DNA of 41,516 nt from Opitutus sp. GAS368 (GTDB lineage Bacteria > Verrucomicrobiota > Verrucomicrobiia > Opitutales > Opitutaceae): positions 1 to 41,516 of the forward strand of contig CAMDRP010000015.1 in assembly GCA_945906965.1 (NCBI GenBank), in the 5' to 3' direction. Each line of letters begins with the position of its first letter. Position 1 is the first letter of the stretch. Shown here one piece after another: positions 1-41,516 of this stretch. The notes beneath the pieces are model-generated. The model was given only the letters and a program-made list of their open reading frames with translations, was not told the origin of the DNA and searched no databases. The translations under genes and the position numbers were made by a program.

Positions 1-2
1 TC

Positions 3-122
3 GCTAAACTCAGCGACGAAAAAATTAGCCGTCAGTTCGAGGGACTCACCACCGAGGGATCGATTGGATTGATCTGCGATCTTTCAGTAACGGGTTGGCC
101 GCATGGAGCGCGCCCACGGTAA
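3..122 (+). CDS. C-terminal fragment of an unidentified protein (partial at window start)
   Basis: An open frame enters from the left edge and ends at a TAA at 120-122, giving about 39 residues that end in GWPHGARPR. The other two forward frames close early. A hairpin with a short T run follows at 167-188, as expected downstream of a gene end. I do not recognise the sequence and too little is visible to name a family. It could also be chance readthrough in a non-coding stretch. Confidence 0.3.
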   Translation, partial: AKLSDEKISRQFEGLTTEGSIGLICDLSVTGWPHGARPR

Positions 123-164
123 ATACACGTCAGATCAATTTTTGCTTCAAAATACTGAAAACTA

Positions 165-190
165 ATGACCCTTTTCAAAAGGGTCTTTAA
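165..190 (+). terminator. Hairpin, possible intrinsic terminator
   Basis: GACCCTT (167-173) and AAGGGTC (179-185) form a perfect 7-bp stem around TTCAA, extendable to 9 complementary bases, followed by only three T residues. It lies 44 bases after the stop of the partial gene at the left edge. The short T tract makes it a weak terminator candidate. Confidence 0.45.
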
Positions 191-305
191 GCATACAACG
201 CAATTAGCGCTTCCCTACCGAGGCCTGAGAAATCCCACGGGGAACTAAAGAATTGAGCCCCCCGCAGGATTTAAACAGACCGCCGCAAAATCTCGGCCGG
301 CGCGC

Positions 306-785
306 TCAACGCGAGGCGAGGGCTTGCGTGCGGATATGCAGATCGGAAGCGATGTTGCCCACGCGCATCGCATAGTCGTGACTACGACGTGGCGCGCGCC
401 CACGTACGGTAGCGTAAAGACCAGCGTTCCACGCAAGGGCGACATTATAGACCGAAGCTTCCAGCCCATTTTTCACCAACCTTTCGCACAACCAATTGTA
501 GTGCTGTACGGCGACACGATCGGAACAGCCCCGATCCAACGCATCGGCAAACGGACGCCGGGTATGTTGCGCCCAAGTCGCGGCGCGAAATTGATACGCA
601 CCTAATTCACCACACGGCCCAGGCCGTTTCAAATCGCGGGGATTTTCAATCTGATGAATCGCCTCGAGCGTAATAGCGCGGGGCAAAGCCGATGCTGGAA
701 TAGAACCAAAACCAACTAACGCGACCCACGTCCAAAACCAGACGACGCCGCGGATATTTTTTTTGATGGGGATAATCGTGTTCAC
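306..785 (-). CDS. Exported lytic-transglycosylase-like protein
   Basis: 159 residues with a GTG start. The N-terminus has basic residues (KK at 8-9) and a hydrophobic stretch at about 13-32 ending in ASA, a good Sec signal peptide. The mature part resembles the lysozyme/SLT fold: a candidate catalytic Glu at about 47 (HQIENP), then GELGAYQF with the Gly-Ala-Tyr-Gln pattern of SLT motif II, and ALAWNAG near 115-121, matching the SLT motif AYNAG. It probably acts on peptidoglycan in the periplasm. It is short for a transglycosylase and has no extra binding domain. The gene is monocistronic and divergent from the NIPSNAP gene. The fold assignment rests on motifs only. Confidence 0.7.
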   Translation of the reverse strand: MNTIIPIKKNIRGVVWFWTWVALVGFGSIPASALPRAITLEAIHQIENPRDLKRPGPCGELGAYQFRAATWAQHTRRPFADALDRGCSDRVAVQHYNWLCERLVKNGLEASVYNVALAWNAGLYATVRGRAPRRSHDYAMRVGNIASDLHIRTQALASR

Positions 786-1198
786 CCTTCTATCGACCTA
801 GACGCGCAAAACTAAGTTCGCGGGAAATTCCACAAAATCTCTCTTTCCCAGAGGAACCACGAAGCACTGCATTTTGCACGCCGCGGTTTCGTAGCCAGAT
901 TACTGCGGCAACTGCTCAATCGAACGTGTGACCAATGCCGTCCTGCCTGTTTGATGATTATTGCTGATCTCCCGGCCTTCCGAGCGTCAAAATACCACAG
1001 AACCCAGATACGCTTCGTTGCGACTTCGCCAAATACTGACCCCGGCGCTACCCATTTTCCTCTTTTTTTGCATCTTTCGCTCTTCGCATTCGCTCAAGAC
1101 TTAAGGTTTTTCATGAAAGATATTTCCTGTAAAATCGTTCTCGTATACTTTGAATACTCTGGCCCATTTTACTACGCCACAATTACAACTTACTACCC
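786..1198. other. Intergenic region between divergent genes
   Basis: This 413-base stretch separates the transglycosylase-like gene from the NIPSNAP gene and must hold both promoters. It is more AT-rich than its neighbours near the right end. A TATACT hexamer at 1144-1149 is a plausible -10 box for the NIPSNAP gene, leaving a leader of about 40 bases, but no good -35 box lies at the right distance. A frame of about 80 codons across it has unconvincing composition and I do not call it a gene. Confidence 0.4.
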
Positions 1199-2053
1199 AT
1201 GAATTCCACCCGCCGTAATTTTCTAAAACGCTCTCTCGCCGCGTCCGCCACTGCGGCTCTCGCCACGGGCATTAGCGCCCGTGCCGCCCAACCCGGCCCA
1301 TCCGCCGTCGCCCGTGATTACTACGAATTGCGCGCGTATCGGTTAAAACCCGAGACCTCCAGCGCCGTCCTCGAAAACTACCTAGAAAAAGCCCTCATTC
1401 CAGGCCTGAACGCGCGCGGTCTCACCAACATCGGGGTCTTCACCGAGGTCGAGGTGGACAAGAAAGCCGTCACCGCTAAACCGAAGATCGGCACGCCCAC
1501 GGCGCCGGTCGCGATCTGGGTTCTAATCACCCACCCCTCACTGGAGTCATTTACCAAAATCAGCGCCGAGCTCAATACCGACGCACAAGTACAAGCCGCG
1601 GCACCCGAATATTTCCAGACGCCGAAATCAAATCCCGCTTATGAGCGCGTCGACACTTGGCTGCTAGGGGCCTTCGCCGGCATGCCCAAACTCGCGGTTC
1701 CCTCCTTCTCAAAAAACAAGACCGCTAGCCGCATTTTCGAGCTACGCGATTACGAGAGCCACAGCGAAGAACGAGCCCTCAACAAAATGGCCATGTTCAA
1801 CGACGGCGAAATCTCGCTCATGGAAGACCTCGGGATGTCTCCTGTTTTTTTCGGCCAAGCCCTCGCTGGCCCCAACCTCCCCCACCTGCGCTACATCACC
1901 TGCGGTCCCGATCTCGCCACGCATTTGGGTAATTGGCAAAAATTCGGCCCCGACCCGCGTTGGGTCAAAATGAAGGGCCAACCCAGCTACAAGGATAACA
2001 CTTCTAAAAACACCGCCCGCTTCATCGTTCCCACCGCCTACTCCCAAATCTGA
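1199..2053 (+). CDS. Tat-exported NIPSNAP family protein
   Basis: 284 residues. The N-terminus carries a twin-arginine signal (TRRNFLKRSLA at 4-14, then an Ala-rich hydrophobic run to about 30), so the protein should be exported folded. Two NIPSNAP-like ferredoxin-fold halves follow: the first begins at YYELRAYRLKPE (about 41), the second at RIFELRDYESHSEE (about 180). This two-domain, Tat-exported form is common in Planctomycetes and Verrucomicrobia; the function is unknown. The ATG is preceded by no Shine-Dalgarno sequence, but the Tat motif right after it supports the start. The gene stands alone with a terminator at 2108-2139. Confidence 0.88.
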   Translation: MNSTRRNFLKRSLAASATAALATGISARAAQPGPSAVARDYYELRAYRLKPETSSAVLENYLEKALIPGLNARGLTNIGVFTEVEVDKKAVTAKPKIGTPTAPVAIWVLITHPSLESFTKISAELNTDAQVQAAAPEYFQTPKSNPAYERVDTWLLGAFAGMPKLAVPSFSKNKTASRIFELRDYESHSEERALNKMAMFNDGEISLMEDLGMSPVFFGQALAGPNLPHLRYITCGPDLATHLGNWQKFGPDPRWVKMKGQPSYKDNTSKNTARFIVPTAYSQI

Positions 2054-2107
2054 GTTTTTTGGGTAATACACGTCGCGCCTAACCTGCGCGTCTAATTTCG
2101 CCAGCCA

Positions 2108-2139
2108 AACCGCTCGCCGTCGTGGTGAACGGTTTTTTT
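2108..2139 (+). terminator. Intrinsic terminator after the NIPSNAP gene
   Basis: AACCG...TCGCC pairs with GGTGA...CGGTT around a short loop, with one internal mismatch, followed by seven T residues ending at 2139. It lies about 55 bases after the NIPSNAP stop codon and separates that gene from the lactate permease. Confidence 0.7.
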
Positions 2140-2323
2140 ACGTCCAATCGAAGCGGCCGCCAACACCCCGCTTCCACCTAGCTGGGCTACAAAATGCGTG
2201 CGACTCTTACGCACTCAAAAATCAAGTCCAACTGGGCCCATACCGCCGAGCCCAAGCAAAACTCTCGCCACCGCACGCCGACCCTGCTCGCTTTAGTCAG
2301 CTCAGTTTACCCCCCTTCACCCC

Positions 2324-3973
2324 ATGCATTGGTCACAGACTTACGCACCACTAGGCGGCATCGGCCTCTCCGCCCTCGTCGCCGCGATTCCCGTCATCAT
2401 CCTGCTCGGCCTCCTCGCGTTTTGGCATGTGAGGGCTCACCTCGCCGCGCTCGTCGCCCTGACACTCGCTGCCGGTGTGGCGGTAGGCGTCTACGGCATG
2501 CCCTTGAAACTCACCCTCGCCGCCGCCGGCTACGGCGCCGCTTTCGGACTAATGCCGATCGGGTGGCTCATCCTCAACGCGATCTTCATTTATCAACTCT
2601 CCGTGGAAACGGGCCAATTCGCCGTACTCCAACGTCAGATTGCCGGCGTCTCGGGTGACCGCCGCATCCAAGCGCTGTTACTCGCGTTTTGCTTTGGTGC
2701 CTTCATCGAAGGCGCGGCGGGATTTGGCGCGCCGGTCGCCATCTCGGGCGCATTGATGATCGGCCTCGGCTTCAAACCGCTCGAAGCGGCCAAACTTGCC
2801 CTCATCGGCAACACCGCGCCCGTCGCTTTCGGTTCGCTCGGGATTCCCATCACGACCCTCGCGCCGCTCACGGGTCTCGACGTACTTTCGCTTAGCGCGA
2901 TGGTGGGCCGACAACTCCCTTTCTTTTCGCTGCTCGTGCCGTTCTGGCTCGTCGCCGCTCAATGCGGATGGCGCGGCATGATCGCGGTCTGGCCTGCGTG
3001 CCTCGTCTCGGGCGCGACCTTTGGCACAATGCAATTTCTGGTAAGTAATTTTCACGGTCCTTGGCTAGTTGATATCGTGAGCGCCGCCGTCGCGATGTTC
3101 GCCGTCGTGGTGTTGATGCGCTACTGGCGCCCCGCCGAAGAATCATTTAACCCGCCCGCCAATGAGGTTGCTGCCGCCGAGAACGGGGCGACGACACCCA
3201 CGGCGGCGTGGAAGGCCTGGATCCCTTGGATTTTTCTCACCGTTTTCGTCTTCATCTGGGGCCTGCCGCAGGTGAAAACGGCGCTTAACCAAATATTCGC
3301 TCCCGAGTTCAACGTGCCCGCACTCCACCTCGCGGTGGAAAAAATGCCGCCCGTCGCACCCACTCCTACACCAGAAAAAGCGGTCTTCGTCCTCAATCTT
3401 CTTTCCGCCACCGGCACCGCCCTCCTACTCGCAGGCATCGGCGCGGCCATCGCGCTCGGCGTAGGTCTGCGTCGCACCGCCCTAATTTATTGGCAGACGC
3501 TCCTGCGCGTCCGCGTTTCGCTGCTCACAATTTCCGCCATGCTGGCGCTCGGGTACACGACGCGCTACAGCGGCACCGACACGACTTTGGGCCTAGCTAT
3601 GGCCAACACGGGTTGGTTGTTTCCATTTTTCTCGCCGCTCATCGGCTGGCTCGGGGTCGCGCTCACCGGCAGCGACACCTCGTCCAACGTGCTTTTCGGC
3701 AATCTCCAAAAAGTCACCGCCGAGCAACTCGGCTTTTCCCCGATCCTTACATGCGCCGCCAACAGCTCGGGCGGCGTCATGGGTAAAATGATCGACGCTC
3801 AAAGCATCGTCGTCGCGAGCGTCGCTACCGGTGGCCACCCAGAAAGTCCCGCGGCTGGCACGATTTTGCGCGCCGTCTTTTGGCACAGTATCGCCCTCGC
3901 CATCCTCGTGGGCATACTCGTGATGCTCCAAGCCTATGTTTGGCCCTGGATGATTCCGGCGCTCAAACCCTGA
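2324..3973 (+). CDS. lldP: L-lactate permease (LctP family)
   Basis: 549 residues, close to the family's usual 550-ish length, with about a dozen hydrophobic segments. Family signatures are intact: [19 protein letters not shown] in the first half, [14 protein letters not shown] and [16 protein letters not shown] in the second. These proteins import L-lactate, D-lactate or glycolate with protons across the inner membrane. A hydrophilic, alanine-rich loop near 275-290 separates the two halves. No lactate dehydrogenase gene is adjacent, so the exact substrate is open. The start ATG follows a pyrimidine-rich CACCCC and no Shine-Dalgarno motif. The gene converges on the NUDIX gene with one base between the two stops. 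Confidence 0.92.
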
Positions 3974-3974
3974 A

Positions 3975-4526
3975 TCAGGCCCGCGCGGAGAGCGTCTTTC
4001 GCACCATCCGCGCCATCGACTCCTCCGGATTCAACTCGGTCACCCGGGCAACATCGAGCCACGCCAATTCTTTGGATTCGTTCGCCGCGCGCACGAGCGG
4101 CTCGCCCTCGACCGCTTCGATCATGAAACGCACATCGAAGTGCCAATGCGCCGACTCGGTCTTGCGCGCCGGAATCCAGTGGCGATCAACGTCGAATATA
4201 GTTCCCGTCACGGGCCGCAATGTCGTGAGTCCGCTTTCCTCGCGCCCTTCGCGCAACGCCACCGCAAGCAAATCCCCGTCGCCATCGGCATGGCCACCGA
4301 GTTGCAGCCACTTTTCCAATTTCAAATGATGCGTGAGCAAGGTCCGGCTTCTCGAGGAATCGACGATCCAGGCCGAGCCTGTGAGATGTCCCAGCACGCA
4401 CGTGCGGCACAAACACTTCGGCTCCGTCTCGATGAAGCGCAAGGTTTCCGCCACCATCGCGGCCTCGTGCACCTCAAGCGAGGTGCGGGCGTGCGCCGTT
4501 AATAACTCCCGAATTTTTTCGTGCAT
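3975..4526 (-). CDS. NUDIX hydrolase
   Basis: 183 residues from the chosen ATG (MHEKIRELL). The NUDIX box lies at about 78-100: GHADGDGD, then REGREESGL. The REUxEExGU core is complete, but the first Glu of the consensus is replaced by Gly, as in the GGHADGD subgroup. It should hydrolyse a nucleoside diphosphate linked to another moiety; the substrate cannot be read from sequence. An upstream ATG at 4554-4556 would add ten residues and overlap the LOG gene by 19 bases; I prefer the internal start because it gives a normal 11-base gap. It is probably co-transcribed behind the LOG gene. Confidence 0.85.
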   Translation of the reverse strand: MHEKIRELLTAHARTSLEVHEAAMVAETLRFIETEPKCLCRTCVLGHLTGSAWIVDSSRSRTLLTHHLKLEKWLQLGGHADGDGDLLAVALREGREESGLTTLRPVTGTIFDVDRHWIPARKTESAHWHFDVRFMIEAVEGEPLVRAANESKELAWLDVARVTELNPEESMARMVRKTLSARA

Positions 4527-4537
4527 CGCGGTCCGTC

Positions 4538-5119
4538 TTATCGGGTGTCGAACCACTTTGGCTCCAGCTTGGCCTCTGCCGCCAATGCGATCTGCGCAAA
4601 CACCTCGTCGACGGTATTCGCCACGCGAAATAAATCCATGTTCGAGGGTTTGAAAAAATTTTCCGCGAGCATTTTTTCAAACAACCTCAACAGATCGTCG
4701 TAAAATCCATCTTGGTTGAGAAACACGCACGGTTTTTTGACCACGTGTAATTGGCGCAACGTGAGGATTTCCATGATCTCCTCGAGCGTACCAAAGCCAC
4801 CCGGCAACGTCACAAATGCGTCCGCCCGCGTCTCCATGAGGAGCTTTCGCTCCCGCATCGTGATCACCGTGATGAGTTCGTCGGCCTCGTCGAAAGCCAG
4901 TTCGCGCGCCTTCATAAAATCAGGAATCACTCCGACCACGTGACCGCCGTTCGCCTTCACCGATCGCGCAATCGCGCCCATCAGCCCGGTTTTCCCACCG
5001 CCATAAACGAGCCCCCAACCCTGCTCCACCATGAGTTTACCCAACTGCGTCGCAGCCGACACGTACTTGGGATCAACTCGATCGCTCGAGGCACAGTAAA
5101 CGCACAGTAATTTACTCAT
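4538..5119 (-). CDS. LOG family phosphoribohydrolase (TIGR00730 type)
   Basis: 193 residues, the usual length. It shows the lysine-decarboxylase-like Rossmann fold signatures: GGGKTGLMG near 41-49 and PGGFGTLEE near 106-114, the phosphate-binding and catalytic loop that defines LOG proteins. The family releases the free base and ribose 5-phosphate from nucleoside 5'-monophosphates (cytokinin riboside monophosphates in plants; AMP and similar in bacteria). It is often mis-annotated as lysine decarboxylase. It sits directly upstream of a NUDIX gene on the same strand, which suggests a shared role in nucleotide clean-up, though that is inference. Confidence 0.92.
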   Translation of the reverse strand: MSKLLCVYCASSDRVDPKYVSAATQLGKLMVEQGWGLVYGGGKTGLMGAIARSVKANGGHVVGVIPDFMKARELAFDEADELITVITMRERKLLMETRADAFVTLPGGFGTLEEIMEILTLRQLHVVKKPCVFLNQDGFYDDLLRLFEKMLAENFFKPSNMDLFRVANTVDEVFAQIALAAEAKLEPKWFDTR

Positions 5120-5214
5120 AAGTTAATTCAAGACGGAGGATTGAGCCTCGACCCAAGAAACGCCAAGCTCTGTTCGCCGAATTTAATTCCGTGTCCTTAT
5201 TTTAACTTTCTCCC

Positions 5215-6057
5215 TTGGCCCTTTCTAAAACTTATCGCGGCCGGCTCGCACCCTCGCCCACCGGACATCTCCACCTCGGTCACGCGCGCACGTTCTGGCT
5301 AGCCGCCGAGCGTGCCCGCGCCGCCGGCGGCACGCTTTTACTGCGCAACGACGACCTCGATGCCATCCGTTTTCGTCTCGATTTCGTCGCTGCGATGCTG
5401 GAAGACCTGCGCTGGTTGGGTTTCGCTTGGGAAGAGCCCGTCATCGCCCAGAGCCAACGTCTCCCGCTCTATCGCTCCGCGCTCGCTCGTCTCCACGCCG
5501 CGGGCACAATTTTTCCCTGCACGCGCACGCGCCGCGATGTGCTCGACGCCATCGGAGCTCCGCACGAGGGCGGCGACAACGACGAACCCATTTACCCGCC
5601 GCAATTTCGCCCCGCGCTCGACGCCCCGCTCCCACCGCTCAGCGATACACTCGACGTCAACTGGCGCTTCCGCGTGCCCGATGGCGAAACGCTCACGTTT
5701 CAAGACCACGCCCTCGGCCCGCAATCCGCCACCGCCGGCCGCGACTTCGGCGATTTCCTCGTTTGGCGCAAAGATGGCGTCCCGAGCTACCAACTCGCTT
5801 GCGTCGTTGATGACGCCGATCTCCGCATCACCGAAGTAGTCCGCGGCGCCGATCTCGTGAAAAGCACCTTTCGCCAGCTCCTTCTCTTCCGCGCGCTCGG
5901 CGCCCCCGCACCGGAGTTTTATCACGCCCCGCTGATGCTCGACGACGCCGGTGTCCGCCTCGCCAAACGCCACGACGCCCTCAGCCTGCGCGCCTTGCGC
6001 GAACAAGGCGTGACTCACGCGCAGATCATCGAAACCTTTCGCCACGCCCCCGCATGA
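5215..6057 (+). CDS. gluQ: Glutamyl-Q tRNA(Asp) synthetase
   Basis: 280 residues with a TTG start, too short for GltX and lacking its anticodon-binding domain. APSPTGHLHLGHA at 12-24 carries the class I HIGH signature; RLAKRHDAL near 260 is the KMSKS-like loop. GluQRS attaches glutamate to queuosine at position 34 of tRNA(Asp). The zinc site of the E. coli enzyme (CxC...Y...C) is degenerate: only the first Cys is kept (FPCTRTRRD), and the distal part reads YPPQFR. The TTG start is supported because the conserved RGRLAPSPTG begins a few residues later. Its stop overlaps the mog start by four bases (ATGA), so the two are translationally coupled. Confidence 0.9.
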   Translation: MALSKTYRGRLAPSPTGHLHLGHARTFWLAAERARAAGGTLLLRNDDLDAIRFRLDFVAAMLEDLRWLGFAWEEPVIAQSQRLPLYRSALARLHAAGTIFPCTRTRRDVLDAIGAPHEGGDNDEPIYPPQFRPALDAPLPPLSDTLDVNWRFRVPDGETLTFQDHALGPQSATAGRDFGDFLVWRKDGVPSYQLACVVDDADLRITEVVRGADLVKSTFRQLLLFRALGAPAPEFYHAPLMLDDAGVRLAKRHDALSLRALREQGVTHAQIIETFRHAPA

Positions 6058-6584
6058 GCCTTCCCAAAATCGGCATCCTCAACATCTCCGATCGCGCCAG
6101 CGCCGGCATCTACGCCGACGAACCCGGCCAGGCTTGCGTCGCGCTTTTGCGCACGTGGCTGACGACGGAATTCGAACTCGATTATAAAATCATACCCGAC
6201 GAGCGCCCGGTCATTGAAGCCGAACTACGCCGCATGGCGGACGAAGCAAATTGCGCGCTCATCGTGACGACCGGCGGCACCGGCCCTGCACCCCGTGACG
6301 TCACGCCAGAAGCCACGCGCGCCGTGCTCGAGAAAGAACTTCCCGGTTTCGGCGAACTCATGCGGACGACCTCGCTCCAGTACGTCCCCACTGCGATTTT
6401 ATCCCGTCAGACCGCGGGCATCCGCGGGCGCACGCTCATCGTGAATCTGCCCGGCCGACCCAAAGCCATCGGCGAAAATCTAGCCGCCGTATTCCCCGCA
6501 ATCCCCTACTGCCTCGATCTCATCGGCGCCGCCCGGCTCGAAACCCGCGCCGAAGTCATGCAAAGTTTCCGCCCGAAAGCCTAA
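6054..6584 (+). CDS. mog: Molybdopterin adenylyltransferase
   Basis: 176 residues, matching the MogA family. Diagnostic features are ILNISDRAS near the N-terminus, TTGGTGPAPRDVTPEAT in the middle (the MPT-binding GTG loop and Asp), and NLPGRPKAIGENL near the C-terminus. The enzyme activates molybdopterin by adenylylation before molybdenum insertion in the cytoplasm. No other molybdenum cofactor gene is in the window. The start overlaps the gluQ stop (ATGA). Confidence 0.93.
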   Translation: MSLPKIGILNISDRASAGIYADEPGQACVALLRTWLTTEFELDYKIIPDERPVIEAELRRMADEANCALIVTTGGTGPAPRDVTPEATRAVLEKELPGFGELMRTTSLQYVPTAILSRQTAGIRGRTLIVNLPGRPKAIGENLAAVFPAIPYCLDLIGAARLETRAEVMQSFRPKA

Positions 6585-6592
6585 CCGGCGCC

Positions 6593-6952
6593 TCAAATTT
6601 TAGGATTCAACCACTCCGTCGGCAACACGGACTCCGGTCCGATGATGTACACGCGGTAGTACAGCCAAAATACCAAAGCGCCGAGTAGGAGTAGGAAAAA
6701 AATTTCCCCCAATTCACCGCCCGTGCGCCGACTACTTCGCTGCAACGAGCCCACCAACCGCCCAATCATCGGCGAGACGACAAATCCCACCAACGATCCG
6801 CCAAACAAAACCATGCCCATGATCGCGCCCGTCCGCAGAAAAGGATCGCCGAAAACCCGCGCCTTATAACTCACGATCTCCACGCAGAGATTCAGCAGTA
6901 ACAAACAGCACGGGAGCACATAGTAATTGCGGACGACGTGAGTGTTTTTCAT
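6593..6952 (-). CDS. Small membrane protein of unknown function
   Basis: 119 residues with three likely membrane segments: about 10-28, 40-62 and 85-104. Between the second and third is a basic stretch (SLQRSSRRTGGE) that should face the cytoplasm. I recognise no domain. It lies alone on the minus strand between mog and the DUF5069 gene, its stop eight bases from that of mog. The ATG has no Shine-Dalgarno sequence. The hydrophobic pattern and compact fit between neighbours support it as real. Confidence 0.65.
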   Translation of the reverse strand: MKNTHVVRNYYVLPCCLLLLNLCVEIVSYKARVFGDPFLRTGAIMGMVLFGGSLVGFVVSPMIGRLVGSLQRSSRRTGGELGEIFFLLLLGALVFWLYYRVYIIGPESVLPTEWLNPKI

Positions 6953-7031
6953 GGGCAGCGAGCCGAGTTGGTCGCTTCAACATCCTACCGCTTGCGTGAA
7001 AGTGAAATCTAAATTTCAATCATGCTCGCCC

Positions 7032-7478
7032 ATGATCAACTACAGTAATCCCGACCTCACTCAACATCCTCCGCGCAGCGTCCGTGTCCGCATCGGCGGA
7101 TACGCCCATCTCGCCCGCCTGCTCGACAAGGCCCGCGCCGTCATCGCCAACAAAGGCGCCGACTACCATTACAACTGCCCTCTCGACCAACAGCTCTTCG
7201 CTTTCGTCGGCGTCACCGCCGACGCCATGCTCGCCGAAATTAAAACCGGTAAAACCGACGTCGAAATCCTGACGTGGTTAAACGCCAACACCAAACGCCA
7301 ACCTTACGAAGTCCTCGCTTGGTCCGCTTGGCTCGAACAACTCGGGCCCGGCGACGCCGAAGGCCACGAATGGATCGCGAGCGTCATCAAGGGCAACAAA
7401 TCCGCCCGCGAAGACATTCGTTCGTTCGCCGAAATGCTCGATCTCGACGACTTCATCAGCTACGGCGGCAAAGCCTGA
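7032..7478 (+). CDS. DUF5069 domain-containing protein
   Basis: 148 residues from the ATG before INYSNPDLTQHPPRS; the frame is open further upstream but that extension looks non-coding and would overlap the divergent membrane-protein gene. The sequence has the DUF5069 pattern: PPRSVRVRIGGYAHLARLLDKARA, then KGADYHYNCPLDQ, a central WLNANTK and a C-terminal LDLDDFISYGGK. The domain is frequent in Verrucomicrobia and is likely a soluble cytoplasmic protein of unknown function. A strong terminator follows at 7507-7535. Confidence 0.85.
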   Translation: MINYSNPDLTQHPPRSVRVRIGGYAHLARLLDKARAVIANKGADYHYNCPLDQQLFAFVGVTADAMLAEIKTGKTDVEILTWLNANTKRQPYEVLAWSAWLEQLGPGDAEGHEWIASVIKGNKSAREDIRSFAEMLDLDDFISYGGKA

Positions 7479-7506
7479 TTAGGCCCCATTCGAAACGTAT
7501 GTCCAA

Positions 7507-7535
7507 GGTCGCGCTTCACCGCGCGGCCTTTTTTT
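7507..7535 (+). terminator. Intrinsic terminator after the DUF5069 gene
   Basis: GGTCGCGC (7507-7514) pairs with GCGCGGCC (7521-7528), eight pairs including one G-U, around TTCACC, followed by seven T residues. It sits about 30 bases after the DUF5069 stop and just before the 3' end of the opposing MazG-like gene. Confidence 0.85.
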
Positions 7536-7576
7536 GCGCCTTAAAATCCCGAATAAAAACCGACGTTCGCCGTCGC

Positions 7577-7951
7577 TCAGAGCTCGGTGTATTTATCCGA
7601 GCGACCTCTGGCTTTCTCGACGGGATATTTCAGTCCGTTGGCTGCCATTTTTGCCTCGATCGCGGCCGCGACATCAATCTGCGCCACGTTGGCAAACTCC
7701 AGCGCGTAGATCACGACATCCGCTAATTCTTCGGCAATTTTGGCGCGCTTGACCGGATCAGCCACGTGCGCGCGCGAGGCCTCGGGCGTGCTCCACAAAA
7801 AATGCTCCATTAATTCGCCGGCCTCGGCGGCGAGCGCCATGCTGAGATTTTTTGGCGCGTGAAATTGCTCCCAATCCCGCTCGCGAGCGAAGGCGAGCAC
7901 GCGGCCCTTCAATTCAGCCAAGTTCGTCGTGGAATCGGTTGCAGCAGCCAT
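7577..7951 (-). CDS. MazG-like nucleotide pyrophosphohydrolase (dCTPase-like)
   Basis: 124 residues from the ATG at 7949-7951 (MAAATDST); an upstream start would add twelve residues of poor character. The alpha-helical NTP-pyrophosphatase signature is present: EAGELMEHFLW (ExxE) and EELADVVIYAL (ExxD), the metal-binding acidic residues of the all-alpha superfamily. RERDWEQFHAPKNLSMALAA is typical of the RS21-C6/DCTPP1 subgroup. It likely hydrolyses non-canonical or excess dNTPs to monophosphates in the cytoplasm. Confidence 0.88.
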   Translation of the reverse strand: MAAATDSTTNLAELKGRVLAFARERDWEQFHAPKNLSMALAAEAGELMEHFLWSTPEASRAHVADPVKRAKIAEELADVVIYALEFANVAQIDVAAAIEAKMAANGLKYPVEKARGRSDKYTEL

Positions 7952-8171
7952 GACCGCGAAGCTGCCAGGCGAGGTGCCGTCACGCAATCTTCACCATCAT
8001 AATTTTTTCCCGCTTGGCACAGCAGCTATATAATTAAGTCACCAACGCTCTCATGCCTCGGACTCAAAGCCATCTCCACCGCGCCGCCGGTACTTCGAGC
8101 ACGAAGGCCGCGCCACAGCGCTGTGCGCGGATGCGTCCGGGCGCAGCCCAATGAAGCCAAAAAATCAGCGC

Positions 8172-8228
8172 GGGCTTCTAGCGCTAAACCACCGCACTCA
8201 CGGACGCGTTTAGCCCAGCGAGAAGCCC
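8172..8228. repeat. Imperfect inverted repeat (large stem-loop)
   Basis: GGGCTTCT (8172-8179) is complementary to AGAAGCCC (8221-8228) and GCTAAAC (8183-8189) to GTTTAGC (8208-8214). These form 15 base pairs in two blocks around a small internal loop, with an 18-base apical loop. It lies between the MazG-like gene and the Hsp20 pseudogene and has no T tract, so it is not an ordinary terminator. It could be a dispersed repeat or a structured leader. Confidence 0.45.
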
Positions 8229-8267
8229 AGAGCCCCAAGCTCTAGGCAGCCACGGCCTTTTAAAACC

Positions 8268-8667
8268 ATGCACACGATTATCAGCCCAATCCAGCCCAGC
8301 GGTAGCTCAAGCCCTGCGGAGGTGACATACGCCGCATCCTTTCGTCAGCCGAACTATGAGTGCCTAGATCAAGGCGCCGCCATCAAGCTGGCGGTTTTCG
8401 TACCCGGCGTCACCGCTGCCGGCATGGACATCGATGCGCGCGGGCCCGATCTGTTGATCACGGCGCACAAGGCCAACTACGTGCGGGTGAATTGGTCGAC
8501 CTTACACCTCGAGAGCGCGCAGCGCGACGTCCCGGTTACGCCTACGACTTGGGCTAGCTTTTGATTATCCCGCCATGCGCGCGGAGATTCACGAAGGCAT
8601 ATTGAGCGTGACCCAACGTAAGTGGGACGTTGTCGGCAGTCACCAGCGCCTGGAGTGCCTGGCGTAA
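8268..8667 (+). pseudogene. Frameshifted Hsp20/alpha-crystallin family gene
   Basis: The first frame (from ATG 8268) reads like a small heat shock protein: a variable N-terminus, LAVFVPGVTAAGMDIDARG, LLITAHKA and LHLESAQRD. It then runs into non-homologous residues and a TGA at about 8564. The next forward frame continues the alpha-crystallin pattern (RLRLRLGLAFDYPAMRAEI, then HEGILSVTQRK) to a TAA at 8665-8667. The break maps to 8529-8535, where seven bases replace six, so one inserted base explains it. An intact version would be about 132 residues and act as an ATP-independent chaperone. It could be a sequencing error; otherwise the product lacks the last beta strands and is probably non-functional. 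Confidence 0.75.
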
Positions 8668-8690
8668 GCATCACGCCAAAGTGACGACCA

Positions 8691-8727
8691 AAAAAAGAGC
8701 GGACCCACCGGGGGCCCGCTCTTTTTT
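8691..8727. terminator. Bidirectional intrinsic terminator
   Basis: GAGCGGACCC and GGGGCCCGCTC form a GC-rich stem, flanked by a run of A residues on the left and six T residues on the right, so it can end transcripts from both sides. It lies between the convergent Hsp20 pseudogene and the MFS transporter gene. Confidence 0.85.
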
Positions 8728-8764
8728 AAATGAAGCGGAATTTTAATTCCGCGAGGTTACGAAA

Positions 8765-10348
8765 TCAGGCGGCTTTTTCCTGCTCTTCGATCTTGAGCGC
8801 GCGATAACCACCGATGCTCTTAAAGTAGAACAGCAAGAGCAGGTAGATCACTGCCATCCCAAGCGGCAGGTAGGAATCGGCCTTCAGCGTCGCGCGGTCA
8901 CCAGCCTGATTGGCGGCAACGATCGCCTTTTGATCGGCCGTGCCCTTGTCGCCGGCCTTCTTGGCAGCTTCGAGCTTGTCACCCGCGACGGCGGTAGCAG
9001 GCGAGAGAAAGAGGAACTTCGATTCCGTGGTGGACTTCGCTGAAGCGTAGACGGCCGGAGCCTCCTTCATAAGCGCTTCTGCGGTGAAACGATCCTTGGC
9101 GTAACCGAGACCAGGACCGCCGATCAGACCAGCGGAGAGCATACCAATGCCACCCATGATGGACATGGCGACGGCACCCGAGCGCGGGAAACGATCGCCG
9201 ACGACCGCGAGCATCGTGGGCCAGAAGAACGTCTTGCCGAGAGCGTAAATACCGAGGGCGACGAGCGCGACGGCGAAGCTGTTCATACCCGAAGCCATCT
9301 GCAGGCCGACAAAGGCCAACAAAGCCGAAGCGACCAAGATACCGATCGGCGAAAGACCCAGCTTGGTCTCAATGAAGTGGGCGCAGAAGCGCAGGCCGAA
9401 CATGATAGCCGAAGTCCAGATGAAGAGCATCTTGCCTTGCTCGGCGGTGAAGAGATTGCCGGTGATGGCTTCGATCCAGCCATCAGTACCCAATTCGACC
9501 GCACCCACGATGGCGTGAGTGATAAAGAGCACGAAGAGCAGCAAGGATCCGATTGAGAAACGCGTGATCAGGCCCACGACGATCAAAAGCGCGCCCGCCA
9601 AATAGAGCCCAAGGTTATCCACATTGAAAACCGGACCCAGCACATTGCCCAAGAAAATAGAGAGCAGATAGCAAGCGACGAGCGAGCCGAGGATACCGAC
9701 GTCCTTAAACATTTCAGAGAAAGAAGCGCCCTTCTCAGCCGCTTCGGACTTCGGGAACGACTGGCCCATGAACATCACCGCGTAGGCGATGGTCGGGACC
9801 AGGTAGAACGAGAGTTGACCCTTCCAACCTAGGCCCATGACAGAACCGAGCAGGTAAGAAGCAACGGCGCCGACCACCATGCCAAGCGGCCAGGAGGCGT
9901 GCAAAATATTCAAGTAATGCGTGCGCTGTTTAGGGAAAATCGTAGCGACGAGCGGATTAGCCACGGCTTCGAGGGTGCCGTTCGCATAGGCGAAAATAAA
10001 CATACCCCAGTAAAGGAAGTCATAGGCGTTCTGCGGCGTAGAGGCACCGAAGGTGACAAACGCCGAGATGATGTGCCCCAAGAGCGCGAGCGCGATCAGC
10101 TTACCGTAGCCGATTTTGTCGACGATGACGCCACCAATGATGATGCCGAAGCAGAAGCCCGAGAAGCCGGCGCCACCGATCGCTCCCAATTGGGTGGCGG
10201 TGAAACCATATTCAGAGGCCCAAGCGCCGAAGATACCCCCGCGAAGGGCGAAACCGACACCAGCGGCAAGGATGGCCATGAAACCAGCCCAGAGGAGGCG
10301 CCTCGCATTGGGGACGATAGGCTCAGAACTATTTTGTTCGTTACTCAT
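8765..10348 (-). CDS. MFS transporter, FucP-like sugar symporter group
   Basis: 527 residues with about twelve membrane segments. After a polar N-terminus, TM1 begins near 18. Near 117 is ANGTLEAVANPLVATIFP, resembling the ANP-containing region of the fucose/glucose/galactose (FHS) branch of the MFS. VDKIGYGKL near 75 is the loop 2-3 motif. The region at about 425-495 is a long, charged, Ala/Lys-rich insertion between the last membrane segments (VAGDKLEAAKKAGDKG), unusual for the family. The likely role is proton-coupled sugar uptake at the inner membrane; the substrate is not visible. No sugar enzyme gene is next to it. Confidence 0.82.
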   Translation of the reverse strand: MSNEQNSSEPIVPNARRLLWAGFMAILAAGVGFALRGGIFGAWASEYGFTATQLGAIGGAGFSGFCFGIIIGGVIVDKIGYGKLIALALLGHIISAFVTFGASTPQNAYDFLYWGMFIFAYANGTLEAVANPLVATIFPKQRTHYLNILHASWPLGMVVGAVASYLLGSVMGLGWKGQLSFYLVPTIAYAVMFMGQSFPKSEAAEKGASFSEMFKDVGILGSLVACYLLSIFLGNVLGPVFNVDNLGLYLAGALLIVVGLITRFSIGSLLLFVLFITHAIVGAVELGTDGWIEAITGNLFTAEQGKMLFIWTSAIMFGLRFCAHFIETKLGLSPIGILVASALLAFVGLQMASGMNSFAVALVALGIYALGKTFFWPTMLAVVGDRFPRSGAVAMSIMGGIGMLSAGLIGGPGLGYAKDRFTAEALMKEAPAVYASAKSTTESKFLFLSPATAVAGDKLEAAKKAGDKGTADQKAIVAANQAGDRATLKADSYLPLGMAVIYLLLLFYFKSIGGYRALKIEEQEKAA

Positions 10349-10529
10349 AATGATAACTAGGGATTAGGGGTGAGGGGGTTGAAGACAGACTCGACATGGA
10401 CTTTGTGGGAAACTGTTTTGCAGCCGGCAAGGTCGCTTTTTATTAATATACCAATGGGGGCTTTTACTTAATCGCTCAGATTTCTCTTTCCCATGGCACT
10501 TAATCTACCGGATATGGTCTATACCCAAC

Positions 10530-10727
10530 ATGGCTTTCCCCATCCACTACCAAAATCCGCACCAAGTTGCGGCAAAACCTCCCATCGTGCAGTTCGTGAC
10601 TCGCGAAGACGTTTTGTGGAATCGGCCGATTTTCCGCGCTCCACCGCTCCAAGTTTCACCACCCCGGGTTGACTCGAAAACTTTCCAGCCCGCACCCCGG
10701 CCCTCCACCACGACGAGCAGCGTCTGA
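10530..10727 (+). CDS. Proline-rich mini-protein of unknown function
   Basis: A 65-codon frame from an ATG, rich in Pro (about 12), Ser and Thr, with no membrane segment or signal peptide. Two facts favour a real transcription unit: an intrinsic terminator 22 bases after its stop (10749-10775), and its position in a gap between a divergent transporter gene and the next operon, with no overlap. I recognise no family. It could instead be a non-coding RNA ending at the same terminator. Confidence 0.4.
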   Translation: MAFPIHYQNPHQVAAKPPIVQFVTREDVLWNRPIFRAPPLQVSPPRVDSKTFQPAPRPSTTTSSV

Positions 10728-10748
10728 GCGGTAGAGTTTTTTAAATCA

Positions 10749-10775
10749 AGCGGAGACCCACGTCTCCGCTTTTTT
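10749..10775 (+). terminator. Intrinsic terminator
   Basis: AGCGGAGAC and GTCTCCGCT form a perfect 9-bp stem around CCAC, followed directly by six T residues. It closes the small transcription unit at 10530-10727 and insulates the dehydrogenase operon downstream. Confidence 0.88.
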
Positions 10776-10832
10776 CATGTCCACATTACACGCTTGGCGC
10801 GTGTCCCTCGTAGGTTTTCAAAACATAACCCC

Positions 10833-11273
10833 ATGCCGCTGACCCCGACCCAGCTCGAAGCCCTGCGCGCGCTCCTCGATCGACTCATTCCCAATGATGA
10901 ATTCCCCGGCGCCCTCGCCGCCGGTACCGATAAATTCATCCTTCAACTCCTCACCCATGCCTGTGCCGCCGAGGCTCCGTTCCTCGCCCAAGGCCTCACC
11001 CAGCTCGATACCGAAGCGATCGCGCGCCACGGCCAAACCTTCGCCACGCTCCCCATCACCGCTCAAGACGCCCTCATTTTCGCGCTCGAGCACAACCGCA
11101 CCGCGACGCCGTGGCCGGCCGCGTTTCCCGCCGCCGCTTTTATTAATCGGCTCATCGATCTTGCGGCCGAAGGTTTTTACGCGGATCCCGCCAACGGCGG
11201 CAACCGCGACGGCGCCTCATGGCGCATGATCGGCTACGATCCGCTCCTACCCGCACGTCCCTCCGCCCCATGA
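10833..11273 (+). CDS. Gluconate 2-dehydrogenase subunit 3 family protein
   Basis: 146 residues from the ATG at 10833; an upstream TTG would add 13 residues without family character. LTPTQLEALRALLDRLIPNDEFPGA is the typical opening of the family. FINRLIDLAAEGFYADPANGGNRDGASW carries the GFYxDPxxGGN signature near the C-terminus, and the protein ends soon after MIGYD. In known enzymes this small subunit accompanies a membrane-linked GMC flavoprotein. There is no obvious Tat or Sec signal, unlike many homologues. Its stop overlaps the flavoprotein start (ATGA), so the two are coupled. Confidence 0.88.
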   Translation: MPLTPTQLEALRALLDRLIPNDEFPGALAAGTDKFILQLLTHACAAEAPFLAQGLTQLDTEAIARHGQTFATLPITAQDALIFALEHNRTATPWPAAFPAAAFINRLIDLAAEGFYADPANGGNRDGASWRMIGYDPLLPARPSAP

Positions 11274-12931
11274 GCGCGGCCGATTCAACTTACGACGTGA
11301 TCATCGTCGGCGCCGGCTTGGGCGGTGGCATCGCCGCCGGCGTCCTCGCCGAATCCGGACAACGCGTCCTGCTCCTTGAGCGCGGCCGAGATTTGCGCTA
11401 CCGCGACATCCCCGGCGATCACCTGCGCCACCATCGTCTATCAATCTACGGCGACAACACCACCCACGAACCCGCCGGCCACCCGCGCGTGTTCGTCGAT
11501 CCCCAAGGCCACAGTCGTACGGTCTACCCGCACGAGGCCGATTACCACAACAACGCCCTCACCGTCGGTGGCGGCGCCCGCATCTGGGGCATGCAAGCGT
11601 GGCGCTTTCATCCCGATGATTTCCGCATGGCCTCGCGCTATGGCACGCCCGCCGGCAGTTCCCTGGCCGACTGGCCAATCGCCTACGCCGATCTCGCGCC
11701 TTTCTACGAACGCGCCGAACACGAGGTCGGCGTCGCCGGCGATCCCAGCGCCACCGACTACGCACCGCGCGAGCGCGCGTTCCCGCTGCCACCCGTGCCG
11801 GCCACGCCCACCGGCGCTTGGCTCGCTCGCGGCGCCGCCACGCTCGGCTGGAACGCCTTCACGCCACCCCTCGCCGTTAACACCAAGCCCTATCTCGGCC
11901 GCGCCGCCTGCGTCCAATGCCGCCAATGCATCGGCTTCGCCTGCCCCACCGATGCGCGGAACGGTTCCCACAACACTCTCCTACCCCGCGCGCTCGCCAC
12001 CGGACGTTGTACGCTTATCACTCGCGCTCACGTCGCCCGCGTCCTCACCGATGCTTCAGGCCGCGCCCACGGGGTCGAATATTTTGCTCCGACCACACCC
12101 GACTCCGCCCAGACCGAGCGACGTACGGCCCACGCCAGTACGATTATCCTCGCCGGTGGCGCCATCGAAACGGCGCGTTTGCTCCTCCTCTCCACATCAC
12201 CGCAACACCCGCGCGGCCTCGGCAACCACAGCGACCACGTCGGCCGTCACCTCCAAGGTCATTATTATCCGATCGTCTCCGGTCTACTTCCAGTCGGTTT
12301 CGAAAACCCCAACCTCGGCCCCGGCGTCAGCATCGCCACCACGCAATTTAACCATGGCAACCCCGGCATTATCGGCGGCGCCATGCTCGCCAACGATTTC
12401 GTCAAACTTCCAATCATCTTTTGGCGCTCGCACCTGCCGCCCGAGCTTCCTCGCTGGGGTCTGGCCAACAAAAAAGCCATGCGCGAACTCTACCTGCGCG
12501 GCATCGATCTGCGCGGACCCGTGCAAGAAATCCCCTCGCCTGATTCACGCGTCACGCTGGACCCGCACGTACGCGATCACTTCGGCTTGCCGGTCGCACG
12601 CCTGAGCGGCACCACGCATCCCGAGACGCTACGCACTGCGGAATTCATCCGTGCCCGCGCCGAAGATTGGCTGCGCGCCGCCGGCGCGGAACGCGTCTGG
12701 AGTTCACCGATGGATTTGCGCCTGTCCGCCTCGCAACACCAAGCCGGCACCGCGCGCCTCGCCGCCGATCCGCGCGACGGCGTCACCGATCCCTTTGGTC
12801 GCGTCCACGGCCACGACAATCTTTGGATCACCGATGGCTCCCTCCACGTGACCAACGGTGGCTTCAATCCCGCACTCACGATTATGGCCCTCGCCTTCCG
12901 CGCCGCTGCGAAAATCGCCGCGACGAGGTAA
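11270..12931 (+). CDS. GMC family oxidoreductase (gluconate dehydrogenase-like flavoprotein)
   Basis: 553 residues from the ATG overlapping the small-subunit stop. The N-terminus has the FAD-binding VIIVGAGLGGGIAAG. The C-terminus has LRLSASQHQAGTARLAADP and WITDGSLHVTNGGFNPALT, the GMC C-terminal region with the active-site His/Asn. A Cys-rich stretch at about 213-226 (CVQCRQCIGFAC) is typical of the sugar and gluconate dehydrogenase branch. It probably oxidises a sugar, aldonate or polyol. The cytochrome c subunit of classical gluconate 2-dehydrogenase is missing nearby, so the electron acceptor is unknown. No signal peptide is evident, which agrees with the small subunit and leaves localisation open. 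Confidence 0.87.
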   Translation: MSAADSTYDVIIVGAGLGGGIAAGVLAESGQRVLLLERGRDLRYRDIPGDHLRHHRLSIYGDNTTHEPAGHPRVFVDPQGHSRTVYPHEADYHNNALTVGGGARIWGMQAWRFHPDDFRMASRYGTPAGSSLADWPIAYADLAPFYERAEHEVGVAGDPSATDYAPRERAFPLPPVPATPTGAWLARGAATLGWNAFTPPLAVNTKPYLGRAACVQCRQCIGFACPTDARNGSHNTLLPRALATGRCTLITRAHVARVLTDASGRAHGVEYFAPTTPDSAQTERRTAHASTIILAGGAIETARLLLLSTSPQHPRGLGNHSDHVGRHLQGHYYPIVSGLLPVGFENPNLGPGVSIATTQFNHGNPGIIGGAMLANDFVKLPIIFWRSHLPPELPRWGLANKKAMRELYLRGIDLRGPVQEIPSPDSRVTLDPHVRDHFGLPVARLSGTTHPETLRTAEFIRARAEDWLRAAGAERVWSSPMDLRLSASQHQAGTARLAADPRDGVTDPFGRVHGHDNLWITDGSLHVTNGGFNPALTIMALAFRAAAKIAATR

Positions 12932-12947
12932 AGCCCGAGAAACTCGC

Positions 12948-13817
12948 TCAACGCTCCGGCACGAGCCAGAGGACATCGCCGCGCGCGCCCGAGCCTTGCG
13001 CAAGTAACGGTGCGAGATATTCCACCGTCGTCGCCGCTTCGCCGTCAAATTTCCACGGGGGATTCACCACGACGAGGCCGCAGCCCACCATCTTTGCTCC
13101 CGGGGGATTGACCACGAGCTCGGCCGCCAACGTCGGCGGCAATTCCAACCGCCGCAGCTCCGCAAAAAATAAATCCACCTTCGCGCGCTCCGTCAGCGGG
13201 TACCAGATGGCAAACGTGCCGCCCGGCAATCGGCGCAATCCTTCCTTCACCGCGGCCACGATTTGCGCCCATTCCTCTTGCGCCTCAAACGGCGGATCGA
13301 TCAACACAAGCGCGCGTTTCTCGAGGGGTGGCAAGAGAGCGCGTACCGCACCGTACCCGTCCGTCTCGCGGGCTTGGGCGCCTTGCGTAAATTGAAACCG
13401 CTCCTTCAGCGCCGCGGCTTCCTCGGGCTGCCGTTCGCACAACACCAACCGCTCCTGCGGCCGCGCGATGAAACTCACCAGCAGCGGCGATCCGGGGTAA
13501 AATCGCGGCTCCGGTGTCGCGTTGCCTTCGCGTCGATCGTAGGCGCGAGCGAGCTCCACGTACTCCGCGACTCCGGGCGGCAACTCAGCTACTGGGCGCG
13601 TCCACAACCGGCCCACGCCTTCAGGCCATTCGGGCGTACGCGCGTGCGTGTCCCCAGTCGCGGCGGCCGCGAGATCATAGCTTCCGCGGCCGGCATGCGT
13701 GTCGAGACACAGAAAACCTTTCTCTTTTTTCTGGAGCGCCCGCACGAGCTGCACGAGCAGCGCATGCTTCATCACGTCGGCGAAATTCCCCGCGTGATAA
13801 TGGTGACGGTAGTTCAC
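12948..13817 (-). CDS. rlmJ: 23S rRNA (adenine(2030)-N6)-methyltransferase
   Basis: 289 residues, slightly longer than the 280-residue E. coli enzyme. It starts MNYRHHYHAGNFADVMKH, the hallmark of RlmJ, followed by LCLDTHAGRGSYDL (SAM-binding region) and VLIDPPFEAQEEW, the DPP(Y/F) catalytic motif of N6-adenine methyltransferases. It methylates A2030 (E. coli numbering) of 23S rRNA. Its start overlaps the yhcH-like stop by four bases. Confidence 0.95.
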   Translation of the reverse strand: MNYRHHYHAGNFADVMKHALLVQLVRALQKKEKGFLCLDTHAGRGSYDLAAAATGDTHARTPEWPEGVGRLWTRPVAELPPGVAEYVELARAYDRREGNATPEPRFYPGSPLLVSFIARPQERLVLCERQPEEAAALKERFQFTQGAQARETDGYGAVRALLPPLEKRALVLIDPPFEAQEEWAQIVAAVKEGLRRLPGGTFAIWYPLTERAKVDLFFAELRRLELPPTLAAELVVNPPGAKMVGCGLVVVNPPWKFDGEAATTVEYLAPLLAQGSGARGDVLWLVPER

Positions 13818-14320
13818 GCCGTGACCGGCACTTTCACGACGACCTTGCGCACCAACATCGGCGCGCCGGCCGCCACGAGCGGACGATGGCCATCGATCGG
13901 ATAAAACACCGCGACTTCTCCCGCCGAGACGCGCAGCGCGGAAAATGTCGACGAGGGATGATAAAACAAAACGTCCTTCGCCGGACGCAGATCTTCGCTC
14001 ACGGTAAGTTTAGAAACATCGGAAACCTCCATCACTTCATCGCCCACGATCACGGCTTGGACGTCGATGTAGGCCTTATGCGATTCCCATTTCGGCACCG
14101 CAGGCACGCCCGCAGGCTGGGACATGCACGCTTGCGCCAGCGCAAACACGCCGCCCGCCAGTTCCACGCGCTGCGTCTGCTCCGCGGCGAGGCCGTGGAG
14201 CAAAGCGCGTTCCGGCGAACCGGGGCGCAGACACGCTTCGACATAAGCGAAGGCCGTGTTGAAATTTTCCGAAGTGGCGAGCTGGGAGCGCACCGTGGCG
14301 AGAGAACCGAATAGAGCCAT
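13814..14320 (-). CDS. YhcH/YjgK/YiaL family protein (DUF386)
   Basis: 168 residues with the family's cupin-like pattern: ESHKAYIDVQAVIVGDE, LFYHPSSTFSALRVSAGEVAVFYP and the C-terminal VRKVVVKVPV. Members of this family take part in sialic acid or sugar-acid use and may be anomerases or isomerases, but no sialic acid genes are here. It is one of the few genes in the window with a plausible Shine-Dalgarno sequence (GAGG eight bases before ATG). It heads a two-gene operon with rlmJ and is divergent from the DUF4412 gene. Confidence 0.88.
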   Translation of the reverse strand: MALFGSLATVRSQLATSENFNTAFAYVEACLRPGSPERALLHGLAAEQTQRVELAGGVFALAQACMSQPAGVPAVPKWESHKAYIDVQAVIVGDEVMEVSDVSKLTVSEDLRPAKDVLFYHPSSTFSALRVSAGEVAVFYPIDGHRPLVAAGAPMLVRKVVVKVPVTA

Positions 14321-14370
14321 AGTCGCATCCTCGATTCCACGCCAAAACCTGGCAAGCCGCGAAACATTGT

Positions 14371-14405
14371 TTGCGCAAGACTAAGTCTAAAATATACTTA
14401 TGACA
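14371..14405 (+). promoter_or_regulatory. Candidate sigma-70 promoter with internal palindrome
   Basis: TTGCGC (14371-14376) and TATACT (14393-14398) are separated by 16 bases, a good -35/-10 pair. The spacer contains AGACT-A-AGTCT (14378-14388), an 11-base perfect palindrome, and the -35 box lies in the palindrome TTGCGCAA. Transcription would start about at the ATG at 14405, predicting a leaderless mRNA. The palindrome could be a repressor site. Confidence 0.5.
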
Positions 14406-15157
14406 TGCAGAAATTGTTCTCCTATTTCATCGCCTACGCGCTGGCCACGCCAGTCGCACTGCTCTGCGCCGACTTCGAAGGTAGCGTTAATTTCAAAATC
14501 GATACCGGCAAAGGATCGCCCCAGGACATCAACTACAGCGCCAAAAACGGCCTGGTGCGAATCGATGTTAAAAAAAACGAGGGCAGCAGCCCCAGCGTGA
14601 TTCTCGACGCAGCTAAAAAAGAAATGATCGTTCTGCTGCCGGAGCAGAAAAAATACGTGCTGCAATCGATCGCCGAGCCGGGCGATCCGTTGTCCCAACC
14701 CAACAGCACCGAGCCTGCTTTAGAAAAAGTCGACGGCACCGAAAAAATCCTCGGCTACGATTGCGGACGCTATGTTGTGAAAAACAAAGACTCCACCACC
14801 CAGCTTTGGCTCACCGACCAACTCGGCGCCTTCGTGGGCTTAGGCACGGGCATGGGCAGCAGATCAAGCGCGCCGATGTCTCCACCTGCGCCGGGGGGAG
14901 CACCCGGCAGGACGACTGCCACCAACACGGGTTCATGGGAAACCCTCCTAGCCGGCAAAAACCTCTTCCCGCTTCGCGTCATCACCACCCATGCAAAAGG
15001 CCAAGAAAGCTCGCGGCTCGAAGCCACAAGCGTTATGCAAAAATCTCTCCCCGATTCCGATTTCGCCCCACCGACAGGCTGGGAAAAATTCGATATCGGC
15101 AGCACACTGCGCTCCATGAAGCGCCCGCCGCCGCCGTTTCCCGGCTCGCCCAATTAA
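14405..15157 (+). CDS. Exported DUF4412 domain-containing protein
   Basis: 250 residues with a Sec signal peptide at about 1-22 (hydrophobic core ending in LLCA). The mature part matches DUF4412: FEGSVNFKIDTGKG, SPSVILDAAKKEMIVLLPEQKKYVLQ, GYDCGRYVVKNKDSTTQLWLTD and a C-terminal FAPPTGWEKFD. The family forms a lipoprotein-carrier-like fold and is periplasmic; its function is unknown. A Gly/Ser/Pro-rich loop near 155-178 interrupts the domain. A promoter is visible immediately upstream; an ATG five bases earlier is in a different frame. Confidence 0.82.
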   Translation: MQKLFSYFIAYALATPVALLCADFEGSVNFKIDTGKGSPQDINYSAKNGLVRIDVKKNEGSSPSVILDAAKKEMIVLLPEQKKYVLQSIAEPGDPLSQPNSTEPALEKVDGTEKILGYDCGRYVVKNKDSTTQLWLTDQLGAFVGLGTGMGSRSSAPMSPPAPGGAPGRTTATNTGSWETLLAGKNLFPLRVITTHAKGQESSRLEATSVMQKSLPDSDFAPPTGWEKFDIGSTLRSMKRPPPPFPGSPN

Positions 15158-15250
15158 TCACGGCCCATCTCCCCGCAAAGCGGGTCGCGCCGGCGGGGGT
15201 AAAAACGTTGCTGGCTCCGCGCCAACCGCTTTCCTCCGCGGCACACCCAC

Positions 15251-16099
15251 GTGCCCGGCCTTATCCGCATTTTTTCCGACCTTCACTACGGCGACCGCGC
15301 TAGTCGGCTGCGCTCACTCACGCAGCTAGATCCCTTGCTCGAAGACGTCGACCAACTCATCCTCAACGGCGACACGTTCGACACGCGGCCCAGTTCCCAC
15401 CCGCAGCAGACCGCCCGCATCGCCGCGGAAGCTACGACCTACTTCGCCAGCTGCGCCCCCAAGGTCATCCACCTCACAGGTAACCATGATCCCGATATCT
15501 CGGTGCATCATTCACTCGATCTCGCGGGCGGTCACGTCTTCGTCACCCATGGCGACATCATCTTTGAAAACGTCGTACCTTGGGGCTGCGACACCGCGTA
15601 CTTCACCGCTCGCATTGAGCGCGACCTTGCCGCTCTCGACGAAAAAAGCCGTCTCCAGCTCGACTCGCGTCTCACCGTCACTCGCGCCGCCTGCCTCGGT
15701 TTACCGCAAGGCCACCAAGCCGAGCCCAATCTATTAAAATACGCGCTCCAAGTCGCCGCCGATAACCTTTGGCCACCGCAACGTTCCCTGCGCATCCTGC
15801 GCGCTTGGCGCGAAACGCCGGCCCGCGCCGCCGCGATCGCCGCCACGCATCGCCCCGCCGCTCGCTTCATGCTGATCGGCCACACCCACCGCCCCGGCGT
15901 ATGGACGACGTCATCCGGCCTCACCCTCATCAACACCGGCTCCTTAAGTCGCCCGTTTGGCGCTCTCGCCGTGGATCTCACCGCCACCCAACTCAACGTC
16001 CGCCGCATCGTGGCGCGCGCCGGGCATTTTCAGCCTGGACCCGTCATCGCAGAATTTACTCTCGCGGAAACGCCCGCTTCCGCAAAAATGTCTACATGA
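15251..16099 (+). CDS. Calcineurin-like metallophosphoesterase
   Basis: 282 residues with a GTG start. All five metallophosphoesterase motifs are in order: SDLHYGD (DxH), LNGDTFD (GD), TGNHDPD (GNHD), FVTHGD and IGHTHRP (GHTH). The arrangement resembles UDP-2,3-diacylglucosamine pyrophosphatase (LpxH/LpxI-type) and related enzymes, but I see no feature that fixes the substrate. It has no signal peptide and should be cytoplasmic. The gene overlaps the next by four bases (ATGA). Confidence 0.87.
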   Translation: MPGLIRIFSDLHYGDRASRLRSLTQLDPLLEDVDQLILNGDTFDTRPSSHPQQTARIAAEATTYFASCAPKVIHLTGNHDPDISVHHSLDLAGGHVFVTHGDIIFENVVPWGCDTAYFTARIERDLAALDEKSRLQLDSRLTVTRAACLGLPQGHQAEPNLLKYALQVAADNLWPPQRSLRILRAWRETPARAAAIAATHRPAARFMLIGHTHRPGVWTTSSGLTLINTGSLSRPFGALAVDLTATQLNVRRIVARAGHFQPGPVIAEFTLAETPASAKMST

Positions 16100-16395
16100 G
16101 TATCACGTTTGGTTGGTGGCACCGCGATCCGGTCGAAGGCAAATATCAGATCCACGTGGACGTCCACGGCGGCAACATCGAGTGGACGCGCCACCAAGGT
16201 CACAACACGTCCTGGATTCCGCACGAGCCTTCCGAGGAAGATCGCGAACGCCTCGTCGCCGAAGCCGAGCGCCGCGTGCCCCGCCGCCTCATCACACAAA
16301 AGCAATTCGACGAAATTAAAACTCTCAGTCAAAGCGACGGCTCCGGCAAAATCTCCGGCAAACGCGTCACCGGCCTCGGACCTTCTTACAACTAG
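16096..16395 (+). CDS. Conserved-looking hypothetical protein
   Basis: 99 residues, beginning MSITFGWWHRDPVEGKYQIH at an ATG overlapping the phosphoesterase stop. It is hydrophilic, with Trp and His clusters (WWHRD, WTRHQGHN) in the first half and a charged helix (SEEDRERLVAEAERRVPRR) in the second. There is no signal peptide or membrane segment. I do not recognise the family. Tight coupling to the phosphoesterase gene and good codon structure support it as a real gene. Confidence 0.65.
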   Translation: MSITFGWWHRDPVEGKYQIHVDVHGGNIEWTRHQGHNTSWIPHEPSEEDRERLVAEAERRVPRRLITQKQFDEIKTLSQSDGSGKISGKRVTGLGPSYN

Positions 16396-16408
16396 CGCCG
16401 CACGCGCC

Positions 16409-16930
16409 TCACTGCGCCGCCGTAACCTCAGCGGCGACACGTTCCCAGATCAGGCGAAACGCCGGCGTAAATTCCGCCGGTTTTTCCGCCATCCAAGTCG
16501 TCAACGCCGCCGGCTCGACCCACTGACCTTGCTCAATTTCCTCCGGATGCAGCACAAAGGGCCCTTCGTGCCGCAAGCGGTAAACCCACAGAAATTCCCA
16601 GCCCGTGCGCGCGCACGCCTCCAAGCGTAGCCAGCGCTTCAATGCATCCGCTCGCACCGCCACGCCGATTTCTTCGCCCAACTCCCGCGCCGCCGCCGCC
16701 TCGTAATCTTCCCCGCTATCGAGATGCCCCGAGCACGCCGCATCCCAGCAACCCGGCGACATGTCTTTGCTCATCGAGCGTTTCTGCAAAAACGTCTGCC
16801 CCGCCGCATTGAACACCAACACGTGCACCGCACGGTGCCAAAGCCCCCGCGCGTGCACTTCGCGCCGCAGCGCCCGCCCGACTACGACGTCGTTACCGTC
16901 CACCACATCGAAAAATTCCTCACGCTTCAT
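16409..16930 (-). CDS. NUDIX hydrolase, YfcD / IPP isomerase-like
   Basis: 173 residues from the ATG at 16928-16930. The open frame extends far upstream on this strand, but that part is the shadow of the next gene and has no family character. The sequence reads EEFFDVVDGNDVVVGRALR, then GLWHRAVHVLVFN, typical of the IDI-like branch. A perfect NUDIX box follows: GHLDSGE at about 68-74 and RELGEEIGV at about 82-90. True type 1 isomerases need an extra Cys/Glu pair; CSGH is present here, but the shorter YfcD-like group is more likely. The gene is convergent with the 99-residue gene and divergent from the next. Confidence 0.87.
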   Translation of the reverse strand: MKREEFFDVVDGNDVVVGRALRREVHARGLWHRAVHVLVFNAAGQTFLQKRSMSKDMSPGCWDAACSGHLDSGEDYEAAAARELGEEIGVAVRADALKRWLRLEACARTGWEFLWVYRLRHEGPFVLHPEEIEQGQWVEPAALTTWMAEKPAEFTPAFRLIWERVAAEVTAAQ

Positions 16931-17035
16931 AGTGCGATTCACGTCGGTCCTTTGCCCGCAAGGCAACCCCGCAACGCCGCCGACCTTTACATTACGGCGC
17001 GATCGTATGCAGTTCTTCCTCTCAAGCCTTTCCCT

Positions 17036-17473
17036 ATGCCGAAAATCGACGTCAACCTCGTAGCCGAGATTCTCAAAAAGAATCAACTCGACCCCAAGCT
17101 CCTCCGCCAAGTTATCGAGGAGATGAACCTCGCCGCCCAACCCGAGGGTCCCGACGGTGACAAGCCACCCGCGGTTAAAAAACAATTCGTCGTGCTCGCC
17201 AGCGATCCTGACAACCGCCTCCCCAAGCACGATTTCGTCGCCTGGGTCCTGCAGATTCCGGAAGACGAGAGCGTCGCCACCACGCAGGACCGTATCTTCC
17301 GCGGCGCCTACGATTACAACGCCTCCAAAAAAGGTCGCCTCTACCCCGCGAAAACGGTCGGCGAAGCCCTTGAAAACGTCCCGGCCAAATTTTTCAAAGA
17401 AGCCGAGGTTTGGGTGAAATCCAAAGTACCGGTGCTCGTGCTGAAAACGGACAATCAAATCCCCAAGGAGTAA
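17036..17473 (+). CDS. Hypothetical cytoplasmic protein
   Basis: 145 residues from the ATG at 17036 (MPKIDVNLVAEIL); earlier in-frame starts would overlap the divergent NUDIX gene. The first 35 residues look like a helical pair (LVAEILKKNQLDPKLLRQ), followed by a Pro/Gly hinge. A mixed alpha/beta region follows (QFVVLASDPDN, FVAWVLQIPEDE, VWVKSKVPVLVLKTDN). No signal, membrane segment or known motif is visible and I do not recognise the family. It sits 52 bases before the oligopeptide-binding lipoprotein gene and could share its transcript. Confidence 0.68.
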   Translation: MPKIDVNLVAEILKKNQLDPKLLRQVIEEMNLAAQPEGPDGDKPPAVKKQFVVLASDPDNRLPKHDFVAWVLQIPEDESVATTQDRIFRGAYDYNASKKGRLYPAKTVGEALENVPAKFFKEAEVWVKSKVPVLVLKTDNQIPKE

Positions 17474-17525
17474 ACGGCGCGTCCCGCCAGTAAGAACGCG
17501 TCGGACTCTGCCCCGCCCCGCTTCC

Positions 17526-19130
17526 ATGGCCCCACCGTCAAACCGCGCCGCTTCCGTACAACGCGGGTTCGGCCGCGTCGTCCTCCTTCTGCTCGCGGGC
17601 TTTTGCTGGACGGCCTGCACGCGTAAAGCAGAACCCAAGGCGCCGCCCACTTCGGCGGCGCCAGTCCAGATTTTGCGCGTCAGCCAGCGTAACGAACCCG
17701 CCTCACTCGATCCTGCGACCACGACGTTGCCCGACGAATTTGGCACCCTGCGCACGCTTCTAGAAGGCCTGCTCATTCCCGGAGAAAATACCTCCGCACC
17801 GCGCCCCGGAGTCGCCGAGCGTTTTGATGTTTCCGCCGACGGGCTAACCTACACGTTTTATCTGCGCACCGAGGCCCGCTGGTCTGACGGCGCCCCCGTC
17901 ACCGCCACGCACTTCATCGCCGCCTATCAACGCCTCCTTACGCCCAACACCGCCGCACCCAAAGCCAATACGTTTTTTTTCGTAAAAAACGCCCGCGCCT
18001 TTGCCACCGGTGCGCTGACCGATTTCAACGCCGTTGGATTCCGCGCCCCCAACGCCCACACGCTCGTCATCACGCTCGAGCAAGCGCATCCACGCTTCCC
18101 CTACATTGTGGCCAGCGGCCCGTGGTTACCCGTGCGCACCGATGTCATCGCCCAACACGGTCGCAGCTGGACGCGCCCCGAAAAATTCGTCGGCAACGGC
18201 CCTTTTGTCCTTAGGGAATGGCGCGCTGACCAACGTATCATCGTCCGCAAAAACTCGAACTGGCATAACGCTGCCCGGGTGCGCCTAGACGAAATCCAAT
18301 TCATCCGCTTCGACAGCGGCGACGCCGAAGAACGCGCGTACCGCGCCGGCCAAATCGATGCCACCATGTCGATTCCATCCTCAAAAATCGCCGTCTACCA
18401 AACCGATCGACTCGGCGAACTGCAACAGTCCCCGCTGATAGAAACGCGCTATCTCTCCTTCAACACGCGCCGTCCGCCGCTTAACGATGCACGCGTCCGC
18501 CAAGCCCTCGCTCTAGCGATTGATCGCCAGAAACTCGTCGAAAAAATCCTCCAAGGTGGCCAACCCGCCACCGGTCGTATGATTCCCCCGGCTCTGCGCC
18601 CCGCCGATGCTTCCAGCGAATTACCAGCCTCACACCGCCACGATCCCGCCGCCGCCCGCGCGCTCCTCGCCGCCGCCGGCCTTAACGCTAAAAATTTTCC
18701 GCGCCTTGAACTCTCTTTCTGGACCAGCCCAGCGGTCCTAGAGGCCATTCAAGCCATGTGGCGCGAAACCCTCGGCCTGGAAATCGCGCTCACGCAACGC
18801 GAAGCCCGGGTCCATCTCGCCGCCCTAGCCACCGGCGACTACGATATCGCTTTGATCAACGCGATTCCCGACATAGCCGACGCCTCCAACCTGCTCGGTG
18901 ATTTTGCCACCGGCGCGCCCGAAAATTATCCCGGCTGGAGCTCAACCGCGTTCGACGCGGCTCTCGCTCGCGCAGATTTTGTTTCCGCCGAGAATCAACT
19001 CCTCACCGCCGCCGCCGTGACCCCGCTTTATTTCAACCTCAAAACCTTTCTCCTTTCGCCCCGCGTCAAAGGCTGGCGCGAGGACGGCTTATGGGCGCCC
19101 GATTTTAGTGCGATTACAGTCGCGCCGTGA
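17526..19130 (+). CDS. OppA-like peptide-binding lipoprotein (SBP family 5), copy 1
   Basis: 534 residues. The N-terminus has a basic region, the core VVLLLLAGFCWTA and a lipobox with Cys at 31, so it is a lipoprotein. The mature sequence is a family 5 solute-binding protein: RVSQRNEPASLDPATTTLPDE, SADGLTYTFYLRTEARWSDG with VTATHFIAAYQRLL, and VGNGPFVLREW, all as in OppA/MppA. It should capture oligopeptides in the periplasm and deliver them to an OppBC-type permease. It is the first gene of a same-strand run with an M28 peptidase and a second binding protein. Compared with copy 2 it is shorter between the N-lobe motifs. Confidence 0.92.
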   Translation: MAPPSNRAASVQRGFGRVVLLLLAGFCWTACTRKAEPKAPPTSAAPVQILRVSQRNEPASLDPATTTLPDEFGTLRTLLEGLLIPGENTSAPRPGVAERFDVSADGLTYTFYLRTEARWSDGAPVTATHFIAAYQRLLTPNTAAPKANTFFFVKNARAFATGALTDFNAVGFRAPNAHTLVITLEQAHPRFPYIVASGPWLPVRTDVIAQHGRSWTRPEKFVGNGPFVLREWRADQRIIVRKNSNWHNAARVRLDEIQFIRFDSGDAEERAYRAGQIDATMSIPSSKIAVYQTDRLGELQQSPLIETRYLSFNTRRPPLNDARVRQALALAIDRQKLVEKILQGGQPATGRMIPPALRPADASSELPASHRHDPAAARALLAAAGLNAKNFPRLELSFWTSPAVLEAIQAMWRETLGLEIALTQREARVHLAALATGDYDIALINAIPDIADASNLLGDFATGAPENYPGWSSTAFDAALARADFVSAENQLLTAAAVTPLYFNLKTFLLSPRVKGWREDGLWAPDFSAITVAP

Positions 19131-19188
19131 TTCTCCCGAATAAACCCACAGGATTGCCATTTCGACCGACGTTCTAAAACGTCGCTTC

Positions 19189-20841
19189 ATGCGTTTCTTT
19201 ACCCTGTTCTTCGTGCTCGCCGCTGGCACTGCTTCGCTCTCCGCGGCCACGCCTCCGACGCTTTCTGGCGCGAGTATTCTCCAGCGCGTCAAAATTCTCG
19301 CTTCCGATGAATTCGAGGGTCGCGCCCCCGCTTCGCCCGGCGAAGAAAAAACCGTTGCTTACCTCGTCGACGAATTCAAAAAAATGGGTCTCGCCCCCGG
19401 CAATCCCAACGGCACCTACGTGCAAAACGTGCCAATGATCGGCATCACGTCGCAGCCCACGGCCACCTTCAGCGCCGGCGGACAAACATTCAAACCCACG
19501 CACCTGATCGACTACGTCGCGCTCTCCAAACGCGTCACGCCGCGCGTCGACGTCAATGCCAGTGAGATCGTTTTCGTGGGCTACGGTATCGTCGCACCTG
19601 AGTATGGCTGGGACGACTATAAGGGCCTTGATGTGCGCGGGAAAACCGTCGTCATGCTCATCAACGATCCGCCCGTCACCGATCCCGCGACTGGCCAGCT
19701 CGATTCGAAGGTTTTCGGTGGCAAAGGCATGACCTACTACGGGCGCTGGACTTACAAATACGAGATCGCCTCCGCCAAAGGTGCCGCCGCGTGTCTCATC
19801 GTTCATGAGACGGGCCCCGCCGGTTATCCCTTCGCTGTCGTCGCTGGCAGCTGGGGTCGCGAAAACTTCGACCTGCGCACGCCCGACGCCAACGCCTCCC
19901 GCGTCGCCGTCGAAGCGTGGCTCACGCTGGATTTCACGAAGCAACTGTTCAGCGCCGCTGGCCAAGATTTTGCCGCGCTCAAAGCCGCCGCCGCCACGCG
20001 CGATTTCAAGCCCGTAACCTTCAAAGCCCAGGCCTCGTTCGCCGTCGCGAACACCACGCGCGACGTCGGTTCCAAAAACGTCGCCGCGCTCCTCCCTGGC
20101 TCAGATCCGAAACGACGGCACGAATACATCGTCTACTCCGCGCATTGGGACCACCTTGGCCGCGATCCGAAACTCACGGGCGATCAAATTTACAACGGCG
20201 CCCACGACAACGCCTCTGGAACCGCACTGCTCCTCGAAATAGCGCAAGCCTTCAACGCCCTTCCCGCCGCTGAAAAACCCGCCCGCAGCATTCTCTTCCT
20301 GTCTGTTACCGGAGAAGAAAAAGGCCTGCTCGGTTCTCAATACTACGGCCGCGTCCCACTTTACCCGCTCAGTAAAACGCTCGCCAATCTCAACATCGAC
20401 GGCGCCAACGCCCACGGCCCCACCTCCGATATTGTCGTCGTAGGCAACGGCGCCACGTCAATCGACGACCTCGGCGTGCTCGTCGCCCAAACGCAGGGCC
20501 GCACCGTGCTCCCTGATCCCGCCTCCGAAAAAGGCGGCTACTACCGCAGCGACCACTTCGAATTCGCGAAAGTGGGCGTCCCCGCTTACTATCCCAAAGC
20601 CGGTCGCGCCTACCTCGGACAACCCGCCGACTACGGCCAAAAAATCGCCGAGGCCTACACAGCTAATGACTACCACAAAGTCAGCGACGAGGTGCGCCCC
20701 GATTGGACGTTTGAAGGCGCCGCGCAAGACGGCGCGTTTCTGCTCGAGGTCGGCCGCCGCATCGCCAACGACCCGCGTTGGCCTGAGTGGAAACCCGGCA
20801 ACGAGTTCAAGGCGCGCCGCGACCAGATGTTGCGCCAATAA
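19189..20841 (+). CDS. Exported M28 family metallopeptidase
   Basis: 550 residues with a Sec signal peptide (about 1-20, cleavage after LSAA). The middle part (about 60-290) carries a PA-like insert. The catalytic domain has the M28 zinc and catalytic residues in order: SAHWDHLG (His), [10 protein letters not shown] (Asp), [13 protein letters not shown] (Glu-Glu), NIDGAN (Asp) and YYRSDHFEF (His). Such enzymes are aminopeptidases or carboxypeptidases that trim peptides in the periplasm or outside the cell. Its place between two OppA-like lipoproteins suggests it makes short peptides for import. No Shine-Dalgarno sequence precedes the ATG. Confidence 0.93.
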
Positions 20842-20863
20842 CCGCTCACCCAAGCCCGCGCGC

Positions 20864-22504
20864 ATGTTTTTCCGCCCACGTTTAAGTTGGTCTCACGTAT
20901 TTCACCTGAGCGCCGCTCTGCTGTTCGGCGTGGTTTTCTCGGGCTGTAGCTCCCGCGAAAGTGCGGTCGTCGCCGGCAACCGCACGCAGACGCTCCACGT
21001 CAACAACTCCGCCGAGCCACGTGATCTCGACCCGCACACCACGACGATTCCCGCCGACATCAACGTCATCCGGGCCATCATGGAAGGCCTGTGCGAAGTT
21101 GACCCCATCACGTGCCAACCGATCCCCGGCGTCGCCGCCACGTGGTCTGTTTCACCTGATGGCCTCACGTGGACGTTTCACCTGCGCTTAGATGCCCGCT
21201 GGTCCAATAACGAGCCCGTCACCGCGCACGATTTTGTTTACGCATACCGCCGCATTCTAGCCCCCGCCCTCGGCGCCGAATTCCGCGACCAATTCCATAT
21301 TCTTAAAAACGCCGAAGCCTACGCCACCGGCAAACTCACCGATTTCAACGCCGTCGGCGTCCGCGCCATCGACGATCACACGCTCATGCTCACGCTGCAC
21401 CAACCCGTGCCGTATCTGCCCACGCTCGTGACGCAAATCTGTTGGTACCCGCTGCACCGCGCCACGATTGAAAAACACGGTCGCATCGATCAACGCGGCA
21501 CCGCTTGGACGCGCCCCGGCAACCACGTCGGCAATGGCGCCTTCACCCTCGCCGCGTGGACGCCTAATCAAAATCTCCGCGTCACCAAATCCGCCACTTA
21601 CTGGGACCGCGCGCACGTGACCCTCAACGCCGCCGTTTTCTATCCCATCGAAAACCCATCCGTCGGCGAAGCCGCCTTCCGCGCCGGTCAACTCCACATC
21701 GCCATCCCACCCGTCGCCAAAATTGTCGCCGCGCAGAAAGACCCTGCGCTCGCACCGTTGCTCCACGATGGCGTCGCGCTTTCCACCGCGATTCTCCGCC
21801 TGAATTGCCAACGCCCGCCGTTCACCGATGCGCGCGTCCGCCGCGCCCTCGCACTCTCGATTGATCGCACGCAACTCGCCCAACGTATCATTCACAGCAA
21901 CACGCCGGCCACCTCCTTCACCCCCCCCGCCTGCGCCGGATACACGGCCGATCCCGGCGTCGGCACTGATATCGTCGAAGCCCGCCGCCTCCTCGCCGCC
22001 GCTGGTTTTCCGGAGGGTCGCGGTTTCCCTAAGACAGAGGTAATTTTTTATTCCTACCACGGCACGGAGCAACCCGTCGCCGAGGCGCTCCAGCAAATGT
22101 GGCGCAGCCAACTCGGCATCGACGTCGCGCTCGTGCAGCAGGAGATGAAAACCGCTATCTCCGCCCGGCGCTCCCGCAGTTACGAGATTCTCGCCGGTTT
22201 TTGGAACGGCGACTACCTCGACCCCGCGACTTTTCTCGACGTCTTCCTGACAAACGGCGGCAACAACCAAACCGGCTGGTCCAGTCCCGCCTACGACCGA
22301 CTCATCGCCGAGTCCACGCGCACCGTCGATCAAACCGCCCGCTACACGCTCCTCCGCCACGCGGAGGCGATCCTGCTCGCCGAGGCGCCCGTAATTCCGC
22401 TCTACCACGTGCCGATGCGCCGCTTCCACGCCGCCTCGGTCCGCGGCTGGCACGAGAATCTCCTCGATTTACACCCGCTGAAATTTGTCTCCCTCGCGCC
22501 CTGA
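20864..22504 (+). CDS. OppA-like peptide-binding lipoprotein (SBP family 5), copy 2
   Basis: 546 residues from the ATG at 20864, 22 bases after the peptidase stop; earlier in-frame ATGs lie inside the peptidase gene. The signal core LLFGVVFSG leads to a lipobox Cys at 28. Family 5 features match copy 1: HVNNSAEPRDLDPHTTTIP, SPDGLTWTFHLRLDARWSN, VTAHDFVYAYRRIL, and VGNGAFTLAAW. The two proteins are clear paralogues but differ along their length, so they are not a recent duplication. They likely cover different peptide sets. It is convergent with the CxxCH gene, with eight bases between the stops. Confidence 0.93.
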   Translation: MFFRPRLSWSHVFHLSAALLFGVVFSGCSSRESAVVAGNRTQTLHVNNSAEPRDLDPHTTTIPADINVIRAIMEGLCEVDPITCQPIPGVAATWSVSPDGLTWTFHLRLDARWSNNEPVTAHDFVYAYRRILAPALGAEFRDQFHILKNAEAYATGKLTDFNAVGVRAIDDHTLMLTLHQPVPYLPTLVTQICWYPLHRATIEKHGRIDQRGTAWTRPGNHVGNGAFTLAAWTPNQNLRVTKSATYWDRAHVTLNAAVFYPIENPSVGEAAFRAGQLHIAIPPVAKIVAAQKDPALAPLLHDGVALSTAILRLNCQRPPFTDARVRRALALSIDRTQLAQRIIHSNTPATSFTPPACAGYTADPGVGTDIVEARRLLAAAGFPEGRGFPKTEVIFYSYHGTEQPVAEALQQMWRSQLGIDVALVQQEMKTAISARRSRSYEILAGFWNGDYLDPATFLDVFLTNGGNNQTGWSSPAYDRLIAESTRTVDQTARYTLLRHAEAILLAEAPVIPLYHVPMRRFHAASVRGWHENLLDLHPLKFVSLAP

Positions 22505-22512
22505 CCGCGCCG

Positions 22513-25500
22513 TCACTTTTTCGCCAGCGCTTCGAGATAATCCAAGAGCGAGGCGAATTCCCGCATGGTCAGCCCGTCGACCAAACCCGCGGGCATGACG
22601 GAAATCGGCAAGCGTTGACGCTCGGCGATGTCCTTTACCAAGAACGTAAATTCCTGCGCCGCGACGTTGCGTAATTTCACGCGGTCCGCCGCTTCGAGCG
22701 TGATGAAACCGACCTGTTGCGAACCGTCTTTCAATTTCACGATCTCCGTCGCGAAACCCTGCGCGATCGTAAAATTGGGATTGAGGATATTCCGCGCCAA
22801 CTCGGGCCGCGGGTACGTCTGGGCGATGTTGCCGAGATAAGGGCCTTTTTGCATTTCCGCCTGACTCACCGTGTGACAAGCCACGCACGTCTGACGCACG
22901 AAAATCTGCTCCCCAAGCCCCGCATCACCTTTCATTTTGATGACCTGAGCCACCGCGTCCTCGACACTCAACGTCCCCACGAGCGGACCACCACCCGCGC
23001 CCTTCGCGCCCAGCCGCAACGAAGTCACCGCGCTCTTCGCCGCTTTCACCACATCGGCATCCGCGTCGTTCACCGCGGCGAGGATTTTTTGGTCGATCGC
23101 GTGGAGTTTAAATTTATCTGCGGCCTTGATGATCTGAATGCGACGCGCGGTCGTCTCCCAACCGGTCGCCAGGGTCTTCGCGGCTAGTTCGCGCGCCTCG
23201 GGACTGCCCGACGCTCGGCTCGAAATTTTCAACAACGCGCCCTCAGCCCAGACTGCCGCCGGCGTGCCGACGTGCGCGGCCTCGGCTTCAAACACCGCGT
23301 GCATCACATCGAGTTTCGGCGCGTTTAAAAAGGCCTGACGCGCCGAATCGCTTTCTTTACCCACGCCTTTCCGGTCGTTCAACGAAACCAGAGCGGCCAA
23401 CATCGCGCGCGCGCCTTCCACGCTATCAGTCTTGGCCAAAGCCGCGACCGCCTGCGCCAGCACGCCCGCATTAGCCGTAGGATTCCGCGCCGCGCGCACC
23501 AACAACGGCACGCCTTCCACGGGAATTTCGTCAAGTGCCGCCATCTGCATCACGGCGTCGGCCGCGAGCTCGGGATTTTGCGCGGCGAGGGCGATGATGC
23601 GCGCGAGGGCTTCATTGGATTGGATGCGGTTGAGATTCATTTCGGCGACCAAATAACCGGCCTCGGCGGGCGTCGCGTTTGCGAGCAGCGCCTTGATGGC
23701 CGCAGCAATGCGTGGCGTCTCGCTCCAGACGACAGGTTGATAATAAGGTCCACGCGTGTCGGGCCGCGTGCCCCAAGAATCACCTTTCCACTCGCCATCC
23801 GTGAAATGCAACCGGCTCAAGATACGAATCAAATCCTGTCGATGCTCGGGCGTTTTTTCTTTTTCCAAGCGAGCCAAGACGCCATCGATGACGGGTTTCG
23901 CGTGAATGCGCGCCAACGCAAACACCGCTCCGGTGCGTTGCGCCTTAGGTGCTTGAGGCTGATCGAGGACCGCAAATCCGGCTGCGTAAGCTCCGAGTTG
24001 CGCGATCGCACGATAAGCGGTGTGCGCGACGCGTTCATCGGTATCACCGAGCAACGCGGCAATCTGCGGCGCGAGTGAGGTCAGATTCCGATGCACGGCG
24101 CCGATGATCGCTTCTAGTTTCACCTGGGCGTCTTCGCTCGACAGTCCGGCGGCAAAGGCGTCGGTCGGCGCATCCTTCCCACCGTCGGCGAGCGCACGCA
24201 ACACATACGGTTGCAAGGCCACGTCGTGGGTCAGGCCAGCGACGGCCGCATCGACGTTGCCACCGAAGGCGCGTTGCGTGATTGCGTAAACAGCCGCCAC
24301 GCGCGTCACGAGCGGTTTAGCGGGTTCGCGCGCGAGCGAGAGCAACCGCGCCGTCGTCTCCGCGTTCATTTCGCGGCGCAAGAGCGTGCGCTGCGCTTCA
24401 AGGCGAGTCCGGTGACTGGGTGATTCAAGGAGCGCAACCAACTCCGCGTCGCTTACACGTCCAAAATCCGGCAAGGCCGGCGCCGTGAAATTTTTTGGCG
24501 AGACGCGCACGATGTAGCCTACATCGGCGCCCGCCCAATTAAACGTCGCGCCTTTCCAGCTCGCTTGGTAAACGTGGCTCAACGCGTCGACGTCGGCGTC
24601 CGTTGGGCGGGTCATCGCCACGAATTTTTCAGGCGGCGCCGTCTCGATGTAGCTCGCTCCGCGCGGGGCGACGCCTTGGTGCCAGAGAGCGCCCGTGCCC
24701 CAGTCGCAGGTGAGCGGTCCATTCCATTTACCAAAACCGGGCTCATCCAGAAACAACGCGCCGCAGCCGGAGCCGCCGCCGTAATCCGCCAGCGGCTTCA
24801 CGTGCTCCGGCCCGAAATTTTTGTACAGATACGGGTAACCGTGATGCTCAAGCCCCGTGAAATTTTCGAGCCGGATGTCCCAACCGCCGCCGTCGTTGGT
24901 GTTGTCGCGAGCAAAGATATTGAGCAACGGGCCCACGGCGAGATCGACGATGTTACGCGTGCCCCGACTGAAAATTTCTAAACCCGTGCCATCGGGGCGA
25001 AAGCGCGTCACGCCACCGCCGCGATGTTGGACGGTGCGGCCATCGGTACCGACGGCCTTCATGTAGCCGAAATCGCCGACCGCGACGTAGAGCCAGCCGT
25101 CGATGCCGAGGCTCAAGCCGTTGGTCGTGTGGTCGGCGGGGCGATCGGCAAAACCGAAAGCGATGTCCTTGATGATAATTTTCGATTCCTCGGCCACACC
25201 GTCGCCGTCGCGGTCGATGAAAACGCTCACGTGCGGCGGATGTACGACGTAGAGCCGGTCGTGGTCCCAGACGAGGCCACGGGGCGAATCGAGGTCTTTG
25301 ACAAACTCCGTCACTTGATCGGCGCGACCATCGCCGTCGGTGTCGCGGAGCCGCAGGATGCGCCCACGATGCGGATCGCGACCCAGCGAACCGTTGCCAT
25401 CGCTCGACACATAGAGATCACCGTTGGGCGCCGCCGCCACGAAGACCGGATAATTCGCCGCTGCCGAGTTGGCGAAAAGCGTGACCTCAAAACCTTCGGG

Positions 25501-25677
25501 CACTTTCACATCTTTCAAAATCGCCGCTTCCTGCTCAGGCGTGAAGCGCAGGATTTTCGGCGCGACGTTGCCCTGAACTTTCAGAATATCCTCGGGCGAC
25601 TTGGTCTCCGCGGCTTGGGCCAACGCGTTAAAAAGAACAGCAAGAACGCAGGCGTTGAATAGGCGAACGAGGTACAT
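22513..25677 (-). CDS. PVC-type heme-binding CxxCH protein
   Basis: 1054 residues. There is a Sec signal at about 1-22 (ending AQAAE). Then a beta-propeller-like region to about 420 with VKVPEGFEVTLFANS, NGDLYVSSDGNGSLGRD, DTDGDGRADQVTEF and DRDGDGVAEESK, the last two calcium-binding-like Asp loops. The middle (about 430-880) is an Ala/Leu-rich array of HEAT-like helices. The C-terminus carries a cytochrome c motif, CVACH near 930, with a distal Met candidate in ISVMPAGL. This architecture (membrane-bound dehydrogenase domain, HEAT, cytochrome c) is characteristic of Planctomycetes and Verrucomicrobia and is thought to oxidise sugars in the periplasm, though substrates are unproven. The gene is monocistronic. 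Confidence 0.92.
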   Translation of the reverse strand: MYLVRLFNACVLAVLFNALAQAAETKSPEDILKVQGNVAPKILRFTPEQEAAILKDVKVPEGFEVTLFANSAAANYPVFVAAAPNGDLYVSSDGNGSLGRDPHRGRILRLRDTDGDGRADQVTEFVKDLDSPRGLVWDHDRLYVVHPPHVSVFIDRDGDGVAEESKIIIKDIAFGFADRPADHTTNGLSLGIDGWLYVAVGDFGYMKAVGTDGRTVQHRGGGVTRFRPDGTGLEIFSRGTRNIVDLAVGPLLNIFARDNTNDGGGWDIRLENFTGLEHHGYPYLYKNFGPEHVKPLADYGGGSGCGALFLDEPGFGKWNGPLTCDWGTGALWHQGVAPRGASYIETAPPEKFVAMTRPTDADVDALSHVYQASWKGATFNWAGADVGYIVRVSPKNFTAPALPDFGRVSDAELVALLESPSHRTRLEAQRTLLRREMNAETTARLLSLAREPAKPLVTRVAAVYAITQRAFGGNVDAAVAGLTHDVALQPYVLRALADGGKDAPTDAFAAGLSSEDAQVKLEAIIGAVHRNLTSLAPQIAALLGDTDERVAHTAYRAIAQLGAYAAGFAVLDQPQAPKAQRTGAVFALARIHAKPVIDGVLARLEKEKTPEHRQDLIRILSRLHFTDGEWKGDSWGTRPDTRGPYYQPVVWSETPRIAAAIKALLANATPAEAGYLVAEMNLNRIQSNEALARIIALAAQNPELAADAVMQMAALDEIPVEGVPLLVRAARNPTANAGVLAQAVAALAKTDSVEGARAMLAALVSLNDRKGVGKESDSARQAFLNAPKLDVMHAVFEAEAAHVGTPAAVWAEGALLKISSRASGSPEARELAAKTLATGWETTARRIQIIKAADKFKLHAIDQKILAAVNDADADVVKAAKSAVTSLRLGAKGAGGGPLVGTLSVEDAVAQVIKMKGDAGLGEQIFVRQTCVACHTVSQAEMQKGPYLGNIAQTYPRPELARNILNPNFTIAQGFATEIVKLKDGSQQVGFITLEAADRVKLRNVAAQEFTFLVKDIAERQRLPISVMPAGLVDGLTMREFASLLDYLEALAKK

Positions 25678-25679
25678 AG

Positions 25680-25878
25680 GTCAGATCTAAAGGGGGTAAA
25701 CTCAGTCCCCACCAACACCGAACGCCCTAACAATTTCAAGCCCGCCTCCACTTGCGCTCCGCCGGACACATGCGCTCCTGCATTCATGAGCATTTTCTAT
25801 TACCTGCTCGCCTCTCACTTTCACAATTCTTTGCGAAAGCTCTCGTTGTTTCGCTAGGTCCTTGGTTTCACGTGCCTT
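25680..25878. other. Intergenic region upstream of the decayed lipoprotein gene
   Basis: This stretch lies between the divergent CxxCH gene and the lipoprotein remnant and should hold the CxxCH promoter on the minus strand. I see no clear promoter pair, hairpin or RNA gene. A 63-codon forward frame across 25752-25943 overlaps the remnant and is not convincing. Confidence 0.3.
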
Positions 25879-26104
25879 TTGAAGCTAGGCGCGTTGCTAA
25901 CCGGCTGCGGGAAAAAAGATTCGAGCTCATCGCCCGCCGCTAAAACCGACTCGACCATGGCTGCGTCGGCCACTCCGCAAATCTGGCGAGTCGGCTACGG
26001 GGCCAAATCCCACGCTTTTGGACAACCATCCCTACAATTACATCTATCTAGAGAACGGAGCGGAGTTTAAACCCAATCGCCACCGCCAAAAGCCTCGGGC
26101 CTGA
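25879..26104 (+). pseudogene. Decayed lipoprotein gene upstream of oppB
   Basis: The frame from a TTG at 25879 gives a lipoprotein-like start (KLGALLTGCGKKDSSSS, lipobox LTGC), a Ser/Ala linker and IWRVGYGAKSHAF. It then becomes non-coding in appearance and stops at about 26070. From about 26020, the next forward frame gives plausible protein (DNHPYNYIYLENGAEFKPN) to a TGA at 26102-26104. No ATG or good signal core precedes the lipobox in frame. This looks like a remnant with lost ends and at least one frameshift near a TTTT run. Its position immediately before oppB is where oppA normally sits, but too little remains to prove it was a binding protein. Confidence 0.5.
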
Positions 26105-26211
26105 GCGAGATATAGCAGATTATCGAGTGAGCGCCGGACGAGTCGCACGCTTGCCATCGATTCGGCTCATGCTCTGTCTTTCACTCTTTCGCTTCCAGCC
26201 CACGTCGCACC

Positions 26212-27129
26212 ATGCTCCGCTTCACCTTCCGCCGCCTGCTCCAGATCATACCGGTGCTCTGGATCATTATCACGGCGACGTTTTTTATGATCCGCTTCGT
26301 CCCCGGCGGACCGTTCACCGCGGAAAAAGCCGTCACGCCTGAAATCCTACGCAACCTCGAAGCGCACTACGGCCTCAACAAACCCCTCTACCAACAGTAT
26401 TTTGATTACATGGGTAGCCTCCTGCGCGGCGATCTCGGCCCGTCCTTCAAATACCCCAATCGCACCGTCAACGAGATCATCGGCGACAAACTTCCGACGT
26501 CCCTCGAACTTGGTTTCATCTCTCTCGCCGTGGCCCTGACGATCGGCATCACGCTCGGCACCCTTGCCGCCGTGCGACGCAACAGCTGGCTCGATTACGT
26601 CTGCTCATCTACCGCGATGATTGGCATCTGCATTCCCACTTTTGTACTCGGACCGCTCTTCGTGCTCACGTTCGCGATTCACTTTCAATGGCTTAACGCC
26701 TCCGGCTGGTACGGCCCCTCGGATCGCATTTTACCCTGCCTCACCCTAGGTTGCGTCTACGCCGCCTACATCGCCCGCCTTACCCGCGGCGGCATGCTCG
26801 AGGTGCTCAACCAAGACTACATCCGCACCGCTCGAGCCAAAGGCGCCAGCGAGGCCCGCGTCGTTTTCAAACACGCGCTACGCGGCGGGTTGTTGCCGGT
26901 CGTTTCTTTTCTCGGACCCGGCATCGCCGGCATTCTCACAGGCTCGTTTGTCATTGAAACGATTTTTCAAATCCCCGGCCTCGGCCGCGAATTCGTCAAC
27001 AGCGCCTTCAACCGCGATTACACCTTGGTTCTCGGCACCGTCATCCTCTACGCCTCGCTGATCGTCCTACTTAATCTCGTGGTCGACGTGGTTCAGATCT
27101 GGCTCAACCCGAAACTCAAATTCGAATGA
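26212..27129 (+). CDS. oppB: Oligopeptide ABC transporter permease OppB
   Basis: 305 residues, the same length as E. coli OppB within a residue or two and clearly similar from end to end: FVPGGPFTAEKAVTPEI, GDLGPSFKYPNRTVNEII, IARLTRGGMLEVL and the cytoplasmic EAA loop around RTARAKGASEARVVFKHAL. Six membrane segments are expected. It forms the inner-membrane channel with OppC. Its stop overlaps oppC by four bases (ATGA). No gene for the OppD/OppF ATPases is in the window. Confidence 0.93.
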   Translation: MLRFTFRRLLQIIPVLWIIITATFFMIRFVPGGPFTAEKAVTPEILRNLEAHYGLNKPLYQQYFDYMGSLLRGDLGPSFKYPNRTVNEIIGDKLPTSLELGFISLAVALTIGITLGTLAAVRRNSWLDYVCSSTAMIGICIPTFVLGPLFVLTFAIHFQWLNASGWYGPSDRILPCLTLGCVYAAYIARLTRGGMLEVLNQDYIRTARAKGASEARVVFKHALRGGLLPVVSFLGPGIAGILTGSFVIETIFQIPGLGREFVNSAFNRDYTLVLGTVILYASLIVLLNLVVDVVQIWLNPKLKFE

Positions 27130-28022
27130 GCCCCACCACGCTCCCCTCCGCCGTCGTCACCCCCGAACAAATCGAAACGGGTAACTCGCTCTGGCACGAC
27201 GCTTGGTCGCGTCTACGCAAAAACCGCCTCGCCGTCTGCGGCGGCGCCACGCTGCTTGTGTTGGCGTTGCTCTGCGCGTTCGGCCCGTTTTTCACCCAGT
27301 CTTACCAAGATCAAAATCTCGACCTCGGCGCTTCAGGCCCCAGCGCCGCGCATTGGCTGGGCACCGATACGCTGGGCCGCGACCTATTTTCGCGTATTTT
27401 ATTTGGCGGACGCATTTCGATGATGGTCGGTCTGGTCGCGACGTTTGTCGCTTTGGCCATCGGCGTAACCTACGGCGCCGTTGCCGGCTTCTTCGGCGGA
27501 AAAATCGACGCCGTGATGATGCGGATCGTCGACATCATGTACGCCCTGCCCTTCACGATATTTGTGATCCTGTTGATGGTGTTTTTCGGGAGAAACATTT
27601 TTCTGCTCTTCTTCGCCATCGGCGCGGTCGAGTGGCTCACGATGGCACGCATCGTCCGCGGCCAGATCATCTCGATTAAAAAGATGGAATACATCGAGGC
27701 CGCCCGCGCGCTGGGCCTTGGCAAACGTCGCATCATCTTCCGCCACATGATTCCCAATATTTTAGGGCCGATCATCGTGTACACGACACTCACGATTCCC
27801 GCCGTGATGCTACTGGAAGCGTTTCTTAGTTTTCTCGGTTTGGGCGTACAACCGCCGATGAGCTCGTGGGGCGTACTCATCAAAGACGGCGCCGAGAAGA
27901 TGGAAGAATTCTGGTGGCTACTAGTATTCCCGGGGGGCGTGTTTTCACTCACGCTTTTCTCTCTAAATTTCCTCGGCGACGGCCTCCGGGACGCCCTCGA
28001 CGTGCGTTCTTCCAAAGACTGA
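27126..28022 (+). CDS. oppC: Oligopeptide ABC transporter permease OppC
   Basis: 298 residues, full length. The N-terminal cytoplasmic part has SLWHDAWSRLRKNR, then TM1, HWLGTDTLGRDLFSRILFGGR (the family's periplasmic signature), six membrane segments and the EAA loop EAARALGLGKRRIIFRHMIP that contacts the ATPase. It ends with NFLGDGLRDALD as in E. coli OppC. It is coupled to oppB; 31 bases later the lipid exporter gene starts on the same strand, so transcription may continue. Confidence 0.93.
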   Translation: MSPTTLPSAVVTPEQIETGNSLWHDAWSRLRKNRLAVCGGATLLVLALLCAFGPFFTQSYQDQNLDLGASGPSAAHWLGTDTLGRDLFSRILFGGRISMMVGLVATFVALAIGVTYGAVAGFFGGKIDAVMMRIVDIMYALPFTIFVILLMVFFGRNIFLLFFAIGAVEWLTMARIVRGQIISIKKMEYIEAARALGLGKRRIIFRHMIPNILGPIIVYTTLTIPAVMLLEAFLSFLGLGVQPPMSSWGVLIKDGAEKMEEFWWLLVFPGGVFSLTLFSLNFLGDGLRDALDVRSSKD

Positions 28023-28053
28023 AGCAAGCGACTTCCCTTATTTATCCAGCCCC

Positions 28054-29916
28054 ATGATCGGACGCTTCCTGCCTTATTTAAGATACCTTAAGGGTCGGCG
28101 CTTAGCACTCTCGCTAGCACTCGTCTGTGGCGCCATCAGCGGACTGGTTTACGGCTATGGTTTACCGAAGGTGATAAACGAAGTGTTTCCGAAAATATTT
28201 ACGGATGACACGGGGCAACCCAGCCCTACGAATCTAATCAAATCTCCGACTCCTTCTGCCGCCAACGCCACGAACGCACTTCCGGTATCAGCGGAAGAAC
28301 AAGTCGCGTCCAAACACCGCATCCGGGCCGGTCGCACACTCTCAGCCTATGAAATCATCGGCTATGCACTATTGATCCCGCTGATTTTTCTCATCCGGGC
28401 CACGAGTGGCTTTCTTAATAATTACCTCATGAGTTATTGCGGGATCGGCGTACTTGAAGCCTTGCGCGTCGAGCTTTACCGCAAGCTCCAACACCTCCCC
28501 CTGAGCTATTTTGGGCGTAATCGCAGCGGTGATCTGCTCTCACGTCTTACTTCCGACACCCAGGTCGTCCAACAAACCATCACCAGCAGTGCCAGTGATC
28601 TAGTTATACAGCCCATCACTCTTCTCGGCGCAGTCTACTTCCTGGCCATCACCGCATTGAAAAACGACGGCGTCGGTCTCTTCCTCGCCTCGCTCGCGGT
28701 CGTACCCCTCAGCGTTTTCCCCGTACGTTTCATTGGCAAAAAACTCCTGCGCCGCGCCGAGGAAAATCAACGCCTGTTGGGCGACATCTCTGATCTCGCC
28801 AGTCAAAATTTCTCCGCGGCGCGTGAAGTACGAGCCTTCGGGCTCGAAGAAAAAGAAATCAGCATCTTTCAAACCACCACCCGCCACCTGTTTCGCATCC
28901 AACTCAAAGTCGTAAAATACTCTCAGGTGCTTTCTCCCTCCATCGAGGTCATCGCATCGCTCGGCATCGCGTTCTCACTTTATTATGCCTACTACGCCGG
29001 CTTAACGCTCGCCGTTTTCGTGTCTATCCTCGGGGCCCTTTTCGTGTGCTACGAACCGATGAAAAAACTCGGAGGCATCCACGGCCAACTTACCAAAGGC
29101 GCCGCTTCACTCAACCGCATCGAGGAAATCCTGCACGCCAGTGTTACCATCGCCGACCCCAGAGACCCGATCAAAGTCAGCCACCTTCGGGGTGAACTCA
29201 CCTTCAATCAGGTCAACTTTGCCTATAATACGGGTGCGCCCGTCCTTCGCGACGTCTCAGTAACCATTCCTGCCGGCACCATCTGCGCGCTGGTGGGACC
29301 CAGCGGCGCCGGCAAGTCCACCTTCGCCAACCTCGTTCCACGTTTTTACGATGCGACCAGCGGCATCGTTACCATTGATGGGCTCGACACCCGCGCGCTG
29401 AAACTCTCCGACCTTCGCCGTCACATCGCCGTCGTTGCCCAAGAACCCGTACTTTTTAACGACACGATCCTTAATAACCTCTTAATCGGTCGGGCCGACG
29501 CCACCCGCGCGGAAGTCGAGCAATCGGCCCGTGACGCCTTCGCGCATGATTTCATCACCGAACTGCCCCAAGGCTACGACACCATTGTGGGAGAACGCGG
29601 CGCCCTCGTCTCCGGTGGACAGCGCCAACGCCTCGCCCTCGCGCGCGCTTTCCTGCGCAACGCCCCGATCCTCATCCTCGATGAAGCCACCAGCGCACTC
29701 GACAGCGAGAGCGAAGCCGCCATCCAGCTCGCCCTCAAAAAATTAGTCGTCGGTAAAACTGTGCTCATCATCGCCCACCGCTTTTCTACCATTCGCGACG
29801 CGACGAAAATCCTCGTGTTCGACCAGGGTGAGATCGTCGCCGCCGGCACCCACGCCGAACTTCACGCGAACCAGCCGCTTTACCGTTCACTCTACGACCG
29901 GCAACAAGGCGCGTAA
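28054..29916 (+). CDS. MsbA-type ABC exporter (permease-ATPase half transporter)
   Basis: 620 residues. The N-terminal ABC transporter membrane domain (about 15-350) has six segments. A polar insertion of about 50 residues (about 45-100) lies between the first two segments, longer than in E. coli MsbA. The ATPase domain has Walker A GPSGAGKST (about 415-423), LVSGGQRQRLALARA (signature, about 515-530), Walker B ILILDEATSALD (about 538-549) and the H-loop IIAHRFST. It probably flips lipid A-core across the inner membrane, given the glycosyltransferase genes that follow, but other lipid or peptide substrates are possible. Confidence 0.88.
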   Translation: MIGRFLPYLRYLKGRRLALSLALVCGAISGLVYGYGLPKVINEVFPKIFTDDTGQPSPTNLIKSPTPSAANATNALPVSAEEQVASKHRIRAGRTLSAYEIIGYALLIPLIFLIRATSGFLNNYLMSYCGIGVLEALRVELYRKLQHLPLSYFGRNRSGDLLSRLTSDTQVVQQTITSSASDLVIQPITLLGAVYFLAITALKNDGVGLFLASLAVVPLSVFPVRFIGKKLLRRAEENQRLLGDISDLASQNFSAAREVRAFGLEEKEISIFQTTTRHLFRIQLKVVKYSQVLSPSIEVIASLGIAFSLYYAYYAGLTLAVFVSILGALFVCYEPMKKLGGIHGQLTKGAASLNRIEEILHASVTIADPRDPIKVSHLRGELTFNQVNFAYNTGAPVLRDVSVTIPAGTICALVGPSGAGKSTFANLVPRFYDATSGIVTIDGLDTRALKLSDLRRHIAVVAQEPVLFNDTILNNLLIGRADATRAEVEQSARDAFAHDFITELPQGYDTIVGERGALVSGGQRQRLALARAFLRNAPILILDEATSALDSESEAAIQLALKKLVVGKTVLIIAHRFSTIRDATKILVFDQGEIVAAGTHAELHANQPLYRSLYDRQQGA

Positions 29917-29998
29917 ATCCAACCCGTCGTTCCGATTCAAATCGGTTCAGTTTGTTTTCAAGCAATCGCTCAAACCCTTCACCGTCTTCATCTCTGCC

Positions 29999-30589
29999 GT
30001 GTCACTTTCTGCACAAAAAATTAGCCCCACACCAACGTCCACGCCGCAGCGCCTATCTGGAAAGGTGATCTGGCTCTACGGTCTATCCGGCGCCGGCAAA
30101 AGCACTCTAGGCGAGGCGCTGGAACGACAGCTGCGCGCGGAAAACTACGTGACCCAAATCTTGGATGGGGACGTCCTCCGACGCGGACTCAACCGCGATC
30201 TCGGCTTCTCGGAAAAAGACCGTATCGAAAACATCCGCCGCGCCGCCGAACTCGCCAAACTTTTCTCCCACGCCGGCGTCGTCACGATCTGTTCCTTTAT
30301 CACGCCGTTGCGCGCGCATCGCGCTTTGGCCCGCGAGATCATCTCCGCGCCAGACCTGATCGAAGTTTACATCGAAGCCTCGTACGCCACGTGCGCACAG
30401 CGCGATCCGAAAGGCCTCTATGCCCGCGCCGCCGCTGGCCAACTCACGTCGTTCACGGGTCGTGATTCCGCCTTCGAGCCTCCGATCGCCGGCGAAGCGT
30501 CGCTCGTGTTGAGCACCGAAAGTGCCACGCCCGCAGCCTCGCTGGCGACCTTGCATGCCTTAGTTTCGCGCGCGCTCACCTCTCGCTAA
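29999..30589 (+). CDS. cysC: Adenylyl-sulfate kinase (APS kinase)
   Basis: 196 residues from a GTG at 29999; the open frame extends upstream, but earlier codons overlap the exporter gene and look non-coding. The P-loop is GLSGAGKST (28-36). ILDGDVLRRGLNRDLGFSEKD, RIENIRRAAELAKLF, ICSFITPLRAHRALAREI and RDPKGLYARA follow the CysC pattern closely. It phosphorylates APS to PAPS. The usual partners cysN, cysD and cysH are absent. Its position between a lipid exporter and glycosyltransferases suggests PAPS for sulfating a surface glycan, or an unrecognised substrate; that is inference. Confidence 0.88.
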   Translation: MSLSAQKISPTPTSTPQRLSGKVIWLYGLSGAGKSTLGEALERQLRAENYVTQILDGDVLRRGLNRDLGFSEKDRIENIRRAAELAKLFSHAGVVTICSFITPLRAHRALAREIISAPDLIEVYIEASYATCAQRDPKGLYARAAAGQLTSFTGRDSAFEPPIAGEASLVLSTESATPAASLATLHALVSRALTSR

Positions 30590-30602
30590 ACCCGTCGCAC
30601 GT

Positions 30603-30971
30603 TCAACGACGCACGCGCACGATGTAGTGCAGGTGAAGCACGTTTTTTAAATAGCCCAAAGTCAGGGTATTTAAAATCTGCACGTTCCAGTCGGCATCGA
30701 CTTTTTTTTTAAACACGCACTCGATCCGCAGGCCGTTGCTCGCGAATAATTCTTCGATCGTTTCCAACGTGAAAAACCGCAGGTGGTTCCGATCCAGTAA
30801 ACCTTCCTGCGCGTAGCGCAATTGTCCGCGCATCATTTTGCGGATTTTACAGTGAAAGCTCACATTGGGAATACTGGCCATGAGGCAACCGTCGGGCTTG
30901 AATAGCGTTTTTAGTTTCGCCACCCCCGCTCAGGGATCCGCCGTGTGCTCCAACCCATCCGCGCCGGTGCG
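30603..30971 (-). pseudogene. Broken SAM-dependent methyltransferase, C-terminal part
   Basis: The frame read from the right gives GADGLEHTADP, then a TGA (complement of 30930-30932), then AGVAKLKTLFKPDG, ASIPNVSFHCKIRKM, GLLDRNHLRFFTLETIEELF and the C-terminus. Class I methyltransferases of LPS clusters read LEHTADPW...LKPDG...SIPN...DRTHLRFF, so the TGA replaces the expected Trp (TGG) by one base change. Upstream of about 30971 the SAM-binding first half (VLDVGCGTG type) is missing. What remains could be translated only from the GTG at 30921-30923 as a 106-residue fragment without SAM site. It is on the opposite strand to the glycosyltransferases around it. Confidence 0.72.
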
Positions 30972-31090
30972 CGTAATAATCGGCGTGTTTGCCGCTTTCG
31001 GAAGCCGGCAACCAAGCCGAAGGGTGAAATTGCATTGCGAGGAAGGGGCATCCGTCGCTAAGGTAATCATGTCGTATTCATACACCAAGC

Positions 31091-32134
31091 ATGCCGGCAA
31101 GCCCGCACATCCTCGTTATCCGCCGGCGTTACCTCGGTGATATCGCCCTGCTAGGTTCCTTCCTGCGCAATCTGCGCCTGCATTGGCCCGAGGCCCGCAT
31201 CGGCGTCCTCACCGAGCCCGCGTACAGCGCACTCCTCGCGCTCAATCCCGACATCACCGGCGCCATCGCGCTACCCACGAAACTCCGAGCTTGGCCAAAA
31301 TTCATCCGGACCCTGCGTCGCGCCCGTTTCACTCACGTCTTTGATCTGGATAACACCGATAAAACCGCGCTCATCACACGACTAACGGGTGCTCCAGAGC
31401 GCCACGCGATTCACCTCGAGAAACTGCGTCGCCATTTTCCGAGTTTTTACACCCACACGACATTTATCAGCTCGGAAAAATACAGCACGAGCCACATCAC
31501 CGAGACCTACCTCGCGATGCTCGCCACCGCTGGCGTCCCCGTCGTCACGCGCGAGGCCCGTCTCGTCCCGCGCCCCAGCGATATTGCCGCCATCACCGCG
31601 CTCGTCGGGCCACCGCAAACGCACTCGCGCAAAATCCTCCTGCACCCCGGCAGCCGCAGCCCTTATCGCGTCTGGCCGGCAGAAAATTTCGCCGCGCTCT
31701 GCGATCGCATCCAAGACGAACTTAACGCCCAGATTTTTCTCGTTGGCGGTCCGGCCGAACGTCCGCTCCTCGACGCCATCCGCACCGCGGCCAAGTCGCA
31801 CCTTGTCGTCATCGACCGCGCCTTACCCATTGGCCAATTCGCTGCGCTCGCCGCCCAATTTGACCTCATGATTTGTCACGACAGCGGCCCGATGCACGTC
31901 GCCACCGCCGTGGGCACGAGCGTCGTCGCCCTTGTCGGCGCACAAAACATCACCATCTGGGGCCCCGTCGGCCCGCACCACCAGATTCTTCAAGCCAGCC
32001 AACCCTGCGCTGCCGCCTGCGTCGCACCCGCGGATTGTTCGCGCGGCGATTCCTACAAAAACCTCTGCGTGCGCCGCATCAGCGTCACCGAAACGTTTGC
32101 CGCCGTAAGCACAGCGCTCGCCACCGCCCGATGA
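31091..32134 (+). CDS. Glycosyltransferase family 9 (heptosyltransferase-like)
   Basis: 347 residues. The N-terminus PHILVIRRRYLGDIALLGSFLRNLRLHWPEARI is typical of the RfaF/RfaQ family, as are ILLHPGSRSPYRVWPAENFAAL in the middle and CHDSGPMHVATAVGTSVVALVG in the nucleotide-sugar-binding half. These enzymes add heptose or a similar sugar from ADP-heptose to LPS core at the cytoplasmic face. It starts a glycosyltransferase run and overlaps the next gene by four bases (ATGA). Confidence 0.9.
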   Translation: MPASPHILVIRRRYLGDIALLGSFLRNLRLHWPEARIGVLTEPAYSALLALNPDITGAIALPTKLRAWPKFIRTLRRARFTHVFDLDNTDKTALITRLTGAPERHAIHLEKLRRHFPSFYTHTTFISSEKYSTSHITETYLAMLATAGVPVVTREARLVPRPSDIAAITALVGPPQTHSRKILLHPGSRSPYRVWPAENFAALCDRIQDELNAQIFLVGGPAERPLLDAIRTAAKSHLVVIDRALPIGQFAALAAQFDLMICHDSGPMHVATAVGTSVVALVGAQNITIWGPVGPHHQILQASQPCAAACVAPADCSRGDSYKNLCVRRISVTETFAAVSTALATAR

Positions 32135-33015
32135 GCGCCGTCACTCCGCTCATCACCTTCGGCATTCCGGCGTACAACCGTCCCGCGCTCCTCGCGGAAA
32201 CTCTCGCCAGCATCGCCGCCCAAACCACGGCCATTCCCTACGAAGTGATCGTGTGCGACGACGGCACCGAAAACGCGGCCACCGTCGCGCGTTTTCCAGC
32301 GACCCATTTTTTCTATCACCGCAACACGCCGTCGCTCGGCCCCGTCCGCAATTGGAACGAGGTCATCCGCCGAGCGCGCGGCACGTGGGTCATGGTGCTG
32401 CACGAGGACGACACGCTCTATCCGTGGTACCTCGCCTCGGTCATCCCGCACCTTCGCGCAGATCTCGCCGCGATCTGCACCCGGACCGTCTCCGGCGCCA
32501 CGCCGCCCGCACTCGTCGCCCCCGCCGCACCTGCGCAAGCTAGCGCCCTAGCTTATCCGCCCCGCTTTTTTCTAAAAAGCGCGATGACCCCCTTTCCCGG
32601 CGTCCTAATCCGCCGCGAACTCGCTCAAAGGCTCGGCGGATTTTCGGCAAACGCCGGACCGCTCGCCGACTACGAATTTTGGTACCGGCTCGCCTGCGCC
32701 GGTCGCATCGAAGTCGTGCGCACGGTCGCCGCATTTTATCGCGTCGCCGACGGCCAGTGGACCGAACGCGCTTGGCCCACAATGATTCGTCAAACGCATC
32801 TGCTGCGCCTCCGCATCGCCCGCGAACAATTCCCCACCACGCCGCGCCTCGGCCGCTGGCTCGCACGTTTTTTCACTTACCGCAACGCCCTGAGCTACGC
32901 AGCGCGTTTTCCCCAAAAGCCCGCTTCGCTCGCGCGCGCCCTCCAGCTCGGCGCCATCCCGTTTGCGCGCTTGCCGAGCGGCTGGGTTTGGGGCGCGCTC
33001 AAACGCATCGCCTGA
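32131..33015 (+). CDS. Glycosyltransferase family 2
   Basis: 294 residues from the ATG overlapping the GT9 stop. The GT-A opening ITFGIPAYNRPALLAETL, then YEVIVCDDG, and HEDDTLYP as the DXD-like metal site near 90, are characteristic. ADYEFWYRLACAG in the C-terminal half matches the ED-type catalytic region. The start is unlikely to be earlier, since upstream codons are the shadow of the GT9 gene. The sugar donor and acceptor cannot be assigned. Confidence 0.88.
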   Translation: MSAVTPLITFGIPAYNRPALLAETLASIAAQTTAIPYEVIVCDDGTENAATVARFPATHFFYHRNTPSLGPVRNWNEVIRRARGTWVMVLHEDDTLYPWYLASVIPHLRADLAAICTRTVSGATPPALVAPAAPAQASALAYPPRFFLKSAMTPFPGVLIRRELAQRLGGFSANAGPLADYEFWYRLACAGRIEVVRTVAAFYRVADGQWTERAWPTMIRQTHLLRLRIAREQFPTTPRLGRWLARFFTYRNALSYAARFPQKPASLARALQLGAIPFARLPSGWVWGALKRIA

Positions 33016-33020
33016 TCGCT

Positions 33021-33941
33021 ATGCGCCTCACCGTCGCTCTCTGCACTTACAACCGCGCCGATTTCCTTCGGCAAACGCTCGCCGGCTTGGCGCGGCAAAA
33101 TTTCCCGCGCGATCAATTCGAGGTGCTCGTCATCGACAACAACTCCCGCGACCACACCGCTGCCGTCGTCGCCGAGTTTGCCAACACCGTCCCCGCGCCG
33201 CGCCACGTGCTCGAAACGCAGCAGGGCCTCGACTACGCGCGCAACCGCGCCATCAGCGAAGCGCGCGGCGACATTATTATTTTTGGCGACGACGACATTC
33301 TGGTCGCTCCGGATTGGCTCGCGCAGATGCTCGCGCCCTTCGCGACGGCCAACGCGGAGTCCATCGGCGCGGTCGGCGGAGAAGTCATTCCCGTTTTCCC
33401 CGATGGTCTTCCCCCGTGGGTCGCCGAGTGGCACGCGCCCCTCGCCTTCCGGCCCGACGCCGGTCCGCTGCCCGCCCGCCACAGCCCCATGGGCGCCAAC
33501 CTCGCCATCCCGCGTGCCTTGTTTGAGCGCGTCGGCAGGTTTCACACCGCCCTGGATCGCGCTGCAGGGAATTATTTTTCGGGCGGGGACAGCGAAATGG
33601 TCCGTCGCATTCGCGCCGCTGGCCTTGAAATCTGGTTCGCCCCCGGCGCCGCCGTGCGGCACCAAATGCCCGCGAGCCGCACCACGTTTCGCTACGCCGC
33701 TCGTCACGCTTTCGACTCCGCGCGTTCGCGCACCATCGACCGGGCCGGCCAACCCGGCGCCAAGGCCTACCTCGCGTCACGCTGGCTCGCCAATAGCCTA
33801 AAACTCCTCGGTTACGCCATCATGGCGCTCTTGGCCGCGCTCATCCTGCGCACCGGCGACGCCAAAAAAGCGCTCGTCCGCGCTTGGCGCTCCTGCGGCT
33901 ACCTTTATCAAATCCCGCGCTCGCTCGTTGGGAAAATTTAA
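33021..33941 (+). CDS. Glycosyltransferase family 2 with C-terminal hydrophobic segment
   Basis: 306 residues, ATG five bases after the previous stop. Family 2 motifs are clear: TVALCTYNRADFLRQTL, EVLVIDNNSRDHT, GLDYARNRAI and IIFGDDDILVAPDW (DDD metal site, near 90). GANLAIPRALFERVGRF and GGDSEMVRRI correspond to the acceptor and base region. A hydrophobic stretch near 260-278 (KLLGYAIMALLAALIL) may anchor it to the inner membrane. A role in LPS core or O-antigen assembly follows from context. Confidence 0.88.
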   Translation: MRLTVALCTYNRADFLRQTLAGLARQNFPRDQFEVLVIDNNSRDHTAAVVAEFANTVPAPRHVLETQQGLDYARNRAISEARGDIIIFGDDDILVAPDWLAQMLAPFATANAESIGAVGGEVIPVFPDGLPPWVAEWHAPLAFRPDAGPLPARHSPMGANLAIPRALFERVGRFHTALDRAAGNYFSGGDSEMVRRIRAAGLEIWFAPGAAVRHQMPASRTTFRYAARHAFDSARSRTIDRAGQPGAKAYLASRWLANSLKLLGYAIMALLAALILRTGDAKKALVRAWRSCGYLYQIPRSLVGKI

Positions 33942-33955
33942 GTCTCACTCGCCCC

Positions 33956-34744
33956 GTGGCTGATCCGCTTCAACTTTCCGTCGTCATCGTGGCCAAAAAC
34001 GAGGCCATGAATCTGCCGCGCTGCCTCGAGAGCGTGCGCGGCTGGACGGCCGAGATCGTCGTCGTGCTCAACGCTACCACTGACGCCTCCGAGACCCTCG
34101 CGCTCGCCGCCGGCGCCCGCGTGCATCACCTACCGTGGCAAGGTTTCCGCGACACCAAAAACGCCGCCCTCGCGCTCGCGACGCAGCCTTGGGCGCTTTG
34201 CCTCGACGCCGACGAAGAAGTTTCCCCGGCCCTCCGCGCCGCGATCACGGAGTTTTTTGCCCGCGCCGATTTAGACGCCTTCGCCGGCGCGCGCTTCCCG
34301 CGCAAGGTGTGGTTCATCGACCGCTGGATCACGCACGGCGATTGGTATCCCGATCTTAGTCTGCGCCTCATTCAACGCGCCCGCGCGCGCTGGGGCGGCG
34401 ACGCCTTCGTCCACGAGAAAATGGCATGCACCGGCCCCGTCGCGACCTTACACGGCGATCTCCATCATTACTCGTTCCCTACGCTAGCGAGCCATGTCGC
34501 GAAAATAAATCCCTTCGCCGATCTGTTCCTTCAACAACATCAGGCCCGCGGCACGCGTTTCTCGGTGCTCGCCGCCGTCGTCCGACCGTTTTGGCGTTTC
34601 CTGCGCGCTTACATTTTCAAATTCGGGTTTCTCGACGGTTTCCCCGGTTTCTACATCGCGTGGGCCACGGCCTTTGGCGCGTTCGTGCGCTACAGCCGGC
34701 TCTACGAAGCCGAAAAGCAGACCCCGCCCACGACCCATGGCTAA
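33956..34744 (+). CDS. Glycosyltransferase family 2 (WaaE/KdtX-like)
   Basis: 262 residues from a GTG at 33956; the frame opens earlier but would overlap the previous gene by about 58 bases. LSVVIVAKNEAMNLPRCLESV, WTAEIVVVLN, LCLDADEEVSPALR (DADE metal site) and FVHEKMA with LHGDLHHYSF match the KdtX/WaaE group of LPS core beta-1,4-glucosyltransferases and relatives. Near the C-terminus are amphipathic helices (VVRPFWRFLRAYIFKFGFLDGFPGFYIA) suited to membrane contact. It overlaps the DUF721 gene by eight bases. Confidence 0.88.
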   Translation: MADPLQLSVVIVAKNEAMNLPRCLESVRGWTAEIVVVLNATTDASETLALAAGARVHHLPWQGFRDTKNAALALATQPWALCLDADEEVSPALRAAITEFFARADLDAFAGARFPRKVWFIDRWITHGDWYPDLSLRLIQRARARWGGDAFVHEKMACTGPVATLHGDLHHYSFPTLASHVAKINPFADLFLQQHQARGTRFSVLAAVVRPFWRFLRAYIFKFGFLDGFPGFYIAWATAFGAFVRYSRLYEAEKQTPPTTHG

Positions 34745-35123
34745 CGAGCCGCATACGTTCAGTAAACTGGCCGAGGAACTCGTCGGCGATTTCCGCGGCG
34801 TCGCGTTTGATGAACCACGCAAAACGCGCAAGCGCCCCACGCTCGCGCTCGCGGGCCTCGTCGAGTCGATTCTCAACCAGCACCAGATCGGCCGCGACTC
34901 GGCCGAACACACGATCCGTGCCCACTGGCCCGAACTCGTCGGCCCCGCCAACGCCAGTTATTCGCACGCCGTCCGCATCGAACGCGAAAAGCGCCTGGTC
35001 GTGCACGTCGCCCACTCAGTCGTGCGCAACGAGCTTTTCATGCACCGCGCCGAAATCGTGGAGCGCATTCAAAAGCTACCCGGTTGCGCCGTCATCAAGG
35101 AACTCAACCTCCGCGCCGGCTAA
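34737..35123 (+). CDS. DUF721 (DciA-like) protein
   Basis: 128 residues from the ATG overlapping the glycosyltransferase stop. The pattern LAGLVESILNQHQIG, HWPELVGPANASYSHAVRIE, KRLVVHVAHSVVRNELFMHR and IVERIQKLPGC is the DUF721 fold (KH-like) found in DciA, a loader of the replicative helicase DnaB in bacteria without DnaC. The N-terminal 35 residues are charged and probably flexible. Being last in an LPS gene run, its link to the upstream genes is probably positional rather than functional. Confidence 0.85.
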   Translation: MANEPHTFSKLAEELVGDFRGVAFDEPRKTRKRPTLALAGLVESILNQHQIGRDSAEHTIRAHWPELVGPANASYSHAVRIEREKRLVVHVAHSVVRNELFMHRAEIVERIQKLPGCAVIKELNLRAG

Positions 35124-35218
35124 GACCGGCAATGTGACGTTTTGGCGCAAGTCGAAACCGCGGCCAAATTTGCGCTTGCGCGGTTGGCTGAGGTTTCAGA
35201 GTTTGGGACCTTGCGTTA

Positions 35219-35247
35219 GTGAGAGTCCATCGGTTGTGGACGCTCAC
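35219..35247 (+). promoter_or_regulatory. Hairpin in the rpsO leader
   Basis: GTGAG (35219-35223) pairs with CTCAC (35243-35247), and GTCCA (35225-35229) with TGGAC (35237-35241), giving ten pairs interrupted by one A/G mismatch around a 7-base loop. A GC-rich region follows up to the rpsO start. It is a candidate for S15 autoregulation, since S15 binds structured leaders of its own mRNA in several phyla by unrelated folds. Confidence 0.4.
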
Positions 35248-35373
35248 CATGACCGGTCCGGCATTCCGTCGGATTAAAACGGTGGCGCCGGCCAACCCGA
35301 GTTTCCTCGGTGCGGGCGGGCGGCACGGGACCTGCAAAGGCCCCCTACAGTCGTGCAACTCAAACACTAAACC

Positions 35374-35643
35374 ATGTCCACTACTACCGTCGTTAAGCCA
35401 GAAATCATCGCTAAATTCAAAACCCACGACACCGATACCGGTTCGTCCGAAGTTCAGATCGCGCTGCTCACCGCCCGGATCAATCACTTGACCGAGCATC
35501 TCCGCACCCACCGCAAGGATTTCCACTCCCGCCGTGGCCTGCTCCAGATGGCGAGCCGCCGTCGTAAGCTTCTCGATTATCTCAAGAAGCACGAATTGAA
35601 CAAGTACACCGATATTCTCGCGAAGCTCAGTCTTCGCAAGTAA
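35374..35643 (+). CDS. rpsO: 30S ribosomal protein S15
   Basis: 89 residues, the standard length. [40 protein letters not shown] and [17 protein letters not shown] are the conserved 16S rRNA-binding stretches (including the GSSEVQ and HSRRGLL blocks). It binds the central domain of 16S rRNA early in 30S assembly. A 250-base leader precedes it and a strong terminator follows, with pnp next, the common rpsO-pnp order. The ATG has no Shine-Dalgarno sequence. Confidence 0.97.
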
Positions 35644-35657
35644 CGCTTTAAATCGCA

Positions 35658-35692
35658 CGGGCGACCCGATCCGCGGGTCGCCCGTTGTCTTT
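35658..35692 (+). terminator. Terminator after rpsO
   Basis: CGGGCGACCC (35658-35667) and GGGTCGCCCG (35675-35684) form a perfect 10-bp stem around a 7-base loop, followed by a T-rich TTGTCTTT. It lies 14 bases after the rpsO stop and should attenuate or stop transcription into pnp. Confidence 0.88.
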
Positions 35693-35946
35693 ACCGACAC
35701 TCGAATCAAGACAGGGACATTTCTGATTGTTGCTCCAAACGGGGCGCCAACCTGAAATCTCTCGAGTCTGACCGAGATGATTGCAAAGCCCGGCCGGCCT
35801 TCGCGCCGACCGCAGCCCAAAACCCGAGACACCGCCGCCGCGCCCCGTGCGCGCCGCCGGCATCTCTTGTCCGCTAACCGAAAAACAAAACCGTCAGTTA
35901 ATCCGAAATCCGCGGCCCCTGCGCCGCATCCGTCCGAAAATCCGTT
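35693..35946 (+). promoter_or_regulatory. pnp leader region
   Basis: About 250 bases between the rpsO terminator and pnp. An imperfect GC-rich hairpin (CGGCCGGC / GCCGACCG, one mismatch, loop CTTCG-like, about 35791-35812) is the only clear structure. In enterobacteria a leader hairpin cut by RNase III mediates PNPase autocontrol; whether this one does so is unknown. No promoter pair is convincing. Confidence 0.35.
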
Positions 35947-38145
35947 ATGAATCAGAAACACAATGTCACCGTTCCCGGCCTCGGGATGACCTTCTCCACC
36001 GGCTCCATCGCCCAACTCGCTGGCGGCGCCGTCAACGTCAATGTCGGCGAGACCAACGTCTTCGTCACCGCCTGCGTCGCCCAGACCATGCGCCCCGGCC
36101 AAGATTTCTTCCCGCTCACCGTCGACTACCGCGACAAGTACGCCGCTGCTGGCCGCTTCCCCGGTGGTTATTTCAAACGCGAAGGCCGTCCCTCCGAGCG
36201 CGAGATCTTAATTTCCCGCCTGTGCGACCGTCCTTGCCGCCCCCTCTTCCCTGAGGGTTTTCTCAATGAAGTCCAAATCATCGGTCAGCTCATGTCCGCC
36301 GATTTGATCCACGACTCCGACATCGCGATGGTCAACGGCGCCTCCGCCGCCCTCGCCATCTCCGACATCCCCTGGAACGGGCCCATCGGCTGCGTCCGCG
36401 TCGCCATGATCGAGGATAAGTTCGTCGCCAACCCGACCATCGAACAGATGTTCTCCAGCTCGCTCGACTTGATCTACGTCGGCAACGCCAAGGACATGCT
36501 GATGATCGAAGGTTCCGCCGACCAGATTTCCGAAGAGAAATTCGTCGAAGCCCTCGCCTTCGGCCACGAAGCCATCCAGCCAATCATCGCGGCCATTAAG
36601 GAGCTCACCGCTCTCGCCGGTAAGACCAAGTCCGTCTTCAAGTTGGTCGGCGCCACCCCCGAGGCCCGCGCCATCATCGAGCGCGTCGTCCCCGCTGACC
36701 GCGTTTCGGCCGCCATCTTCGGGTTCGAGAAAAACGTCCGCTCCGCCAACGTCAAAGCCCTCAAGGAAGAAGCCAAAGCCGCTCTTCTTGCTGAGCTCGG
36801 CGAAGGCAAGTTCACCGACGTCGACTTGAGCGTCGTGTTCGAAGACCTCCAATACAAAGCCTACCGCGCCACCGTCCTCGCCAAAGGCGTCCGTTCCGAC
36901 CACCGCGACGCGAAAGCCCTTCGCCCGCTGCAAGCCCAAGTCGGCGTCCTCCCCCGCGTGCACGGCTCGGCCATGTTCCAACGCGGCGACACCCAAAATA
37001 TCGCCATCGTCACCCTCGGGCCGACGAAGGAAGCGCAGGATATGGACGGCCTCACCGGCGGCCCGACCTCCAAGTCGTTCATCCTCCACTACAACTTCCC
37101 GCCGTTCTCCGTCGGTGAGGCCGGTCGCTTCATCGGCCCCGGTCGCCGCGAAATCGGCCACGGCGCCCTCGCCGAACGCTCGCTCGTTCCAATTCTCCCG
37201 CCCGAAGACGCGTTCCCCTACAGCATCCGCGTCGTCTCCGAGATCATGGCCTCCAACGGCTCGACCTCGATGGCCTCGATCTGCGGCGGCTGCTTGGCGC
37301 TCATGGACGCCGGCGTGCCCATCATCGCTCCCGTCGCTGGTATCTCCTGCGGTCTTATGACCGAGATGGATTCCGCGGGCGCCATCACCAAGTGGACCAC
37401 CATCACCGACATCCTCGGTGAAGAAGACCACTTCGGCGACATGGACTTCAAAGTCGCTGGCACCACCAAGGGCATCACCGGCTTCCAACTCGATCTCAAG
37501 ATCAACGGCCTGCCCTTCGAAATCGCCAAGACCGCGATCTACCAAGCCCGCGATGCCCGCATCGAAATCCTCAAGACGATGCTCGCCTCCCTGCCCGCGC
37601 CCCGCGCCGGTCTCAGCCAATACGCCCCCCGCATCCAGACGATCCAGATCGATCCCGAAAAGATCGGTCTACTCATCGGGCCCGGAGGCAAGACGATCCG
37701 TCGCATCACCGAAACGACCGGCGCGCAGATCGACATCTCCGACGACGACTCCGGCAAGATCTTCATCTACTCCAACAACGGCGACGCGATGGCCCGTGCC
37801 ATCAAGGAAATCGACAGCCTTTGCGGCGGCGGTTCCGGTCCCGGTGGTGGTGGCGGTGGTGAACCCATCGAGATGGGCAAAGTCTACACCGGCCGCGTCA
37901 CCGGCGTGAAGGACTTCGGTTGCTTCGTCGAGTGCACTCCCGGCAAGGAAGGCCTCTGCCACATCAGCGAACTCTCCGAGCAGCGCGTGCGCCGCACCGA
38001 AGACGTCGTCAAGATGGGCGATTCCATCACCGTGAAGTGCATCGGCATCGACGAACGCTCCGGCAAAGTTCGTCTCAGCCGCAAGGCCGCCATGCGCGAC
38101 CTCGAAGGCCAGCCCGCCGGCGCTCCCGCCCCCGCCGCTGAATAA
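35947..38145 (+). CDS. pnp: Polyribonucleotide nucleotidyltransferase (PNPase)
   Basis: 732 residues with the full PNPase layout: first RNase PH domain (about 10-140; [20 protein letters not shown] is the conserved RNA-contact loop), an alpha-helical linker, second RNase PH domain (about 310-550), KH domain with [16 protein letters not shown] (about 573-588) and S1 domain ([19 protein letters not shown] onwards, about 645-715). A Gly-rich linker (about 620-637) joins KH and S1. The enzyme degrades RNA 3' to 5' phosphorolytically and adds heteropolymeric tails; it is part of the degradosome in many bacteria. It precedes tandem hairpins and the AbiE island. Confidence 0.97.
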
Positions 38146-38150
38146 CGCGT

Positions 38151-38183
38151 AAGAGAAGCACACCTAAACCCCGCGCTTCTCTT
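38151..38183 (+). terminator. First hairpin after pnp
   Basis: AAGAGAAGC (38151-38159) and GCTTCTCTT (38175-38183) form a perfect 9-bp stem five bases after the pnp stop. It has no T tract of its own; the true terminator follows at 38197. It may protect the 3' end of the message. Confidence 0.55.
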
Positions 38184-38232
38184 CGATCCCTCCAGCCGCG
38201 ACGCCCAAAAGCGTCGCGTCTTTTTTATGCCC
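38183..38232 (+). repeat. Terminator-containing direct repeat, copy 1
   Basis: This ~50-base segment contains the pnp terminator: CGCGACGC / GCGTCGCG, 8-bp stem, loop CCAAAA, then TCTTTTTT. It recurs almost unchanged at 40118-40167: the first 27 bases are identical, and the rest differs by two single-base length differences and two substitutions. The two copies bracket the AbiE genes. They include sequence upstream of the hairpin (TCGATCCCTCCAG) that a terminator alone would not need to conserve. Confidence 0.85.
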
Positions 38233-38446
38233 AAAACAATGCACTAGCTCACTCCCAAAAAATGCATCTGAAACCGGATAAAACGATAACGCCTAGGGGT
38301 GAATTTCAAGGCCAGCGATTCAAGACAGTCTAAGCTAAAAAAGACCCGAAGTGATCTGGTGCTTATCAGCTTAACCGCTAAGACCAAAGGTGCCGCAGGT
38401 GTTGAAAAAGCCTTGTCAGATAAATAGCTTGTGTATTAAAAATAGT
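38233..38446. other. AT-rich upstream region of the AbiE pair
   Basis: This 214-base region is much more AT-rich than the rest of the window. A TATTAA at 38434-38439 with TTGTCA at 38413-38418 (15-base spacer) is a possible promoter; it would start transcription about at the ATG at 38447. AbiEi antitoxins usually repress their own promoter by binding inverted repeats; I see no convincing long inverted repeat here. The other part is non-coding as far as I can see. Confidence 0.4.
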
Positions 38447-39079
38447 ATGTTTTTATTACATAATAATTTGAATAAAAAAACACAAAGTATTTATAAATCA
38501 ATTACTAACCGAATTTATGGTCGAGGCAGGGGTTGCGTGTTTACACCGAATTATTTCTTGGACCTTGGTAGCCGTCAAGCCGTCGGCATCACTCTGCATC
38601 GGTTAACCCGAGCTGGAACGATTCGAAACCTAAGTCGAGGGTTGTACTATTTTCCCAAATCTAGCGCCCTGCTCGGCGAACTCTACCCGACCATCGAAGC
38701 GGTCACCAAGGCAGTCACAGCACGTGATAACGTGAAGCTACAGCCTTTTGGCGCCTATGCAGCCAATTTACTGGGACTGTCTGAACAGGTGCCTGCCAAG
38801 GTGGTATTCTTGACGAATGGCTCTGCGCGCAAGGTCAAGCTAGGACAGTTGATCATAGAACTGCGGGCGGCGACTTCGCGGCAGATGGCAACCGCAGGGC
38901 GAACGAGCGGATTAGTTTTCGCGGCCCTGCGTCACATGGGCAAACAACACCTGACCGAGCAGTATATCACCCAACTTAGCCGAGTGTTATCATCGGCCGA
39001 CCGTAGACGCCTAATAAAAGATCTGCATTACGCACCAGCTTGGATGCACACCGCGCTACGAAAAATCGCAGAGAAATAA
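38447..39079 (+). CDS. AbiEi-type antitoxin (DUF6088 family)
   Basis: 210 residues from the ATG at 38447; a GTG at 38390 would add 19 residues of unusual composition. The family pattern is clear: ITNRIYGRGRGCVFTPNYF, DLGSRQAVGITLHRLTRAG, TIRNLSRGLYYFPK (the N-terminal winged-helix region), and later PAKVVFLTNGSARKVKLG. In type IV AbiE systems the antitoxin is a transcriptional regulator that also neutralises the toxin without binding it directly. The gene precedes the toxin by seven bases. The first 100 bases are strongly AT-rich, unlike neighbours, pointing to acquisition from elsewhere. Confidence 0.85.
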   Translation: MFLLHNNLNKKTQSIYKSITNRIYGRGRGCVFTPNYFLDLGSRQAVGITLHRLTRAGTIRNLSRGLYYFPKSSALLGELYPTIEAVTKAVTARDNVKLQPFGAYAANLLGLSEQVPAKVVFLTNGSARKVKLGQLIIELRAATSRQMATAGRTSGLVFAALRHMGKQHLTEQYITQLSRVLSSADRRRLIKDLHYAPAWMHTALRKIAEK

Positions 39080-39086
39080 TTTCAAA

Positions 39087-40112
39087 TTGAAAACTTTCGC
39101 AACCCTCGATGTCAGCGAACGACGCTCCGTTTTTGAACAATTTCAACTCAAGCAAGGCGTGAGTGCCGTTGTAGTGGAAAAAGATTTTTGGGTCGTATGG
39201 CTGCTCGCGCAGATTTTCAGCCAGCCTGAATTAGGGGATCACGCAGTGTTTAAGGGCGGCACATCGCTTTCCAAGGTCTTCGGCGTGATTGCTCGTTTCT
39301 CTGAAGATATTGATCTGGGAATCAGTCCAGAAAGACTGGGCTGGTCAGAAGATAAGCTGGATGCCGCGTCCAAGAATGCGTGGACCGAGCGTATTCGCCC
39401 TCGCCTAGAAAGCGACTGCGCAAGACATGTCGAACAGGACTGGCTGCCGCGCTTGGAAACCGGGGCGATCCGCATTTTAGGTTCAGCAGCACCAGGAAAA
39501 TCGTGGTTACGTTATCAATTTGATGACGGTAGTCGCTCCCCGGAGATAATATTCGAATACCCTGGAGTTTTACCGCGTGGCGTCGATTATATCGCCCGCT
39601 CGGTGAAGGTTGAATTTGGATCACTTTCTGACCAGCGACCTGCAGGGCGCCATAAAATTCAAGCGATGGTTGCTCCCATCGTTTCTGGCGTTTTTTCCGA
39701 TCTTCAAACAGAAGTGGTGGCACTGGAGATTGAGCGCACGTTTTGGGAAAAAGCCACGATTCTACACGCGGAATTTCATCGTCCATCTGACAAAATACAG
39801 CCGCCGCGTTACGCCCGACACTACGCGGACTTCGCTGCACTATGGCTTCATTCATCGGGCGCGGAGGCGAGTCGTCAGCTCGACTTGCTTGAACGTGTAC
39901 GACAACACAAAAGCCGTTTCTTCGCATCAGGTTGGGCTAACTACGCTACAGCCGTGCCAGGTAGTCTACGTATCATGCCGCCCGAAAATCGCCTAGCCGC
40001 GTTGCGGGCAGATTATGAAGCAATGCGCCCTATGTTTATCAACCATCCGTTACCCTTCAATCAATTGATAGCCATACTACAAGAGGCCGAACAAACGTTG
40101 AACTTGGCCTAA
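39087..40112 (+). CDS. AbiEii/AbiGii-family nucleotidyltransferase toxin
   Basis: 341 residues with a TTG start. The nucleotidyltransferase signature is intact: VVEKDFWVVWLL, HAVFKGGTSLSKVFG and RFSEDIDLGIS (GG[T/S] and DxD-type metal residues near 57-75). Downstream LEIERTFWEKATILHAE and RHYADFAALW correspond to further conserved AbiEii blocks. Such toxins transfer nucleotides to tRNA or other acceptors and arrest growth, aborting phage infection. It forms a bicistronic unit with the upstream AbiEi gene. The copy-2 repeat begins five bases after its stop. Confidence 0.88.
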   Translation: MKTFATLDVSERRSVFEQFQLKQGVSAVVVEKDFWVVWLLAQIFSQPELGDHAVFKGGTSLSKVFGVIARFSEDIDLGISPERLGWSEDKLDAASKNAWTERIRPRLESDCARHVEQDWLPRLETGAIRILGSAAPGKSWLRYQFDDGSRSPEIIFEYPGVLPRGVDYIARSVKVEFGSLSDQRPAGRHKIQAMVAPIVSGVFSDLQTEVVALEIERTFWEKATILHAEFHRPSDKIQPPRYARHYADFAALWLHSSGAEASRQLDLLERVRQHKSRFFASGWANYATAVPGSLRIMPPENRLAALRADYEAMRPMFINHPLPFNQLIAILQEAEQTLNLA

Positions 40113-40117
40113 GGAAT

Positions 40118-40167
40118 CGATCCCTCCAGCCGCGACGCCCAAAGCGTCGCGGCTTTTTTTATGTCCT
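40118..40167 (+). repeat. Terminator-containing direct repeat, copy 2
   Basis: Second copy of the 38183-38232 element, placed directly after the toxin gene. Here the stem is one pair longer and perfect (CCGCGACGC / GCGTCGCGG) and the T tract has seven residues (40155-40161), so it is the better terminator. Base changes between copies keep the hairpin. Confidence 0.85.
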
Positions 40168-40255
40168 GAGAAATTTGGCTGCCGCAGTGCCGATTCTATC
40201 CACGGCGCGCTTTCCTTTTTCGTGGGTTTCGGCTCTTTCATGATTAACTCGAAAA

Positions 40256-41035
40256 ATGAATTTACTCGTCACCAACGATGACGGCATCGCCAGCCCCTTC
40301 CTGCACGAACTCGTCGCGGCCCTGCGCGGAGCGGGCCACGCGCCCTACGTCGCTGCACCCAAGACCGAACAAAGTTGGGTCGGCGCCGCCAAATCCCGCA
40401 ACCGCGCCATCCACGCAACCGAAGCCGATCGCGGCCTCGGTTGCCCCACCTGGATCATCGACGGCACCCCGAGCGATTGCGTGAACATCGCTCTCGATCA
40501 CCTCATACCGCGGACCACCGCGATCGATGCAGTACTCAGCGGCATCAACATCGGCTTTAACGCCTCCCTAGGATTCATCATCGCCAGCGGCACCATCGCA
40601 GGTGCTTGGGAAGGCGCCCTCCACGGCTTGCCCGCCCTCGCCTTCTCTCAAGCCCTCACCGAAGAAGCGTATAACCAACTCAAAGCCTCCGACGACACCC
40701 CCGAAGCAGATTTGCTCGCCACCTTGCGCCACTCGGCCGCCCACGCCGCGCGCCTCACCGCGCCACTTATTGGGGCTACCGCCCCGCACAGCTTCGTCGT
40801 CCACAACATCAACTTCCCTCTCCCTTGCAGCCCCACTTCCATCGTGCACCGCACAATTCCTGCGCGGGTCGTGATCCCGCGCCTCTACTCGGCGGCCTGC
40901 CCCGAGGGTAACCACCGGCTTATCTTCCGCGCCGGCGAAGACCTCTCTGCCAATGACCCCCTCACCGACCGGGCTGCCCTAGCCGCCGGCCATATTAGCC
41001 ATACCACCCTCGACTACACACGACTCGGACACTGA
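40256..41035 (+). CDS. surE: 5'/3'-nucleotidase SurE
   Basis: 259 residues, full length. It starts MNLLVTNDDGIASP (the two metal-binding Asp at 8-9), with GTPSDCVNIAL, LSGINIGFNASLG (Asn ligand) and SGTIAGAWEGALHGLPALAFS, the conserved SurE blocks. It dephosphorylates nucleoside monophosphates and supports stress survival. The usual neighbour pcm is not present here. The ATG has no Shine-Dalgarno sequence (AACTCGAAAA precedes it). Confidence 0.95.
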   Translation: MNLLVTNDDGIASPFLHELVAALRGAGHAPYVAAPKTEQSWVGAAKSRNRAIHATEADRGLGCPTWIIDGTPSDCVNIALDHLIPRTTAIDAVLSGINIGFNASLGFIIASGTIAGAWEGALHGLPALAFSQALTEEAYNQLKASDDTPEADLLATLRHSAAHAARLTAPLIGATAPHSFVVHNINFPLPCSPTSIVHRTIPARVVIPRLYSAACPEGNHRLIFRAGEDLSANDPLTDRAALAAGHISHTTLDYTRLGH

Positions 41036-41274
41036 ACGAGCCCCCGGTCCGGCGCCAGCGAAGAACGGTTTTGTGCGGTTTGACGGTCCGATGCCGAATC
41101 TTCTGCATTCTTCGAAAATAATACCAAAGTAGCATTCCGTCTTTCTCTCCTGAGGTCTTGAGCACAAAAAACTGATTCCGTTTTCTTTACCCTCATCGCT
41201 GCGGCACTCTCATCGTTTAACGCCGCCTGATTTTACCCACGTCTGAAACCCCTGTTAGTTTATTTGTAAACCAT

Positions 41275-41295
41275 CCCGGGCCTAAAGAGCCCGGG
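41275..41295 (+). promoter_or_regulatory. GC-rich hairpin just upstream of a start codon
   Basis: CCCGGGC (41275-41281) and GCCCGGG (41289-41295) form a perfect 7-bp stem with loop CTAAAGA. Only nine bases separate it from the ATG at 41305, with CTTTGACGA between. With three T residues it is a poor terminator and may instead affect translation or mRNA stability of the following gene. Confidence 0.4.
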
Positions 41296-41304
41296 CTTTG
41301 ACGA

Positions 41305-41516
41305 ATGAAACCAAAAGCAAAATCTAGCACCGCAGGCGCAACGCAAGTTGCGACGGCGACAGATCGCGCCCAGGGATCACCGGCGAAGCCCACGTTTACC
41401 AGACTGAGTGCCGGCGTAAGCCGGCATACCGTTGCCAGTAAGTTCAAAAACACTAACCTTGGGATGCTTCATCAGTCCCAAGCTCTTAAAGCCTCCGCAG
41501 CAGACAAGGCGCGGGA
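41305..41516 (+). CDS. Start of an unidentified gene (partial at window end)
   Basis: From the ATG at 41305 the frame stays open for 70 codons to the right edge. The product starts MKPKAKSSTAGATQ, is rich in Lys, Ala, Ser and Thr and contains FKNTNLGMLHQSQALKAS. There is no signal peptide or membrane segment so far. I do not recognise it; too little is visible. The 269-base gap upstream and the hairpin near its start suggest its own transcription unit. Confidence 0.45.
   Translation, partial: MKPKAKSSTAGATQVATATDRAQGSPAKPTFTRLSAGVSRHTVASKFKNTNLGMLHQSQALKASAADKAR

Follow-up and report, generated by a model that had tools for sequence, protein, structure and literature searches.

The segment at positions 25786-26059 of the window, the term used here for the whole 41,516-nucleotide stretch of Opitutus sp. 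GAS368 DNA that was analysed, is the wreck of a gene for an oligopeptide-binding lipoprotein. This gene, named oppA3 here, is intact, with about 570 codons, at the same place in five genomes of the same genus (Opitutae/Opitutaceae MAGs). The window copy is a pseudogene that arose through a 1,439-bp deletion, a premature stop codon and the loss of the natural stop. It shows collinear homology to the intact SBP_bac_5 orthologues at the locus and carries disabling lesions where the relatives have an open frame. Directly downstream, oppB and oppC are maintained, and the permease probably remains useful through seven other binding proteins (SBPs). In this explanation, which we consider very probable, oppA3 once headed an oppA3-oppB-oppC cluster and was destroyed by the internal deletion and the two stop codon changes, and a single OppBCDF set would be served by the seven other SBPs. 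The genes of two of these lie 3.7 to 8.7 kb upstream, and the other five are found on different contigs.

Table 1 Features of the oppA3-oppBC region, in window coordinates
Feature	Position	Strand	Evidence or remark
oppA1, intact SBP_bac_5 lipoprotein gene	17526..19130	+	
oppA2, intact SBP_bac_5 lipoprotein gene	20666..22504	+	
Opposing gene, DUF7133 / HEAT / cytochrome c	22513..25677	-	Precedes the oppA3 slot in the window as well as in 5 relatives
5' remnant of oppA3	25786..26008	+	Gapless alignment from the ATG with 5 intact relatives; tblastn E 6.5e-23
Premature in-frame TAG, codon 24 of the former oppA3	25855-25857	+	Frame open here in 5/5 relatives
Deletion junction	26007-26010	+	Alignment with 5 intact relatives; best junction placement
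3' remnant of oppA3 (...LLDNHPYNYIYLEN), next frame	26009..26059	+	Alignment; tblastn
Element CGCTTGCCATCG(A/T)TTC, 16 bases, 49-64 bp before oppB	26148..26163	+	Comparison across 13 genus genomes
oppB, intact permease subunit	26212..27129	+	
oppC, intact permease subunit	27126..28022	+	

Anatomy of the oppA3 remnant

A decayed lipoprotein gene in the oppA slot before oppBC had been read from the DNA alone as a lipobox and linker in one frame, continued by plausible coding sequence in the next. Both frames lie where they were placed and are non-random. In tblastn searches of the 2.5 kb before oppB, the intact oppA3 of one relative (G003) matches the N-terminal piece (E 6.5e-23), and that of another (G012) matches the C-terminal piece in the second frame (E 2.4e-5). 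The first frame is the OppA N-terminus and the next frame holds the last residues of OppA (LLDNHPYNYIYLEN); the remnant thus carries both ends of oppA3. The site was correctly located, but the predicted extent of 25879-26104 is too short at the 5' end and too long at the 3' end.

The 5' remnant contains the start codon ATG 25786, the TAG, a signal-peptide core, the lipobox LTGC (25897-25908), a Ser-rich linker and the mature N-terminus up to QIWRVG(Y)GA. The lipobox frame reads LLKLGALLTGCGKKDSSSS... and, after the linker, TPQIWRVGYGA. Contrary to the original prediction that there is no clear start codon, ATG 25786 falls in the same alignment column as the start ATG of all five intact relatives, and it is the TAG that severs it from the rest of the frame. 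From this ATG onward the window aligns with the relatives without a gap for 70 codons. The internal deletion measures exactly 1,439 bp (about 480 codons) against each of the five relatives, and because 1,439 is not a multiple of three, the frame is shifted and the C-terminus is read in the next frame. Imperfect microhomology of 3-4 nt, judged by eye, is seen at the junction. The second frame, LLDNHPYNYIYLENGAEFKPNRHRQKPRA, ends at the stop TGA 26102-26104. The natural stop shared by all five relatives is altered in the window at 26057-26059, and the sequence beyond 26059 is read-through past this lost stop.

Of about 570 codons, the remnant retains about 74 from the N-terminal part and about 16 from the C-terminal part. 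The SBP_bac_5 binding domain is absent from the remnant, its stretch having been deleted, and the remnant frame is without a Pfam match; the window copy cannot fold as an SBP. The intact oppA3 of G003 (longest open frame, 625 codons) matches SBP_bac_5 (PF00496) with E 5.9e-97, and its closest solved chain is OppA 1b05 (E 2.4e-107). The closest curated model is NF011684 OppA (E 1.2e-117), which is matched with 393.9 bits and thus below the cut-off of 947, so by sequence the protein is classed as OppA-like and not as a certified OppA.

The deletion is known from a single allele in this one record, a search for other genomes that share it having found none, and the record is a draft of 190 contigs that is probably a MAG. 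Even so, an assembly or binning artefact, with an intact oppA3 in the living population, is very unlikely. Both flanks are collinear with the five relatives and the junction does not lie between long repeats, only the imperfect 3-4 nt noted above being present. Further, the TAG at codon 24 and the lost stop fall outside the deletion, which argues against an assembly error.

Intact oppA3 is under purifying selection in the relatives (dN/dS 0.05-0.12). For the N-terminal piece of the remnant, dN/dS is 0.46-0.57 compared with 0.42-0.61 among four relatives, a comparison that covers only 69 codons and four of the five relatives (the rows for L040 were left out; its true start was used in the junction alignment). 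Over these 69 codons the piece shows no excess of amino acid change over intact pairs, and this ratio adds no sign of relaxed selection. This unraised ratio, together with a signal-peptide core, lipobox and linker that are readable after the TAG, would be compatible with a small functional lipoprotein that descends from oppA3 and acts, for instance, as a decoy or a leader peptide for oppBC. In principle, a late TTG start could also allow the 5' remnant to yield a short lipopeptide. We consider such a product highly improbable. The frame is cut by the TAG, runs into shifted sequence and has no Pfam match, and none of 27 family loci without an adjacent SBP shows such a remnant when SBPs of this genus are used as queries. 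The original prediction had named conservation of the short frame alone, as a small lipoprotein, as evidence against a decayed oppA; none of the 12 other genus genomes yielded a short-form homologue.

The oppA3 slot in relatives

The oppB query was searched in 38 genomes, comprising the organism's own and those of relatives. Matches have 94-98% identity in nine same-genus genomes and 89% in one more (G004); no close copy was found in two of the 12 other genus genomes (G010 and G011). An intact oppA-oppB-oppC order, which had been proposed as a check in sister species, is present in five genomes (G002, G003, G006, G009 and G012), where the opposing gene is followed by intact oppA3, oppB and oppC. 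All five of these genomes are incomplete (80-93%). The window itself bears out the remaining neighborhood as predicted, with oppB intact downstream and two complete OppA-like genes, oppA1 and oppA2, beyond the opposing gene. In G002, G003, G006 and G012 the opposing gene is likewise preceded by oppA2 (the G009 sequence stops short of the site), oppA1 and an M28 peptidase gene precede oppA2 in G003 and G012, and the end of the M28 gene is visible in G006. The real start of oppA2 in the window is probably further downstream than the listed ORF start, since the latter overlaps the M28 peptidase gene. From isolate names, the relatives appear to be freshwater organisms.

Across the genus, oppA3 matches of at least 78% identity occur in eight of the 12 other genomes, full length or nearly so and in one open frame. 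G004 has its oppA3 orthologue one SBP further upstream. In G007 and G001, oppA3 and oppB are on different contigs, and only 76 bp before the G007 oppB are covered. The 4.0, 5.4 and 9.0 kb available before oppB in G001, G005 and G008, respectively, contain other ORFs, and no SBP was detected there. Unrelated genes at this site had been put forward as a possible objection to a decayed oppA; the reading stands, since both ends of oppA3 are present at the site in the window itself.

A wider survey covered 80 family-wide oppB loci, of which 75 were considered (L133-L135, L137 and L138, 33-40% identical and from other phyla, were left out). Nine of these have less than 1.5 kb before oppB and 66 have at least 1.5 kb; it should be noted that some of the 66 records are the same genomes as in the 38-genome search. 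A same-strand SBP ends at most 700 bp before oppB in 39 of the 66 loci, lies further upstream in 8 and is absent from the available stretch in 19. None of the 27 loci lacking an SBP directly before oppB has a remnant adjoining oppB (tblastn, E 1e-3, last 2.5 kb or shorter, with the SBPs of this genus as queries); in five of the 27, only the end of the next SBP was seen, about 1.8-1.9 kb away.

At one of the 39 loci with an adjacent SBP (L100, Opitutaceae UBA6669), the SBP before oppB is split into two open frames of 344 and 248 codons within about 1.9 kb, possibly another broken oppA or a sequencing error.

Maintenance of oppBC and its upstream element

Both permease genes remain under strong purifying selection, with pairwise dN/dS between the window and the five relatives of 0.022-0.042 for oppB and 0.002-0.022 for oppC. 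A 16-base element, CGCTTGCCATCG(A/T)TTC, precedes oppB in the window (Table 1) and recurs with almost the same spacing in nine further genus genomes, three of which have no upstream SBP; it is thus present whether or not an SBP gene precedes oppB. In 10 of the 13 genus genomes its exact form CGCTTGCCATCGWTTC occurs a single time, always before oppB, and G004 (oppB 89%) is without it. A sigma-70-like promoter was not recognised before oppB. On comparative grounds the element is a candidate promoter or leader element of oppBC, and oppBC is probably expressed from a promoter independent of oppA3, because the sequence before oppB is kept in three genus members that have no SBP there. A regulon defined by CGCTTGCCATCGWTTC was considered and found unsupported, the sole exact copy in each of the 10 genomes being the one before oppB. 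With up to two mismatches, 1-10 copies per strand and genome were counted, including the exact ones, versus 0-4 for the reversed control.

The region behind oppC has also changed. Positions 28017-28060 are the scar of a second deletion, of 670 bp relative to a G002 contig (C90, L053), which took an RHH/PIN (VapBC-like) gene pair between oppC and an ABC exporter gene and left, by eye, only some 20 bases from the end of the PIN gene before the exporter ATG. The same pair lies behind oppC in another G002 contig (C109, L038), and PIN-gene homologues are found there in G005, G007 and G008. Compared with its positional counterpart in G003 and G012, the exporter (28054-29916) shows only about 56% identity. 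It is closer to the exporter that follows the PIN gene in G008, at 86%, and to that of G002 contig C90, at 93% over 266 residues. These sequence comparisons indicate that an exchange of the exporter took place in the oppBC operon.

One permease and many binding proteins

The window genome, a draft with 96.8% completeness, has seven intact SBP_bac_5 matches (two in the window and five on other contigs), counted with a rebuilt profile and without the antisense ORF of L005. One OppB, one OppC and two adjacent oligo_HPY ATPases on contig C1 (the OppDF pair) were detected, so that SBP genes outnumber OppBC and OppDF sets by 7 to 1 to 1. Compared with their G003 or G009 orthologues, the seven SBP genes have dN/dS values of 0.04-0.13 and are under purifying selection; all SBP comparisons fall within 0.04-0.15, save one pair at 0.24, for which dS is just 0.027. 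In a gene tree of 54 SBPs, eight orthogroups are resolved among close relatives, and the window genome is represented in seven, with oppA3 as the sole one missing. SBP ORFs of more than 300 codons were taken into this tree; they come from 10 of the 13 genus genomes (all but G001, G008 and G011), with partial coverage of G004, G005, G007 and G010.

Two irregularities were noted in G002. One SBP orthologue (G002:C88, L156) differs from its window-genome counterpart (G000:C8, L004) by a dS of 0.027, compared with 0.41-0.56 for four other SBP genes; either a recent recombination took place, or the G002 genome includes a foreign contig. G002 also has a second oppBC contig, and over the last 201 oppB codons one of the two oppBC contigs shares 98% identity with G003.

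It had been suggested that the permease lost its own binding protein and now uses those of the two complete OppA-like genes. Gene counts, taken from incomplete genomes, agree that the remaining SBPs probably feed this permease, and to the two SBPs seen in the window five more elsewhere in the genome have to be added. The sharing itself very likely predates the loss, since four of the five relatives with intact oppA3 show one OppBC beside seven SBPs: in G003, G006, G009 and G012, the oppB query matched only oppB and oppC, while each genome gave seven SBP matches, including a few contig-end fragments. In G012 (85% complete), no oligo_HPY ATPase was detected. Thus, rather than turning to the other SBPs now, the permease probably went on using them.

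We reject a relocation of oppA3 to another place in the genome, as the closest match there, at E 1e-30 or better, is a paralogue with 58% identity. This paralogue raises a different possibility, namely that oppA3 was displaced by its closest relative, the SBP of an SBP plus GFO/IDH/MocA oxidoreductase module on contig C2, and then became dispensable. The C2 SBP (L001) belongs to the group closest to oppA3 in the tree and occurs in four of the 13 genus genomes, among which only G009 also has an intact oppA3; the corresponding site in G002, G003 and G006 cleanly lacks the 3.2-kb module (L177:7048-10249, G000:C2). We regard displacement as unlikely. The association is not significant (Fisher p = 0.22, 13 non-independent genomes), G009 keeps both genes, G008 and G011 have neither, and genome incompleteness can mimic absence. 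The module is inverted in G005 and G010, and the G009 copy is without about 530 bp.

Since both the SBP gene and the VapBC-like pair were deleted (1,439 and 670 bp), the oppBC operon could also be seen as being stripped to a bare permease. The SBP role would then have passed to the movable SBP-oxidoreductase module, and Opitutaceae SBP genes would be freely swapped around a single conserved permease, which in this genus would possess a promoter element of its own. This broader scenario seems to us rather doubtful. The explanation favored here, loss of oppA3 from a permease probably shared with seven other SBPs, has counterparts in other bacteria. The peptide permease DppBCDF of Pseudomonas aeruginosa is likewise one permease served by several SBPs (DppA1-A5); there, function was shown with mutants and complementation (PMC4206461), whereas in the window genome it is read from gene counts and one SBP gene is wrecked. 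The pneumococcal Ami permease has similarly been assigned several SBP_bac_5 lipoproteins (AmiA, AliA, AliB, AliC and AliD), but it belongs to another phylum, and no SBP pseudogene is described in the available part of the source (PMC11192437). In the Opp system of Borrelia burgdorferi, five oligopeptide-binding proteins are combined with two heterodimeric permeases and one heterodimeric ATPase, the binding proteins being independently regulated and the permeases and ATPases constitutive (PMC5736914). Binding proteins outnumber transporter sets there as well; the system differs in its phylum and in having two permeases instead of the one pair found here, and the available part of that account describes no pseudogene (PMC5736914). 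The open-access collection searched yielded no literature on an Opitutaceae oligopeptide pseudogene or on Verrucomicrobia OppA.

The oppA3 remnant is an ordinary, well-resolved pseudogene and a new instance within a one-permease, many-SBP system like Pseudomonas Dpp and pneumococcal Ami. In the window, the lost gene can still be read at both ends, whereas no remnant was found in the 27 of 66 family loci that have no SBP directly before oppB. What is otherwise ordinary gene loss thereby offers a clear snapshot of a permease uncoupling from its neighboring binding protein, and it is a warning to annotators that the substrate of a permease should not be assigned from the adjoining gene.
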